From Roseivivax sp. THAF197b (GTDB lineage: Bacteria > Pseudomonadota > Alphaproteobacteria > Rhodobacterales > Rhodobacteraceae), in NCBI RefSeq assembly GCF_009363255.1, contig NZ_CP045318.1, forward strand, positions 844,001-908,000: 64,000 bases of DNA, given 5' to 3'. A model generated the notes under the pieces. It saw only the letters and a program-made list of their open reading frames with translations, made no database searches and had not been told where the DNA came from. Position 1 is the stretch's first letter; each line of letters starts with the position of its first letter. Both the position numbers and the translations under genes were made by a program. This document shows positions 1-64,000 of the stretch, piece by piece.

Positions 1-847
1 GCAAGCCCTTCGCGTCAGAGGCCGCAAAGGGCATCGCCACTTTCAGCCCCGGTACCTGCGCGAAAACTGCCGCCATGTCGTGGCTCAACTGTCCGCCCAT
101 CTGCTCCACCGCGCCGTGGGGGCCACGAAAGACCACCGGCACGGTCAGCGCGCCGCCGGTCATCGCTTCGGTCTTTGCCGCCGATTGCACGATCTGACCC
201 GCAGCCTGCAGGGCGAAGGCGAGGTTGCGAAACTCCACGACAGGGCGCAGTCCGGCCATGGCCGCGCCGATTGCCAAGCCCGCAACCCCTTGCCAGAGCG
301 GCGGCGCATCGACCACGCGGGCCGCGCCGAACCGCTCGATCAGGCCTTGCGTGACCTTGTAGGCGCCTTGCGCGCCGCCGACATCCTCACCGATCACGAA
401 GACGCTGTCGTCCCGCGCCATCTCTTCGGACAAGGCGTCCCGCAGGGCTTCGCGCACGGTCGTTTTGCTCGATGACACGCCTGTGTCCCAGTCGGCCTCG
501 ATATCCCGCGACTTCGGTTTCGCCGCCACGGTGCCCGTGTTCCGGGACTGGGGGGGCGCTGCCGCCGCGGGTTGCACCGCCTCCGCGTCCTCATCCATCA
601 AGCGCGCGATGGCGGAGCCCACCGGAACAGCTTCCGTGCCTTCGTCGATCAACAGCTCAGCGATCCGCCCGGTCTCGGGCGCTTCGATCTCCAGCACGGC
701 CTTGTCGGTTTCGATCTCGGCCAGAAGATCCCCTTCCTCCACCAGATCGCCGGGGCGCACCATCCAGCGGCGCAAGGTTGCGGCCTCCAGACCGGGCGAC
801 ACCTCCGGCATGGGTACGGCCCTGAGCACGGCCTCAGACCCCGGCAT
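1..847 (-). CDS. pdhB: Pyruvate dehydrogenase E1 beta subunit with N-terminal lipoyl domain (3' end outside window)
   Basis: This is the beta subunit of a thiamine-diphosphate 2-oxoacid dehydrogenase; with E1-alpha it decarboxylates pyruvate (or a related 2-oxoacid) and acetylates lipoate. Read on the minus strand, residues 1-75 form a lipoyl domain with the motif ETDKA carrying the lipoyl lysine. A Pro/Ala linker follows, then the E1-beta core (TVREALRDALSEEM, GEDVGGAQGAYKVTQGL). The gene runs off the left edge, so the C-terminus is missing. The start ATG (845-847) has a GGAGG about nine bases upstream and overlaps the pdhA stop by 14 bp, which suggests translational coupling. A second ATG at 809-811 would remove the overlap. 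E1-beta fused to a lipoyl domain is typical of alphaproteobacteria. The exact oxoacid substrate is inferred, not shown. Confidence 0.88.
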   Translation of the reverse strand, partial: MPGSEAVLRAVPMPEVSPGLEAATLRRWMVRPGDLVEEGDLLAEIETDKAVLEIEAPETGRIAELLIDEGTEAVPVGSAIARLMDEDAEAVQPAAAAPPQSRNTGTVAAKPKSRDIEADWDTGVSSSKTTVREALRDALSEEMARDDSVFVIGEDVGGAQGAYKVTQGLIERFGAARVVDAPPLWQGVAGLAIGAAMAGLRPVVEFRNLAFALQAAGQIVQSAAKTEAMTGGALTVPVVFRGPHGAVEQMGGQLSHDMAAVFAQVPGLKVAMPFAASDAKGL

Positions 848-1814
848 GGCGCAGCGCCTCCACAGGCTTTGCATCGGGCTGGGGGGCTGCCGATGCAGTG
901 TCTGAGGCGCCTTGGACCTCAGCCTTTATCTCCCGGTCCAGCGCTTTCAGCGCCGCGGCGTCCTCACCGGCGGCAATCAGTCTCTGGCGCAGGTTTTCCA
1001 CCGGATCGCGTTCGGCGCGGACGCGGCGCATCTCGGCATCGTTCATCGCCTTGTCCGCGGCGGCCAGCGCATGTCCGCGATAGCGATAGGTCATCATTTC
1101 GAGGCAGACCGGCCCCTTGCCCGCGCGAATGTCGAAGGTGACGCGATCCGCGGCCTCGGTCACGGCGAGCACGTCCATGCCGTCAACCTGCCGGGCCGGG
1201 ATACCATGCGCCTCGGCGCGCGCGGCCAGCGACCGGGCCTTGGGCGTGCGGTCCTGGCCCGGTGCGTGGGCGTTGTTCTCGATCACGAAGAGGATTGGCA
1301 GCGCCATGTCGGCGGCAAGGCGGTAAGCCTCGGCGACCTGGCCCTGCGCCGCGGCCCCGTCGCCATAGCTGCACAAGGTCAGACCACGCGTCTTTTGGTA
1401 GGATTGCGCGAAGGCCAGCCCCACGCCAATGGGAACTTGCAGGCCGGGAATGGCATGCCCACCGTAAAAGCCCAGTCCCGGATCGGCCATATGCATGGAG
1501 CCGCCCCAGCCTCCGGAATATCCTGTGTCGCGGCCCATCAGTTCCGCAAGAATTCGCTCGGGTGCCATGCCCGCCGCCAGCATGTGCCCGTGACAGCGAT
1601 GCGAGGCGACGCGCGTATCGCCTGTACGAAGATGCGCCGCCACGCCGACGATCACCGCCTCCTGACCGATGCAGAGATGGCAATAGCCGCCGATCTGGCC
1701 CATGCCGTAAAGCTGACCGGCCTTTTCCTCGAAGCGGCGAATGCGCAGCATGTCCCGCAGGTAGCCGCGCCAGGTCTGGCGCGTTTCGGCATCTGGGGAG
1801 GTCGCGTCTTGCAT
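834..1814 (-). CDS. pdhA: Pyruvate dehydrogenase E1 component, alpha subunit (divergent)
   Basis: A 326-residue thiamine-diphosphate-dependent E1-alpha. The early motif RIRRFEEKAGQLYGMGQIGG and GQEAVIVG are typical of bacterial PDH E1-alpha. The cofactor motif begins GDGAAAQGQ and ends in the ENN of VIENNAHAPG; family members usually have GDGAANQGQ. The segment after ENN (AHAPGQDRTPKARSL) and the loop after YRYRGH (ALAAADK instead of SMSDP) are also unusual. It is followed directly by the lipoyl-E1-beta gene, and the two should form a heterotetramer. The ATG at 1814 was chosen because homology begins just after it; longer in-frame extensions are low in similarity. It may be a second PDH-like complex for another 2-oxoacid. 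Confidence 0.88.
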   Translation of the reverse strand: MQDATSPDAETRQTWRGYLRDMLRIRRFEEKAGQLYGMGQIGGYCHLCIGQEAVIVGVAAHLRTGDTRVASHRCHGHMLAAGMAPERILAELMGRDTGYSGGWGGSMHMADPGLGFYGGHAIPGLQVPIGVGLAFAQSYQKTRGLTLCSYGDGAAAQGQVAEAYRLAADMALPILFVIENNAHAPGQDRTPKARSLAARAEAHGIPARQVDGMDVLAVTEAADRVTFDIRAGKGPVCLEMMTYRYRGHALAAADKAMNDAEMRRVRAERDPVENLRQRLIAAGEDAAALKALDREIKAEVQGASDTASAAPQPDAKPVEALRHAGV

Positions 1815-1881
1815 CGGGGTCTTCCAGGCGGCCGCAAATGGGTGTCCGAGGCAGCCTAGGCCGGGCGGTTCCGCGCGGCAA

Positions 1882-3255
1882 TCAGCAATTGGGCACGTTG
1901 ACGGCCAGCCCGCCAAGCGCCGTCTCCTTGTACTTCTCGGACATATCCGCGCCGACCTGCCGCATCGTCTCGATACAGGCATCGAGCGGCACGAAATGCT
2001 GACCGTCGCCTCGAAGGGCCAGCGAGGCCGCCGAGATCGCCTTGATCGCGCCCAGCCCGTTGCGCTCGATGCAAGGCACCTGCACGAGGCCGCGCACCGG
2101 ATCGCAGGTCATGCCCAGATGATGCTCAAGCGCGATCTCGGCGGCGTTCTCCACCTGCTCCGCTGTGCCGCCAAGAACCGCGCAGAAGCCCGCCGCCGCC
2201 ATGGCCGAGGCCGCGCCCACCTCCGCCTGGCAGCCCGCCTCCGCGCCCGAGATCGAGGCGTTGTATTTCACGAGCCCCCCGATCGCCGCGGCGGTCAGCA
2301 GGAAATCCGGCAGACGCGCCCGCGACGCGCCCGGCACGTGATCGAGCCAGTAGCGGATCGTCGCGGGCACTACGCCCGCCGCGCCATTGGTGGGGGCGGT
2401 GACGACCTGTCCGCCCGCGGCGTTCTCCTCGTTCACGGCCATGGCATAGGTCGAGATCCAGTCGTTGATCGTATGCGGCGCCGTCAGGTTGCGCCCATGC
2501 TCGGCCTGAAGCGCTTGCCGGATCGCGCCCGCACGGCGGCGCACGTTCAGCCCTCCGGGCAGATGTCCGCTGCCGTCGAGCCCGCGGTTCATGCAAGCCT
2601 CCATGACCTCCCAGATGCGCGCGATCCCCGCGTCGAGCTCGGCCGCCTTGCGGCGTGTGAGCTCATTGGCGCGTTTCATGCCTGCGATGCTGAGTCCCGA
2701 AGCCTCCGCCATTTCCAGCATCTGCGCGGCGGTCTTGAACGGGTAGGGCACGGGCGGGCCGTCATCGGTGTCGCGCCCCTCGGCCAGCTCCGCCTCGGTC
2801 AGCACGAAGCCGCCACCGACGGAGTAATAGACCTCCTGCATCAGCACGTCGCCCTGCGCATCGAGCGCCTCGATCCGCAGCCCGTTGGCATGGCCCGGCA
2901 ACGTCGTGTCGTAATCGAAGCGCAGATCGCGGTCGGGATCGAAGGCCAGCGTCCCGAGGCCATCCGGAAGCAATGTGGCCTCCGCCCGGATCCGAGCCAG
3001 CGCCTCTTCGGCCTCCTCCGCATCATAGGTCTCGGGCTTGAGCCCCGCGAGGCCGAGGATTACCGCGCGGTCGCTTGCGTGCCCGACCCCGGTGAAGGCC
3101 AGCGATCCGTGCAGCGAGGCCCGCACTCCGTGGAAGGAATACCCGGCGCTGCGCATGGCATCGAGAAACCGCGCCGCCGCCACCATCGGGCCCATCGTGT
3201 GGGACGAGGACGGGCCGATCCCGATTTTGAACATCTCGAAGACGGACAGGAACAT
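1882..3255 (-). CDS. sdaA: L-serine ammonia-lyase (iron-sulfur dependent)
   Basis: Converts L-serine to pyruvate and ammonia in the cytoplasm using a [4Fe-4S] cluster rather than PLP. The 457-residue protein has the N-terminal [18 protein letters not shown] signature of the beta domain and an alpha domain containing EAGCQAEVG and the pair of cysteines in [14 protein letters not shown], the usual cluster ligands. The last residue is a cysteine (NVPNC); in characterised single-chain enzymes such as that of Legionella, a C-terminal cysteine tail occupies the active site. The gene lies 67 bp upstream of pdhA on the same strand, so serine-derived pyruvate could feed the adjacent dehydrogenase; that link is inference. 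Confidence 0.95.
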
Positions 3256-3480
3256 GGGGCCTCGCGCTGATACGATTCGCGACCGACCCTAACAGGCGCG
3301 CGCCGGGGACGCGTCCGGAATACGGCAGCTCGGCGCCGATTGCGTCATGCACGCCGCCCCCGGCACGCGGCAGAGACAGGCAGATACTCGCACGGGGTTC
3401 CTTGGCGCATTGACGCGATTTGCCCCTCGCGCCCGTCAGGTCTTGCCCCTATAAGGACGGCGCTGCCAAAGGAGACCCGC

Positions 3481-4263
3481 ATGTCCGGAGAATTGTCGCC
3501 TATCGACAAGGCGAAATACGTCGCCGCCAAGACCGCCGCCGATCTGGTTGAGGACGGGATGCGCGTGGGCCTCGGCACCGGCTCCACTGCCGCCTGGCTG
3601 GTGCGCTGCCTGGGCGAGATGGTGCGCGAGGACGGTCTCAAGATCCGCGGCGTGCCGACATCGACCCGCACCGCCGAGCTTGCCCGCGAGGTGGGCATCG
3701 AGGTGATCTCCCTCGACGAGGCGCGCTGGCTCGATCTCACCATCGACGGCGCCGACGAGTTCGACCCCGAGCTGAACCTCATCAAGGGCGGCGGCGGCGC
3801 GCTCCTGCAGGAAAAGATCGTGGCCACCGCCTCCGATCAGATGGCCGTGATCGCCGATGCCGCCAAGGAGGTCTCGACATTGGGGCATTTTCCGCTCCCG
3901 GTCGAGGTCGTGCCCTTCGGCTGGCAGACGACCCAGACCCTGATCGAGGAATTGCTGATCTCCATGGATGTGATGGGGCGGAAATCCTCGCTGCGCATGA
4001 CCGGCGAGCGGCCCTTCATCACCGATGAGGGCAACTACATCATCGACCTGCATCTCGGTCGGATCGGCGATCCGCGGCAGATGGCGCTGGTGCTGAACCA
4101 GATGCCCGGCGTGGTCGAAAACGGGCTCTTCATCGATATCTGCGACAAGGTCATCATCGGCTACGGCGATGGGCGCTGCGAGATGCGCGACATCAACGAA
4201 GGCACGGTGAGCGAGACGCGGCTCGATTTCGTCGAGGACGACAACCTCTTCTCAGATATCTGA
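3481..4263 (+). CDS. rpiA: Ribose-5-phosphate isomerase A
   Basis: Interconverts ribose 5-phosphate and ribulose 5-phosphate in the pentose phosphate pathway. The 260-residue protein contains the phosphate-binding GLGTGSTA motif, the catalytic-region TIDGADEFD and KGGGGALLQEK, all in the family's order. The ATG start is preceded by a clear GGAGA ribosome binding site. An in-frame extension upstream shows no family similarity. It is divergent from sdaA, with a roughly 225 bp intergenic region that must hold both promoters. It continues on the same strand toward gor, 222 bp away. Length and motifs fit the family with no anomaly. Confidence 0.97.
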   Translation: MSGELSPIDKAKYVAAKTAADLVEDGMRVGLGTGSTAAWLVRCLGEMVREDGLKIRGVPTSTRTAELAREVGIEVISLDEARWLDLTIDGADEFDPELNLIKGGGGALLQEKIVATASDQMAVIADAAKEVSTLGHFPLPVEVVPFGWQTTQTLIEELLISMDVMGRKSSLRMTGERPFITDEGNYIIDLHLGRIGDPRQMALVLNQMPGVVENGLFIDICDKVIIGYGDGRCEMRDINEGTVSETRLDFVEDDNLFSDI

Positions 4264-4485
4264 GCCGCCCGCGCGTCCCACCTGGGGACGGCGCGCTCCG
4301 CCCTGTCACGACCGGACCGGAAATACCTCCGGAGAGCGCGAGAGGCAGCGTCTCTCGCCTGGTACGCGCGGGCCTCGATGGCCCGTGCGGACCGGTTCTC
4401 GCGATTCCAGGCGTTCCCCGCAAGACGTCTGGCCATCGCCCGGCCCTTGTGGTCTACAAACCGCAACGACGAATGAGGGACCCCC

Positions 4486-5967
4486 ATGAGCGATTTTGAC
4501 TATGATCTGTTCGTCATCGGAGGCGGCTCCGGCGGTGTCCGCGCCGCACGTGTGGCCGCGGGCGAGGCAGGCGCGAAGGTCGCACTGGCCGAGGACAGCC
4601 GCTATGGCGGCACCTGCGTGATCCGCGGCTGCGTGCCCAAGAAACTCATGGTCTTCGCCTCCGAGTTCTCCCACGCGGCGGAAAATGCCCGCGGCTATGG
4701 CTGGCAGATGGAGCAGGGCACCTTCGACTGGTCGGTCTTCTCGGACCATCTGCGCGAAGAGCTCGACCGGCTCGAAGGGGTCTACAAGAAACTGCTCGAC
4801 GGGTCCGACGTCGAACGTTTCGATCAGCGCGCCCGCCTGAAGGATCCCCATACGGTCGTGCTGGAGGACGGCACCGAAAAGACCGCCAAGCATATCCTCG
4901 TCGCCACCGGCGGGCACCCGGTGCGCCCCGATCTGCCCAATGCGGAGCTGGGCATGGTCTCGGACGATATCTTCCTGATGGAGAAGCTGCCGAAATCCAT
5001 TCTGATCGTGGGTGGCGGCTACATTGCCTGCGAGATGGCGAATATCCTTGCCGGTCTGGGTGTCGAGGTCTCGCTATACGTGCGCGGCGCGCAGGTGCTG
5101 AACGGGTTCGACGACGAGGCCCGCGGCCTCATTGCCGAGGCGATGGAAACCCGCGGAATCGATATCCACACGGGCTCCAACATCGTCGAGATGCGCTGCG
5201 CCGAGGCCGAGGATTACGACGCATCCGAAGGGGCTGGCATGGGCGCACCGATCGAGGATGGCGGCGCGGTCGTGGGCGACAGCGGCATGGGCGGGCATGG
5301 CTCGGACGGCTCCGCCGAGAAGAAGGGCCCGATCTGGGTCAAGGCCACGAACGGGCGCGAGAAGATCTTCGATGCGGTGCTTTTTGCCACCGGCCGCAAG
5401 CCGAACACTGCCGATATGGGCCTCGAGGAGGCTGGCGTGACGCTGGGCCGCGGCGGCGAGATCGAGGTGGATGAATACAGCCAGACCTCGGTGCCCTCGA
5501 TCTACGCGATCGGCGATGTGACGGACCGGGTGAACCTAACGCCCGTGGCGATCCGCGAGGGCATGGCCTTCGTCGAGACCGTCTTCAAGGGCAACCCGAC
5601 GCCCGTCGATCACGACCTCATCCCCTCGGCGGTCTTCACCCAGCCCGAGCTGGGATCGGTCGGCATGACTGAGGCGGAGGCCGCTGAGCAGGAAGCGGTC
5701 GAGATCTACTGCACGTCCTTCCGCCCCATGCATTCCGCCTTCATCGGCAAGCCCGACCGAGTGCTGATGAAGCTGATCGTGTCGAAGGAAAACCGCAAGA
5801 TCCTGGGCTGTCACATCGTCGCACCATCGGCCGCCGAGATGATCCAGCTTGCAGGCATCGCGGTCAAAATGGGCGCTACCAAAGAGGATTTCGACCGCAC
5901 CTGCGCGGTCCACCCCACGATGTCCGAGGAGATCGTGACAATGCGGAACCCTGTGCGCAGCGCTTGA
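4486..5967 (+). CDS. gor: Glutathione-disulfide reductase
   Basis: NADPH-dependent flavoenzyme that regenerates reduced glutathione. Residues 8-20 are the FAD-binding IGGGSGG motif. The redox disulfide is Cys44/Cys49 in GGTCVIRGCVPKK. The NADPH domain has IVGGGYIACE near 174-183. The active-site His476 sits in HPTMSEE with Glu481. At 493 residues it is about 30-40 longer than usual: residues ~238-280 form a Gly/Asp/Ser-rich insertion (GAGMGAPIEDGG, GMGGHGSDGS) within the NADPH-binding domain, just before the strand leading to DAVLFATGRKPNT. The insertion is in frame and looks like a surface loop. The start has a modest upstream GAGGGA. Confidence 0.95.
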   Translation: MSDFDYDLFVIGGGSGGVRAARVAAGEAGAKVALAEDSRYGGTCVIRGCVPKKLMVFASEFSHAAENARGYGWQMEQGTFDWSVFSDHLREELDRLEGVYKKLLDGSDVERFDQRARLKDPHTVVLEDGTEKTAKHILVATGGHPVRPDLPNAELGMVSDDIFLMEKLPKSILIVGGGYIACEMANILAGLGVEVSLYVRGAQVLNGFDDEARGLIAEAMETRGIDIHTGSNIVEMRCAEAEDYDASEGAGMGAPIEDGGAVVGDSGMGGHGSDGSAEKKGPIWVKATNGREKIFDAVLFATGRKPNTADMGLEEAGVTLGRGGEIEVDEYSQTSVPSIYAIGDVTDRVNLTPVAIREGMAFVETVFKGNPTPVDHDLIPSAVFTQPELGSVGMTEAEAAEQEAVEIYCTSFRPMHSAFIGKPDRVLMKLIVSKENRKILGCHIVAPSAAEMIQLAGIAVKMGATKEDFDRTCAVHPTMSEEIVTMRNPVRSA

Positions 5968-6032
5968 ATTGCGCGCGGGGCCTCCCAGCTTAACACCAAT
6001 GAATTCTGCTTAACTGGAAGGGAAGACACCAC

Positions 6033-7193
6033 ATGGCAGGCAACAGCGGCGGCCCATGGGGCGGCGGCGGGCAATCGGGCGGCGGCAATGGCCCGCAGCG
6101 TCCGCAAGGCGGCGGTGGCGGCGGCGGACGACGCCCCGACAACAACCAGATGCCCGAAATCGACGAACTCGTACGCAAGGGACAGGAGCGTCTGCGCGTC
6201 CTCATGGGCGGCAAGGGCGATGGCCGCAACGGCACCGGCGGCGGCAATGGCGGCGGCGGTGGTCCGCAGGTCGGTCGCGGTACGGTCATCATCGGCCTTC
6301 TCGCCGTGCTCGCGGTCTGGCTCTATTCCAGCTTCTACACCGTGCGCCCGGAAGAGCAGTCGGTCGAGCTGTTCCTCGGCGAGTATTCCTCCACCGGCAG
6401 CCCGGGTCTGAACTTCGCGCCCTGGCCGGTCGTCACCTATGAAGTGATCAACGTCACTTCCGAGCGGACCGAGAATATCGGCATGCGCCGGGGCCGCGAC
6501 GGTGATGGCCTCATGCTGACCACCGATGCCAACATCGTGGATATCGAGTTCCAGGTCGTCTGGAACATCAAGGATCCCGCGCGTCTGCTGTTCAACATCC
6601 GTGACCCGCAGCTGACCGTTCAGGCGGTCTCGGAGTCGGTCATGCGCGAGATCATCGCGGCCTCGAACCTTGCACCGATCCTAAACCGCGACCGGGGTCT
6701 GATCGCCGATACCGCTCTGGCGAATATCCAGGAAACGCTGGACGAGTACGAGTCGGGCATCAACGTGGTCCGGGTGAACCTCGACCAGGCCGACCCGCCC
6801 GCCGAGGTGATCGACGCCTTCCGTGAGGTCCAGGCGGCCGAGCAGGAACGCGACCGTCTTCAGCGCCAGGCGGATGCCTATGCCAACCGTGTCCTCGCCG
6901 AGGCGCGTGGTCAGGCAGCCCAGACTCTGGAACAGGCCGAGGGCTATCGCGCCCGCGTCGTGAACGAAGCCATCGGTGAGGCTTCGCGCTTCATCTCCGT
7001 GGCCCAGGAGTTCAACCAGGCGCCCGAAGTGACCCAGCGCCGCCTCTATCTCGAGACGATCGAGCGCACGCTCGGCAGCATCGACAAGATCATTCTCGAC
7101 GAAAGCGGCAATGGCGGCGGCCAGGGCGTGCTGCCCTATCTTCCGCTCAACGAGCTGAACCAGAGACGCACGCAGACCGGAGGGTCGAACTGA
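6033..7193 (+). CDS. hflK: FtsH protease modulator subunit HflK
   Basis: SPFH/band-7 membrane protein that, with HflC, forms the large ring around the FtsH protease. The N-terminal ~85 residues are cytoplasmic and extremely Gly/Asn/Gln-rich, as in many HflK proteins. One membrane segment follows (GTVIIGLLAVLAVWLYSSFY), then the band-7 domain and a long Ala/Glu/Arg-rich coiled coil (QAAEQERDRLQRQADAYANRVLAEARG). Length is 386 residues. The ribosome binding site GGAAGGGAAG precedes the ATG. The stop and the hflC start overlap by one base (TGATG), so the two subunits are translationally coupled. Confidence 0.96.
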   Translation: MAGNSGGPWGGGGQSGGGNGPQRPQGGGGGGGRRPDNNQMPEIDELVRKGQERLRVLMGGKGDGRNGTGGGNGGGGGPQVGRGTVIIGLLAVLAVWLYSSFYTVRPEEQSVELFLGEYSSTGSPGLNFAPWPVVTYEVINVTSERTENIGMRRGRDGDGLMLTTDANIVDIEFQVVWNIKDPARLLFNIRDPQLTVQAVSESVMREIIAASNLAPILNRDRGLIADTALANIQETLDEYESGINVVRVNLDQADPPAEVIDAFREVQAAEQERDRLQRQADAYANRVLAEARGQAAQTLEQAEGYRARVVNEAIGEASRFISVAQEFNQAPEVTQRRLYLETIERTLGSIDKIILDESGNGGGQGVLPYLPLNELNQRRTQTGGSN

Positions 7194-8317
7194 TGAGTAA
7201 GCTCAATATCCTGATCGGCGCCGCGGTTCTGGTCGTGGTGGGCATCCTGTCGGCGATCTTCATCGTCGACGAGCGCGAAAAGGCGCTGGTGCTGCAATTC
7301 GGCCAGATCAAGCAGGTCCGCGAAGAGCCGGGCATCGGTTTCAAGGTGCCCTTCATCCAGGAAGTCGTGAAATACGACGACCGCATCCTGTCGCTCGACA
7401 CCGAAACGATCGAGGTCACGCCTTCGGATGACCGCCGTCTCGTGGTCGACGCCTTTGCGCGCTACCGGATCTCGGACGTCGTGCAGTTCCGTCAGGCCGT
7501 GGGCGTGGGCGGCATTCGGGCCGCGGAAGATCGTCTTTCGTCGATCCTGAACGCGCAGATCCGGGAGGTTCTCGGTGCCGATCAGGTCACGTCCGACACG
7601 ATCCTGTCGACCGAGCGCCGCAGCCTTGCCGTGCGCATTCGCGAACAGGCCCGCACCGAAGCGGCCAGCCTCGGCTTGCAGATCGTCGACGTGCGCCTGA
7701 AGCAGACCAACCTGCCGCAGCAGAACCTCGACGCGACCTTTGCCCGGATGCGGGCGGAACGGGAACGGGAAGCCGCGGACGAGATCGCGCGCGGTAACGA
7801 GGCCGCCCAGCGGGTTCGCGCCGCCGCCGACCGGACCGTGGTCGAGACTACTTCACAGGCGAACCGGGAAGCCGATATTGTCCGCGGTGAAGCGGATGCG
7901 GAGCGCAACAGCGTCTATGCCGAAGCTTTCGGCGACAATCCGGAGTTCTTCTCGTTCTACCGGTCGCTCTCGGCGCTGGAGCGCACGCTGCAGACGGACA
8001 ATTCGACGCTGGTGATGTCGCCCAACAGCGATCTCGTCGGCCCGCTCTTCGACGCGATCCGCGCGGAAGGCCTCTCGGCGGTCAGCATCTCGAACACCGA
8101 TATCGAGCGGCTGCGCGAGCTGGCACCGGATGTGCGCATCTCGCCGGATCTGCCGGACAGCGCCCGCGATCAGCTGGCGCCTCAGGACGATACGATGGCA
8201 CCGATCGGCGAGGATGAGACACTGGACGTGCCGCTTGGCGCCACGCCGGATGACGAAAGCGCGGCAACGCCTGAAGCCTCGCCGACCGAGGAAGAACCGT
8301 CCGAAGTGACGAACTGA
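7193..8317 (+). CDS. hflC: FtsH protease modulator subunit HflC
   Basis: Partner of HflK in the periplasm-facing SPFH complex that restrains FtsH. An N-terminal membrane anchor (LIGAAVLVVVGILSAIFIV) is followed by the band-7 domain (EREKALVLQFGQIKQVREEPGIGFKVPF) and a coiled coil rich in Arg/Ala/Glu. At 374 residues it is longer than the roughly 290-330 of most HflC proteins. The extra part is a C-terminal acidic, Asp/Glu/Pro/Thr-rich tail from about residue 315 with no recognisable fold. It starts one base inside hflK and is followed four bases later by a DUF2065 gene, forming the hflK-hflC-yjeT order known from other proteobacteria. Confidence 0.95.
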   Translation: MSKLNILIGAAVLVVVGILSAIFIVDEREKALVLQFGQIKQVREEPGIGFKVPFIQEVVKYDDRILSLDTETIEVTPSDDRRLVVDAFARYRISDVVQFRQAVGVGGIRAAEDRLSSILNAQIREVLGADQVTSDTILSTERRSLAVRIREQARTEAASLGLQIVDVRLKQTNLPQQNLDATFARMRAEREREAADEIARGNEAAQRVRAAADRTVVETTSQANREADIVRGEADAERNSVYAEAFGDNPEFFSFYRSLSALERTLQTDNSTLVMSPNSDLVGPLFDAIRAEGLSAVSISNTDIERLRELAPDVRISPDLPDSARDQLAPQDDTMAPIGEDETLDVPLGATPDDESAATPEASPTEEEPSEVTN

Positions 8318-8321
8318 TCCC

Positions 8322-8510
8322 ATGTCGGGCGACACCATTCTGGTGATGCTCGCAGGAGCACTGATCGTGGAGGGGCTGGCCTATGCGCTGGCCCCTTCGC
8401 TTGTCGAACGCCTGCTTGAGGCGCTCTCGGCCATGCCGCTCGACCAGCGCCGCACATTGGGGCTGGTGACCGTGGCGACCGGAGTCGTCGTTTTGTGGTT
8501 CGCGGTCTGA
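8322..8510 (+). CDS. DUF2065 small inner-membrane protein (YjeT-like)
   Basis: A 62-residue protein with two predicted membrane helices (TILVMLAGALIVEGLAYAL and GLVTVATGVVVLWFAV) joined by a short loop containing MPLDQRRTLG. Size, helix arrangement and position immediately after hflC match the DUF2065/YjeT family, whose biochemical role is unknown. It begins four bases after the hflC stop, so it is almost certainly in the same operon and may act with the HflKC complex. That functional link rests only on conserved gene order. Confidence 0.85.
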   Translation: MSGDTILVMLAGALIVEGLAYALAPSLVERLLEALSAMPLDQRRTLGLVTVATGVVVLWFAV

Positions 8511-8831
8511 ACGGTGCAAGACGGCCTTGGCCGGATGCGGCAGATCGCCTGACCGGCGCCGCACCATCGCTGCCATATCTCAAATCCCTCGCATTTTTGT
8601 CGCGCTCGAAGGCGGGCGCGAGTGTCCCGTACGGGCATTTGGTCCCGTTGATATCCTGCCGTGCCGTTGCGCAATCGGCGCCACATGGCGGCCGATCCGC
8701 CGGAAAAGCGGACTCACAACCGGGTGACTTGCATGATCGACCTTTGAGACCTGCGCGAAAGCGCCTATCTTTGAGGAAACCGGCAGCGCGGACTGCCGCA
8801 TGTCCGACCACAGATACAAGGATGCCCTGAT
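8511..8831 (+). other. Intergenic region upstream of the Do-type protease
   Basis: This stretch of 321 bases separates the hfl block from degP and holds no convincing gene in either strand. It presumably carries the promoter of the protease gene. I could not identify a clear sigma-70 or heat-shock promoter by eye. Confidence 0.4.
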
Positions 8832-10304
8832 TTGACCGCCCACGTTTCCGTCCGCAGTCGCGATATGCGTCCTGCCCTTCGTCTGTTCTGGCTGGCCAGC
8901 CTGTCGATGATCCTCATCCTCGCGCAATCCGTCTTCTCGAGCGCGCAGGGCAATGCCCCGCGCAGCTTTGCGGACCTTGCGGACCGGATCAGCCCCTCGG
9001 TCGTCAACATCACCACCGAGACCACGGTTGCCGGTCGCACCGGGCCGCAGGGGATCGTGCCCGAAGGCTCACCGTTCGAGGATTTCTTCCGGGAGTTCCA
9101 GGATCGCAACGGGCAGGGCGACCGTCCGCGCCGGTCTTCGGCACTGGGCTCTGGTTTCGTGATCTCGGAGGATGGCTATGTCGTCACCAACAACCACGTC
9201 ATCGAAGGCGCGGACGAGATCCTGATCGAGTTCTTCTCGGGCGAGGAGCTGCGCGCGGAAGTGGTCGGCACCGATCCCAACACCGATATCGCGCTCCTGA
9301 AGGTCGAGGCTGATACGGCGCTGCCCTTCGTCAGCTTCGGCGACAGCGACACCGCGCGCGTCGGCGACTGGGTCATGGCGATGGGCAACCCGCTGGGGCA
9401 GGGCTTCTCGGTCTCCGCGGGCATTGTCTCCGCGCGCAACCGGGCGCTGTCGGGCACCTATGACGATTACATCCAGACCGATGCCGCCATCAATCGCGGC
9501 AATTCGGGCGGGCCGCTCTTCAACATGGATGGTGAGGTGATCGGCGTGAACACCGCGATCCTGTCGCCCACCGGTGGCTCCATCGGGATCGGCTTCTCGA
9601 TGGCCTCGAACGTGGTGACCCGCGTCGTCGACCAGTTGCAGGAATTCGGGGAAACCCGGCGCGGCTGGCTGGGTGTGCGGATCCAGGACGTGACCGAGGA
9701 CGTGGCAGAGGCGATGGGCCTTGCCTCGACCAATGGCGCGCTCGTCACCGATGTGCCGGAAGGCCCCGCCGCCGAGGCCGGCATGATGTCGGGCGATGTC
9801 ATCATGAAGTTCGATGGCCGCGACGTGGTCGACACGCGTGGGCTCGTGCGTCAGGTCGGCAACACCGCTGTCGGCAAAGCCGTGCGCGTGGTCGTGAACC
9901 GCGACGGCGCGACCGAGACGCTGATGGTCACGCTTGGCCGCCGCGAAGAAGCGGAAAGCGCCGAGGCGGAGACACCCGAGGCGGAGACGCCGGAAACCCC
10001 GTCCTCGGCCGATCTGCTGGGGCTGAGCCTGACCCTGCCCAATGCCGAGCTGGCAGAGGAATTCAGCTTCGACGCCGACATGACGGGTCTTGTGGTCACG
10101 TCGGTCGACGAATCCTCGGAAGCCTTTGAGAAGGGCATGCGGGCGGGCGACGTCATCACCGAAGCGGGCCGCGAGACGGTGGCCGAGATCGCGGATCTCG
10201 AAGATCGGATCGCCGCCGCGAAAGAGGCGGGCCGCAAGTCGATCCTGCTTCTGGTGCGCCGCTCCGGCGATCCCCGTTTCGTGGCGCTGACGCTCGAAGA
10301 GTAA
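8832..10304 (+). CDS. degP: Do/DegP-family periplasmic serine endoprotease
   Basis: Envelope protease/chaperone of the HtrA family. A signal sequence (LFWLASLSMILILAQSVFSSAQG, residues ~18-40) is followed by a trypsin-like domain with catalytic His122 (NNHVIEGA), Asp152 (NTDIALLKV) and Ser225 (GNSGGPLF), then two PDZ domains (GWLGVRIQDV... and a C-terminal one from about residue 390). A Glu/Ala/Pro-rich linker (EAETPEAETPETPSS) joins the PDZ domains. The start is TTG at 8832, supported by AAGGA ten bases upstream; an ATG at 8865 has no ribosome binding site. It follows the HflKC genes, giving a local cluster for membrane and periplasmic quality control. Confidence 0.95.
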   Translation: MTAHVSVRSRDMRPALRLFWLASLSMILILAQSVFSSAQGNAPRSFADLADRISPSVVNITTETTVAGRTGPQGIVPEGSPFEDFFREFQDRNGQGDRPRRSSALGSGFVISEDGYVVTNNHVIEGADEILIEFFSGEELRAEVVGTDPNTDIALLKVEADTALPFVSFGDSDTARVGDWVMAMGNPLGQGFSVSAGIVSARNRALSGTYDDYIQTDAAINRGNSGGPLFNMDGEVIGVNTAILSPTGGSIGIGFSMASNVVTRVVDQLQEFGETRRGWLGVRIQDVTEDVAEAMGLASTNGALVTDVPEGPAAEAGMMSGDVIMKFDGRDVVDTRGLVRQVGNTAVGKAVRVVVNRDGATETLMVTLGRREEAESAEAETPEAETPETPSSADLLGLSLTLPNAELAEEFSFDADMTGLVVTSVDESSEAFEKGMRAGDVITEAGRETVAEIADLEDRIAAAKEAGRKSILLLVRRSGDPRFVALTLEE

Positions 10305-10332
10305 TCGCAGCTTTCGAGATTTGGGTCAGGGG

Positions 10333-10360
10333 CAGGGCGCGGGCTTCCGCGCCCTGTTCT
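10333..10360 (+). terminator. Intrinsic terminator after degP
   Basis: A perfect 10-bp stem, CAGGGCGCGG / CCGCGCCCTG, closes a GCTT loop and is followed by a short T-rich run. It sits 28 bases after the degP stop codon. Confidence 0.75.
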
Positions 10361-10481
10361 GCATTTGGCTGCCCCTTTTTGACAGGCGACTGCCAAGCGG
10401 TCGGTTTCGGTTCGAAAGTGCGACTGACGGTCTCAAAGGACGCAGCGGTGCCTGTATCTCGGTCACACGCAGCGGCGCAGT

Positions 10482-11051
10482 CTAGCCCGCCGGGGCCTGC
10501 CTGTCCGGCGTGGCGCCATCGACTTCCACCGCGACAAGTCCCAGCTCCCGCGCGGTGTTGAGGGCAAGTTTATCGCTGTCGAGACCGCGCTCCCGCTGGA
10601 AGGCTGCGATGGCCGCTCGTGTCGGCGGGTCGAGCCGCTCTGTCACCGCGCCTCCGTAATAGCCCCGCGCCACCAACGCGCGCTGCAGCGTGGCGATGAA
10701 ATCGGGCGTGAAGGTGGGCGGGCAGGGCGCGGGGAAGCGGACCTCCTCGCGCGGGCGGACAAGTTTCGGCACGGTCGCGTTACGGTAGATCGGCGCACGG
10801 ACAAGCGTGCCGTCCTCGGCGCGGACCTCCGGGACCACCAGAACCTGACCGGGGACCTGTTCGTAGACGGCGGGCGTGCGCTCCGTCGCGTAGCAGCCGC
10901 CGGCGGGGTCGGGTCGGGAATCGTCGTCGCCAAGGCCCATCGTGTTGAAATCGGGCCGCGCGCCGCCGCCCGTCTCAGGCCCCACGGGGCTGCACGCCAT
11001 GGCCATGGCAAGACCGCCGACACAGACGGTAAGGACCGCGATGCGGGTCAT
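10482..11051 (-). CDS. Putative lipoprotein with C-terminal peptidoglycan-binding domain
   Basis: A 189-residue exported protein. The N-terminus is a short signal peptide ending AMAMAC, with Cys20 as the likely lipidated residue. The lipobox has Ala at -3, so lipidation is probable rather than certain. The middle is unstructured-looking (GGGARPDFNTMG) with a conserved-looking YRNATVPKLVRPREEVRFP segment. The C-terminal ~60 residues match a PG_binding_1 fold (FIATLQRALVARGYYGGAVTE...TRAAIAAFQRERGL). It probably anchors to or senses the cell wall. No enzymatic domain is visible. It is convergent with degP. Confidence 0.7.
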   Translation of the reverse strand: MTRIAVLTVCVGGLAMAMACSPVGPETGGGARPDFNTMGLGDDDSRPDPAGGCYATERTPAVYEQVPGQVLVVPEVRAEDGTLVRAPIYRNATVPKLVRPREEVRFPAPCPPTFTPDFIATLQRALVARGYYGGAVTERLDPPTRAAIAAFQRERGLDSDKLALNTARELGLVAVEVDGATPDRQAPAG

Positions 11052-11092
11052 GACGGGACGGGCCTCTGCTCTGCCTCTCGTTGGAGGGCAGG

Positions 11093-11494
11093 TTAGCCTG
11101 TTTCAGCCTTCTGCGAAAGCGCCTCGGGCGCGGCCAGCAAACGGTCGAGCATGGGCGAGATATCCTCGATCTCCTCGGCGATCACGTGGGTGACGCTGTT
11201 GTCGCGCTGCAGCCGTCCGGTCACCCGCAACATGCGGCCCGCGATCACCGCGCGGCGAAAGCGTTCGTAGATGCCACGCCAGACGATGACGTTCACGACG
11301 CCGGTCTCGTCCTCCAGCGTCAGGAAGATCACCCCCTTCGCGGTGCCCGGCCGCTGGCGCAGGATCACGAGCCCTGCCACGGCCACCCGCGCGCCCTGCG
11401 GCGGCAGGCCCGTCCGGTCCGCGGTCAGACAGGAGGGCGGGCGCGGCCAATCGACCGAGCCCTGGAATCTGGATGTGCTTGAGATCACCTGCAT
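11093..11494 (-). pseudogene. dnaE2: C-terminal OB-fold remnant of error-prone DNA polymerase DnaE2 (ImuC)
   Basis: From ARVAVAGLVILRQRPGTAKG through VIFLTLEDETGVVNVIVW to GRLQRDNSVTHVIAE and the following DISPML, this reading frame is a close match to the OB-fold segment near the C-terminus of DnaE2, the alpha-type polymerase of the LexA-controlled imuA-imuB-dnaE2 mutagenesis cassette. Only about 90 of the ~1,050 residues remain. The PHP, polymerase and helix-hairpin-helix parts and the basic C-terminal tail typical of the family are absent. About 35 unrecognised codons precede the match. A perfect SOS box lies just upstream of the possible ATG at 11494, leaving no room for a ribosome binding site from that start. 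Most likely a deletion relic; a small SOS-induced OB protein is the alternative. Confidence 0.72.
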
Positions 11495-11496
11495 TA

Positions 11497-11511
11497 GAAC
11501 AAATATAGAAC
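11497..11511 (-). promoter_or_regulatory. LexA (SOS) box, GTTC-N7-GTTC
   Basis: On the plus strand the site reads GAAC-AAATATA-GAAC, so GTTC-TATATTT-GTTC on the minus strand. This is an exact match to the alphaproteobacterial LexA operator (direct repeat of GTTC spaced by seven bases). It lies directly upstream of the dnaE2 remnant, as expected for the promoter of an imu cassette. Confidence 0.85.
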
Positions 11512-11590
11512 AAATGGGTCCGGATGCAATCCGCGACCTCATAACCCTTTATCCTGCCGCGGCCCTCGCCTATGTCCCACGGAAACCTAA

Positions 11591-11932
<342 letters not shown>

Positions 11933-11935
11933 TCG

Positions 11936-12643
11936 ATGCGGGGCGCGCTTCTCGCGGCGGTCCTGATCGCAAGCGCGGGATGCGCCGCCGCCAGCCAGAT
12001 CACCGCGGCGCGTTATGACGGGCCGACCACGCGGTACGCCCATGGCGTTCTGGGCGATGCGGTCGAATACGAAGACCTCGTCGTGACCCTGTCCGATGGA
12101 CGCGTCGTCACCGCCCATTGGGACGCGCCCATGGTGTTTGAGGATACCGCACCGCGTCTTGCGGATGTGGACGGCGACGGCGCCCCCGAGGTGATCACGG
12201 TCGAGACCCATGCCGAGCGCGGCGCGCGTCTGGCAATCTGGCACTGGGACGGCACCGCGCTGCGCCACCGCGCGACCGGCGATTTCATCGGCCAGACGAA
12301 CCGCTGGCTGGCCCCTGCGGGCGTCGCGGATCTGGACGGTGATGGCCGGGTCGAGATTGCCTATGTGGACCGGCCGCACCTCGCCAAGACCCTGCGCCTC
12401 TTTAATCTGGTCGGCAATGACTTGTCCGAGGTCGCGCGGGCGGAAGGGCTCAGCAATCACCGGATCGGGTGGGATTACATCATCGGCGGCGCGGCGCCTT
12501 GTGCCTCACCACCCGCCCTGATCCTCGCGCGCGGGGACTGGTCCGAGACGGTTGCGGTCACATGGAACGGCGACCGGATCGTCACCACCGCGATAGGTCC
12601 ATGGTCCCCGAGCCGGGCAGAGGCTGCGCGCACGTGCCGCTGA
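11936..12643 (+). CDS. Exported FG-GAP/VCBS-repeat protein
   Basis: A 235-residue protein with a signal peptide (RGALLAAVLIASAGCAAASQ) and two Ca-binding-like FG-GAP motifs, ADVDGDGAPEVIT near residue 75 and ADLDGDGRVEIAY near 131, typical of beta-propeller blades. A pair of cysteines near the C-terminus may form a disulfide. It starts three bases after the ferredoxin stop and is probably co-transcribed with it, although no functional connection is apparent. Similar small VCBS proteins are widespread in Rhodobacteraceae, with no assigned function. Confidence 0.75.
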   Translation: MRGALLAAVLIASAGCAAASQITAARYDGPTTRYAHGVLGDAVEYEDLVVTLSDGRVVTAHWDAPMVFEDTAPRLADVDGDGAPEVITVETHAERGARLAIWHWDGTALRHRATGDFIGQTNRWLAPAGVADLDGDGRVEIAYVDRPHLAKTLRLFNLVGNDLSEVARAEGLSNHRIGWDYIIGGAAPCASPPALILARGDWSETVAVTWNGDRIVTTAIGPWSPSRAEAARTCR

Positions 12644-12805
12644 GCCGCTGACTGCGCAACACGGGGGGCGATCACGCGCGTCGCCAATATGCTTCATCGT
12701 CTCAATGTGTCGTCGGGGGGAAGCGATCGTTCGACAAGCGGAAGCCGCTCAACGTTCATGAGGGCCGGGCGTCGACACAGGCCGGGGCGACGAAGTACCT
12801 TCGCC

Positions 12806-13540
12806 TCATGCCCCCATCCGGCGGGCCAGCCGCGCCTCAAGCTGCACCAAGGCGTCATAGATCAGCACCGCGAACAGCCCCACGATCAGACCGCCCTGCA
12901 ACACGTAGGCCGTATTGTTCGTCAGAAGTCCCGCGATGATCACCTCGCCCAAGGTGCGCGCCGCGACGGTGGAGCCGATCGTCGCGGTCCCGAGGGCGAT
13001 CACCACCGACAGGCGGATACCCGTCAGCATCACCGGGAGGGCCAGCGGCAATTCCACCCGCAGGAGACGCTGCCAGCGGTTGAGCCCGATCCCGCGTGCC
13101 GCATCCATCGTCGCGGGCGGCAGGGTGGATAGTGCCGTGATCGCATTCTCGAAAATGGGCAGCAAGCCGTAGAGAAAGAGCGCGACAAGCGTCGGACCCG
13201 CCCCGAAGCCGAGTGCCGGCACGGCAAGCGCCAGCACGGCCACGGGCGGAAAGGTCTGCCCCATATTGGTGATCGTGCGCGACAGGGGCCGGAAGGCCGC
13301 CCCGGCAGGCCTTGTGACCAGGATCGCCAGAGTGACCGCCACCAGCGTGGCCGCCGCCGTGGCGGCAAGGACGAGACCCAGATGGCTCAGCGACAGGGAC
13401 AGAAGCGAGCTGCGTTCGTAGATCACGGGCGCGCCCTCGGGCGCCAGTGGCGCGAAGACCGGTGTGAACCAGCCGGGCCGCAGCACCAGCGCCAGCAGCA
13501 GCAACACGAGCGCCGGACGCAGGAATGTGCCGATCTTCAT
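12806..13540 (-). CDS. yehW: Osmoprotectant-type ABC transporter permease (YehW-like)
   Basis: Second, smaller permease of a glycine betaine/choline-type importer, 244 residues with about six membrane helices. The coupling-loop region reads GIGLNRWQRLLRVELPLALPVMLTGIR, the EAA-type motif that contacts the ATPase. It is the last gene of a four-gene operon in the order binding protein, large permease, ATPase, small permease, identical to E. coli yehZYXW and Salmonella osmU. Its ATG overlaps the ATPase stop (ATGA). The start was placed at 13540 because longer frames are only low-complexity sequence and the hydrophobic N-terminus (FLRPALVLLLLALVL) begins there. Confidence 0.88.
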   Translation of the reverse strand: MKIGTFLRPALVLLLLALVLRPGWFTPVFAPLAPEGAPVIYERSSLLSLSLSHLGLVLAATAAATLVAVTLAILVTRPAGAAFRPLSRTITNMGQTFPPVAVLALAVPALGFGAGPTLVALFLYGLLPIFENAITALSTLPPATMDAARGIGLNRWQRLLRVELPLALPVMLTGIRLSVVIALGTATIGSTVAARTLGEVIIAGLLTNNTAYVLQGGLIVGLFAVLIYDALVQLEARLARRMGA

Positions 13541-14472
13541 GCGTGCATCTCGGCGCGGGCGCGGATCGCCTCGAAGGTCACGCGGCCTGCGGGGACGCCG
13601 TCCCGCTCCACCGGCACGGCCGACCGCCCCGTCCAAAGACAGGCCGACAGAGCATCGCGCAGGCTGGCATCGGCGGGCATGGCCGCCCCTTCGGCGGGCC
13701 CGTCCTCGAGAAGCTCCGCGAGCGGGATCAGCGACAAAAGCCGCAGCGGCCGCTCCACGTCGCCCACCATGTCGGCCACGAAACCGCTCGCAGGCTTGGC
13801 GATGATCTCGGCGGGGGTGCCATGCTGCACGAGCGTGCCGCCATCCATGACCGCGACGCGGTCGCCAAGGCGGATCGCCTCCTCCATGTCGTGTGTGACG
13901 AGCATGATCGTCGATCCGAGCGCTTTCTGGATCCGGCGCAGATCGTCCTGCGCCCGCGCCCGGATGATCGGGTCGAGCGCGCCGAAGGGCTCATCCATCA
14001 GCATGAGATCGGGGCGCGAGGCCAGGGCGCGCGCGACGCCGACCCGCTGCTTCTGACCGCCGGAGAGTTCCGACGGGAACCGGTCCCGAAACTTCGCGGG
14101 CTCCATCGAGAAGAGCGTCAGCAATTCATCGATGCGCGCGCGGATCTTTTCTTTCGGCCAATTCAGCAAGTCCGGCACCGCACCGATATTGCGCGCGACG
14201 GTGTGATGCGGGAAAAGCCCGTGCCCCTGGATCGCATAGCCGATGCGCCGCCGCAGAAGATGCGGTTTGGTGGCACTCGTCGCCTCGCCGTTGATCCGGA
14301 CCTCGCCGGATGTCGGCTCTTCCAGGCGGTTGATCATCCGCAAGAGCGTGGTCTTGCCGGACCCCGACGTGCCGACGATCACGGTGATCGTCCCGGTCTC
14401 GACGGTCATGGTCACGCTGTCCACGGCCCGCGTCGTGCCGTAAGTCTTGGTGATCTGGTCGATCTCGATCAT
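13537..14472 (-). CDS. yehX: Osmoprotectant-type ABC transporter ATP-binding protein (YehX-like)
   Basis: Energises the importer. The 311-residue protein has Walker A GTSGSGKTT (residues ~33-41), the signature LSGGQKQRVGVARAL, Walker B LMLMDEPFGALDP and the switch His in VTHD. The C-terminal ~75 residues after the nucleotide-binding domain include a single CBS-like element (ASLRDALSACLWTGRSAVPV), as in the glycine-betaine transporter ATPase subfamily, where such domains sense ionic strength. It overlaps yehW by four bases and the upstream permease by four bases, indicating tight translational coupling. Confidence 0.92.
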   Translation of the reverse strand: MIEIDQITKTYGTTRAVDSVTMTVETGTITVIVGTSGSGKTTLLRMINRLEEPTSGEVRINGEATSATKPHLLRRRIGYAIQGHGLFPHHTVARNIGAVPDLLNWPKEKIRARIDELLTLFSMEPAKFRDRFPSELSGGQKQRVGVARALASRPDLMLMDEPFGALDPIIRARAQDDLRRIQKALGSTIMLVTHDMEEAIRLGDRVAVMDGGTLVQHGTPAEIIAKPASGFVADMVGDVERPLRLLSLIPLAELLEDGPAEGAAMPADASLRDALSACLWTGRSAVPVERDGVPAGRVTFEAIRARAEMHA

Positions 14473-15569
14473 GCGGGCTCCTTCCGCGTCGGGCGGGCCA
14501 GGTCGACAAGGATGTCCATCACGATGGCCGATGTGAGTGCGAGGGCAACGGTCGGCAGCGCGCCCAAGAGGATCAGATCGGTCGCGGTCTGGTTCAGGCC
14601 CTGAAACACGAAAGTGCCGTAGCCGCCGCCGCCGATCAGGCCCGCGATGACAGCAAGGCCGATATTCTGCACCAGCACGATGCGCAGACCCGTTAGGATG
14701 ATGGGAAGGCCCAGTGGAAGCTCGACCTGCCATAGCCGCTGCGCGGGCGTCATGCCCATGCCGCGCGCTGCCTCCAGCGCCGCAGGTGGCGCGGCACCAA
14801 GTCCGGCCACCGTGTTGCCCACAACGGGCAGCAGCGAATAGAGCACCAGCGCCAGAAAGGCAGGCGCAAAGCCGATCCCGGCAATGCCGATGGCTTCCGC
14901 GCCGGGCACGGTGTCGCCCACCCAGCCCAGAATGGGGATCATCAGGCCGAACATCGCAAGCGACGGGATGGTTTGCAGAAAGCTCAGGACCGGCAGCATC
15001 GTTCCGCGCAATTGCACCCGCCTGTGGCACAGGATGCCCAGCGGGAAACCGATCAACGCCGCCATGCCGAGCGAGCCGAACGCGAGCGCCAGATGCCGCA
15101 GCGTTGCATCCGCGAAGGCGGCTTTCCGTCCCTCGAATTCCTGCAGGATCGACAGCGGTGACAGCGCGCCGGACCAGAGAATGAGGGCCAGAGCGCCCAG
15201 AACGGCGGCCAAAAGCGCCCCGCGCGCAGCAGGGCCGGGCGATAGCTGCGACAGCGCATCGGCCATCAGCAGCATCAGCACAAGGAGCAGGCACCAGAAT
15301 CCCATCGCCGGGGAGACGCGCGCATAGTCCCCTGCACCATCGAGCAGGGCAGGCCCCCCTTGCATCAGCAGCCACAGAAGTCCGGCGAGCCCGATCAGCG
15401 ATCCCGCCAGCCGCAGGCGCGGCCGGGCCGCAGGAAGGCCCAGGCAAAGGCCTGCGACGATAGCGGCCACGCCCGGCACCGTCACGCCAAGCGCATCCAC
15501 GGCCCATGCCGGAACGCCGTCGCCAGCCACGATCCGGTTGGCGGCCAGCGTCATGAACGGCAGCAGCAA
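14469..15569 (-). CDS. yehY: Osmoprotectant-type ABC transporter permease, large subunit (YehY-like)
   Basis: Roughly 370-residue permease: an N-terminal set of extra helices precedes the canonical BPD_transp_1 domain (LRHLALAFGSLGMAALIGFPLGIL onward) with the ATPase-contact motif ARGMGMTPAQRLWQVELPLGLPIILTGLR. The extended N-terminus is the hallmark of YehY versus YehW. The start is uncertain: the TTG used here cuts into the first membrane helix, and the in-frame sequence upstream (GILFALLGLGA) is clearly part of it. No ATG, GTG or TTG exists upstream before a stop. A CTG at 15654-15656 that overlaps the preceding stop codon is the best candidate. Confidence 0.85.
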   Translation of the reverse strand: MLLPFMTLAANRIVAGDGVPAWAVDALGVTVPGVAAIVAGLCLGLPAARPRLRLAGSLIGLAGLLWLLMQGGPALLDGAGDYARVSPAMGFWCLLLVLMLLMADALSQLSPGPAARGALLAAVLGALALILWSGALSPLSILQEFEGRKAAFADATLRHLALAFGSLGMAALIGFPLGILCHRRVQLRGTMLPVLSFLQTIPSLAMFGLMIPILGWVGDTVPGAEAIGIAGIGFAPAFLALVLYSLLPVVGNTVAGLGAAPPAALEAARGMGMTPAQRLWQVELPLGLPIILTGLRIVLVQNIGLAVIAGLIGGGGYGTFVFQGLNQTATDLILLGALPTVALALTSAIVMDILVDLARPTRKEPA

Positions 15570-15652
15570 CGCCCCGAGCCCGAGCAGCGCGAAGAGGATG
15601 CCGGGCCGGGACAGACCGTCCTGAGCGCGCGGCCCGGCTATTTCGGTGACGC

Positions 15653-16558
15653 TCAGTCCAGCACTCCCGCCTCGGTCAGGTAGTCACGCGCCACGGCTTC
15701 GGCGGGCTCGCCGCCGACCTGGATGCGGCCGTTCAGCGATTGCAGTGTCTGCATGTCGAGCGCGCCGAAGATCGGGTTCAGCACGTCTGGAATCGAAGGA
15801 TATTCCTCCAGGATTTCGGCGCGGACGATGGGGCTCGGCTCGTAGACCGGCTGCACGCCCTGGTCGTCCTCCATGACCACGAGGCCCGTTGCGCCGACAC
15901 CGCCATCGGTGCCGTAGACCATCGCGGCATTCACGCCCGACGTGCCCCGCGCGGCGGCCTGAATCGTCGCGGCCGTATCGCCGCCCGACAGGATCACGGT
16001 CTGGTCCTCGCTCAGCTCGAAGCCATAGGTGTCCTGCATGGCAGGCAGCACCGCGGGCGAGGAGACAAACTCGGTCGAGGCGGCCAGCTTGACCGACCCG
16101 CCATCCGCGACCCAGGCGCCGAAATTGGACATGGTGGTCAGATCGTTCTCTTCCGCGACGGGGCCGGTCACCGCGATGGCCCAGGTGTTGTTGGCGGGCG
16201 CAGGCGCGAGCCAGGTGACGTTGTTGGCCTCCGCGTCGAGCTCGGCCGCGCGGGCATAAGCGGCGTCTGCATCCTTCCAGACCTCGCTCTCGGCTTCGTT
16301 GAAGAAGAACGCCGCGTTGCCGGTATATTCGGGATAGATGTCGATCTGGCCCGCAAGCAGGGCCTCGCGCACGACCTGCGTGCCGCCCAGTTGCAGCCGC
16401 CGTTCGACCGGCAGGCCCGCATCTTCGAGCGCGAGAGCGATGATATTGCCCAGGAGGCCGCCCTCGGTATCGATCTTGGAGGAAACGGTGATGTCGGCCT
16501 GTGCGGTGGCGGCAATCGTGCCGAAAAGGCCGGTGGCGAGGATCAGGCGGGTGTTCAT
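15653..16558 (-). CDS. yehZ: Osmoprotectant-type ABC transporter substrate-binding protein (YehZ/OsmF-like)
   Basis: Periplasmic binding protein of 301 residues with a cleavable signal peptide (RLILATGLFGTIAATAQA). The family signature is clear: ITVSSKIDTEGGLLGNII near the N-terminus and GQIDIYPEYTGNAAFFF around residue 70, as in OpuAC/YehZ proteins. The ligand is likely a quaternary amine or a related compound; homologues of the Yeh type bind betaine weakly, so the true substrate is open. It leads the yehZYXW operon; the 260-bp gap before it should hold the promoter. The ATG at 16558 has AGGAG at good spacing. Confidence 0.92.
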   Translation of the reverse strand: MNTRLILATGLFGTIAATAQADITVSSKIDTEGGLLGNIIALALEDAGLPVERRLQLGGTQVVREALLAGQIDIYPEYTGNAAFFFNEAESEVWKDADAAYARAAELDAEANNVTWLAPAPANNTWAIAVTGPVAEENDLTTMSNFGAWVADGGSVKLAASTEFVSSPAVLPAMQDTYGFELSEDQTVILSGGDTAATIQAAARGTSGVNAAMVYGTDGGVGATGLVVMEDDQGVQPVYEPSPIVRAEILEEYPSIPDVLNPIFGALDMQTLQSLNGRIQVGGEPAEAVARDYLTEAGVLD

Positions 16559-16821
16559 GGGAAATCTGCTCCTGGCAAACTGTAAGTTGAAACGCCGTTG
16601 AGCGTTGGTTCCTTTGGCGATGTAGGCGGATGCGCCGCAGCGCCAAGCCTCGTGTCGTCGAAGCGGGGGTATGCGGGGCATGCGGACCTTCGGGCAGGGG
16701 GCTCGGCGCCGCGTTTGCGGAGACTGGCTATGGTGCTCATGGTGAGCCCCTTCGCGCGGGCATCTATGCCGCAGGACTGCCGGTGAAAGGCGCCGCGGCT
16801 TGGGGCCAAGTTCCGGCCCGC

Positions 16822-17484
16822 TCACCGCACCGGATCGAGCAGCGCATCGCCCAGCGTGCAATCGCGAACCACGTCACGTCCGCAGGGCACGGGCTCCAGT
16901 GTGCGCGACAGGCAAAGCCGTGCTTCCTGGATGCGGCCCGACCGGCAGGTGATGGTCAGCATGTCCGGCTCAAGATCGGGATTGTCCTTCAGAAACGCCT
17001 CCTCCACGACGGAGGCGGGCAGGGTGACGGGATCGGTGAGCCGCGTGAAGATCTCGGGCAGGACCACGGCATCGAACGCCGTTTCGGCGGTCTCGTAATA
17101 GGCCGCCGCGGAAAGGCCCGAACAGGTGCCGTGCTTTTTCCATTGATGCCAGGCCAGCCCCGACGTGCCCATCACATTCGCCATGTCTTGCGTCATCGAG
17201 CGCGGGGGCGGCGCATGCGGCGTGCGGCAATAGGAGGGCCATCCCTCCTCGAATTGCGGCCAGAGACCATGCAGGATCCAGCCCGCATCGCGTTCGGGTG
17301 CGCATTGCGGCGAGCGGCGGGCGTCCCCTTCCAGCGCGCACCAGGTGGGCGACCAGGTCATGGACAGGACGTAATAGTCGAAGTCTCCCGCGATCTCGCC
17401 CTCGGCCTGCGTCTGGCCGGGCGCGGCCAGAGCCAGGATTGCCGCGCAGGCGACGCCCGCGATTTTCTCTTTCAACTTGTCCAT
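16822..17484 (-). CDS. Secreted ribonuclease T2 family protein
   Basis: A 220-residue protein with a signal peptide (residues ~1-27, ending TQAEG). CAS-I reads WILHGLWPQ with the catalytic His72, and CAS-II reads WHQWKKHGTC with His113 and His118. The position that is usually Glu in CAS-II (HEWxKHGTC) is Gln114 here, so activity could be altered. Cysteines are abundant, consistent with disulfides in a periplasmic enzyme that degrades RNA to 2',3'-cyclic nucleotides and 3'-nucleotides. The start at 17484 gives a compact signal peptide; upstream in-frame residues look non-coding. Confidence 0.85.
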   Translation of the reverse strand: MDKLKEKIAGVACAAILALAAPGQTQAEGEIAGDFDYYVLSMTWSPTWCALEGDARRSPQCAPERDAGWILHGLWPQFEEGWPSYCRTPHAPPPRSMTQDMANVMGTSGLAWHQWKKHGTCSGLSAAAYYETAETAFDAVVLPEIFTRLTDPVTLPASVVEEAFLKDNPDLEPDMLTITCRSGRIQEARLCLSRTLEPVPCGRDVVRDCTLGDALLDPVR

Positions 17485-17596
17485 GCCGTGACTATATAGC
17501 CTCCAAGTTCCCCGACAATGGTGACTGTCCCGGCCCGCCGGGACCCGGCAGGGCCCAGGCCCCGCCCGCCCTGAGAGATATGTGAAGGAGAGTTTT

Positions 17597-18349
17597 ATGG
17601 CCAAGCTGCTGCATCCCAAGGCCACCGCGGTCTGGCTGGTGGACAACACCACGCTGACCTTCAAGCAAATCGCCGATTTCACGGATATGCATGAGCTGGA
17701 AATTCAGGGCATTGCCGATGGCGACGTGGCCGCGGGCGTGAAGGGCTTCGATCCCATTGCCAACAACCAGCTGGTGCAGGAGGATATCGACCGCGCAGAG
17801 GCCGATCCCACGGCCAAGCTGAAGCTGAAGCACAATCCCGCCGCCGTGGACGAGGACAAGCGGCGCGGCCCGCGCTACACGCCGCTGTCGAAGCGTCAGG
17901 ACCGTCCGGCGTCGATCCTGTGGCTGGTGAAGTTCCATCCCGAATTGTCCGACGGCCAGATCTCCAAGCTCGTGGGCACCACGAAGCCCACGATCCAGTC
18001 GATCCGCGAGCGGACGCATTGGAACATCTCGAACCTGCAGCCGATCGATCCCGTGGCGCTGGGCCTCTGCCGTCAGTCCGAGCTCGATGCCGCCGTGGCC
18101 AAGGCCTCGAAAGCCGCCGAGAAGGTCATGGATGACGACGAGCGCCGCAAGCTCGTCTCGACCGAGCAATCGCTGGGCATGGATCCCGAGCCGCGTCTGC
18201 CCTCCAGCATGGAAGGGCTCGAAAGCTTTTCGCTCTCCGACCCGCGCGAGGAGGAAGAAGAGAAGTCCGACAGCGATTACGCGGATGCGGATTCGTTCTT
18301 CAACCTGCCCGATGGCGGGAATGACGACGAGGACGACGACGACAAGTAA
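17597..18349 (+). CDS. trcR: DUF1013 cell-cycle transcriptional regulator (TrcR-like)
   Basis: A 250-residue protein of the DUF1013 family, which is almost confined to Alphaproteobacteria and is currently named cell cycle transcriptional regulator TrcR. The N-terminal part (HPKATAVWLVDNTTLTFKQIA) and a helix-turn-helix-like segment around LSDGQISKLVGTTKPTIQSI suggest DNA binding. The C-terminal ~45 residues are extremely acidic (DPREEEEEKSDSD and a terminal Asp/Glu run). The ATG at 17597 has a strong GAAGGAG five bases upstream; an earlier GTG would use the ribosome binding site as codons. It has a strong terminator after it, so it is probably a single-gene unit. Confidence 0.85.
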   Translation: MAKLLHPKATAVWLVDNTTLTFKQIADFTDMHELEIQGIADGDVAAGVKGFDPIANNQLVQEDIDRAEADPTAKLKLKHNPAAVDEDKRRGPRYTPLSKRQDRPASILWLVKFHPELSDGQISKLVGTTKPTIQSIRERTHWNISNLQPIDPVALGLCRQSELDAAVAKASKAAEKVMDDDERRKLVSTEQSLGMDPEPRLPSSMEGLESFSLSDPREEEEEKSDSDYADADSFFNLPDGGNDDEDDDDK

Positions 18350-18378
18350 GGGCGGCTGCCTTCATGGGCCCGCAGGGA

Positions 18379-18406
18379 ACCCGCGCTCCGGCGCGGGTTT
18401 TTTTTC
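18379..18406 (+). terminator. Intrinsic terminator after the TrcR-like gene
   Basis: ACCCGCGC / GCGCGGGT stem with a TCCG loop, followed by a run of eight T. It lies 30 bases after the stop codon. Confidence 0.9.
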
Positions 18407-18462
18407 GCCGGGGTCCGCGCGGGCAGATATTCCGAACGTGTCCGGCGCCATCTGCCTCGGAC

Positions 18463-18545
18463 GGTGGGTTTTCCCCCACCCTACAGGGCTGATCGCCAAG
18501 GCGCAGGATATGAGACTGTTGCCGTAGGGTGGGTGAAAACCCACC
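18463..18545. repeat. REP-like palindromic pair, copy 1
   Basis: Two 22-base elements face each other at 18463-18484 and 18524-18545, separated by 39 bases. Each is itself a small hairpin (GGTGGGT-TTTC-ACCCACC core in the intact arm; the left arm carries one mismatch, C for A) extended by CCTAC/GTAGG. The same pair occurs at 55560-55614. This arrangement resembles REP/BIME intergenic elements. It lies between the TrcR terminator and the end of recR; the rest of the 330-base gap shows nothing else. Confidence 0.8.
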
Positions 18546-18679
18546 ATCCGACCGTGCCATCCTCGCGCTCCGGTCGCCGTATCCGACGCGGACACGATCG
18601 CGCATGGCCCGACTCGCCAAGACGGGTGAACACCACCCGCGCGCCGCCGCGGCACACGCAATCCTGTCCGCGCGCGTCC

Positions 18680-19273
18680 TTACACCCGCTTGCGGGCATT
18701 CAGCGCAGCCGTGATCGTCCCGTCATCGAGGTAATCGAGCTCCCCGCCGATGGGCACGCCCTGGGCCAGGGAGGAAATCTCGACACGGTCCTCAAGCTGA
18801 TCCGCGATGTAATGCGCCGTGGTCTGCCCATCGACCGTCGCATTGAGAGCGAGGATCACCTCGGTGATCTCCTCGCTCGCCACGCGGTCCACGAGTTTGG
18901 GGATACGCAGATCGTCCGGACCCACCGCATCGAGCGCGGAGAGCGTGCCGCCCAGCACGTGATAGCGGCCCTTGAAGACGCCCGCGCGCTCCATCGCCCA
19001 CAGATCGGCCACGTCCTCGACCACGCAAAGGAGGCCTGTCGCGCGGGCCTCGTCGGCGCAGATCGCGCAGATATCCGACGTGCCCACATTTCCGCAATTC
19101 AGGCATTCCCGCGCGGTCCGGGCGACATCGGCCATGCTCTCCGCGAGCGGCTGCAACAACAGCCCGCGCTTGCGAATGAGATGCAGCACGGCGCGACGGG
19201 CGGAGCGGGGGCCGAGCCCCGGCAGCTTCGCCATCAAGTCGATCAGCGCGTCGATCTCGCTGCGGTCAGCCAT
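18680..19273 (-). CDS. recR: Recombination mediator protein RecR
   Basis: With RecO and RecF it loads RecA on gapped DNA. The 197-residue protein has an N-terminal helix-hairpin-helix ([23 protein letters not shown]), a four-cysteine zinc site (Cys57, Cys60, Cys69, Cys72) and a Toprim domain ([16 protein letters not shown] ... [16 protein letters not shown]). It is the last gene of dnaX-ybaB-recR, an order conserved across bacteria, and lies 19 bases after ybaB. Confidence 0.97.
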
Positions 19274-19292
19274 GGGGCGCGTGCGACCTGCC

Positions 19293-19637
19293 TCAGAAGG
19301 GCAGGTTCATGTCCTTGGGCAGGCCCATGCTTTCCGCAAGCTTGCCCATCTCTTCCTTGGAGCGCTCCTGCGCCTTTTGCTGCGCATCCTTGATCGCCGC
19401 CAAGATCAGGTCCTCGACCACTTCCTTGTCGTCGCCATTGAAGATCGACGGGTCGATGTCGAGCGTCTTCAGCTCGCCCTTGGCGGTGCAGCTTGCCTTC
19501 ACGAGGCCTGCGCCGGCCTCACCCTCGACCACGATGTTGTGCATCTCTTCCTGAAGCTCGGTCATCTTGGTCTGCATGTCCTGGGCGGCTTTCATCATCT
19601 TGCTCATGTCGCCGAGCCCACCAAGTCCTTTGAACAT
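19293..19637 (-). CDS. ybaB: YbaB/EbfC family nucleoid-associated protein
   Basis: A 114-residue DNA-binding protein that forms tweezer-like dimers. The start [25 protein letters not shown] is typical of the alphaproteobacterial members. A long N-terminal helix precedes the beta sheet core ([28 protein letters not shown]). It sits between dnaX and recR with short spacers of 62 and 19 bases, the common bacterial order, so it is probably co-transcribed with both. Confidence 0.95.
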
Positions 19638-19699
19638 CTCGTCTCTCCTGAATACGGGTGTTTCCCCTGAGATACGGGCGCGGGGGCCGTCTCACAAGG

Positions 19700-21469
19700 T
19701 CAGTCGTCCTCGAAAGGATCCCATTCCTCCTCGACCTCGGGCAATGCCTCGGCCTGTGCTTCCTGCGCCTCTTCCTCGGGCGTGGTGACCTTGAGGATCC
19801 GCGCTTTCGGGAAGACGTCGAAGACCGCGCGCACCATGTCATGGCTTGCCGCCTCCTCGCGCAGCGCCAGCACGTCGGCATCCCGCGTCTCCACGAGCGT
19901 GGGCGCCTCGCAGCCGTTCACCAGCGTCACCGCCCAGCGATTGCCGGTCCAGCGCGACAGGGACGCGCCCAGCCTTTGCGCCAGATCGGGGGCGGCATCC
20001 TCGGTCGGGGTGAACTCGATCCGGCCGGGCTGATAGGCCGCGAGCCGCACGCCACCCTCGACCTCGACCAGAAGCTTCACGTCGCGATTGGCACGGATCA
20101 ACTCGAGCACGTGGTCAAATGTCGGATAGCGGGCAAGCGCGTCATCTTTGGCGACCGCGCGCACCGCATTGCCGTCATGAGAGGCCGAGGGCCCCGAGGG
20201 TCCGCGATGGGTGGGCACGGGTACGCCCTGGGCCTGCGCGCCACCGCCTGCGGGCGCATGGGTCATGCCGCCACCTCCGCCGCCGCCGGGCGGGGCAGGG
20301 GGCGGGCTTTCGGCCTGCAGCTTGCGCACGAGGTCCTCGGGCGAGGGCAGTTCGGCCACATGCGTCAGCCGGATCACCGCCATCTCGGCCGCCATCATCG
20401 CGTTGGGCGCGGCGGAGACTTCCTCCAGCGCCTTCAGCAGCATCTGCCACATCCGCGTGAGCGGCCGCATCCCCAGCGTCTGGGCCAGGGCCTGCCCGCG
20501 GGTGCGCTCATCAGGCGAAATGGTGGGGTCCTCCGCCGCTTCGGGCGTGATCTTCACGACGGAGATCCAATGCGTGACCTCGGCGAGATCCCGCAGGATC
20601 GCCATCGGGTCCGCGCCATCTGCATATTGCGCCGACAGCTCCGTGAGCGCCGCTGCCGCATCGCCCTTCATGATCGTCTCGAAGAGGTCCAGGACGCGCG
20701 CACGATCGGCGAGCCCCAGCATCGCGCGCACCTGAATGGCGGTGGTCTCTCCCGCGCCATGGCTGATCGCCTGATCGAGAAGCGAGGTTGCATCGCGGGC
20801 CGATCCTTCGGCAGCGCGCGTGATGAGGGCCAGCGCATCGTCGGTGATCTCGGCCCCTTCGCCGGTCGCGATGCGGCGCAGAAGCGCGATCATCACCTCG
20901 GGCTCGATCCGACGCAGATCGAAGCGCTGGCAACGCGACAGGACGGTGACCGGCACCTTGCGGATCTCGGTCGTGGCGAAGATGAATTTGACGTGGGCGG
21001 GCGGTTCCTCAAGCGTCTTCAGAAGCGCGTTGAACGCGCTTGTGGACAGCATGTGAACTTCGTCGATGATGTAGATCTTGTAGCGCGCCGAGGCTGCGCG
21101 GTAATGCACCGAATCGATGATTTCGCGCACATCGCCGACGCCTGTGTTCGACGCCGCGTCCATCTCCAGCACGTCCACATGACGACCTTCCATGATCGCA
21201 ACGCAATGTTCGCACTGACCGCAAGGTTCCGTCGTGGGGCCGCCTTCGCCATCGGGGCCGATGCAGTTCATGCCCTTGGCGATGATCCGCGCCGTGGTGG
21301 TTTTGCCTGTGCCGCGAATACCCGTCATGATGAAGGCCTGCGCGATGCGGTCGGCGGCGAAGGCGTTCTTGAGCGTGCGCACCATCGCATCCTGCCCGAC
21401 GAGGTCGGCGAAGGTCTCGGGGCGGTATTTGCGGGCGAGGACCTGGTAGGCGGAGGGAGCTGTATTCAT
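19700..21469 (-). CDS. dnaX: DNA polymerase III subunits gamma/tau
   Basis: Clamp-loader ATPase, 589 residues. Walker A is GIRGTGKTTTA (residues ~50-60). A zinc module has Cys69, Cys83, Cys86 and Cys89 (PCGQCEHC). Walker B and sensor regions (IIDEVHMLSTSAFNALLKTLEEPP) follow. A proline/glycine-rich hinge (SPPPAPPGGGGGGG) separates the AAA+ part from a C-terminal tau domain ending in acidic residues. I did not see an obvious slippery A-run for a gamma frameshift. The start is placed at MNTAPSAYQVLARKYRPETF, where family similarity begins; upstream codons include no plausible site. Confidence 0.96.
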   Translation of the reverse strand: MNTAPSAYQVLARKYRPETFADLVGQDAMVRTLKNAFAADRIAQAFIMTGIRGTGKTTTARIIAKGMNCIGPDGEGGPTTEPCGQCEHCVAIMEGRHVDVLEMDAASNTGVGDVREIIDSVHYRAASARYKIYIIDEVHMLSTSAFNALLKTLEEPPAHVKFIFATTEIRKVPVTVLSRCQRFDLRRIEPEVMIALLRRIATGEGAEITDDALALITRAAEGSARDATSLLDQAISHGAGETTAIQVRAMLGLADRARVLDLFETIMKGDAAAALTELSAQYADGADPMAILRDLAEVTHWISVVKITPEAAEDPTISPDERTRGQALAQTLGMRPLTRMWQMLLKALEEVSAAPNAMMAAEMAVIRLTHVAELPSPEDLVRKLQAESPPPAPPGGGGGGGMTHAPAGGGAQAQGVPVPTHRGPSGPSASHDGNAVRAVAKDDALARYPTFDHVLELIRANRDVKLLVEVEGGVRLAAYQPGRIEFTPTEDAAPDLAQRLGASLSRWTGNRWAVTLVNGCEAPTLVETRDADVLALREEAASHDMVRAVFDVFPKARILKVTTPEEEAQEAQAEALPEVEEEWDPFEDD

Positions 21470-21524
21470 GGCGTGATGGTCCTGTCTCAGGCCTGACTTG
21501 TCCAGAGCGCGGGCGGTGCCGCGC

Positions 21525-21578
21525 AAAATTCTTAGATAAGAATTTTTCGCCCCACAAAATTATCCAATTTTGTGGGGC
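21525..21578. repeat. Two adjacent AT-rich hairpins between ileS and dnaX
   Basis: The first is a 10-bp inverted repeat, AAAATTCTTA / TAAGAATTTT, with a GA centre (21525-21546). The second is a 13-bp perfect stem from GCCCCACAAAATT to AATTTTGTGGGGC around an ATCC loop (21549-21578). They lie between the ileS stop and the dnaX start on the minus strand. The second may end ileS transcription and the first may lie in the dnaX leader; no T-run follows the stem on the minus strand, so a standard intrinsic terminator is not obvious. Confidence 0.7.
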
Positions 21579-21585
21579 GCGGGTC

Positions 21586-24585
21586 TTAGCTCAGCGCGGC
21601 GTCACAGCGCGCGCAGGTCGCGGGATGGCTATGCGTGCCCACATCGGGCAGGATCTTCCAGCAACGCTGGCACTTTTCGCCCTCGGCCAGGTCGACCTCT
21701 ACAACTACAGGTGCTGTCCAATCGCCATCTGCTTTCTCCTGAGCCCGTTGTTCTGAAACGGTGATTTCCGACACGATACACACGTCGGCGAAGTCAATAC
21801 TGTCAAGGTCTGCCTTGGCTTTTTCTGCATTAGGCCAATGGCTTGCGACGGTGCCTAGGTGGACTACTGGTGCGGCTTCAAGGCTTGCTCCTATCAGACC
21901 GTCTCGGCGCGAAGTCTCCAGTGCTCCGGTAACGTATCGACGGACTTCTCTGATGCCACGCCATTTCGCCGCCAGCGCGTCGTCGCGCCATGCCGCGGGC
22001 GTCTCGGGGATGTCCTGCAGATGCACCGAGCTGTCGTCGCCCGGGAACCGCTCCAGCCAGACCTCTTCCATGGTGAAGACGAGCACCGGCGCAAGCCAGG
22101 TCGTCAGGCGGTGGAACAGGATGTCGAGCACCGTGCGGGCCGCGCGCCGCCGGGCCGTATCGCCATCGCAGTAAAGCGCGTCCTTGCGGATGTCGAAGTA
22201 ATAGGCCGAGAGGTCCACCGTGGCGAAGTTGAACAGCGCCTGGAACACGCCCTGGAAATCGAAAGCCGCGTAGCCCGTGCGCACGCGTTCATCGAGCTCG
22301 GCCAGACGGTGCAGCACCCAACGCTCCAGCTCGGGCATGTCGGCAGGCTCCACGCGGTCCGATTCCTCGAAATGCGCGAGCGCCCCCAGCATGAAGCGCA
22401 TCGTGTTGCGCAACCGGCGGTAGCTGTCTGCCGTGCCTTTCAGGATCTCGGGCCCGATGCGCTGATCGGCGGTATAGTCGGTCTGCGCCACCCAGAGCCG
22501 CAGGATATCCGCGCCATATTGCTGCACGACCTTCTCGGGCACGATCGTGTTGCCGAGCGACTTGGACATCTTGTTGCCCTTCTCGTCCAGCGTGAAGCCG
22601 TGGGTGACCACGTTGCGATAGGGCGCGCGGCCCATGGTGCCGCAGGCCTGCAGCAGCGAAGAGTGGAACCAGCCGCGATGCTGGTCGGTGCCTTCCATGT
22701 AGACATCGGCGATGCCGTCTTCGCTGCCGTCCTCGCGGTCGCGCAGCACGAAGGCGTGGGTCGAGCCTGAATCGAACCACACGTCCAGGATGTCGAAGAC
22801 CTGATCCCATTCGGCCGGGTCGTAATCGTTGCCGAGGAAGCGTTCCTTGGCGCCGTCCGCGTACCAGGCATCCGCGCCTTCCGCCTCGAACGCGGCGTTG
22901 ATCCGCGCGTTCACGGCCTCGTCCTTCAGCAGGAAGTCCGGATCGGTGGGCAGCGCGCCCTTTTTCGTGAAGCAGGTCAGCGGCACGCCCCAGGCGCGCT
23001 GGCGCGACAGAACCCAGTCGGGCCGCGCTTCCATCATCGAATAGAGCCGGTTGCGCCCCGATTGCGGTGTCCATTTCACCTGGTCGATTGCGGTCAGGGC
23101 GCGGCCGCGGATGGTCTCGCCCAGATCGTCCTGACCGTCGCCCACGGGCCGGTCGATGGCCGCGAACCATTGCGGCGTATTGCGGAAGATGATCGGTGCT
23201 TTGGAGCGCCAGGAATGCGGGTAGGAATGTTTCTGCCGCCCACGCGCCAGAAGGCCGCCGACCTCAACCAGCTTGGCGATCACCGCGCCATTGGCCTTCT
23301 CTTCCTTGCCCTTGTGGTTGAACACGCGCAGCCCCGCGAAGAACGGAACGTGCGGCAGGAATTCGGATTCCTCGCCCACATTATGCGTCATCCGGTCGAG
23401 CCAATTGCGCTTGAGGAAGCATTCGTAGTCATCCGCACCGTGGCTCGGCGCGGTATGCACGAAACCCGTACCCGCATCGTCGGTGACGTGATCGCCGTCG
23501 ATCATCGGCACGTCGTAATCCCAGAAGCCCTCGGCACCCTCGGCTCCGCGGAAGGGATGCGCCATGTGCAGCGTCGAGAGCTCATCGGCCGTGACCTCGC
23601 GCACGCGCTCCCAGCCACCCTCTTCGAGCCGCGCCTTGGTGAAGACGTCGCCCGCGAGGTTGTCGGCCACGATGTAGCGATCTCCCACGGAGGCCCAGCA
23701 TTCCTCGGGCGTGCGGGTGACCTCGTAGAGCCCGTAGGAGATGGCGGGGTTGTAGGCCACGGCCTTGTTGGACGGGATGGTCCAGGGCGTTGTGGTCCAG
23801 ATCACCACCTTCACGCCGCGCATGCCTTCCGCGATCAGGTCCGAATCCGCGCCCGCGAAATCGTCATCCTCGCCCTCGGCCATGGTGACATGCCCGCCGC
23901 GCACGATCTCGAAGGGCACCCAGATCGTGTGGCTCTGGTGCTCGTGATACTCGATCTCGGCTTCGGCAAGTGCTGTCTTCTCGACGGGCGACCACATCAC
24001 GGGCTTCGAGCCCTGATAGAGCGTGCCGGTCATCAGGAATTTCTGGAATTCCTCCGCGATCACGCGCTCGGCGTGGAAATCCATCGTCAGGTAGGGCTTG
24101 TCCCAGTTCCCGGTGATGCCGAGACGCTTGAACTCGTCGCGCTGGATGTCGATCCAGCCTTCGGCGAAGCGGCGGCATTCCTGGCGGAAATCGACGATGT
24201 CGACCTCGTCCTTGTTCTGGCCCTTGGCGCGGTACTGTTCCTCGATCTTCCACTCGATGGGCAGGCCGTGGCAATCCCAGCCGGGGATGTAGCGCGCGTC
24301 GCGCCCCATCATTTGGTGGGAGCGGACGATCATGTCCTTGATCGTCTTGTTGAGCGCGTGGCCGATATGAAGGTGCCCGTTGGCATAGGGCGGGCCGTCA
24401 TGCAGCGTGAAGGGGGGACGGCCCTCGGCGCGCTCGCGCAGGCGGTCGTAGATGCCGATCTCGGCCCAGCGGGCCAACCAGTCGGGTTCGCGCTTGGGCA
24501 GACCCGCGCGCATGGGAAAATCGGTCTTGGGCAGGTTCAGCGTGGCTTTGTAGTCAGGCTGATCGGTCACGGTGTCGGCGCACAT
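21586..24585 (-). CDS. ileS: Isoleucyl-tRNA synthetase
   Basis: Class I synthetase of 999 residues. The HIGH motif is HLHIGH at 71-76 (PPYANGHLHIGHALNK), the KMSKS motif is GNKMSKSLGN, and the editing domain (WTTTPWTIPSNKAVAYNP) lies between them. A C-terminal zinc finger (EKCQRCW ... CARCDAAL) completes the bacterial form. The 3' part of the gene, about 21700-21960, uses codons such as AGA, ATA, CTA, GTA and CCT that are almost absent elsewhere in the window, although the protein reads through intact. That patch looks like a recombination import. The start MCADTVTDQPDYKATLNLPKTD is standard. Confidence 0.97.
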   Translation of the reverse strand: MCADTVTDQPDYKATLNLPKTDFPMRAGLPKREPDWLARWAEIGIYDRLRERAEGRPPFTLHDGPPYANGHLHIGHALNKTIKDMIVRSHQMMGRDARYIPGWDCHGLPIEWKIEEQYRAKGQNKDEVDIVDFRQECRRFAEGWIDIQRDEFKRLGITGNWDKPYLTMDFHAERVIAEEFQKFLMTGTLYQGSKPVMWSPVEKTALAEAEIEYHEHQSHTIWVPFEIVRGGHVTMAEGEDDDFAGADSDLIAEGMRGVKVVIWTTTPWTIPSNKAVAYNPAISYGLYEVTRTPEECWASVGDRYIVADNLAGDVFTKARLEEGGWERVREVTADELSTLHMAHPFRGAEGAEGFWDYDVPMIDGDHVTDDAGTGFVHTAPSHGADDYECFLKRNWLDRMTHNVGEESEFLPHVPFFAGLRVFNHKGKEEKANGAVIAKLVEVGGLLARGRQKHSYPHSWRSKAPIIFRNTPQWFAAIDRPVGDGQDDLGETIRGRALTAIDQVKWTPQSGRNRLYSMMEARPDWVLSRQRAWGVPLTCFTKKGALPTDPDFLLKDEAVNARINAAFEAEGADAWYADGAKERFLGNDYDPAEWDQVFDILDVWFDSGSTHAFVLRDREDGSEDGIADVYMEGTDQHRGWFHSSLLQACGTMGRAPYRNVVTHGFTLDEKGNKMSKSLGNTIVPEKVVQQYGADILRLWVAQTDYTADQRIGPEILKGTADSYRRLRNTMRFMLGALAHFEESDRVEPADMPELERWVLHRLAELDERVRTGYAAFDFQGVFQALFNFATVDLSAYYFDIRKDALYCDGDTARRRAARTVLDILFHRLTTWLAPVLVFTMEEVWLERFPGDDSSVHLQDIPETPAAWRDDALAAKWRGIREVRRYVTGALETSRRDGLIGASLEAAPVVHLGTVASHWPNAEKAKADLDSIDFADVCIVSEITVSEQRAQEKADGDWTAPVVVEVDLAEGEKCQRCWKILPDVGTHSHPATCARCDAALS

Positions 24586-24765
24586 CTGTGGCGTCCTCGG
24601 AAATGGAGTATCGGATGGGGTGAGGGGCGGCGCGGCAGGGCTGACGCCTTTGACCCGGCGAACCGTAGATTACGGCGCCGGGCATATAATTCGAATGATG
24701 ATCGCGGCGGGCTTCATCATGCCCGCCTTATAGGCAGGCCGCCCCCGATGGTCCAGTGCTGCGCG

Positions 24766-25098
24766 TCACTCCGCGGGATGCACATGCACGGAATGAACGC
24801 GGCCCAGCCGCGCGTCGATCCGTCCGCGCACATGCCGGTGAAGGCGCAGCGAAATGGCGATCCCTCCGAGCACAATCCAGAACCCCTGGATCAGGGCCGC
24901 GGCCATGTTGAAGTTCTGCGTCAGGCTCAGCATCACCAGCACGGCGGCCAGCGTGTTGATGCAGAAATAGAGCGTGCTCTCGCTGGTCAGATAACGCAGC
25001 GAGAGCAGGGTGTAATTGCAGATATAGGTGACCACCCCGAGGAAGCCTGCGGCGTTGCAGGCATCCTCGACAGTGTAACCGGTCAATTCGAAAAACAT
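24766..25098 (-). CDS. Small CBU_0592-like membrane protein
   Basis: A 110-residue protein with three predicted membrane helices (AAGFLGVVTYICNYTLLSL, LYFCINTLAAVLVMLSL, ALIQGFWIVLGGIAISL) and a His/Arg-rich cytoplasmic tail (RLHRHVRGRIDARLG). Helix pattern and the FNMAAALIQGFWIVLG signature fit the CBU_0592 family of small membrane proteins, with no known function. It lies upstream of ileS on the same strand with a 180-bp gap. That gap contains a GGCGGGC/GCCCGCC inverted repeat near 24704-24726, which could be its terminator. Confidence 0.7.
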   Translation of the reverse strand: MFFELTGYTVEDACNAAGFLGVVTYICNYTLLSLRYLTSESTLYFCINTLAAVLVMLSLTQNFNMAAALIQGFWIVLGGIAISLRLHRHVRGRIDARLGRVHSVHVHPAE

Positions 25099-25496
25099 AA
25101 AACAGACCCTTGAAACCGGATGATTGAAAAAGGAACGGGTATCAATTTCGCAAGATGACTAAAAAATAAGCGTCAACATGCGAGAGGGTGCCCCGGCGCG
25201 CCCCATCTGTCGAGGCCGGTATTCCTGACCTTGCCGACGACCCGCATCGGCAGAACTCGGCCCGCGCGCCCCACCGATGCGCAGAGCGTCGCCGATGCGC
25301 CGCCCGCGCGATTTGGAACGGCGATTTCCGGCTTGGCACGGGGGCGGAGGCTGGCGAGCCTTGGCCCGTTTTCCCGTCTCGGCGGCAATAACGGAGACAA
25401 GGGGCCTCGCGCACGGGCAGTCTTTCCTCAGCGGCAGGCATGCGCACCGCCCGACGCCGCATCTCATGGCCCGACCCAAACCCGGAGGACTTCTCG
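25099..25496. other. Intergenic region without a supported gene
   Basis: About 400 bases between two divergent small membrane-protein genes. Reading frames here are Arg/Pro-rich shadows with no family similarity. An AT-rich section near 25105-25170 could hold the promoter of the leftward gene. Nothing else is recognisable. Confidence 0.4.
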
Positions 25497-25769
25497 ATGG
25501 CTTACAGAGACGAAATCGACCACGGCCGAAGCGACCCGCGATCCGGCGCGTCGCGGTACAGCCGGGGCATGCAGGGTGCCACACCCGATAACCGGCGCGG
25601 GGTTCTCGGCGGTCTTGCCGTCGCGATCGGCCTCGTCATTGTGCTGTTCATCGTGCTGAGCTTTGTCGGGGGCGGCGACGCGACCGGCACGGCGCCCGCA
25701 GAGGGCAGCATGATCGCCCCCGCCGAAGCGCCGGAGGCAACCGCACCTGCCGCGACACCCGCAGAATAA
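25497..25769 (+). CDS. Hypothetical single-pass membrane protein
   Basis: A 90-residue protein with a polar N-terminus (MAYRDEIDHGRSDPRSGASR), one strong membrane helix (VLGGLAVAIGLVIVLFIVLSFV, residues ~36-57) and a low-complexity Ala/Pro/Glu tail (APAEAPEATAPAATPAE). The ATG at 25497 is preceded by GGAGGA with good spacing, the main reason to call it a gene. No family is recognised; similar short proteins with an Ala/Pro tail are common in Rhodobacteraceae. It converges on ycjF. Confidence 0.62.
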   Translation: MAYRDEIDHGRSDPRSGASRYSRGMQGATPDNRRGVLGGLAVAIGLVIVLFIVLSFVGGGDATGTAPAEGSMIAPAEAPEATAPAATPAE

Positions 25770-25906
25770 TCGCCCTCAGGCCAACTGCAGCCTGCCGGTA
25801 GCGCCACGGACACCCACCGTCCTGCGCCTGTGAGCAGCCACGCGCCGGATCGCCCGTCTTTTGCAGCGGAGACCGGGCCGCGCGCCACCGCGAATGCAGC
25901 TTCGGC

Positions 25907-25945
25907 GGTCCCGGACCCTTCAGGGGTTCGGGGCCGTCTTTCTTT
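25907..25945 (+). terminator. Probable terminator between two convergent genes
   Basis: A 12-bp stem with two G-T wobbles, GGTCCCGGACCC / GGGTTCGGGGCC, around a TTCA loop, followed by a T-rich run (GTCTTTCTTTT). It ends the rightward small membrane-protein gene and abuts the ycjF stop. Confidence 0.65.
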
Positions 25946-25950
25946 TGGCG

Positions 25951-27030
25951 CTAGGCGTCGTCCTTGCCGCGGTCCTTGCCGAAAAGATCGGTCAGTGATG
26001 TGGCCACGATGCGCCGCACCGAGGGTTTGCGCCCCTCGGAGAAGGGCAGAGGACGGCAGACCTCCATCGCGGCGACACCGACCCGCGCGGTCAGGGCGCC
26101 ATTGACGAGCCCTTCGCCGAAGCGGCGCGACAGCCGCGCGAGCAACCCGCCGCCCAGGATCGGCTCCAGCATGTCATCGCCCACCGCGACGGCCCCCGTT
26201 GCCACGAGGTGCGAGAAGACCGCGCGTGTCAGGCGCCACGATCCCAGCGTGCCGGATCGCCCGCCATAGACCTCCGCGATGCGGCGGATCATGCGCAGAT
26301 TGGCCGAAAGCGCCGCCGCCACATCGGCAAAGGCCAAGGGCACCAGCGCCGTGACTGCCGCGACCTGCCGGGCCGCGGCCTGCACCTCCGCCGTGGCGCG
26401 GGCATCGAGGGGGCCCAGCACCTCCCGCTCGGCCAGTTGCAGCAGGGCTTCGGCATCGAAGACATCGCCCTGACGCTCGGCGAAGCGCTCCCTTCCCCAG
26501 CGGGTATCATCGCGGCCTTTGTAGAGCGCGGTGAGCTGCGTGGTGACCCCGCGCGCCTCTTCGAGACTGCCTTGCGACAGGGCCGTGTCCGCCGCGCGCT
26601 GCAGCGCATCGAGCCGCTTCAGCCTTGAAAAGGCGGACAATTCCTTGATCGCGATCAGGAGGGTGACCAGCACGAACAGCGCAAAAAGCCCGGTCACGAG
26701 CCAGCCCAAGATCGGATTGGACGCGACGAGTGCCGTGGCGAAATTCCACGCGGCAATGGAGATGACGGTGGTCAGGATCAGGCCTGCGAGCGCCCAGAAC
26801 CAGCGCGCAAGACGCGACGGGCGGCGCGCGGCGAGGGCTGCCGCATTGGCCATCGCGGCCCCCTGCGGCGGGGCATCCGGACCGGAATCTGTGCCGAAAT
26901 CAGCGCCGATATCAGGCACGGGCGGCGCGTCCGCGGGACCGGAGCTGGGCGTGTCCGGGCCCGCCTCGGGCGCGTCGATCTCGATCAGGACGGGGCGGCG
27001 GCGGTCCGCGTCACGCTTTCGGTCGCTCAT
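25951..27030 (-). CDS. ycjF: YcjF family (UPF0283/DUF697) membrane protein
   Basis: A 359-residue inner-membrane protein. The N-terminal ~70 residues are Pro/Asp/Ala-rich and disordered-looking. Two close membrane helices (WALAGLILTTVISIAAWNFA and ILGWLVTGLFALFVLVTLLI) precede a soluble DUF697 domain with RLKRLDALQRAADTALS and a hydrophobic middle part (AAVTALVPLAFADVAAAL). It overlaps the preceding P-loop gene ycjX by four bases (ATGA), the same pair as in E. coli, where these are stress-associated genes. Function is unknown. Confidence 0.88.
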   Translation of the reverse strand: MSDRKRDADRRRPVLIEIDAPEAGPDTPSSGPADAPPVPDIGADFGTDSGPDAPPQGAAMANAAALAARRPSRLARWFWALAGLILTTVISIAAWNFATALVASNPILGWLVTGLFALFVLVTLLIAIKELSAFSRLKRLDALQRAADTALSQGSLEEARGVTTQLTALYKGRDDTRWGRERFAERQGDVFDAEALLQLAEREVLGPLDARATAEVQAAARQVAAVTALVPLAFADVAAALSANLRMIRRIAEVYGGRSGTLGSWRLTRAVFSHLVATGAVAVGDDMLEPILGGGLLARLSRRFGEGLVNGALTARVGVAAMEVCRPLPFSEGRKPSVRRIVATSLTDLFGKDRGKDDA

Positions 27031-28433
27031 AGCCGGTCTCCGATCAGAAATTCCGCCGCCCGGTCGAGCCGGATATGCGGCGGGCCATGGCCGGGGCGCA
27101 GCGACAGCGGGGCGGGCGCGAAGGACATGATGCCGTAATCGCCCGCAAGCCAGTCGGTCTCGTCGCCCGACAGAAGCACGCGCGGATCGGCGGGCAACTC
27201 ACCGGGCCAGAGCGCCGCCTCCCGCCCCGTCTCGAGCAATGTGCCGCGCACGCAATCGAGCCGCTGGCCCTTGATGTCGCGCGTCTCCTCGATGGTGGCG
27301 CGCAGGCTCGCGATGGCCATGGCGCGGGTCTTGGCGCCCGCGAACTCGGCGCGGTCCGACGCCTCGCGGGTCATCGCCTGCATGAGTGCTGTCAGCCGGT
27401 CATGCTGCGCATGGTGCAGATGGTCGGCCTTGGTGGCGGCAAAGAGGATCCGCTCCACCCGCTTGCCCATCAGAAGCTGGCTCAGAAAGGCGTTCCGGCC
27501 GGGGCGAAAGGCGCCGAGGATATCGGCCATGGTCTGGCGCAGATCGGCCAGCGCGTCGGGGCCCTTGTGAATAGCCCCCAAAGCGTCGACCAGCACCACC
27601 TGGCGGTCGATCCGGGCGAAATGATCGCGGAAGAACGGCTTCACCACGCGGGATTTGTAGGCCTCATAGCGCCGCTCGAATTCGCGCCAGAGCGATTTTC
27701 GGGGTGCGCCCTCCTGTGGGGGCAGCGGCGCGAAGGTCAGAACCGGCGAACCCGCGAGATCGCCGGGCAGCAGAAAGCGTCCCGGCGTGCAATCGGAATA
27801 ACCCGCATCGCGCGCGGCATGCAGATAGGCGGTGAAAGTCTCGGCGAGCTTTTGCGCGCGCAGCTCCTCCAGCGCTTGCGCGCTGTCCTCGCCTGCGAGT
27901 GCTTCGCGAAACGCGGCGCCGCTGTCGCGGTTCGACAAGCGCGCGAGCGTCTCGGCGGACCATTCGGCATAGCTTTTGTCCAGAAGGGCAAGGTCCAGCA
28001 GCCATTCGCCGGGATAGTCCACGATATCGAGATGCACCGTGCGCGGTCCCTGAATGCCGCCCAGAAGCCCCGTGGGCCGCACCTTGAGCGACAATCTGAG
28101 CTCCGAGATGGCCCGCGTGCTTTCGGGCCAGCGCGGCGTCTTGGCGGTCAGGGCCGCGAGGTGCTGCTCGTAGTCGAAGCGCGGCAGCGTATCGTCGGGC
28201 TGGGGCTGCAGATAGGCCGCGACGATGCGGCCCTCGGAGGCGGCGCTGAGCTGCCCCATGCGCCCACGCTCCATCATGTTCGCGACGAGCGAGGTGATGA
28301 ATACCGTCTTGCCCGCGCGGGCAAGCCCTGTGACGCCCAGTCGGATCACCGGCTCGAAGAACGTCTCGGACAAGGTGTCGCCCACGCTTTCCACGCCGCG
28401 CGTGAGCCTGTCTGCTATATCCGAGATGATCAC
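27027..28433 (-). CDS. ycjX: YcjX family P-loop NTPase
   Basis: A ~468-residue GTPase-like protein. Walker A is [10 protein letters not shown] near residue 36; the family motif [14 protein letters not shown] and a conserved [10 protein letters not shown] follow. The GTG start at 28433 was chosen because GGAGAAG lies eight bases upstream; a TTG 21 bases earlier is possible. It forms an overlapping pair with ycjF and may anchor at the membrane through it. The Rhodobacterial pair is divergent from truA. The role is unknown; in enterics the locus is part of a stress response. Confidence 0.9.
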
Positions 28434-28542
28434 GCGCGCTTCTTCTCCGCTCAAGCCTCACGCGCAAGATAGGCAGTCGGCGCGCGCTTCGCCAGAGGCC
28501 GGGGCTTGCCGCGTGTCGGCACTTTGTCTATCGCCCGGGGCC

Positions 28543-29310
28543 ATGCCGCGATTTGCATTCTTGGTGGAATATGATGGCGCGCCGTTCTCGGGCTGGCAGC
28601 GTCAGAAGGATCAGCCCTCCGTGCAGGGGGCGATCGAGGCCGCGCTTGCGCGGCTCGAGCCGGGGCCGCATACGATCGCCGCCGCCGGACGCACCGATGC
28701 AGGCGTGCATGCGCGCGGGCAGGTGGCGCATGCGGATCTGGCCAAGGACTGGGAGCCGTTCCGCCTGCAGGAAGCGCTCAATCACCATCTGAAGCCGCAG
28801 CCCGTGGCCATCGTTAACGCCGCGCGGGTGGCGGAGGATTGGCATGCGCGCTTCTCGGCGGGCGAGCGGCGCTATCTCTACCGGGTGCTGAACCGCAGGC
28901 CGCGCGCGGTGCTGGAGCCGGGCCATGTCTGGCAGGTGACCCGCCCGCTCGATGTCGATGCCATGCGCGAAGGTGCCAAGGCCTTGATCGGAAAGCACGA
29001 TTTCACAACCTTCCGGTCGACCATGTGTCAGGCGCAAAGCCCGGTAAAGACGCTGGACGCGCTGGAGATCGACGCGGTCGACACCGATGCGGGCCGCGAG
29101 ATCCGGTTCCGCCTGCGGGCGCGGTCCTTCCTGCACAACCAGGTGCGCTCCTTCGTGGGGACGCTTGAGCGGGTCGGGGCGGGAGCATGGCCCCCCGAGG
29201 CGGTCGGCCGCGCCTTGGCGGCTCGCGACCGCGCGGCCTGCGGGCCGGTGGCGCCACCGCAGGGGTTATACCTGATGGGCGTGGGCTACGAGGCCGACCC
29301 GTTCGCGTGA
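28543..29310 (+). CDS. truA: tRNA pseudouridine(38-40) synthase
   Basis: Modifies uridines 38-40 in the tRNA anticodon arm. The 255-residue protein begins [21 protein letters not shown], typical of TruA, and carries the catalytic Asp52 in [15 protein letters not shown]. Later conserved segments are [20 protein letters not shown] and [19 protein letters not shown]. There is no convincing ribosome binding site, but the ATG at 28543 coincides with the start of family similarity. It is divergent from ycjX. Cytoplasmic. Confidence 0.95.
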
Positions 29311-29548
29311 CGGCGGGCGTTGTGTTGCGTTTTTCTGGAAAGGTGAAGGGGCTTGGGGCAGCCTGCAGGCGTGTCCGCTGCGAGGGGCCGCAGCCTTGGG
29401 AGCCGAGGGCGGCAAAACGCCGACGCGCTGTTCGGAGCGCCGTGCTGCGTCCGATGTAGGGCCAATCCGCGGCGGGGCAGGCGCGGCCAAGAGGGCCTGT
29501 GGCACGGGCGCGCTTGAAGCGGCGCGTGGGCTTTCTACCTCCTCGGCC

Positions 29549-30214
29549 ATGACACATGCATTGATTATCGGCGCGTCGGGCGGCATCGGCTCCGCAGTGG
29601 CGCAGGAACTGGAGCGGCGCGGCGTGGGGGTGACGGGGCTGTCCCGCTCCGGCAATGGGCTCGATGTCAGGGACGAGGCCTCGGTCGAGGAGCATCTGGG
29701 ACGCCTCGAAGGACCCTACGACCTGATCTTCTGCGCCACCGGCGCGCTGGAGATCGACGGTGCGCGGCCCGAGAAGACGATCCGCGACCTGACCCCCAAG
29801 GCCATCGCCGATCAGGTGGCGCTGAACGCCATCGGACCTGCCATGGTGCTGAAACATGGCGCACGGCTTCTGCCCCGGCGGGAGTCTGCGGTCATGGCCG
29901 TGCTGTCGGCGCGGGTCGGCTCCATCGGAGATAACGGTCTCGGGGGCTGGTATTCCTACCGCACCGCGAAGGCCGCGGTGAACCAGCTCGTGCATTCTGC
30001 TGCCATCGAGTTCGGCCGGACACACAAGAAGCTGTCCTGCGTGGCGCTGCATCCCGGCACCGTCGAGACCGCCTTCACCGCGAAATATGCCGACAATCAT
30101 CCCACCGTCAGCGCGGCGGAGGCGGCGGGGCGGCTTTGCGATGTGTTCGAGCAACTCACGCCCGAGCATAGTGGCGGCTTTTACGATTACGCCATGAAGG
30201 AGATCCCCTGGTGA
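29549..30214 (+). CDS. SDR-family oxidoreductase (C-factor-like)
   Basis: A 221-residue short-chain dehydrogenase. The Rossmann motif is GASGGIGSAVAQEL at residues ~8-21, with the catalytic Ser in LSARVGSIG and the YxxxK pair in YSYRTAKAAVNQL. The nearest family type is the CsgA/C-factor group. Its last codons overlap the photolyase start (GTGA), so the two proteins are translationally coupled. In Rhodobacteraceae similar SDR genes occur beside this photolyase class, but no substrate is known. The ATG was chosen over upstream frames because the beta-alpha-beta fold starts immediately after it. Confidence 0.88.
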   Translation: MTHALIIGASGGIGSAVAQELERRGVGVTGLSRSGNGLDVRDEASVEEHLGRLEGPYDLIFCATGALEIDGARPEKTIRDLTPKAIADQVALNAIGPAMVLKHGARLLPRRESAVMAVLSARVGSIGDNGLGGWYSYRTAKAAVNQLVHSAAIEFGRTHKKLSCVALHPGTVETAFTAKYADNHPTVSAAEAAGRLCDVFEQLTPEHSGGFYDYAMKEIPW

Positions 30215-31737
30215 GCCGTTTGATCCTGGTCCTGGGCGACCAGCTGTCGGAGACCCTGTCGGCGCTCGAGGAGGCCGACAAGTCCCGCGATGTCGTCGTC
30301 ATGGCCGAGGTCGCCGACGAGGCCTCGTACGTGCAACATCACCCCAAGAAGATCGCGCTCATCTTCGCGGCGATGCGAAAATTTGCGGCACGGCTGCGGG
30401 AGGATGGCTGGGATGTGCGCTATACCGCGCTCGACGATACGGAGAATACGGGCTCCATCCCCGGCGAGTTGATGCGCCGCGCCGACGAGTGCGGCGCTAA
30501 GGAGGTGGTCGCCACGCAACCGGGCGAGTTCCGTCTGATCCAGCTTCTCGACGAGATGTCGCTGCCCGTCCGCCAACTGCGCGATACCCGCTTTCTCACC
30601 GATCTCGACTGGTTCGAGGACTGGGCCGAAGGCCGCAAATCGTTGCGGATGGAGTATTTCTATCGCGAGATGCGCAAGAAAACCGGCTACCTGATGGAGG
30701 ATGGCGAGCCTGCGGGCGGCAAGTGGAATTTCGATCACGACAACCGCAAGCCCGCCCCGGACGAGGTTGATTTCGGCGGCCCGATGGAATTCACCCCGGA
30801 CGAGACGGTGGAGGAGGTGCTGGCGCTCGTGGAGGCGCGCTTCGGCAATTCCTTCGGCGACCTGCGGCCCTTCTGGTTCGCGACCGATCAGGGCCAGGCG
30901 CGGCGCGCGCTCACGCATTTCGTCAAACACGCCCTGCCGCGCTTCGGCGACTTCCAGGACGCGATGATGGGAGGCGAGAAGTTCCTCTATCACGCGGTGA
31001 TCTCGGGCTACATGAATATCGGGCTTCTGGACCCGCGCGAGGTCTGCGAGGCCGTGGAAGAGGCCTGGCGCGCGGGTGATGCGCCGATCAACGCGGTCGA
31101 GGGCTTCATCCGGCAGGTCATCGGCTGGCGCGAATACATGCGCGCGATCTACTTCCGCGAAGGGCCCGATTATCCAAGCCGCAACTGGCTCAACCATCAG
31201 CGCAAATTGCCGCCACTTTACTGGGGCGCCGAGACGAAGATGCGCTGCCTGTCGAAGGCGGTGGAGGAGACGCGGGAGGAGGCCTATGCGCACCATATCC
31301 AGCGGCTGATGGTGACGGGCAATTTCGCGCTTCTGGCGGGGATCGACCCGGCGGAGGTCGAGGAATGGTACATGCGGGTCTATTTCGACGCATTCGAATG
31401 GGTCACGGCACCCAATACGGTGGGCATGAGCCAGTTTGCAGATGGCGGCGTGATCGCGTCGAAACCTTACGTGTCCTCGGGCAATTACATCGACAAGATG
31501 TCGGATTATTGCGGCGACTGCGCCTATTCGGTGAAGAAGAAGACGGGCGAGGGGGCCTGTCCCTTCAACCTGCTCTATTGGCACTTCATGGACCGGCACC
31601 GCGACAAGTTCGCCAAGAATCCGCGCATGGCGCAGATGTACGCGACCTGGGACCGGATGAAGGACGACCGCAAGGAGACGGTGCTGCGCGAGGCGGAGGA
31701 TTTCCTGGACCGGATGTCGAAGGAAGAGGTGGTCTGA
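30211..31737 (+). CDS. phrB: FeS-containing cryptochrome/(6-4) photolyase (PhrB/CryB class)
   Basis: Flavoprotein of 508 residues in the bacterial FeS-BCP group, whose members repair (6-4) photoproducts or act as blue-light receptors (Agrobacterium PhrB, Rhodobacter CryB). The four cluster ligands are Cys346, Cys434, Cys437 and Cys450, matching PhrB spacing. Other hallmarks are LILVLGDQLSETLSAL at the N-terminus, the antenna-binding half, and FAD-binding sequences such as HAVISGYMNIGLLDPREV. It uses a GTG start inside the SDR stop. It is likely light- or UV-related, but I cannot tell repair from signalling. Confidence 0.93.
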   Translation: MSRLILVLGDQLSETLSALEEADKSRDVVVMAEVADEASYVQHHPKKIALIFAAMRKFAARLREDGWDVRYTALDDTENTGSIPGELMRRADECGAKEVVATQPGEFRLIQLLDEMSLPVRQLRDTRFLTDLDWFEDWAEGRKSLRMEYFYREMRKKTGYLMEDGEPAGGKWNFDHDNRKPAPDEVDFGGPMEFTPDETVEEVLALVEARFGNSFGDLRPFWFATDQGQARRALTHFVKHALPRFGDFQDAMMGGEKFLYHAVISGYMNIGLLDPREVCEAVEEAWRAGDAPINAVEGFIRQVIGWREYMRAIYFREGPDYPSRNWLNHQRKLPPLYWGAETKMRCLSKAVEETREEAYAHHIQRLMVTGNFALLAGIDPAEVEEWYMRVYFDAFEWVTAPNTVGMSQFADGGVIASKPYVSSGNYIDKMSDYCGDCAYSVKKKTGEGACPFNLLYWHFMDRHRDKFAKNPRMAQMYATWDRMKDDRKETVLREAEDFLDRMSKEEVV

Positions 31738-32025
31738 GAAAATCTGCGGGGGCGGAGCGAAGACCCCAAGGCGCCGCCAGATCCCGCGACACGAGGCGCA
31801 GTCCTCCGTGTGCCGGGCCAGCGCCGCACCGGTGGGCTGGCGCGACAACCTTGGAAATAAGCGCTTTATCCCGTCATATCATCGCGTCGCAGGTGCCGCG
31901 TGCTGGCGTCGCCAAAGCGCCAGACCGGTCGGGCCGGTCCGGCGCTGGCCCGGCGCCTTCGGCGCTGTTCGGGCTGGGCGCTCAAGCCTTCCATCGGCTC
32001 ACGAAGATGCGCGCACCAATCCGCC

Positions 32026-33243
32026 TCACCCCAACTCCGTCACGACCGCTGATGATTGCTCCAGCGTCCGGTGCACCGGGCATTTATCCGCGATCTCCAG
32101 CAACCGCCCCCGCGTCGCCGCATCGAGATCACCCTCCAGCCGGATGCGGCGGTAGAAGTGATCCACTTTCTGCGCCGCCCCGCCCGCATCGGCATCCGCA
32201 TCCCGCGCGTGAAGCTTGTCGTGGTGCACGTCGACTTCTACGTGATCGAGCGGTAGCCCCTTGCGCCGCGCATACATGCGGATCGTCATGGAGGTGCAGG
32301 CGCCGAGCGCCGCGCAGAGCAGGTTGTAGGGCGTAAGCCCCTGATCCGTGCCGCCCATGGATTTGGGTTCGTCAGCGGTGACATGGTGGGGGCCCACCTG
32401 GATATCCTGCAGGAAGCCGCCGGGATCGCATTCCGAGACGCGCACGATGCCTTCCGGCGTGGCCTCGGGCGGGGGCGGGGGCGCGAGGTCGAGATAGCGT
32501 GCGGCCCATGCGGCGATCAGACCGGCGGCATATTCGGCATCCTCGGGCCGTGTGATCAGGTGGTCGGCCTCGTCCAGCGTCACGAAGCTCTTGGGATGCT
32601 TGGCGGCCGTGAAGATGGCGGTGGCGTTCTCGATCCCGACCTGCGCGTCGCGCGGCGCGTGCATTACCAGAAGGGCGCGTTTCAGATGGGCGATGATCGG
32701 CGCCAACTCGGTTGCTGCGACGTCGCGGACGAAATCACGCCCGATGCGAAAGGGGCGCCCGCCCAGATCCACCTCTGCCGCGCCCTCCGTTTCGATCCGC
32801 TCCAGCGCGTCCGCAAAATTATGGGTCACATGACCGGGATCGAAAGGCGCGCCGATCGTGGCGACTGCGCGGGCCGAGGCGATCTCGGGCGCGGCTTTCA
32901 GCACCGCGGCACCGCCCAGCGAATGGCCGATGAGCAGTTGCGGCGCCATGCCGCGCGCCGCGAGAACGCCCGCCGCGGCCACCAGATCGCCGACATTCGT
33001 GGTGAAGGACGTATGCTCGAACTCGCCGCCGGAATGGCCGAGCCCGGTGAAATCGAAGCGCAGAACCGCGATGCCTTCGGCGGCCAACCGCGCCGCGATA
33101 CGCCGGGCGGCGGCGATATCCTTGCCGCAGGTGAAGCAATGCGCAAAGAGCGCCGTGGCCAGATGGGGCCCGTCCGGCATGTCGAGCCGCCCGGCAAGCT
33201 TTGCCCCGGACGGCCCATCGAAGGTGATCTTCTCGCTGGCCAT
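32026..33243 (-). CDS. Alpha/beta-hydrolase-OsmC fusion protein
   Basis: A 405-residue two-domain protein. Residues ~1-255 form an alpha/beta hydrolase with the nucleophile elbow IGHSLGGAA and an acidic/His pair (MHAPRD, DEADHLI). Residues ~265-405 are an OsmC/Ohr-like domain with one conserved cysteine in LGACTSMTIRMYA and the second in DKCPVHRTLE, the peroxidatic pair of that family. This fusion is known in proteobacteria and is suspected to combine ester hydrolysis with thiol-peroxidase chemistry. It is convergent with the photolyase gene over a 288-base gap in which I see no gene. Confidence 0.9.
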   Translation of the reverse strand: MASEKITFDGPSGAKLAGRLDMPDGPHLATALFAHCFTCGKDIAAARRIAARLAAEGIAVLRFDFTGLGHSGGEFEHTSFTTNVGDLVAAAGVLAARGMAPQLLIGHSLGGAAVLKAAPEIASARAVATIGAPFDPGHVTHNFADALERIETEGAAEVDLGGRPFRIGRDFVRDVAATELAPIIAHLKRALLVMHAPRDAQVGIENATAIFTAAKHPKSFVTLDEADHLITRPEDAEYAAGLIAAWAARYLDLAPPPPPEATPEGIVRVSECDPGGFLQDIQVGPHHVTADEPKSMGGTDQGLTPYNLLCAALGACTSMTIRMYARRKGLPLDHVEVDVHHDKLHARDADADAGGAAQKVDHFYRRIRLEGDLDAATRGRLLEIADKCPVHRTLEQSSAVVTELG

Positions 33244-33326
33244 GATGCCCCCTTGCTGCGCGATTTAGCCGCGTCAGGGACATCTAGGCATGGCGGCCTG
33301 CGTTGCGGCCACTCATTTCAGTCGGC

Positions 33327-33539
33327 TCACGCCTTCCTGACTTCGGTGATCGATTTCAGCACGGAGGTTCCGTCTTCCTGCTCGATCATGAAGGCGGGTT
33401 CATTCACGGAGGCATGGCGCGTGACCTCATTGCCCTTGATCGTGCGGGTCACGTCTTGGGTGAAGCGCTCCTTGATCTCGCCCGAGGCGGTACCGTCGCC
33501 CCAATCCCATTCCACGCGGTCGCCGGTGGCATATCCCAT
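33327..33539 (-). CDS. Small TUDOR-like (HVA1/DUF2945) protein
   Basis: A 70-residue protein matching the hypervirulence-associated TUDOR-domain family: VGDRVEWxWG-type start (TGDRVEWDWGDGTASGEI), then VTRTIKGNEVTRHAS and FMIEQEDGTSVLKS. These are small single-domain cytoplasmic proteins widespread in bacteria with unknown function. The gene lies between the OsmC fusion and the MORN protein, all on the minus strand. Confidence 0.85.
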   Translation of the reverse strand: MGYATGDRVEWDWGDGTASGEIKERFTQDVTRTIKGNEVTRHASVNEPAFMIEQEDGTSVLKSITEVRKA

Positions 33540-33611
33540 AATCGCTCTCCTATCACTTTGGCAGAGGAACGCGGTGCTCAGGCGCGGGGTTCCCGCGCAT
33601 GGGGGCCAGGC

Positions 33612-35087
33612 TCAGTTCTCGGGCGCGTCTGGGGTGTCGGGCGTTTCGGTGGCCTCGTACTCGGGCGCGGGGCCGGTCTCCCCCTCGGCCAGCGCACCGT
33701 TGACCCATTCGCCGCGGGCCTGTTCGCCCGTGGCATAGCGCATCGTGCCGGTGCCCTGGCGTTTGCCGCCGATGAACGTGCCTTCGTAGACATCGCCATT
33801 GGCATAGGTCGCAACGCCCGTGCCTTCGATTTCGCCGTCGGCCCATTCGCCCGAATATTCGAACCCGTCCGGCATCACGATCCGGCCCTCGCCATGGCGC
33901 TGCCCGTCAAGGAACGCGCCTTCATAGACCGTGCCATCGGGATAGGTGGCAGTGCCCTGGCCCTCACGCTCGCCCTCGACCCATTCGCCCTCGTAGCGGT
34001 AGCCGTCGGGATAGGTCATGGTGCCGAGCCCGTGGTTCTTGGCGTTCTGGAAGCCGCCTTCGTAGATCAGGCCGTTGGCATAGACCGCGCGGCCCTCGCC
34101 CTCGATGACACCCTCGACCCAGTCGCCCTCATAGGTCGAGCCGTCGGGATAGGTGATCTTGCCCTTGCCATTGGCCAGATCGCCCCGGAACTGGCCCTCG
34201 TAGACCGAGCCATCGGGATAGGTGACGCGGCCTTCGCCCTCGATCTCGCCCGCGATCCAGTTGCCGGTATAGACATAGCCGTCTGCGCCGCGAAACGTGC
34301 CCTGACCCTCGCGCTGATCGGCGACAAATTCACCCTCGTAGACATCGCCATTTTCGTAGGTGACTTTCCCCTGACCTTCGCGGCGGCCCGCGACCAGCTC
34401 GCCTTCGTAGATGTCGCCATTGGGTTGCGTCAGCTTGCCGACCCCGTCGATCTGGCCGTCATCCCACATGCCCTCATAGACCAGACCGTCGGTCATGATC
34501 AGCGTGCCTTCGCCGTCGCGCTGGCCGTCCGCGACGCGACCCTCATAGGTGGAACCATCTGGATAGGTGATCTTGCCCCGACCTTCCTTGGTGCCGTTGA
34601 CCCAGTCGCCTTCGTAGATGTAACCGCCGGGCGAGGTCATGGTGCCGCGCCCGTGATGGAGCGCATTGCGGAACGAGCCTTCGTAGCGCACGCCATTGGC
34701 ATAGACCGCGATGCCCTGGCCGGTGATCTTGCCGTCCTTCCAGGTGCCCTCGTAGGTGCCGCCATCGGCGAAGACGATGCGGCCCACGCCATCGGGTTTC
34801 CCGGCCTCGAACTCGCCTTCGTAGATCGACCCGTTGGGGAAGCGCGCGACACCCTGGCCGCGGATCTCGCCCTCGACCCAGTCGCCTGTGTACTCGTAGC
34901 CGTTGGGCAGCGTGTAGGTGCCGGTGCCGTGTTGCAGCCCGTCCTTGAAAGTGCCCTCGTAGACGCCGCCATCATCGTATTGCTTCGAGATGACCTCGCC
35001 GTCCTGTGCCATCGCCACGCCCGAGACACCGAGCCCCAGGGCCAGAAGGCCCGCGCGCAGGAAGATGGTTCGGCTGTTCTGTGTCAT
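33612..35087 (-). CDS. Exported MORN-repeat protein
   Basis: A 491-residue protein with a signal peptide (IFLRAGLLALGLGVSGVAMAQ) followed by 18 MORN repeats of exactly 23 residues from residue 41 to 454 (type YEGxFxxGxxxGxGxxxYPDG), a degenerate 19th and an acidic Pro/Thr/Glu tail. The repeats form a flat beta-sheet solenoid; most MORN proteins bind membranes or partners. Repeats 1-9 and 10-18 are paralogous block by block, so the array arose through duplication of a 207-residue unit. Location is probably periplasmic or secreted. It is divergent from nadE. No ligand can be assigned. Confidence 0.9.
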   Translation of the reverse strand: MTQNSRTIFLRAGLLALGLGVSGVAMAQDGEVISKQYDDGGVYEGTFKDGLQHGTGTYTLPNGYEYTGDWVEGEIRGQGVARFPNGSIYEGEFEAGKPDGVGRIVFADGGTYEGTWKDGKITGQGIAVYANGVRYEGSFRNALHHGRGTMTSPGGYIYEGDWVNGTKEGRGKITYPDGSTYEGRVADGQRDGEGTLIMTDGLVYEGMWDDGQIDGVGKLTQPNGDIYEGELVAGRREGQGKVTYENGDVYEGEFVADQREGQGTFRGADGYVYTGNWIAGEIEGEGRVTYPDGSVYEGQFRGDLANGKGKITYPDGSTYEGDWVEGVIEGEGRAVYANGLIYEGGFQNAKNHGLGTMTYPDGYRYEGEWVEGEREGQGTATYPDGTVYEGAFLDGQRHGEGRIVMPDGFEYSGEWADGEIEGTGVATYANGDVYEGTFIGGKRQGTGTMRYATGEQARGEWVNGALAEGETGPAPEYEATETPDTPDAPEN

Positions 35088-35276
35088 GCTGCTCTTTCCC
35101 GCCCGTTCGGCCGCATCATGCGGGCTGTTGCCGTGAAATTAGTCAACGGGGCCAAGCGATACAATGTCTTTTGGCCGCAGCCCGACCCGGTTGGCAGGGA
35201 TGCGCGCGCCCTCTGCCTTCCCCTCGGGGCCCCATCTGCTATGTGGGCGGGAAATGCAGCAAGAGGCTGAGATTTC

Positions 35277-36944
<1,668 letters not shown>

Positions 36945-37043
36945 GCGGCCGCCGTGGCCGACGGGTCACGGGGCGCGCAGCTCGGGCGGGAAGAGCCGTG
37001 GAAGGGTCATGATCTTGGCCCAAAGTCCGGGCAGACAGGCGCC

Positions 37044-38246
37044 ATGACCGCACCGCGCGCCCTGGGCTATTTCGTGCCCGCCTTTCCGACCCAGACCCAC
37101 GCGTTTTTCTGGCGCGAGGTCGCGGCCCTGCGTGCACAAGGCGTGAAGGTCGTGCTTTTCTCGTCCCGCAGGCCCCGGCCCGAGGATTGCCCGCATGCCT
37201 TCGGCGAGGACGCGCGCGCCGAGACCCATTACGTCTTCCCGCCGCGCCCCGGTGCCGTTCTGCGCTGGGCGGCGCGGCATCCGGCGGGGTTGGTGCGTGC
37301 GCTGGGCTATCTGCGCGAACTGCAGGAGGGCGGCGCCAAGGCGCGGGCGAAAGTGGCCGCGCTGCTGCCGTCGGCGGCGGATATCTGTGCCGCGGCGGAG
37401 GCGGCGGGCGTGGGTCACGTGCATTTCCATTCCTGCGCCGATGCCGCGCATCTCGGAGCGCTTGCCGAGCGGATGGGCGGACCGTCCTATTCGGTGACCG
37501 TGCATGGCAATCTCGATGTCTACGGCACGGATCACGCGGCGAAATTCGCCCGCGCCGCGCTTGTCACAACCGTCACGCGCCCCCTGCGGAACGAGGTTCT
37601 GGCCGTGGCGCCGGGCCGCGACGTGCCGGTCATCACCATGGGCGTCGATACAGCGCGCTTTGTTGGCGATAGGCCCTCCCGTCCCGCCGATGCGCCGCTG
37701 CAATTCCTGTCCATCTCGCGGCTGAACCCGGTGAAGGGACACGTCTATTTCCTGAAGGCGCTGCGCCGCCTGATCGATGCGGGCCACGCCGCCCATTACC
37801 GGATTGCAGGGTCGGGCGAGGCGGAGAGTGCGATCCGCGCCGAGATCGCGCGCCTTTCGCTCGGCGATCAAGTGTCGATGCTGGGGCCGCTTGGTCAGGA
37901 CGATGTGCGCGCGGCCTTGGGGCGAGCGGATGCTTTCGTGCTGACGAGCTTCGGACATGGCGAGGCCGCGCCGGTTGCCGTGATGGAGGCTATGGCTGCG
38001 GGCCTGCCGGTGATCTGCTCCCGCATCGGCGGCACGGGCGACATGATCACCGACGGTGTCGACGGGTTTCTGGTGCCGCAACAGGACGTGGATGCGATCA
38101 CCGAAGCGGCCCGCAAGCTTTGCACGGATGAGGCTTTGAGGGTGAAGATTGGCCGAGCCGCGCAGCAGCGTGCGCAAAGTCAGTTCGACACGGCAGCCAC
38201 CGCTCGCGCCCTGTGGGAGGCGATCTGCGCCGCGCGCGGACGCTGA
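37044..38246 (+). CDS. Glycosyltransferase family 4 protein
   Basis: A 400-residue GT-B glycosyltransferase. The N-terminal half begins GYFVPAFPTQTHAFFWREV, as in exopolysaccharide glycosyltransferases of the WcaL type. The C-terminal donor-binding half has LSISRLNPVKGHVYFL and the EX7E-like GEAAPVAVMEAMAAGLPVI. The activated sugar and acceptor cannot be deduced. The ATG at 37044 starts where the fold begins. It is 99 bases after nadE and may be co-transcribed, but it has no polysaccharide-locus neighbours. Confidence 0.88.
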   Translation: MTAPRALGYFVPAFPTQTHAFFWREVAALRAQGVKVVLFSSRRPRPEDCPHAFGEDARAETHYVFPPRPGAVLRWAARHPAGLVRALGYLRELQEGGAKARAKVAALLPSAADICAAAEAAGVGHVHFHSCADAAHLGALAERMGGPSYSVTVHGNLDVYGTDHAAKFARAALVTTVTRPLRNEVLAVAPGRDVPVITMGVDTARFVGDRPSRPADAPLQFLSISRLNPVKGHVYFLKALRRLIDAGHAAHYRIAGSGEAESAIRAEIARLSLGDQVSMLGPLGQDDVRAALGRADAFVLTSFGHGEAAPVAVMEAMAAGLPVICSRIGGTGDMITDGVDGFLVPQQDVDAITEAARKLCTDEALRVKIGRAAQQRAQSQFDTAATARALWEAICAARGR

Positions 38247-38292
38247 TCCGATCAAGGGGCGGCTGCACCGCATGCGCGTTGCGCGCTGCGCA

Positions 38293-38688
38293 TCACTCCC
38301 ACCAGCGGTCGATCACCGCGATATCCTCGTCCGACCAGCCGAAATGATGCGCAAGCTCATGCACGGTCACATGCGCGACGAGATCGGCGATCTCCACATC
38401 GCCCCGGTGCCGCCATTCCGCGAGGATCGGCTCGCGAAACAGCCACACCGTGTCGGGCCAGGGGGCGGGGTCGGCAAAGCTCTTCTCGGTCATGGGGATG
38501 CCATCGTAGAGCCCGGTCAGCTCCAGCGGATCGTCCATCCCGAGATCGCGCAGCATGTCCTGATCCGGCCAGTCCTCAACCCGCAGCACCACCTCCGCGG
38601 CGCCAGTGGCGAAGGGGGCAGGCAGGGCGTCGATGGTGGCGCGGGCCATCGCCTCCATCTCCTCGAGCGTGATCGCGCGCGCCGTCAC
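38293..38688 (-). CDS. Small zincin-like metallopeptidase family protein
   Basis: A 131-residue protein of the DUF1025/zincin family. The zinc-binding helix HVTVHELAHHFGWSDEDI near the C-terminus has the HExxH motif plus a downstream acidic residue. The N-terminal half (ITLEEMEAMARATIDALPAPF) is conserved in the family. Proteolytic activity has not generally been shown. Its ATG overlaps the stop of the phosphodiesterase gene thpR, so the two are co-translated. Confidence 0.88.
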   Translation of the reverse strand: MTARAITLEEMEAMARATIDALPAPFATGAAEVVLRVEDWPDQDMLRDLGMDDPLELTGLYDGIPMTEKSFADPAPWPDTVWLFREPILAEWRHRGDVEIADLVAHVTVHELAHHFGWSDEDIAVIDRWWE

Positions 38689-39215
38689 GACAGGGCGAAC
38701 TCCGCCAGCGGCTCGTAGACCGCGCCGTCCCGGGTGAGGATCGATTCGTAGAGCACCACCTCCCGCGCGGGAACCTCGCGGATTGCCATCGTGTTCTCGC
38801 GGGTCAGGAAGCGCCCGAGTTTGGCCTCGTCCTCCAGCGTCATGCGCTGGGGCAGGCGGGCGAAGGTGACATGGGGACGGAAGCGCCGCCGCTCCAGCGT
38901 GATCCCCGCCCCCACGAGCCGCGATTTCACCCGCGCCTGCAGATCGGCCAGCGGCGCTCCGCCATGGCCGCGCAGGGCGAGCGCGGTGCCGAAGGCTTCG
39001 ATCCCCGAAAGGTCGAAGGCGAAAGACGGCGGCGCCAGCGTCTCGAGCGCGTCGGCAACCTCGCGCAGATCCGCTTCGGGCACGTCGCCCAGAAAGGCCA
39101 GCGTCAGATGCGCGTTCTCGGAGGGCACGGTGCGGCCCACATCGAGCCGGTCACCCATGGCTTCCAGAACCTCGGCATCCGAGGCAGGGATGGGCAGGGC
39201 GATGAAGGCGCGCAT
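38685..39215 (-). CDS. thpR: RNA 2',3'-cyclic phosphodiesterase (2H family)
   Basis: A 176-residue 2H phosphoesterase. The two catalytic HxTx motifs are HLTLAFLG (about residue 44) and HVTFARL (about residue 129). Members open 2',3'-cyclic phosphates and can ligate 5' tRNA halves in vitro. The start MRAFIALPIP is standard for ThpR. It overlaps the metallopeptidase gene by four bases and is divergent from gltX. Confidence 0.92.
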   Translation of the reverse strand: MRAFIALPIPASDAEVLEAMGDRLDVGRTVPSENAHLTLAFLGDVPEADLREVADALETLAPPSFAFDLSGIEAFGTALALRGHGGAPLADLQARVKSRLVGAGITLERRRFRPHVTFARLPQRMTLEDEAKLGRFLTRENTMAIREVPAREVVLYESILTRDGAVYEPLAEFALS

Positions 39216-39356
39216 AGGGGCTCCGGCCGGGGAAACGACGCGCGCAGGCTCGCCCGTTGCGGGGCCGGGTGCAAGGGGGCGATATGGACAAGGCGGGGGC
39301 TTTGTGAAAGACCGCGCGACACCGCCAGATCCACGGCCAGATCGAGGACAGATCCG

Positions 39357-40685
39357 ATGACCATCACCCGCTTCGCCCCGTCGCCCACCGGCCATATTCA
39401 TGTGGGCAATCTGCGCACCGCGCTGATGAACTGGCTGATCGCGAAGCAAGAGGGCGGCACCTTCATCCTGCGCATCGACGACACCGATCCCGAACGCTCC
39501 AAGGAGGAGTATGTCGACGGGATCAAGCGCGATCTGGAATGGCTGGGCCTTGGCTGGGACCGGGTGGAGCGGCAATCCGAGCGGCTCGAGAAATACCACG
39601 AGGCCGCGGACAAGCTGCGCGAGATCGGGCGCTTCTACGAGGCGTTCGAGACGCCCACGGAGCTGGACCTCAAGCGCAAGAAGCAGATGAACATGGGGCG
39701 TCCGCCGGTCTATGACCGCGCAGCCCTGGCGCTGTCCGAGGCCGAGAAGGAAAAGCTGCAGGCTGAACGCGGGCAGGGGCATTGGCGCTTCAAGCTCGAT
39801 CAGGAGCGGATCGAGTGGGAGGACGGCATCCTCGGGCCGATCTCCATCGATGCGGCTTCGGTGTCGGACCCGGTTCTGATCAAGGCAGACGGGCAGTTCC
39901 TCTACACGTTAGCCTCCGTTGTCGATGACGTCGAGTTCGGCATCACCCATGTGGTGCGCGGCTCGGATCACGTCACCAACACGGCGACGCAGATCCAGAT
40001 CATGGCGGCACTCGGCGCGGGTCATCCGGTCTTCGCGCATCATTCGTTGCTGACCGGACCGCAGGGCGAAAGCCTGTCGAAGCGGCTGGGCACGCTGGCG
40101 CTCAAGGACCTGCGCGAGGCCGGGATCGAGCCCGAGGCGCTCTTGTCGCTGATGGCGCGGCTCGGCTCGTCGCAGCCCGTGGAGCTGCGGCTGACGCTGG
40201 ACGAGATCGCCGAAGGGTTTGCGCTGTCGCAATTCGGCTCCGCGCCCACGAAATTCGACGTGAACGATCTTTATCCGCTGACGGCGCGCAAGCTGCACGG
40301 CTTGCCCTATGACGCGATGGCGGACGACATTCGCGCGCTGGGCGTGCCCGACGACAAAGCGCCGCTCTTCTGGCAGGTGGCGCGCGAGAACATCACCACG
40401 CGGCACGATCTGGCCGGTTGGTGGGAGCTCTTTTCCAAGGGGGGCGATCCCAAGATCGACCCCGAGGATGCGGACTTCGTGGCCGAGGCGATGACGCTGC
40501 TGCCCGAGCCGCCCTATGACGCCGACACCTGGGGCACCTGGACCGCGGCGGTGAAGGAAAAGACCGGCCGCAAGGGCAAGGGCCTGTTCATGCCGCTCCG
40601 CCGCGCGGTGACGGGCATGGATCGCGGCCCCGAAATGGCCGATGTGATGCCGCTGATGCAGGTGGTCCGCGCGAAGTCGGGCTAA
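39357..40685 (+). CDS. gltX: Glutamyl-tRNA synthetase
   Basis: Class I synthetase of 442 residues. The HIGH-type motif is HIHVGNLRTALMNW (about residue 15) in the FAPSPTGHIHVG start, and the KMSKS-type motif is ESLSKRLG. The short length and these motifs match the second, compact GluRS copy found in alphaproteobacteria, which often carry two gltX genes, one misacylating tRNA-Gln. The ATG at 39357 has GAGGA upstream. Whether this copy is discriminating cannot be decided from the sequence. Confidence 0.95.
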   Translation: MTITRFAPSPTGHIHVGNLRTALMNWLIAKQEGGTFILRIDDTDPERSKEEYVDGIKRDLEWLGLGWDRVERQSERLEKYHEAADKLREIGRFYEAFETPTELDLKRKKQMNMGRPPVYDRAALALSEAEKEKLQAERGQGHWRFKLDQERIEWEDGILGPISIDAASVSDPVLIKADGQFLYTLASVVDDVEFGITHVVRGSDHVTNTATQIQIMAALGAGHPVFAHHSLLTGPQGESLSKRLGTLALKDLREAGIEPEALLSLMARLGSSQPVELRLTLDEIAEGFALSQFGSAPTKFDVNDLYPLTARKLHGLPYDAMADDIRALGVPDDKAPLFWQVARENITTRHDLAGWWELFSKGGDPKIDPEDADFVAEAMTLLPEPPYDADTWGTWTAAVKEKTGRKGKGLFMPLRRAVTGMDRGPEMADVMPLMQVVRAKSG

Positions 40686-40819
40686 GGGCGCATGCCGCGG
40701 GCGGGCTTTCAGCCACCCTGCGGCAGTTGCGCTGTTGCAGCGCTTGCGCGGCGGTGGACCCCGGGTCAGTTCCGGGGCCATGAGTTTCAGTTAATAGCCC
40801 GAAACAGAGCGGCGCCCGG

Positions 40820-41380
40820 TCAGCTTCTGGGCGTCAATCCACGACCTTTCAACTCCGCATCGATCCAGGCGCGCTCGTCGCCGGTCAGGGTCTGCGCACG
40901 CGGATAGCGCGGCGTTGCCCGATCATTGAGGATGGGCGCGTCCCAGTTCTCGGTCGTATCGAAAAAGCGCCGCGCGCCCGCCTCGCCGAACATGTCGAGA
41001 TAACCCTGAAGTACCACGTCGAGATAGCTCATCAGGATGGGCTTGTCGGGATGGGGCAGGCTGCGGCGTGCCTCGGGGACCGAGTAGATCGCGATGGAAT
41101 GCAGATCCTCGACCGGATGGGCGATATCCTCGGTGGCCGGGATGCGGTCATATTCCGCCTCGCGCCGGTCGAGGATGTCCCAGTCATTGTTGGGCACCGC
41201 AGCGATCAGGCCGTCGATTTCCGCGCCGGGGGCGCGCACGGCGGTCAGAACAGCCAGCGGATGGGCCTCCACGGCGACCCAGGCACGGTGCCATCCGCGC
41301 GCCGTGGCCAGGTGTGCGGGGCGGTTTTCATGGGTCCGCTGATTAACCAGCGACCCGTAGCCAAAGAAAAAAGGTATCAT
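40820..41380 (-). CDS. Gamma-glutamylcyclotransferase-fold protein
   Basis: A 186-residue protein with the family's N-terminal FFFGYGSLVN motif (phosphate/substrate loop) and an internal acidic segment DILDRREAEYDRI containing the likely catalytic Glu. Members cyclise gamma-glutamyl dipeptides or have unknown amide-cleaving activity. It is divergent from nsrR with 97 bases between starts, so a shared regulatory region is possible. Confidence 0.82.
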   Translation of the reverse strand: MIPFFFGYGSLVNQRTHENRPAHLATARGWHRAWVAVEAHPLAVLTAVRAPGAEIDGLIAAVPNNDWDILDRREAEYDRIPATEDIAHPVEDLHSIAIYSVPEARRSLPHPDKPILMSYLDVVLQGYLDMFGEAGARRFFDTTENWDAPILNDRATPRYPRAQTLTGDERAWIDAELKGRGLTPRS

Positions 41381-41477
41381 TCGGACCTATTTGCGGGCAT
41401 GGTGTCGGAAATCAATAATCTGTCGCCCCTCAAAAAGACAGGTGTGCAAGAAATAGCGTCATTCGGGAGGCGGACCG

Positions 41478-41951
41478 ATGCGCATCACAAAGCGTACAAA
41501 TATAGCGACGCGAGTGCTGATGTATTGTGCAGTGCATAATACCAGCCTCGTGACGAAATCCCAGATCGCGCGGGCGTGCAATGCGTCCGAGCACCACTTG
41601 GGCCAGATCGTCAATCAGCTCGCGCAGCTGGGCTATCTGGAAACACGGCGCGGGCGGCATGGCGGGCTCAGGCTGGCGCGCACGCCCGATCACATCGCGC
41701 TCGGGCCGCTTTTTCGGGCGTTCGAGGCGAAGGCGCCGCTGGCGGAATGCTTCGATCCCGAGGCCAATACCTGCCCACTGGTCGATGCGTGCCGGTTGCG
41801 CAAGGCGCTGACGAAGGCGGCCGAGGCGTTCTATGCGGCACTCGACGACGTGACCCTGGACGACCTGGTGGCGAACAACGCCTCTTTGTCGCAGGTCTTC
41901 GGTCTGGACGATCCTTCCTCCTCGCTTGCGCCTGCGGAGCCGCTTGAGTAA
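41478..41951 (+). CDS. nsrR: Rrf2-family nitric-oxide-sensing repressor NsrR
   Basis: A 157-residue winged-helix repressor. The DNA-binding part is RITKRTNIATRVLMYCA ... QIARACNASEHHLGQIVNQLAQ. The Fe-S ligands Cys91, Cys99 and Cys105 sit in ECFDPEANTCPLVDAC, the arrangement used by NsrR to sense nitric oxide. A GGGAGGCGG precedes the ATG. No NO-detoxification gene is visible nearby; the next element is the glycine riboswitch only a few bases after the stop. The gene may regulate targets elsewhere. Confidence 0.92.
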   Translation: MRITKRTNIATRVLMYCAVHNTSLVTKSQIARACNASEHHLGQIVNQLAQLGYLETRRGRHGGLRLARTPDHIALGPLFRAFEAKAPLAECFDPEANTCPLVDACRLRKALTKAAEAFYAALDDVTLDDLVANNASLSQVFGLDDPSSSLAPAEPLE

Positions 41952-41960
41952 AGCTGTTTG

Positions 41961-42140
41961 CGCAGCGATGGGAGAACCGGCCGTCTGGCCGGTGCCGAAG
42001 GAGCAACCGCCCCGGAAACTCTCAGGCCTCAGGACCGTCGCGACAAGACACTCTGGAGAGTGGTGGCCGGGCTCAAAACCCATCCACCCGCCGAAGGGAT
42101 AACGATCTCAGGCACCGGGACAGAGGGGGCGTTCCTGGCG
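41961..42140 (+). promoter_or_regulatory. Tandem glycine riboswitch upstream of gcvT
   Basis: Two consecutive glycine-aptamer signatures are visible. The first (about 41967-42060) has GGGAGAAC, GCCGAAGGAGCAA, AACTCTCAGGC and a closing ACTCTGGAGAG. The second (about 42061-42136) has GCCGAAGGGATAAC, ATCTCAGGCACC and GGGACAGAGGGGGCG. These are the conserved cores of the gcvT-type riboswitch, which turns on the glycine cleavage operon when glycine is high. It starts within about ten bases of the nsrR stop, leaving little room for a separate promoter. Confidence 0.92.
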
Positions 42141-42205
42141 GGCAACATGTCCGCCGCTGTTGGCGTCGGGACAAGAACCCGCGCCGCGTTGAATGGAGGG
42201 ACGCC

Positions 42206-43471
42206 GTGCCAGAGCGCGATGCAAGCGATTACGACGATTGGCAGCGCCAGGAATGCGGCTGCGGCATGGCCCATGGCCCGGATGGCGGTCACGCGCCCGG
42301 ATGCGACGGCGCCGCGGCTCCTGATGCGGCAGGCGATGCCCCGCGCACCGAAGAGGGGCTGCTGAAGACCCCGCTTCATGATCTGCACCTGGAACTGGGC
42401 GCCAAGATGGTCGAATTCGCGGGCTACGCGATGCCCGTGCAATACCCGATGGGCGTCATGAAGGAGCATCTGCACACCCGCGCCGAGGCCGGGCTGTTCG
42501 ACGTGAGCCATATGGGCCAGGTCATCCTTCTGTCGCGCAAGCGCAGTGCTGCCGAGGCACTGGAGGCGCTGGTGCCGCAATCCGTGATCGATCTGCCCGA
42601 GGGGCGTCAACGCTACGGCTTTTTCACCAATGATGCGGGCGGGATCGAGGACGACCTGATGATCGCCAACAAGGGCGATCATCTGTTTCTGGTGATCAAC
42701 GCCGCCTGCAAGGACGCCGATGTCGCGCTGATGCGCGCAGGCCTCGAGCCCGATGTGGTGGTCAAGCATGTCACTACCCGCGCGCTTCTGGCGCTTCAGG
42801 GCCCGAAGGCCGAGGCAGTGCTCGCCGAAATCGCGCCAGAGCTTGCGGATATGCGTTTCATGGATGTGCGCGACGCGGTTGTAGACGGGGTCGAGATCTG
42901 GGTCTCGCGCTCGGGCTATACCGGCGAGGACGGCTTCGAGATTTCGTTGCCTGCCGAGGCAGCGGAGGCTTTCGCGCGCCGCTTGCTGGATCATGAGGCC
43001 GTGGCGCCCATCGGCCTCGGCGCACGCGATTCGCTGAGGCTCGAAGCCGGGCTTTGCCTTTACGGGCATGATCTCGATCCGACGACATCGCCCGTCGAAG
43101 GTGCGCTCAACTGGGCGATCCAGAAGGTGCGCCGGACAGATGGCGCACGCGCGGGCGGCTTTCCCGGCGCGGATCGCATCCTTGCGGAGCTCAATGACGG
43201 CCCGGCGCAGAAACGCGTAGGCCTCACGCCCGAAGGCCGCGCGCCCATGCGTGAAGGGGTGCAGCTTTACGCCGACGAGACCAGTGCGGAGCCCGTGGGC
43301 CGCATCACCTCGGGCGGCTTCGGCCCCTCTGTCGAAGGGCCTGTGGCCATGGGCTACGTGCCCGCCGCATCGGCCACGCCCGGCACCGTTCTTTACGGGG
43401 ACTTGCGCGGCAAGCGTCGCCCCGTCACCGTGACCGCGCTGCCCTTCGTGGCTGCAAATTTCAAACGATAG
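42206..43471 (+). CDS. gcvT: Glycine cleavage system T protein (aminomethyltransferase)
   Basis: Transfers the methylene group from the aminomethyl-lipoyl H protein to tetrahydrofolate. The core begins [30 protein letters not shown] near residue 52 and continues with [16 protein letters not shown] and the C-terminal barrel. The GTG start has GGAGGG five bases upstream, which gives an N-terminal extension of ~50 residues that is rich in Cys and His (Cys17, Cys19, His23, His29, Cys33). A start at the ATG 42266 would shorten it but has no comparable ribosome binding site. Total 421 residues, longer than the usual ~370. Confidence 0.93.
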
Positions 43472-43497
43472 ACGTCTCAGCGAAGCGGAACCTGCAC

Positions 43498-43860
43498 ATG
43501 AAATACACCGAAGAACACGAATGGCTCGAGATCGACGACGAGGGCGTTGTCACCGTGGGCATCACATCCCACGCGGCAGAACAGCTTGGTGATGTTGTCT
43601 TCGTCGAACTGCCCGACGTGCCCAAGACCGTGTCCAAGGATGACGAGGTCGTGGTGATCGAATCGGTCAAGGCGGCCTCGGACATCCTGGCCCCGCTCGA
43701 CGGTGAGATCACGGAAGTGAACGAAGCGCTGACCGATGAGCCCGCGCAGGTGAACGACGACCCCGAAGGTGCCGCCTGGTTCTTCCGCATGACGATCGAG
43801 GACCCCTCGGCCCTCGACGATTTCATGGATGAAGCCGCTTACAAGAAGTTCATCGCCTGA
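43498..43860 (+). CDS. gcvH: Glycine cleavage system H protein
   Basis: A 120-residue lipoyl carrier. The lipoylation site is the Lys in [12 protein letters not shown], preceded by the acidic [10 protein letters not shown] start typical of GcvH. It shuttles the aminomethyl group between the P, T and L proteins. It lies 26 bases after gcvT and is part of the riboswitch-controlled operon. Confidence 0.97.
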
Positions 43861-43983
43861 TCCGCGCCGCTCCGGTGCCCTCTCGGGGCCGGAAGCGGGC
43901 AGGCGCATCTGGAAAGAGGTAAGGGCAGGGCTGTGGCGCATCTCGGCGCCGCGGCGCACTCGCCCCGTTTGAGAGGACTGGTC

Positions 43984-46833
<2,850 letters not shown>

Positions 46834-46858
46834 ACCGCCGCTTTACCCAGATGCGAAA

Positions 46859-46893
46859 CGCCCCGGCCTTCAGAGAAAGCCGGGGCGTTTTTT
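46859..46893 (+). terminator. Terminator after the gcv operon
   Basis: CGCCCCGGC / GCCGGGGCG stem with an 11-base loop, followed by six T. It lies 26 bases after gcvP and before the convergent phosphatase gene, and may work in both directions. Confidence 0.88.
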
Positions 46894-46917
46894 CTCTCGC
46901 GAGATCGCAGAGGATGG

Positions 46918-47778
46918 TCACTCCACCAGGAACGACCAGAGGTCCCGGAGCGCCATCCATGTCTTCTGGTTCGAGGCTGCCAGCAGGTAGCCGTCGCGCA
47001 TGCCAGCGCGGTATTCCGAACCGTCGAGCATTGCCACATGGCCCCCGGCACGGGCGGCGATCAGGCTCGCGGCGGTGTGGTCCCAGGGCGTGAGCTTCGA
47101 GGCCAGCACGAAATCGACGCCGCCTTGCGCGAAGACGCGGTATTCGTGGCAGGCGCAGCGCAGGTTCAGCGCGCGGCGCAACTTGGGAAAGGTCGCGGCC
47201 ATCGCGTCCTGCTTGTCGTCGGGCAGCAATTTCAGACCGACGAAGCCCGAGATATCCTCAATGGCTCCGCCTTCACTCACCTGCACCTTTCGGGGCGCGC
47301 GGCGGCCCTTGACGAATTCCGCGGCCCCATCGCTATCGGCCCAGATGCAATCGTCCATGACCGGGTCGTAATGCAGCCCGAAGACCGGCACGCCGTAGCG
47401 CGCCACGGCGACGATCACGCCGAAGGTCGCGATGCCGTTGGCGTAGTTCCAGGTGCCGTCCACCGGATCGACCGTGAAGGCCAGTTCGGCGTCGGGCAGG
47501 CCCTTCTCGATATCGGGATGGTCCGACACGGCTTCCTCGCCGACGATCAGCGCATGCGGGAACATCTGCTGCAATCCGCGCGTGATCATCGCCTCGGCGG
47601 CGCGGTCCGCTTCGGTCACGAGGTCCTGCGGCCCGGTCTTGGTGGCTATATCGCCGGGCGCGAGATCGCGAAAGCGCGGCAGGATTTCGGCCCGGGCGGC
47701 GCGGCGGACGAGGTTGAGGACCTGTCTCTTCTGCGCGCGGGTCAGGGTGGTCACGGTCATCGGCAACGAATCGGACAT
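46918..47778 (-). CDS. Inositol monophosphatase family protein
   Basis: A 286-residue Mg-dependent phosphatase. Metal ligands are visible in VGEEAV, DPVDGTWNY (the DPxDGT motif) and WDHTAA near the C-terminus. Such proteins act on inositol phosphate, histidinol phosphate or adenosine bisphosphate; alphaproteobacterial members often serve as histidinol phosphatases. Nothing nearby decides the substrate. The ATG at 47778 has AGGGGAAG upstream. Confidence 0.9.
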   Translation of the reverse strand: MSDSLPMTVTTLTRAQKRQVLNLVRRAARAEILPRFRDLAPGDIATKTGPQDLVTEADRAAEAMITRGLQQMFPHALIVGEEAVSDHPDIEKGLPDAELAFTVDPVDGTWNYANGIATFGVIVAVARYGVPVFGLHYDPVMDDCIWADSDGAAEFVKGRRAPRKVQVSEGGAIEDISGFVGLKLLPDDKQDAMAATFPKLRRALNLRCACHEYRVFAQGGVDFVLASKLTPWDHTAASLIAARAGGHVAMLDGSEYRAGMRDGYLLAASNQKTWMALRDLWSFLVE

Positions 47779-47847
47779 ATGTCTTCCCCTCAAACGAACA
47801 TGCCTCCGCCTACGCCGCGCGGGCGGCGCTGCCAAGCCATTGCTCCG

Positions 47848-50360
47848 TCATTCCCGCGCGCGCAGGACCTGAGCGGGTCGGATGGCAAGCGGCCGCCAGG
47901 CGAAGAAGAGCCCCGCGAGCAGCGTCGCCAAGAGCCCGCCCAGCACGATACCGAGCGCCGAGGGCCAGACCACCGCATAGGCGGTCTCCATCAGGAAGGT
48001 GGACACGGCCCAGCCGCCCAGGATCCCCGCAACGATGGCCACGACGCCCGCACCCGCGCCCAGAAGCGCGGAGCGGAGCGCGAAGCTCGACAGGATGCGC
48101 CCACGCGTGGCACCCAGCGTCTTCAGGACGGCGGCCTCGTATGTGCGGGCCTGCTCGCCTGCCGCGGCGGCCCCGATCAGCACCAGGAAACCCGTGACGA
48201 GCGTGGCCGCCGCGCCCCAGCGCACGGCCTCGGCCACGCCGTCCAGAAGTTCCGACACGCGGTCGATGGCGTCGCGCACGCCGATCGCGGTCACGTTGGG
48301 CAGCGCCTCGGCGACCTCGCGCAGAACACGGGCCTCGTCGCTGGCCTCCGCATAGACAGTGGAGATGAAGGTATGCGGTGCGGCCTCGACCGCGGCGGGG
48401 TTCATCGTCATCACGAAGCCGATCCCGGCGGTCGAGAAATCCACCACGCGAAAGGACGTGATCTCGGCGGTGATGTCGCGGCCGAGGATGTTTACCGTGA
48501 TATCATCGCCCAGCGACAGGCCGAGTTCCATCGCCTCTTCCTCGGCGAAGCTGATCTGCGGCGGGCCGTCGTAATCCTCGGGCCACCATTCGCCAGCGAC
48601 GATACGCGTGCGGCTGTCGGGCTGGGCGGCATAGGTGATGCCCCGGTCGCCGCGAATGACCCAGTGATCGCCTGCAACTTCGGTTGCGGGCTGGCCGTTG
48701 ATCTCGGTGATGACGGCGCGCAGCATCGGCGCGCTGTCCACCCGGCTGACGGCGGGATCGCTCTCGACGATATCGAGGAAGGTCTCCATCTGGTCCTTCT
48801 GGATGTCGACGAAGAAGTAGGAGGGCGCGACTTCCGGCAGATCCCGGTCGATGGCCGCGCGCAGGTTGCCGTCGATCTGGCCGATGGCGGCCAGCACGGC
48901 GAGGCCGAGGCCCAACGACAGCACGACCGACGATGCCTCCTCGCGCGGGCCCCCGATGGAGCCGAGCGCCCAGCGTAGGGCCGGTCTGCCGCGCGCGGGG
49001 CGGGTGGCTTTCTTCGCGACGAGACGGATGAGGAAGGCCGCGCCAACAAGGATGATCAGCGAGCCGAGGATGCCGCCCGCCGTCCAGAGCGTCAGTTCCG
49101 CATCGCCCGAGAAGGTCATCGCCACGGCGACAAGGATGATCAGAAGTGCTGCCGTCGCAATCAGGTAGCGCCCCGCAGGCAGCGCGCGCGCCGAGTCGAG
49201 CGCATCGCGGAAGAGCGTGGCCGCACGGACCTCTTCGGTCCGGGCAAGCGGCCAGAGCGTGAAGAGAAGGGCCGTCAGCACACCGTAGATCGCCGCCTCG
49301 ATCAGCGGGGCGGGGTGCAGCATGAACAGCGTCGGCACTGGAAGCGCGTCCGAGATGAGCGGTGCGAACAGCATCGGCACGCCGGCGCCCAGCACCAGCC
49401 CGATGGCGATGCCCAGAAGCGCCAGCACGCCCACCTGGATGAAATAGGTCAGAAAGATCGTCTGCCGCGTGGCACCGAGCGTGCGCAGCGTGGCAATCAC
49501 GGAGGTCTTGCGCGAGAGATAGGCGCGCACCGCCGCCGACACGCCGATGCCGCCCACGGCAAGGCCCGATAGGCCCACCAGCACGAGGAAGCCGCCCAAT
49601 CGGTCCACGAACCGGGCCGTGCCGGGCGCGCCGTTGCGCGAGTCGCGCCAGCGGATGCCGGCATCGCGGTACCGCTCCTCGGCCTCGCGCTTGACCGCGT
49701 CGAGGTTCGTCTCCTCGGGCAGGAGCATGCGGTATTCCGTCTCGAACAGGGTGCCCGCTTCCAGTAGGCCCGCGCCATCCAACGCTTCCGTGCGCACCAT
49801 GGTGCGCGGCCCGAGATCGAAACCGCCGCCTGCATCGTCGGGCTCCGTCTCGATCAGGGCGGACAGGGTGAAGCTTTTGGTGCCCAGCCGGAACGTGTCA
49901 CCGGGGGCGATGCCCAGACGGTCCGCGAGGATCGGCGCCATCACCGCGCCATCGCCTGCGAGCGCGTCGGGCAGGGGCATGGCGGGCTCCAGCACCATCT
50001 CGCCCAGAAGCGGATAGGCGTCGTCCACGGCTTTGATCTGGGTCAGGCCCCGCTCTGCTTGCTCGCCTTCCCCGACCACGGCCATGGAGCGGAAATCCAC
50101 GACCTCCGACAGGGCGGTCGACACGCTTTCCATCCAAGCGCGTTCGTTCTCGGTGGCGTAGCGGTAGGTGAATTGCGCCTCCGCATCGCCGCCCAGAAGC
50201 ACAGCGCCCTGATCCTCGAGCCCCGCCTGAATCGCAGAGCGGACCGAGCCGACCCCGGCAATGGCCGCGACGCCCAGAGCGAGGCAGGCCAGAAAGATGC
50301 GGAAGCCCTTGAGGCCCCCGCGCAATTCGCGTTTGGCGAAGGTCGCCGCTGTCCGAAAGC

Positions 50361-50364
<4 letters not shown>
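47848..50364 (-). CDS. ybbP: FtsX-like ABC transporter permease (YbbP)
   Basis: An 838-residue membrane protein with an N-terminal helix (RIFLACLALGVAAIAGVGS), large periplasmic domains and two FtsX-like four-helix blocks (FLVLVGLSGLAVGGIGVSAAVRAYLSRKTSVIATLRTLGAT and the C-terminal copy). It belongs to the MacB/LolC-related mechanotransmitters rather than true importers. It overlaps its ATPase partner ybbA by four bases. In E. coli the complex sits beside tesA, as here, and is thought to extract or present hydrophobic molecules to TesA; that role is inference. Confidence 0.93.
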
Positions 50365-51063
<699 letters not shown>

Positions 51064-51065
<2 letters not shown>

Positions 51066-51768
51066 GTCGCGCAATACCCGCTGCTTCAATTCGTTGACGT
51101 CGTTCAGATATGGGGCGACCCGCGCGCCGATCAACGCATGCGCCGCGCTGATGCTGCTGTGCAGCGCCGCACATGCGGAGACGCTGGAGTTGGTGGCGCT
51201 CGGGGATTCGCTGACCCAGGGCTATGGGCTGCCGCAGGGCGAAGGCTTCGTGCCGACCTTGCAGGCCTGGCTCGATGCGGAAGGATACGATGTCGAGGTC
51301 GTGAATGCGGGCGTCTCGGGCGACACCACGGCAGGCGGGCTCTCCCGCGTCGAATGGTCCCTGTCCGACGAGACGGACGCGATGATCGTGGCGCTTGGCG
51401 GCAACGATCTGTTGCGGGGCATCGCGCCCGAGACGGCGCGCGCCAATCTCGATGGCATTCTCGAAGTGGCGCAGGGCCGCGATCTGCCCGTCCTTCTGGT
51501 GGGGATGATCGCGCCGTCCAATTACGGCCCCGACTACAAGGCCGCGTTCGACGCGCTTTATGTCGAATTGTCCGAAGAATACGACACGCTGTTCTACCCG
51601 GAATTCTTCGCGGGTCTACGCGAGAGCGAGGGCGACCAGCCTCAGGACATGGCCCGCTTCATGCAGCCGGACGGCATTCACCCCTCGGCCGAAGGGGTAA
51701 CGCGCATCGTAGAGGATATGGGGCCGAGCGTTGCCGAATTGCTGGAGCAGGGCGGCGCAGACAGCTGA
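51064..51768 (+). CDS. tesA: Periplasmic arylesterase/acyl-CoA thioesterase I (TesA)
   Basis: A 234-residue SGNH hydrolase with a signal peptide (GATRAPINACAALMLLCSAAHA). The catalytic motifs are block I GDSLTQGYGL (Ser49), block III GGND and block V DGIHPS with Asp and His. The ribosome binding site GAAGGAG lies just before the ATG and inside the divergent ybbA gene. It works as a periplasmic lysophospholipase/thioesterase. The gene order with ybbA-ybbP is conserved in proteobacteria. Confidence 0.95.
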
Positions 51769-51787
51769 CGCGAGACACGCCCAAAGC

Positions 51788-51815
51788 AAAAAAGGCGCCC
51801 GCGACCGGACGCCTT
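51788..51815 (-). terminator. Terminator of the cold-shock gene (minus strand)
   Basis: On the minus strand AAGGCG and CGCCTT pair around a GC-rich loop and are followed by six T. It lies 31 bases after the cold-shock gene stop and faces the tesA 3' end. Confidence 0.75.
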
Positions 51816-51845
51816 GATACACTTTAACAACCGGCCTTCGGTCTC

Positions 51846-52052
51846 TCAGGCCAGTTCGAGATCGACTGCGGATTCCCGACCGTCGCGGCCGGTCTGCAAT
51901 TCGTACTTCACCTTCTGGTTATCGGCGAGGCCGGTCAGTCCCGACCGTTCTACCGCCGAGATGTGGACGAAGATGTCCTTTCCGCCGGTATCCGGCGCGA
52001 TGAAGCCGTATCCCTTGGTGGTGTTGAACCATTTGACGGTGCCCGTGGCCAT
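51846..52052 (-). CDS. Cold-shock domain protein
   Basis: A 68-residue single CSD protein. RNP1 is KGYGFI and RNP2 is DIFVHIS, within MATGTVKWFNTTKGYGFIAP. Binds single-stranded RNA/DNA as a chaperone. AGAAG precedes the ATG. The 275 bases between it and the next divergent gene are relatively AT-rich and may hold a long 5' leader as seen in cold-shock genes. Size and motifs are typical. Confidence 0.96.
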   Translation of the reverse strand: MATGTVKWFNTTKGYGFIAPDTGGKDIFVHISAVERSGLTGLADNQKVKYELQTGRDGRESAVDLELA

Positions 52053-52327
52053 TGTCTCGCTTCTCCCAATTGTAGCTGCCCGCATCATTGCGGCAGATCG
52101 GCATAATCGTTGACATCGTATGACTGTGCCTTGGTCGAAGGAGCAGGATAGATATCGTAACGTAGCAGTAAGATGCTCATCGATTCTGGGCGTTTTGCGC
52201 AAGAAAAAATCTCGTCCATCTCGCCGCAGGCAAAATTGCGTTGGCTGCGGGGGATTTTTCTTGTTTTGCGCCCCGCGCGCGCCATGTCTGCCTCTGGAAC
52301 ACAGACGCACCCGACAGGAGCCAAAAA

Positions 52328-52555
52328 ATGACGCGATCCGAAATGCTTGAGCGGTATGAAGCCAAGAAGGTACTGCTGGAGCGGAGCCATCAGGTCGAAG
52401 CCGGGCAGGCATCCGCGCTCGCTTATGCGGCGTTTGCCACGAAAAATGTCTTCGACGAAAACCCGCTGCTGCAAAAAGCGGCACATGCGGCGATGCTGTT
52501 CAACATCGCAGCGATCGGGATCGTGCCGATTCTCCTGATCTTCTATCTCAACTGA
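52328..52555 (+). CDS. Hypothetical small protein with C-terminal membrane helix
   Basis: A 75-residue protein. The first ~45 residues are polar and helical (MTRSEMLERYEAKKVLLERS), and the C-terminus is a single membrane anchor (AAMLFNIAAIGIVPILLIFYL). The ATG is preceded by AGGAG at good spacing, and a clear terminator follows the stop, supporting a real gene. No family recognised. Confidence 0.65.
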   Translation: MTRSEMLERYEAKKVLLERSHQVEAGQASALAYAAFATKNVFDENPLLQKAAHAAMLFNIAAIGIVPILLIFYLN

Positions 52556-52590
52556 TCCTGCGCGCAGGCGCATATTCGCAAGACAAGAAG

Positions 52591-52619
52591 CCCCGGACCG
52601 TGATGGTGCCGGGGTTTTT
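52591..52619 (+). terminator. Terminator after the small membrane-anchored gene
   Basis: CCCCGG / CCGGGG outer stem with an inner ACC/GGT stem, then five T. It is 36 bases after the stop codon. Confidence 0.78.
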
Positions 52620-52727
52620 CATGCGCGGAGTGTCCGACTTGGCGGTTTCGGTTCCGACTGACTAAACTGCGTGAATGCAGGGCGCGCGGCGCAAAATCGG
52701 CTGCGCTTTGCAGAAAGTGGCTGACGC

Positions 52728-52925
52728 TCAATGAGCGCGGGAGACATCCATCTCAGGCTCTGCCTGGCGGCCCATCTGGGCGATCAGCGCAAGTGCGACG
52801 CCTGCCATGGCAATGCCGATATAGAGCGCGAATGCGGCCCCGACGCCCATATCAAGTCCGATGACGCCGAACAGGGCTGCGAGTCCGCCGAAAAAGCTGC
52901 TGCCGATCAATGCGAGAATCATCAT
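52728..52925 (-). CDS. Hypothetical two-helix membrane protein
   Basis: A 65-residue protein made of two hydrophobic helices (ALIGSSFFGGLAALFGVIGL and GAAFALYIGIAMAGVALALI) with a short charged C-terminus (EPEMDVSRAH). An AGGG-type site is near the ATG. No family is recognised; it could be a small stress-related membrane protein, but nothing in the context shows this. Confidence 0.5.
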   Translation of the reverse strand: MMILALIGSSFFGGLAALFGVIGLDMGVGAAFALYIGIAMAGVALALIAQMGRQAEPEMDVSRAH

Positions 52926-53002
52926 GTCAGGCGCCCTTTCCGGTGTTCAATGATATCGGTCGATGGATCACACACTCACTAATGGCGCCAAATCGGGCCA
53001 AA

Positions 53003-54217
53003 TCAGGGCAGCGGTGGGGCGATGTCTGGCCGTTCGCTGCGTGAGAGTGTGATGGCACGCCAGAAATGACGGGGCAAGCGCGCCACCAATTTCCGCGAGA
53101 TATCGGCATATTCTGTCTCACCGGCCAGCATCCGCAGGTAATCGTGCTTGAGCGTTTCGGAGCGCTGGAAGCTGGCTATGAAGCCGTCCCGCAGGCGCGG
53201 CTGGAACAAAAGCGGTCGAATAAGGCGGGCATGGCCAATCGCGCGATAAGTCGGGCGCAAACCCTTGCGATAGCGCGCAAGCGCCGTGTCGGGCGCGCCC
53301 GCCCTGAGCGCCGCAGTCGCAGCCTCGGCCGCGATTCGCCCCGAAATCAGTGCATAGGCGATGCCTTCGCCGGTGATCGGATCGACAAGCCCGGCGGCAT
53401 CGCCCGCGAGAAGGACACGGTTCCGACCCGGCACGCGGCGGGGCGCACCGAAGGGCAGGTATTGCCCCTTGATTCGCACATCGCGTGGATGTCCCGAGCC
53501 ATCGAGATAGCGCGTCATCTGCGCCTTCATGTCGGGGTTGCGGGTATGCACCCCGCCCACGCCCACGGTGGTCCCGCAGGTCTTGGGGAACACCCAGCCA
53601 TACCCCCAATCCGCCGCGCCGAAATCGATCCGCACCACGGGATCGGAGGCCTCGGTAGGCGCGTCAGGCGCGGTAGAAGGGGGAAACTCCGCCTCCAATG
53701 CGAACCCGATCTGTTTGGGATGGAAGGGGCGACCATAAAGCGCACGCGCGACACCGCTCGAGACGCCATCGGCTCCGATCATGACCGTGGCCGACAGGCG
53801 CAAATCGCCCAAGGTCAGCGCAGGCTCCGATACGTCGATATCCCGCGGGGCGGTGCCGGTGAACGGAGCGGCTCCGGCGTCGGTCGCCGCCTTGAACAGG
53901 GCCGCGTCCAGCGTCTGGCGCATCGCCATATGGATGGGGGGCACGTCGTCATAGCGCCCGATCTCGCGGCCGAACGCGCCGAAAGACACCGATGTCGCGG
54001 TCAGGTAGGGCGCTTCGGGGGCGTCCTGCGCGAAGGCTGCGCGGAAGGCTTTCATCGCGCGCCCGGTAAATCCCCCGCCGCATAATTTGTGCCGGGGGAA
54101 GTCGCATTTGTCGACAAGGGCGACGGAGAGGCCCGCGCGGGCCGCGGTTGCAGCCGCGGCGCTGCCGGCCGGTCCCGCGCCGACGACGATCAGGTCAAAG
54201 CGGCGCGGGGAAGGCAT
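53003..54217 (-). CDS. Geranylgeranyl-reductase-family FAD-dependent oxidoreductase
   Basis: A 404-residue flavoprotein. The N-terminal FAD motif VVGAGPAGSAAAATAARAG is followed by the family signature KLCGGGFTGRAM, a GADGVSSGVAR loop and the second FAD motif LLAGDAAGLVDPITGEGIAYAL. BchP/ChlP-like reductases saturate isoprenoid chains; no bacteriochlorophyll genes are nearby, so this is probably one of the general-purpose members that reduce archaeal-type or quinone-like isoprenoids, or an unrelated substrate. It starts one base after the stop of the L,D-transpeptidase gene, so the two are co-expressed. Confidence 0.85.
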   Translation of the reverse strand: MPSPRRFDLIVVGAGPAGSAAAATAARAGLSVALVDKCDFPRHKLCGGGFTGRAMKAFRAAFAQDAPEAPYLTATSVSFGAFGREIGRYDDVPPIHMAMRQTLDAALFKAATDAGAAPFTGTAPRDIDVSEPALTLGDLRLSATVMIGADGVSSGVARALYGRPFHPKQIGFALEAEFPPSTAPDAPTEASDPVVRIDFGAADWGYGWVFPKTCGTTVGVGGVHTRNPDMKAQMTRYLDGSGHPRDVRIKGQYLPFGAPRRVPGRNRVLLAGDAAGLVDPITGEGIAYALISGRIAAEAATAALRAGAPDTALARYRKGLRPTYRAIGHARLIRPLLFQPRLRDGFIASFQRSETLKHDYLRMLAGETEYADISRKLVARLPRHFWRAITLSRSERPDIAPPLP

Positions 54218-54218
54218 C

Positions 54219-54779
54219 TCAAGCGACGGTCACCTTGGTTCCCGTCGGCACGCGGTTATAGAGGTCGATCACGTGGTCGTTGATCATCCGGATGCAGCCA
54301 TTCGAGACCGAGCGGCCGATCGAGGACGGGCTGGTCGTGCCGTGGATGCGGTAGAAGGTGTCGCGCCCGTTCTGGAACAAGTACAGCGCGCGTGCCCCCA
54401 GCGGATTGCCCGGCCCGCCGGGCTGGACGTAATCGTTGTCCTTGAAGCGGGCATAGGTGTTGGGCTCACGCTCGATCATCTCGTTGGTGGGACGCCAGGT
54501 GGGCCATTCCTTCTTCACCTGGATCACGGCCTCGCCCGAGAATTCGAGCCCGGCCTTGCCGACGCCCACGCCGTAGCGGCGCGCCTGGCCCGGCGCTTCG
54601 ACGTAGTAAAGGAAATGCGCGCGCGGCAGCACGATGATCTGTTGCGGCGCGAGCGAGGATTTCACCCGCACGGTTTGCGGCGTGTAGATGGGATCAATCT
54701 GAAAACCTTGGGCGCGGGCGATGGCCGGCGCGGCAAGCGTTGCCGCGGACGCGGCAAGAAATGTACGACGGTTAAACAT
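54219..54779 (-). CDS. L,D-transpeptidase (YkuD domain)
   Basis: A 186-residue exported enzyme. The twin-arginine-like start MFNRRTFLAASAATLAAPAIA suggests Tat or Sec export. The YkuD catalytic motif is HGTTSPSSIGRSVSNGCIRM, with His146 and the nucleophile Cys162. These enzymes make 3-3 crosslinks or anchor proteins to peptidoglycan. The gene is the first of a two-gene unit with the flavoprotein, a pairing I cannot explain functionally. Confidence 0.93.
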   Translation of the reverse strand: MFNRRTFLAASAATLAAPAIARAQGFQIDPIYTPQTVRVKSSLAPQQIIVLPRAHFLYYVEAPGQARRYGVGVGKAGLEFSGEAVIQVKKEWPTWRPTNEMIEREPNTYARFKDNDYVQPGGPGNPLGARALYLFQNGRDTFYRIHGTTSPSSIGRSVSNGCIRMINDHVIDLYNRVPTGTKVTVA

Positions 54780-54964
54780 GGCAGACCTTTCGAAACGAGC
54801 AGGATTGCAATTGTTCGGGGGCGGGCGCCGAGCGCAACCTCTGACAGACGCGTGATCGCCGGGTGATGACCCGGCGGCAACACTGTCATTCCCCGTTCTT
54901 GATGCTCAAAATGAGGTCAAACGGGCGATTTTTGAAGAGGTTTGGCCGGAAAAGGCCGGACCCT

Positions 54965-54993
54965 TTGCAATTTACCGCTCGAATGCGTACCTA
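54965..54993 (+). promoter_or_regulatory. Candidate sigma-70 promoter of the FKBP gene
   Basis: TTGCAA and TACCTA hexamers are spaced by 17 bases, about 70 bases before the FKBP start codon. Both are imperfect matches; the call is tentative. Confidence 0.35.
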
Positions 54994-55065
54994 TGACGGG
55001 ATCATGAGAACCCGCGTGCGGCGCGGCCTCCGAACCAACCCATTCCCAGACAGATTGGATATGTC

Positions 55066-55500
55066 ATGACCGAGGTGAAAACCGGCGACACCGTTTCGAT
55101 TCATTATACCGGCACGCTGAATGACGGCTCGACCTTCGATTCGAGCGACGGGCGCGACCCGCTCGAGTTTACCGTGGGCTCCGGCCAGATCATTCCCGGC
55201 CTCGACAAGGCGCTTCCCGGCATGACCGTCGGCGAGAAGAAGACTGTCGAGATTCCTGCGGATGAAGCATACGGCCAGCGTCAGGACGCGGCGATGCAGA
55301 CCGTCCCGCGCGAACAGATTCCGGCGGAAATCCCGCTCGATATCGGCACGCAGCTTCAGGTGCAGACGCCCACCGGCGAAGTGATGCCGGTCATGGTGGC
55401 GGAAGTCACCGAAGCGGAAGTGACGCTCGATGCGAACCATCCGCTCGCGGGCAAGGATCTGAACTTCGCGATCGAGCTTGTGGACATCAAGGCCGCCTGA
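55066..55500 (+). CDS. FKBP-type peptidyl-prolyl isomerase (SlyD-like)
   Basis: A 144-residue protein. The FKBP half surrounds an inserted flap: VSIHYTGTLNDGSTFDSS, then GSGQIIPGLDKALPGMTVGE, then the chaperone-type insert (ADEAYGQRQDAAMQTV ... IGTQLQVQTPTGEVMPV), and a C-terminal strand NHPLAGKDLNFAIELVDI. This is the SlyD domain layout without the metal-binding His/Cys tail of enteric SlyD. It accelerates proline isomerisation in the cytoplasm. A strong terminator follows. Confidence 0.94.
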   Translation: MTEVKTGDTVSIHYTGTLNDGSTFDSSDGRDPLEFTVGSGQIIPGLDKALPGMTVGEKKTVEIPADEAYGQRQDAAMQTVPREQIPAEIPLDIGTQLQVQTPTGEVMPVMVAEVTEAEVTLDANHPLAGKDLNFAIELVDIKAA

Positions 55501-55520
55501 TCGGAGCTTGCTCCATGCAG

Positions 55521-55549
55521 AAAGGCCGGGCAAGGTGCCCGGCCTTTTT
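55521..55549 (+). terminator. Terminator after the FKBP gene
   Basis: A 12-bp stem beginning AAAGGCCGGGCA, with a 3-base loop, and a following T run. It is 21 bases after the stop codon. Confidence 0.92.
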
Positions 55550-55559
55550 GTTTCGGCGT

Positions 55560-55614
55560 GGTGGGTTTTCACCCACCCTACATGTCATCCCCGTAGGGTG
55601 GGTGAAAACCCACC
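55560..55614. repeat. REP-like palindromic pair, copy 2
   Basis: The two 22-base elements (55560-55581 and 55593-55614) are perfect inverted copies of each other, separated by 11 bases. Each contains the hairpin GGTGGGT-TTTC-ACCCACC followed by CCTAC/GTAGG. It matches the pair at 18463-18545. Both copies lie just after a terminator and before a convergent gene end. Confidence 0.85.
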
Positions 55615-55625
55615 ACTGCGCCCGT

Positions 55626-57338
55626 TCAGTCGCGCTTGCCCGAGAACCGGGTCTGCCAATCCTCACGCTCGGCATCGGTGATCTTGCGGAAGGTCACGTC
55701 CGGCACGGTGAAGGCGTGGCCCGCGGGCAGGGCCTGCAGGTCTGCATCCACATCACCGGGCCAAGCGGCCTCCGGATCGCCCATCGCTTCCAGAAGTTGC
55801 GCCGAGGCATCCGGGATGAAGGGCTGTGACAGCACCGCATAGAGCCGGATCAGGTTCAGCCCCAACCGAATCTGCATCGCGGCGGTCTCGGGGTCTTCCT
55901 TGAAGGTGGACCAGGGTGCGGCTTCCTGCAGGTATTCGTTGCCCAGCACCCAGATCGCGCGCAGGGTCATCGCCGATTTGCGGACCTCCATCGCTTCCAT
56001 CTGGCGTTCGTACTCGGCGAGTTTCTCCTGCAAGGCCGAGACCAGCGCGGTTTCCCGCTCGGTGAAGGTGCCGCCTTCGGGCACCTGCTCGCCGAACTTG
56101 GAGCGGCAGAACTTGGTGACGCGGGAGGCGAAATTGCCCAGCACATCCGCGAGATCCTTGTTCACCGAGCTCTGGAAATTCTCCCAAGTGAATTCCGCGT
56201 CCGAGCTTTCGGGCGCATGGCTCAGAAGCCACCAGCGCCAGTAATCGGCAGGCAGGATCTCGAGTGCCTGATCCATGAAGACGCCGCGCCCGCGCGAGGT
56301 GGAGAATTGCCCGCCCTCATAGTTCAGATAGTTGAACGACTTGATGTAATCGACGAGCTTCCACGGCTCCTGGCTTCCCAGGATCGTCGCGGGGAAGGAG
56401 AGCGTGTGGAACGGCACGTTGTCCTTGCCCATGAACTGCGTATAGCGCACGTCGTCCGCGCCCTTGTCGGTGCGCCACCAGCGCTGCCAATCGTCGCCCT
56501 TGCCCGCATCGACCCATTCCTGGGCGGAGGCGATGTATTCGATGGGCGCGTCGAACCAGACATAGAAGACCTTGCCCTCCATGCCGGGCCAGTCCTCATT
56601 GCCGCGCTTGACGGGAATGCCCCAGTCGAGATCGCGGGTGATGCCCCGGTCCTGCAGCCCGTCCCCGTCATTGAGCCATTTCTTGGCGATCGACGTGGTA
56701 AGGACCGGCCAGTCGCCCTTGCTGTCGATCCAGGCTTCGAGCTCGTCCTTCATCTGGCTTTGGCAGAGGTAGAGATGCTTGGTCTCGCGCATCTCCAGAT
56801 CGGTGGCGCCCGAGATCACCGAGCGCGGATTGATCAGGTCGACGGGATCGAGCTGCTTGGTGCAATTGTCGCATTGATCGCCGCGCGCATCCTCGAAGCC
56901 GCAATTGGGGCAGGTGCCCTCGATATAGCGGTCGGGCAGGTAGCGCCCGTCGGTGGGCGAGTACATCTGCGTCTCGCAAACCTCGCGGATCAGGCCACGC
57001 TCGGCCAGAACGCCCGCGAAATGCTGCGTGAGCGCGTGGTTCTGCGGCGAGGAGGAGCGGCCGAAATGATCGAAGGAGAGGCGGAAGCCTTCGGCGATCC
57101 GGGCCTGGGTCTCGTGCATCTCGGCGCAATATTGCGCGACGGGCTGGCCTGCTTTCTTGGCGGCCAGCTCGGCAGGCGTGCCGTGCTCGTCGGTGGCGCA
57201 AAGGAACAGCACCTCATGGCCGCGCGCGCGCTGGTAGCGGGCAAAGAGGTCGGCCGGCAGCTGCGAGCCCACGAGATTGCCCAGATGCTTGATCCCGTTG
57301 ATATAGGGGATCGCGGAGGTGATGAGATGTCGGGCCAT
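55626..57338 (-). CDS. metG: Methionyl-tRNA synthetase
   Basis: Class I synthetase of 570 residues. The HIGH-type motif is [14 protein letters not shown], and the KMSKS-type loop reads QFSTSRGRG, an accepted variation in alphaproteobacterial MetRS. The zinc domain is [17 protein letters not shown] (about residue 144). It lacks a C-terminal tRNA-binding dimerisation domain. Start [18 protein letters not shown] is standard. Confidence 0.97.
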
Positions 57339-57692
57339 GGCGCCTGCCTTGCATTGTCGGGTGCGGGAGCGTTTGGCGCCATTTAGACCATCGCCGGGCC
57401 GGGGGCCAGTGGCCGCAAGCCGATCCGGCGGGGCGGGCGTGCCGCCCGCGCATCCCTGGCGCGCTGATCGTGCCGATCATCGCGCATGCGAGGGGCGCGG
57501 CCCCTCTTGGCCGCCTTGCGGCCAATTCACCCCGGGCGTTGTTTTGGAAAGGTGAAGGTCTGTCGGGCGCGCTTTCGTGCCGTAGGCGCGCTCAGGGTGG
57601 TGGAATGCGGGGTCCGATGCGGGGAACAAGTCGCATTGTTCCGGCCGCAGGGTCGGCAATGGGTGTGGGGGGCGGATGGACCGTCCGCTTGG
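57339..57692. other. Intergenic region between metG and imuA; expected imuB position empty
   Basis: 354 bases hold no supported gene. Reading the minus strand past the imuA stop, no ImuB-like start (an ImuB usually overlaps imuA) is visible. An inverted repeat, GGAACAA / TTGTTCC with a 6-base spacer, lies at 57623-57642. A short stretch near 57540 (GGAAAGGTGAAGG) resembles one near 29335, upstream of the SDR gene. Confidence 0.5.
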
Positions 57693-58298
57693 TCAGACCG
57701 GAACAGGGCTACTGTGCAGCGTCGAGGCCTCGGCGCGCAGCGTCCAGGCGGCGGGCGGGGCCATGCGGGCGCGCAGCCGCGTCACGCGCCAGCGGTCGCA
57801 GCCCGGGGCGTGATCCGGCTCGCTTTGCCACCGGCTTTCGATGCCTGCGGCCCCGCCCGCACCCGGTGTCAGGAGAAGCCCCGTGGGCCGGGCCTCGCGC
57901 GTGGTGCCCGCCTCCGCGGCCAGTTGCAGCCGCCGCACCGGCGTGAGGCCCGGCGCTTCGGTCAGGTCTGCCACGGCCAGCGCCACGGCGCCCGCGCGCA
58001 AGGTTTCCTCGAGCGCCCAGAGGCGGTCGATCTCGCGCGGGGCGGCAATGAAGAGAAGCCGCGCGGGATCGCAGATGCCGTGCATGCCGCAGGGATTGAG
58101 CCCCGAGCCGCCGGGCGGGGCGATCCAGATCACCGAGCCCTGGGTCCGGCCTGCAACCTCCAGCGCGAAGCGCAGCCGGGCGCGCCCGCAGATTTCATGC
58201 ACGCGGCCTTCGCGCAGGGAAATCTCCCCGGTCAGCGCGATGGCGGGCGCGGCCTTCTGCGGCGCGCGTGTCAGAAGCGTGTCGACCGTCTCTACCAT
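57693..58298 (-). CDS. imuA: ImuA-like SOS mutagenesis accessory protein
   Basis: A 201-residue RecA/SulA-superfamily protein. The segments GRVHEICGRARLRFALEVAG, VIWIAPPGGSGLNPCGMHG, DPARLLFIAAPREIDRLWAL and LTPVRRLQLAAEAG match alphaproteobacterial ImuA in order and length. In typical genomes ImuA works with ImuB and DnaE2 in damage-induced mutagenesis and is thought to contact RecA. Here it stands alone: the following 350 bases contain no imuB and the next gene is metG. A perfect LexA box lies 16 bases before its start, so SOS induction is expected. AGGA is just before the ATG. Confidence 0.85.
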   Translation of the reverse strand: MVETVDTLLTRAPQKAAPAIALTGEISLREGRVHEICGRARLRFALEVAGRTQGSVIWIAPPGGSGLNPCGMHGICDPARLLFIAAPREIDRLWALEETLRAGAVALAVADLTEAPGLTPVRRLQLAAEAGTTREARPTGLLLTPGAGGAAGIESRWQSEPDHAPGCDRWRVTRLRARMAPPAAWTLRAEASTLHSSPVPV

Positions 58299-58314
58299 AT
58301 CCTGGATATAACGC

Positions 58315-58329
58315 GTTCGCTATTTGTTC
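58315..58329. promoter_or_regulatory. LexA (SOS) box, GTTC-N7-GTTC
   Basis: GTTC-GCTATTT-GTTC is an exact match to the alphaproteobacterial LexA operator. It lies 16 bases upstream of imuA (minus strand) and 110 bases upstream of modA (plus strand), so it most likely controls imuA. Confidence 0.88.
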
Positions 58330-58439
58330 TCAAGGCGCCCGTGCAGAGCGGACCTGCGATCAAAGCGGGCTTGTGGGGCGGGCGGCGGCATGCCACCCCT
58401 GAGCGTCGAGAGGCCTCTACCCGGAAGGACGGCACCGCC

Positions 58440-59219
58440 ATGCGACTGACCCTGCTTATTTTTCTTGCAGGCTTAATGAGTTTTGCAGGCCTGGCGCGGC
58501 AGGCGGACGCGGCAGAGATCACCGTCTTTGCCGCCGCCTCCACGCGCGACGCGCTGGCCGAGGCGGCGGCGGGTTTCGAAGCGGCAAGCGGGCACAGCGT
58601 GCGGATCGCGCCTGCGGGCTCGTCGCTTCTGGCCCGGCAGATCGACCGGGGTGCGCCTGCGGATCTGTTCCTGTCGGCCAATCCCGGCTGGATGGATTGG
58701 CTGGAGGCGCGCGGGCATGTCCAGGCGGAGACGCGGGTCACGCTTCTGGCCAACCGGCTTGTCCTGATCGCGCCTGCGTATGGTGGCGGCGATGGGCAGG
58801 TGGCGCTCACGGACGCGGCCCTTCTGGACCGGCTTGGCGCCGAGGGGCGCCTTGCGATGGCGCTGAGCGATGCGGTGCCAGCGGGGCTCTATGCCAAGGC
58901 CGCCTTCGAGACGCTGGGCCTGTGGGACGCCCTCGCGCCGCGCCGGGTCGAGGCGGACAATGTGCGCGCGGCACTGGCGCTGGTGGCGCTTGGTGAGGCA
59001 CCGCTCGGCGTGGTCTATGCCAGCGATGCCGCCGCGGAGCCGCGTGTGCGGATCGTGGCAGAGATTCCGGAAAGCGCGCATCCCGAGATCCGCTATCCCG
59101 CCGCCCTTTTGCAGGAGGCGCGCGCGCCCGAGGCGGCCGCGGCGTTTCTTGAGTGGTTGCAAGGCCCCGAGGCGCGCGCAATCTTCGAGGCGCATGGCTT
59201 TGCCGCGCCGCCCGAGTGA
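58440..59219 (+). CDS. modA: Molybdate ABC transporter substrate-binding protein
   Basis: Periplasmic molybdate/tungstate-binding protein of 259 residues. The signal peptide (TLLIFLAGLMSFAGLARQADAA) is followed by the family start EITVFAAASTRDALAEAAAGFE and the anion-contacting SSLLARQIDRGAPADLFLSA and DAVPAGLYAKAAFE. GGAAGGAC precedes the ATG. First gene of modABC. Confidence 0.95.
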   Translation: MRLTLLIFLAGLMSFAGLARQADAAEITVFAAASTRDALAEAAAGFEAASGHSVRIAPAGSSLLARQIDRGAPADLFLSANPGWMDWLEARGHVQAETRVTLLANRLVLIAPAYGGGDGQVALTDAALLDRLGAEGRLAMALSDAVPAGLYAKAAFETLGLWDALAPRRVEADNVRAALALVALGEAPLGVVYASDAAAEPRVRIVAEIPESAHPEIRYPAALLQEARAPEAAAAFLEWLQGPEARAIFEAHGFAAPPE

Positions 59220-59234
59220 GGTAATCGGGGATTC

Positions 59235-59942
59235 ATGGAAACACTCGCGCAGACATTGGGGCCCGAGGCGTGGCAGGCGGTGCGGCTGTCGCTGAAAGTG
59301 GCGTTCTGGGCGACCATCGCGGCGCTGCCCGCAGGCGTGGCCGTGGCCTATATCCTGGCGCGTGTGCCGTTTCCGGGGCGCGGTATTCTGAACGGTCTGG
59401 TGCATCTGCCGCTGATCCTGCCGCCGGTGGTGACGGGCTACCTGCTGCTTCTGGGGTTCGGACGGCAAGGGCCGTTCGGATCGGTGCTTTATGAGGTTTT
59501 CGGGGTCACGCTGGCCTTTCGCTGGACGGGGGCGGCGCTGGCCGCGGCGATCATGGCCTTCCCGCTTCTGGTGCGGGCGATCCGTCTGGCACTCGAGGCG
59601 GTCGATCCGGGACTTGAGGAGGCCGCGGCAACTTTGGGGGCTTCGCGCCTTCGGGTCTTTCTGACCGTGACCTTGCCGCTGATCCTGCCCGGCGTGATCG
59701 CGGGGGCGGTCCTGTCCTTTGCCAAGGCCATGGGCGAGTTCGGCGCGACGATCACCTTCGTCGCCAACATCCCCGGCGAGACCCAGACGCTGCCCTCGGC
59801 CATCTATGCCTTCCTGCAGGTGCCGGGTGGCGAGGATGCGGCGATGACGCTGGTCCTCGTGTCCATCGGTATTGCCATGGGCGCGCTGGCCTTGTCAGAG
59901 GTGCTGGCCCGGCGGGCCGCCAAGCGGGTGGCCGGACGATGA
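59235..59942 (+). CDS. modB: Molybdate ABC transporter permease
   Basis: A 235-residue inner-membrane permease with about five to six helices. The start LSLKVAFWATIAALPAGVAVAYI, the PLILPPVVTGYLLLLGFGRQGPFG signature and the ATPase-contact loop EEAAATLGASRLRVFLTVTLPLILPG identify ModB. It is 15 bases after modA and overlaps modC by four bases. Confidence 0.95.
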   Translation: METLAQTLGPEAWQAVRLSLKVAFWATIAALPAGVAVAYILARVPFPGRGILNGLVHLPLILPPVVTGYLLLLGFGRQGPFGSVLYEVFGVTLAFRWTGAALAAAIMAFPLLVRAIRLALEAVDPGLEEAAATLGASRLRVFLTVTLPLILPGVIAGAVLSFAKAMGEFGATITFVANIPGETQTLPSAIYAFLQVPGGEDAAMTLVLVSIGIAMGALALSEVLARRAAKRVAGR

Positions 59943-61033
59943 CGCTCTCCGTGGCCATTCAGAAACGTCTTGGTGAATTCGCGCTCGACGTGCGCTTCGA
60001 GGCGCCGGAGGGGGTGACCGTCCTGTTCGGACGCTCGGGGTCGGGCAAGACATCCGTGGTGAACGCGGTTGCGGGGCTGATGCGCCCCGATGCCGGGCGG
60101 ATCACGCTGGAGGATGAGGTGCTGTTCGACGGGGCGGCGCGGCGCTCCGTGCCGGTTCATCGGCGCCGGGTGGGCTATGTCTTTCAGGACAGCCGCCTGT
60201 TTCCGCATCTCGATATCCGTCAGAACCTCGCCTATGGACGGCGTGCGCGCGGCTTGAAGGGCACCGGCGCGATGGACCGGATCGTGGCGCTTCTGGGGCT
60301 CGAGGATCTGCTCGCGCGGCGGCCCGGAGCGCTGTCGGGCGGCGAGGCGCAGCGCGTGGCGATCGGGCGCGCGCTGCTGTCGGAGCCGCGCATGCTTCTG
60401 ATGGATGAGCCGCTGGCCGCGCTCGACGCGCCGCGCAAGGCGGATATCCTGCCCTATCTCGAACGTCTGCAGGCCGAGACCGGGCTGCCCATTCTCTATG
60501 TCAGTCACAACCTGTCCGAGGTGGCGCGGCTGGCCACGCATCTCGTGGTGCTGGAGCGCGGCCGCGTTCTGAAAGCGGGCTCCGCCGAGGCGCTGCTGTC
60601 CGACCCGGACCTCGTGCCGGTCATGGGCCTGCGCGAGGCGGGCGCGGTCCTGCCCGCACGCGTGGCAGGGCACGGTGCGGACGGGCTGACAGAACTTGCG
60701 GTGTCTGGCGGCACGCTCTGGCTGCCGCGGATCGGGGCGGAGCCGGGCACGCGGCTCCGCGTGCGCGTCCTCGCGCAGGACGTGATCATCGCGACCGAAC
60801 GGCCCGCGGGCCTGTCCGCGCTGAATATCCTGCCCGCGACGATCACGGGGCTGCGGCCGGGCGAGGGGCCCGGCATGATTGCGCAGCTTGCGGTGGGCGA
60901 CGACACGATCCTCGCCCGTGTGACCCGCCGCTCTGCCGATGCGCTGGGCCTGTGCGAAGGGCGGGGCTGTTTCGCGGTGATGAAATCGGTGGCAGTCGCG
61001 CCCGTCGATGTCGGTCGGGGCTTGCGGGTCTGA
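59939..61033 (+). CDS. modC: Molybdate ABC transporter ATP-binding protein
   Basis: A 364-residue ATPase. Walker A GRSGSGKTSV, signature LSGGEAQRVAIGRALL, Walker B LLMDEPLAALD, switch His in VSHN. The C-terminal ~130 residues form a MOP/TOBE domain (LSALNILPATITGL ... LAVGDDTILARVTRRS) that binds molybdate and gates transport. Start overlaps modB (ATGA). Completes the modABC operon. Confidence 0.95.
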   Translation: MTLSVAIQKRLGEFALDVRFEAPEGVTVLFGRSGSGKTSVVNAVAGLMRPDAGRITLEDEVLFDGAARRSVPVHRRRVGYVFQDSRLFPHLDIRQNLAYGRRARGLKGTGAMDRIVALLGLEDLLARRPGALSGGEAQRVAIGRALLSEPRMLLMDEPLAALDAPRKADILPYLERLQAETGLPILYVSHNLSEVARLATHLVVLERGRVLKAGSAEALLSDPDLVPVMGLREAGAVLPARVAGHGADGLTELAVSGGTLWLPRIGAEPGTRLRVRVLAQDVIIATERPAGLSALNILPATITGLRPGEGPGMIAQLAVGDDTILARVTRRSADALGLCEGRGCFAVMKSVAVAPVDVGRGLRV

Positions 61034-61073
61034 TCCGAGCCTTTAGGAAGACGCCCAAAGAAGGAGTCTTCCC

Positions 61074-62141
61074 ATGTCCGTGACAAAGAAACCCCTGGGC
61101 CGGTCCGGCCTCGATGTGACCGAGTTCTGCCTTGGCACCATGACCTTCGGCAACCAGACCGACGAGGCCACGGCCCATGCACAGATCGAGCATGCCGCCG
61201 CGGCGGGCCTCAATTTCATGGATGCCGCCGAGATGTACCCGGTGAACCCCGTTCGCGCGGAGACGGTGGGCCGCACCGAGGAGATCCTGGGCAACTGGTT
61301 CGCGAAATCCGGCAAGCGGCACGAATGGATCGTGGCCACGAAAGTGTCGGGCGCGGGACTTGCGGCGGTGCGGGACGGCGCGCCCATCAGCCCCGCGACG
61401 ATGACCGAGGCGCTGGAATCCTCACTCAAGCGCCTGCAGACGGATGTGATCGACCTTTACCAGCTGCATTGGCCCAATCGCGGCTCCTACGCGTTCCGCC
61501 AGCAATGGGGCTTTGCGCCCGAGACCCAGGACACCGCCGAGACGCGCCAGCACATGGCCGATGTGCTGGGTTGGGCGCAGCGCGAAGTGGATCGGGGCAC
61601 GATCCGTGCGATGGGCCTGTCGAATGAAAGCGCCTGGGGCACGATGGCCTGGAACCGCATCGCCGAGGCCGAGGGTCTGCCGCGCATGAATGCGGTGCAG
61701 AACGAATATTCGCTGATGTACCGGATGGCCGACACGGATCTGGCCGAGGTGCTGCTGCACGAAGAGGTGGGCTTTCTGCCATACTCGCCGCTGGCGGCGG
61801 GCCTCTTGTCGGGCAAGTATCAGGACGGCGCCGTGCCCGAGGGCAGCCGGATGGCGGTCGATATCTCCTTTGGCGGCGAAGGCGGCCTCGGCGGGCGGAA
61901 GACCGAGCGGGCCTTCGTCGCCGCAGAGGCCTATCTGCAGGTTGCCCGCGATTTCGGGCTCGACCCGGTGCAGATGGCCTTCGCCTGGTCCGCGCGACGG
62001 CCCTTCGTGACCTCGTCGATCTTCGGCGCGACGACGCTGGCGCAGCTCGATCATGCGCTGGGCGCCATCGACGTGACGCTGTCGGACGAATGCCTCGCGG
62101 CGCTGGACGCGGTCCACAAGGCGCATCCGTTCCCGTTCTGA
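61074..62141 (+). CDS. Aldo/keto reductase (Tas-like)
   Basis: A 355-residue NADPH-dependent oxidoreductase of the AKR superfamily. N-terminal LGRSGLDVTEFCLGTMTFGNQT, the catalytic Asp and Tyr in NFMDAAEMYPVNP, catalytic Lys in ATKVSG and the His-containing YQLHWPNRGS match the Tas/YghZ branch. GAAGGAG precedes the ATG. Substrate unknown. It follows modABC but is not obviously linked to molybdenum use. Confidence 0.9.
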   Translation: MSVTKKPLGRSGLDVTEFCLGTMTFGNQTDEATAHAQIEHAAAAGLNFMDAAEMYPVNPVRAETVGRTEEILGNWFAKSGKRHEWIVATKVSGAGLAAVRDGAPISPATMTEALESSLKRLQTDVIDLYQLHWPNRGSYAFRQQWGFAPETQDTAETRQHMADVLGWAQREVDRGTIRAMGLSNESAWGTMAWNRIAEAEGLPRMNAVQNEYSLMYRMADTDLAEVLLHEEVGFLPYSPLAAGLLSGKYQDGAVPEGSRMAVDISFGGEGGLGGRKTERAFVAAEAYLQVARDFGLDPVQMAFAWSARRPFVTSSIFGATTLAQLDHALGAIDVTLSDECLAALDAVHKAHPFPF

Positions 62142-62189
62142 GGCGGCGCCTCTCTTCCGCCCTGGCGGGCGTCTTCGAGGTGTGCCCGC

Positions 62190-63095
62190 GTGATCGAGCC
62201 CTGGATCCTCTTCACCCTTCTGGCAGCCGCCTTCCAGACGGTGCGCTTCATGCTGCAGAAGGTGATGAGCGCGGGCGGGCTCAGCGCCACCGCGTCGAGC
62301 TTCGCGCGCTTTGCCTATGCGATGCCCTTCGCCCTTGTCGCGGCGGCGCTTTGGGCCGCGGCGGGAAGCGGCCCGCCCGGCGCGCTCGCTCCGGTGTTCT
62401 GGATCTACGCCCCGTTGGGCGCGCTGGCGCAGATCCTCGCCACGATCTGCGTGGTGGCCCTGTTCGCCCATCGCAGTTTCGCGGTGGGCATCACGCTGAA
62501 GAAGACCGAGGTCCTGCAGACCGCCCTCGTGGGCTGGCTGATCCTCGGCGAGACGGTCAGCGCGGCGGGCCTTGCCGCGATGGTCCTGGGGTTGGTCGGC
62601 GTTCTGCTCCTGTCGGACACGCCAGGCCTCACGGGCCGATGGTGGCAGCGGATCGGTCTCAGGGTGGTGCTTCTGGGCCTCGCCTCCGGCCTCTTCTTCG
62701 GGCTGTCGGGCGTGGGTTATCGCGGTGCTGCGCTGGCGGTGGGCGCGGACGACCCGGTCAGCCGGGCGCTTTTCGCGCTGGCCCCGGTGACGGTGATGCA
62801 GACAATCGCGCTGGGTCTGTGGCTGCGCGTGACAGCGCCAGGGACGCTCACCGCGGTGGCGCGCTGGTGGCCCAAGGGGATCTGGCTTGGCCTCACATCC
62901 GTGGGCGGCTCCTTTGGCTGGTTCGCGGCCTTCTCGCTGCAGAACGCGGCCTATGTCTTCGCCGTGGGACAGGTGGAGCTGATCTTCTCGCTCGCAGCCT
63001 CGGTGCTGTTCTTCCGCGAACGGGCCACGCGGCGGGAGCTTGCGGGCATCGCGATCCTGTGCGTCTCGATCATCGCGCTTGTCGCGGCGGTCTGA
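62190..63095 (+). CDS. EamA-family (DMT) transporter
   Basis: A 301-residue membrane protein with about ten helices in two homologous EamA halves (start WILFTLLAAAFQTVRFMLQKVMSAGGLS; second half from about residue 150 with FGLSGVGYRGAALAVG). The end LELAG..ILCVSIIAL type helix is present. Start is GTG at 62190. Exports small metabolites; the substrate is unknown. Confidence 0.85.
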   Translation: MIEPWILFTLLAAAFQTVRFMLQKVMSAGGLSATASSFARFAYAMPFALVAAALWAAAGSGPPGALAPVFWIYAPLGALAQILATICVVALFAHRSFAVGITLKKTEVLQTALVGWLILGETVSAAGLAAMVLGLVGVLLLSDTPGLTGRWWQRIGLRVVLLGLASGLFFGLSGVGYRGAALAVGADDPVSRALFALAPVTVMQTIALGLWLRVTAPGTLTAVARWWPKGIWLGLTSVGGSFGWFAAFSLQNAAYVFAVGQVELIFSLAASVLFFRERATRRELAGIAILCVSIIALVAAV

Positions 63096-63138
63096 GCCCC
63101 GTTGCGCCCCGCGCCCCTTGCAGCTATCCCGCGCGGCC

Positions 63139-63849
63139 ATGAGTGAACGACATCCCTCCGGTGCGCCCTGGCGCAATTTCTATGGCCGCTTCAAGGGCAA
63201 GGGCCTGCGCAAGTCGCAGGAGGCCTATCTCGACGAGGATCTGGCCGCCTACAGCCCCGGTCCCGTCGGATGGGACGTCAATCCCGACCGCCATCCCCTT
63301 GACCTGCAAGCCTTGTTCGGCGGCAAGCCCGTCTGGCTCGAGGTCGGCTTCGGCGGCGGGGAGCATCTGGTGCATCAGGCGCTGGGCAACCCTGAGGTCG
63401 GGCTCATTGGCTGCGAGCCCTATATCAACGGCGTGGCGATGCTTCTGGGCAAGCTGCGGGAGAACCCCGCGCAGAACGTTCGCATCCATCCCGGCGATGC
63501 GCGCGATCTCTTCGATGTCCTGCCCGAGAACAGCCTCGACAAGGCTTTCCTGCTTTATCCCGATCCCTGGCCCAAGAAGCGCCACCATCGCCGCCGCTTC
63601 GTCACGCCCGAACATCTCGAGCCGCTGGCGCGCGCGCTGAAACCCGGCGCGGAGTTTCGCGTGGCGACGGATATTCCCGATTACGTGCGCCAGACCCTGG
63701 TCGAGGTGCCGCGGGCAGGCTTCGAGTGGCTGGCCGAAGGTCCGCGGGACTGGCGCGAACCCTGGGCCGACTGGACCCGCACGCGATATGAGGAAAAGGC
63801 CCTCCGCGAAGGGCGCACGCCGCATTACCTGACCTTCCGCAAAGGCTGA
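63139..63849 (+). CDS. trmB: tRNA (guanine-N7)-methyltransferase
   Basis: A 236-residue SAM-dependent enzyme that makes m7G46 in tRNA. Motifs are VWLEVGFGGGEHLVHQA (SAM site), IGCEPYINGVAM, and the TrmB signature DKAFLLYPDPWPKKRHHRRRF. The start MSERHPSGAPWRNFYGRFKGK is typical of Rhodobacteraceae. Likely followed by aroA in a shared unit. Confidence 0.96.
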   Translation: MSERHPSGAPWRNFYGRFKGKGLRKSQEAYLDEDLAAYSPGPVGWDVNPDRHPLDLQALFGGKPVWLEVGFGGGEHLVHQALGNPEVGLIGCEPYINGVAMLLGKLRENPAQNVRIHPGDARDLFDVLPENSLDKAFLLYPDPWPKKRHHRRRFVTPEHLEPLARALKPGAEFRVATDIPDYVRQTLVEVPRAGFEWLAEGPRDWREPWADWTRTRYEEKALREGRTPHYLTFRKG

Positions 63850-63873
63850 GCGGCCAAATCCGCCGACTTTTCA

Positions 63874-63912
63874 GGGCCGGTCCCTGCAAGTCCGATGGAC
63901 GATGACCGGCCC
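63874..63912 (+). terminator. Inverted repeat, possible terminator after trmB
   Basis: GGGCCGGTC / GACCGGCCC arms separated by 21 bases lie between trmB and aroA. A short T-containing stretch follows, but no clean T run, so this could be a weak terminator or a structured leader. Confidence 0.35.
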
Positions 63913-63953
63913 GCTTGTTAAAGCCCCGTGCAACCCGTCACGAAGGAAACCCT

Positions 63954-64000
63954 ATGTCCGCCCACGGTCCTGCCATCCCGATGATTGCCCGCAAATCCGG
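63954..64000 (+). CDS. aroA: Start of 3-phosphoshikimate 1-carboxyvinyltransferase (right edge)
   Basis: Only the first 15 codons are inside the window. They read MSAHGPAIPMIARKS, similar to the start of Rhodobacteraceae AroA, which makes EPSP in the shikimate pathway. GAAGGAAA precedes the ATG. The call rests on this short segment and the usual gene order after trmB, so it needs the next window to confirm. Confidence 0.6.
   Translation, partial: MSAHGPAIPMIARKS

Follow-up and report, generated by a model that had tools for sequence, protein, structure and literature searches.

The window analysed here, a stretch of 64,000 nucleotides of the Roseivivax sp. THAF197b genome (NZ_CP045318.1, positions 844,001 to 908,000), carries on its minus strand a small gene (11093..11494) encoding a 133-residue protein with an OB core at about residues 35–117. 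The ATG of this gene lies 2 nt past a perfect GTTC-N7-GTTC LexA operator (GTTCTATATTTGTTC, 11497..11511, minus strand), in agreement with an initial annotation of this DNA that had placed such an operator directly before the reading frame. A 2Fe-2S ferredoxin gene (11609..11932, plus strand; Pfam Fer2, 5.6e-14) is the divergent neighbour and served as a syntenic anchor. Downstream lies a gene for a small protein with a peptidoglycan-binding domain (10482..11051, minus strand; PF01471, 2.3e-9), followed by a second flanking anchor, a serine protease gene (8832..10304, plus strand) whose product, from its sequence, we take to be of the Deg/HtrA type.

The encoded protein matched positions 943–1040 of the 1047-position DnaE2 model NF004225/PRK05672 (E 7.8e-32) as well as the Pfam OB-fold family PF01336 (E 1.7e-13), which bears out the initial view that the frame is essentially the OB domain of DnaE2, with the polymerase body absent from it, and places the segment in DnaE2's OB family rather than a different one. 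The best Pol III alpha model reached only E 4.2e-8, weaker than the DnaE2 model, and the Pfam SSB model scored 12.7 bits against a cut-off of 26 (E 0.14), too low for membership of that family. An AlphaFold2 (AF2) model built from a 51-sequence alignment contained an OB barrel, with a pLDDT of 87 (an earlier model from 14 sequences was poor, at 54.6), and its best Foldseek matches were OB-bearing structures such as AspRS, RPA, CST and ExoVII. A WPRPP-like N-terminal motif was kept in all 14 aligned standalone OB proteins and was modelled at fair to high confidence. Comparison of nine genomes of the genus (36 pairs) gave a median pN/pS of 0.17 for the OB core, with 0.175 for the neighbouring ferredoxin, and higher values of 0.75 and 0.56 for the arms of the protein, which are freer than the core. 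The OB core is under purifying selection. The segment had been suggested to be either recently decayed or under selection; the second option held, and the first did not, as the frame is intact and we found neither the frame damage nor the relaxed selection expected of a pseudogene.

The DnaE2 profile search of the source genome returned three places, namely the window frame, a DnaE2 body and a weaker full-length match, which was taken as DnaE1; no second, full DnaE2 was found elsewhere in the genome by this search. The body (C1:3329650-3332517) matched profile positions 7–938 with 1215 bits and nothing beyond 938, showing that the parts missing from the window frame are encoded elsewhere, about 2.5 Mb away in contig coordinates, so that the two products are not covalently joined. 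The body stops 19 residues past the last conserved HPVALLR motif; full-length relatives continue into the OB domain and then, in nearly all examined, into a tail (HPR..SRDFH) that is largely gone in the split system. All split bodies stop shortly before the expected OB start, and no OB-like sequence at E < 0.05 was detected downstream of the stop in any of 30. Their tails comprise 6–81 residues after the last conserved motif, and the N-terminal arms of the 14 aligned OB proteins are short; judged by typical intein half lengths, the break seems to leave too little spare sequence on either side for intein halves. PDIDVDF and K(V/I)D(V/I)L, which we assume to be the motifs with the catalytic aspartates of the polymerase, were both present in 29 of the 30 split bodies. 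The body in one two-contig genome (L063, G021) begins its match only at profile position 88, its PHP front seemingly missing. Solved fragments of E. coli alpha, about 910–927 residues long, align with the DnaE2 body. According to the accessible part of PMC3666897, the alpha fragment 1–917, also without an OB domain, was assayed as a polymerase and polymerises in vitro, and the accessible part of PMC12926913 describes modelled DnaE2–ImuB contacts that use the PHP and HhH regions. Because alpha 1–917 was assayed as a polymerase and the PHP and HhH regions are kept, the OB-less body plausibly polymerises and joins ImuB, and by analogy could still work and assemble.

Within the window, the exact GTTC-N7-GTTC pattern occurs twice where chance would on average give 1.15, and the box before the OB gene is therefore not significant on its own. 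Across relatives, 41 of 43 standalone OB loci had an exact LexA box at or shortly before the start; in 25 of these 41 the box begins 17 bases ahead of the start codon. A collection of named genomes, some of which are shared with the former set, gave an exact box in 65 of 70 OB loci without an adjoining body and in none of 10 fused loci. Alignment of OB promoters (59 of 67 kept, eight having failed the criteria of the script) revealed conserved TTG/TGG at box-18 to -16 and TATnTT at box+4. These correspond in the window to a predicted -35 element TTGCAT (11524..11529, minus strand), 16 bp upstream of a predicted -10 element TATATT (11502..11507, minus strand) that lies inside the operator; since TATnTT is conserved at box+4, the operator covers the -10 element. 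The start codon falls at box+17 in 39 of the 59 promoters and elsewhere within box+12 to +22 in 15, and the OB-gene mRNA is predicted to be leaderless, with its transcript start near the ATG and LexA, judging from the operator sequence, presumably bound at the promoter.

The split bodies are also boxed. With at most one mismatch allowed, 27 of 30 had a LexA box in the 300 bases before the gene, and three had none in that interval; the DnaE2 body of the source genome has a box of its own. These boxes mostly read GAAC-N7-GAA(C/T), and 24 of the 27 sit 25–50 bases before the start. Twelve bodies have an exact box; that of L062, at -151, may be due to chance. The same scan of full-length dnaE2 genes returned a box in 6 of 21, at scattered positions. 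The small OB gene probably belongs to the SOS regulon of the Roseobacter/Rhodobacter group. A small SOS-induced OB protein had been one of the two initial alternatives, and as a prediction it is supported by the conserved box, by the purifying selection and by the synteny described below.

Other genes of the mutagenesis pathway also carry boxes in this genome. An ImuA-like gene lies in the window (57693..58298, minus strand; NF033429 ImuA_translesion, E 7.5e-11, 42 bits against a cut-off of 150), where it stands by itself behind the window's second exact box, which is GTTCGCTATTTGTTC on the plus strand (58315..58329) and GAACAAATAGCGAAC as the ImuA-like gene reads it. Relatives of this gene at about 51–52% identity occur in other split genomes (L264, L265, L267 and L269), where an exact box stands upstream too. 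The imuB gene (C1:693601-695277) has an exact LexA box at -32, and all 18 genomes that have the long ImuB type (17 split ones plus G083) show an exact box ahead of imuB. With imuB at about 694 kb, the OB gene at 855 kb, the imuA-like gene at 902 kb and the dnaE2 body at 3331 kb of C1, the classical cassette is scattered over four places in the source genome; among 30 split-body regions, 5 have imuB only a few kb away from the body. The ImuB of the 17 split genomes and G083 aligned nearly end to end with the ImuB of the source genome (L059:1447-3126). The ImuB of full-DnaE2 genomes, and also of G115 and G122, aligned in two pieces that skip about residues 160–215, an apparent insertion of some 60 residues in the source-genome type relative to that of full-DnaE2 genomes.

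We surveyed the Rhodobacteraceae with one genome per genus (149 genomes), using a DnaE2-model search and an OB-protein search, and classified the genomes by hand from match lists that extended down to about 600 bits for the DnaE2 model. Nine were set aside as contig-edge, fragmentary or ambiguous cases (G029, G110, G123, G127, G130, G174, G093, G100 and G150), among which G093, G100 and G150 had a standalone-like OB without a complete body, and G130 and G174 a partial body without an OB. Among the matches listed, the 140 classified genomes comprised 56 with both an OB-less body and a standalone OB, two with the body only, one with the OB only and 81 with neither, such that 56 of the 59 classified genomes with either part have both. 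Full-length DnaE2 was present, among the same matches, in 66 surveyed genomes, one of which (G067) also has the split pair. In one body-only genome (G076) neither an OB nor the ferredoxin orthologue was found, and in the other (G096) the contig extends just 222 bases beyond the ferredoxin gene on its upstream side and contains no OB there. The OB-only genome (G083; seven contigs, rated 100% complete) has an intact OB preceded by an exact LexA box and no DnaE2 body, a state that looks real; either the body was lost recently or the OB is used independently (locus L108). Four genomes (G067, G316, G319 and G320) have a full-length DnaE2 plus the split pair and would be natural settings for complementation.

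A search of 25 named genomes, 21 of them chosen for a standalone OB, found a body ending near position 938 in 20 of these 21, including Ruegeria marina, R. atlantica, Roseovarius dicentrarchi, Planktomarina sp., Mameliella alba, Roseivivax halodurans, two Rhodovulum and Gemmobacter straminiformis. The exception, Thalassobacter stenotrophicus, has a standalone OB, a split-type body in fragments and a full DnaE2. Three of the other four named genomes have a full DnaE2; the fourth, Mangrovicoccus, which was left unclassed, has its OB inside a 1085-residue frame along with scattered DnaE2 fragments. Outside the family, no split was found among the DnaE2 over the cut-off (74 of 153 genomes of the class sampled). 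Two apparent splits there were rejected, as G242 has a full gene and G310 a contig end. A further apparent split (G017) was also rejected, its coordinates on C2 (6-287 and 214651-217569 of 217585) implying a full-length gene cut by the contig ends. Two plasmids of Kozakia baliensis carry a DnaE2-like OB (NZ_CP014676.1 13963-14256 and NZ_CP014683.1 30752-31045), annotated as a small OB-fold protein or unannotated, which is possibly a separate OB outside the family.

The position of the OB gene is conserved: the standalone OB adjoins the ferredoxin gene in 51 of 52 loci (a count that includes one genome twice), G115 being the exception, and the peptidoglycan-binding and protease neighbours are present in many of these loci, not all. 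Comparison with relatives had been proposed initially, together with the expectation that a full dnaE2 at this site would undo the reading. None of 28 ferredoxin sites examined in genomes without the split pair had one: 27 had no OB beside the ferredoxin gene, and the remaining one (G010) had a decayed remnant covering residues 82–134, without a box; this genome has two full DnaE2 but lacks a split body. Two standalone OBs lie away from the ferredoxin site (L119, on G115:C42, and L217, from Amaricoccus sp.), and the G115 gene has a long inserted arm and retains part of the old DnaE2 C-terminal tail.

In a tree of 51 DnaE2 cores, inferred by a quick method with SH-aLRT support only, the 30 split bodies formed one side of a single branch (SH-aLRT 99), with the G115 body branching first among them. 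The OB tree (108 columns) was weak, with two changes, and compatible with a single origin, and the suggestion of a single split therefore comes from the body tree rather than from the OB tree. When 30 chosen genomes were placed on a DnaE1 tree, those with a split, a full or no DnaE2 were scattered; the split label required eight changes, at least six of them forced by supported branches. These trees suggest one origin of the split and many losses. Among six independent pairs of genomes differing in the body, the OB went along in five, was unchanged in one and went the opposite way in none (sign test p 0.0625, the floor for five differing pairs). Because the two genes are unlinked, such joint retention and loss points to a joint function.

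The OB of the early-branching genome G115 retains the tail HPRDQSKLLF. An RHPR tail motif is kept in 3 of 30 bodies, a number that none of 5000 shuffles reached, for a motif picked after looking. The G115 tail, the RHPR in bodies and the lack of OB-like DNA behind the bodies fit a duplication with complementary loss, and the split may accordingly have arisen through duplication of dnaE2 followed by loss of complementary parts.

We also compared evolutionary distances in 19 genomes, eight of 27 having been dropped where the protease gene was not found. OB and body distances correlated at 0.93, and the partial correlation that takes ferredoxin and protease into account was 0.80 (0 of 2000 permutations). 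Leaving out three fast-evolving genomes lowered this partial value to 0.42 (8 of 2000), with 0.43 for OB versus protease. Since the covariation is strong only through the three fast genomes, its specificity is weak, and we dropped it as a proof of interaction: without those genomes it is no better than that between OB and protease.

We propose, as the likely explanation, that a single split of DnaE2 produced a catalytic body and an OB subunit under SOS control, the two working jointly in trans, a reading that draws on the computed complementary architecture, co-occurrence, LexA boxes, synteny, purifying selection and catalytic motifs of the body. The body gene would keep the PHP, palm, thumb, fingers and helix-hairpin-helix, and the unlinked gene the OB domain. 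Upon DNA damage, cleavage of LexA would induce the OB gene, the dnaE2 body, imuB and the imuA-like gene together, each from its own box. The OB protein would then rejoin the body non-covalently, or be positioned on the template at the primer terminus, and provide the grip on single-stranded DNA that the fused domain gives other DnaE2, allowing translesion synthesis to work. We infer that the OB protein associates physically with the body, binds single-stranded DNA and is needed in mutagenesis. More speculatively, since the LexA promoters of body and OB are unlinked and differ in design, the OB might be a second key of this two-part polymerase, a separately switched grip that is perhaps also lent to other polymerases at stalled forks; we put this forward as a tentative possibility. 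If it were true, mutagenic synthesis would start only once both promoters had opened.

Several observations sit uneasily with a split enzyme. G083 keeps an intact, boxed OB without a DnaE2 body, Thalassobacter stenotrophicus keeps an OB although its split body is fragmentary and a full DnaE2 is present, the rate covariation is weakly specific, the sign test reaches only 0.0625, and 3 of 30 bodies lack a box at up to one mismatch. An OB that is now an independent SOS protein, binding single-stranded DNA or acting as an adaptor in the same pathway, alongside ImuB, RecA or DnaE1, and outside the DnaE2 enzyme, would account for its retention in G083 and T. stenotrophicus without an intact split body and for a covariation that becomes unspecific once the fast genomes are dropped; the confidently to fairly modelled WPRPP-like motif of the 14 aligned standalone proteins is also consistent with such a role. 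We consider this rather unlikely, as 56 of the 59 classified genomes with either part have both among the matches listed, the OB is absent or decayed in other lineages without the body, and the split bodies all end just short of where the OB would begin.

Far less probable is that the OB-less DnaE2 needs no OB and that the small gene is a tolerated, still expressed leftover. Polymerisation in vitro by E. coli alpha 1–917 without an OB (accessible part of PMC3666897) and the report of some DnaE2 that lack one (accessible part of PMC3919608) are compatible with this idea, yet a leftover would hardly show a core pN/pS of 0.17, an exact box in 41 of 43 loci and 65 of 70 named-collection loci (genomes partly shared), or retention alongside the body in 56 genera. 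We give practically no credence to a full dnaE2 that once stood here as part of an imu operon and collapsed with its promoter kept, or to a break caused by misassembly, an explanation that came from the impression of the initial annotation. The ferredoxin gene stands without an OB in 27 of 28 non-split genomes, with a remnant in the other, the arrangement recurs in tens of other assemblies, the DNA behind the stop of all 30 split bodies is free of OB-like sequence (E < 0.05), and an OB-less polymerase with its own LexA box persists elsewhere in the genome; we rejected the collapsed operon on the synteny of the 27 OB-free sites and the 30 OB-free body downstreams. Of the initial reading as a whole, the small SOS-induced OB protein is borne out as a prediction and the collapsed operon has fallen, and the other half of the split DnaE2 had been missed.

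A C-family polymerase encoded in two distant genes has a precedent in cyanobacterial DnaE, the halves of which are joined by split-intein trans-splicing. The present system resembles it in the two distant genes and differs in that the cyanobacterial protein is a trans-spliced DnaE1, whereas intein halves would seem not to fit in the short spare ends found here. Being fused to the enzyme, the OB domain of C-family polymerases has a role that is difficult to test. Here, nature has placed the OB in a separate gene with a LexA box of its own, an arrangement maintained in tens of genera, such as Ruegeria and Roseovarius, and deletion of one small gene would directly probe the contribution of the OB to damage-induced mutagenesis.

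In the literature searched, mostly outside subscription journals, no account of a DnaE2 OB encoded by a gene of its own turned up, and the accessible parts of PMC3919608, PMC9426580, PMC10883770, PMC6473078, PMC12926913, PMC6511836 and PMC3666897 do not describe a split of DnaE2; the accessible main text of PMC12926913 has no occurrence of an OB domain, OB-fold or separate gene. Standalone ImuB-C proteins are described in the accessible parts of PMC6511836 and PMC12926913 and are similar in that a mutasome domain occurs as a separate protein; there, however, it is the C-terminal part of ImuB, in other lineages, and here the OB of DnaE2. With the ImuA-ImuB-DnaE2 mutasome, in which the OB is fused, the present system shares the OB sequence, the polymerase body, the SOS boxes and the presence of ImuB; it is distinguished by a separate and unlinked OB, by genes that, in the source genome, are scattered rather than gathered in one cassette and by the loss of most of the C-terminal tail. 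There is also a likeness to the several DnaE2 sequences lacking an OB domain that are reported in the accessible part of PMC3919608, which makes no mention of a separate OB gene. The C-terminus is truncated in both, with no OB; unlike in that description, the missing OB is here a gene of its own behind a LexA box, and a DnaE2 reported as OB-lacking may still have an OB in the cell, supplied from a separate gene.
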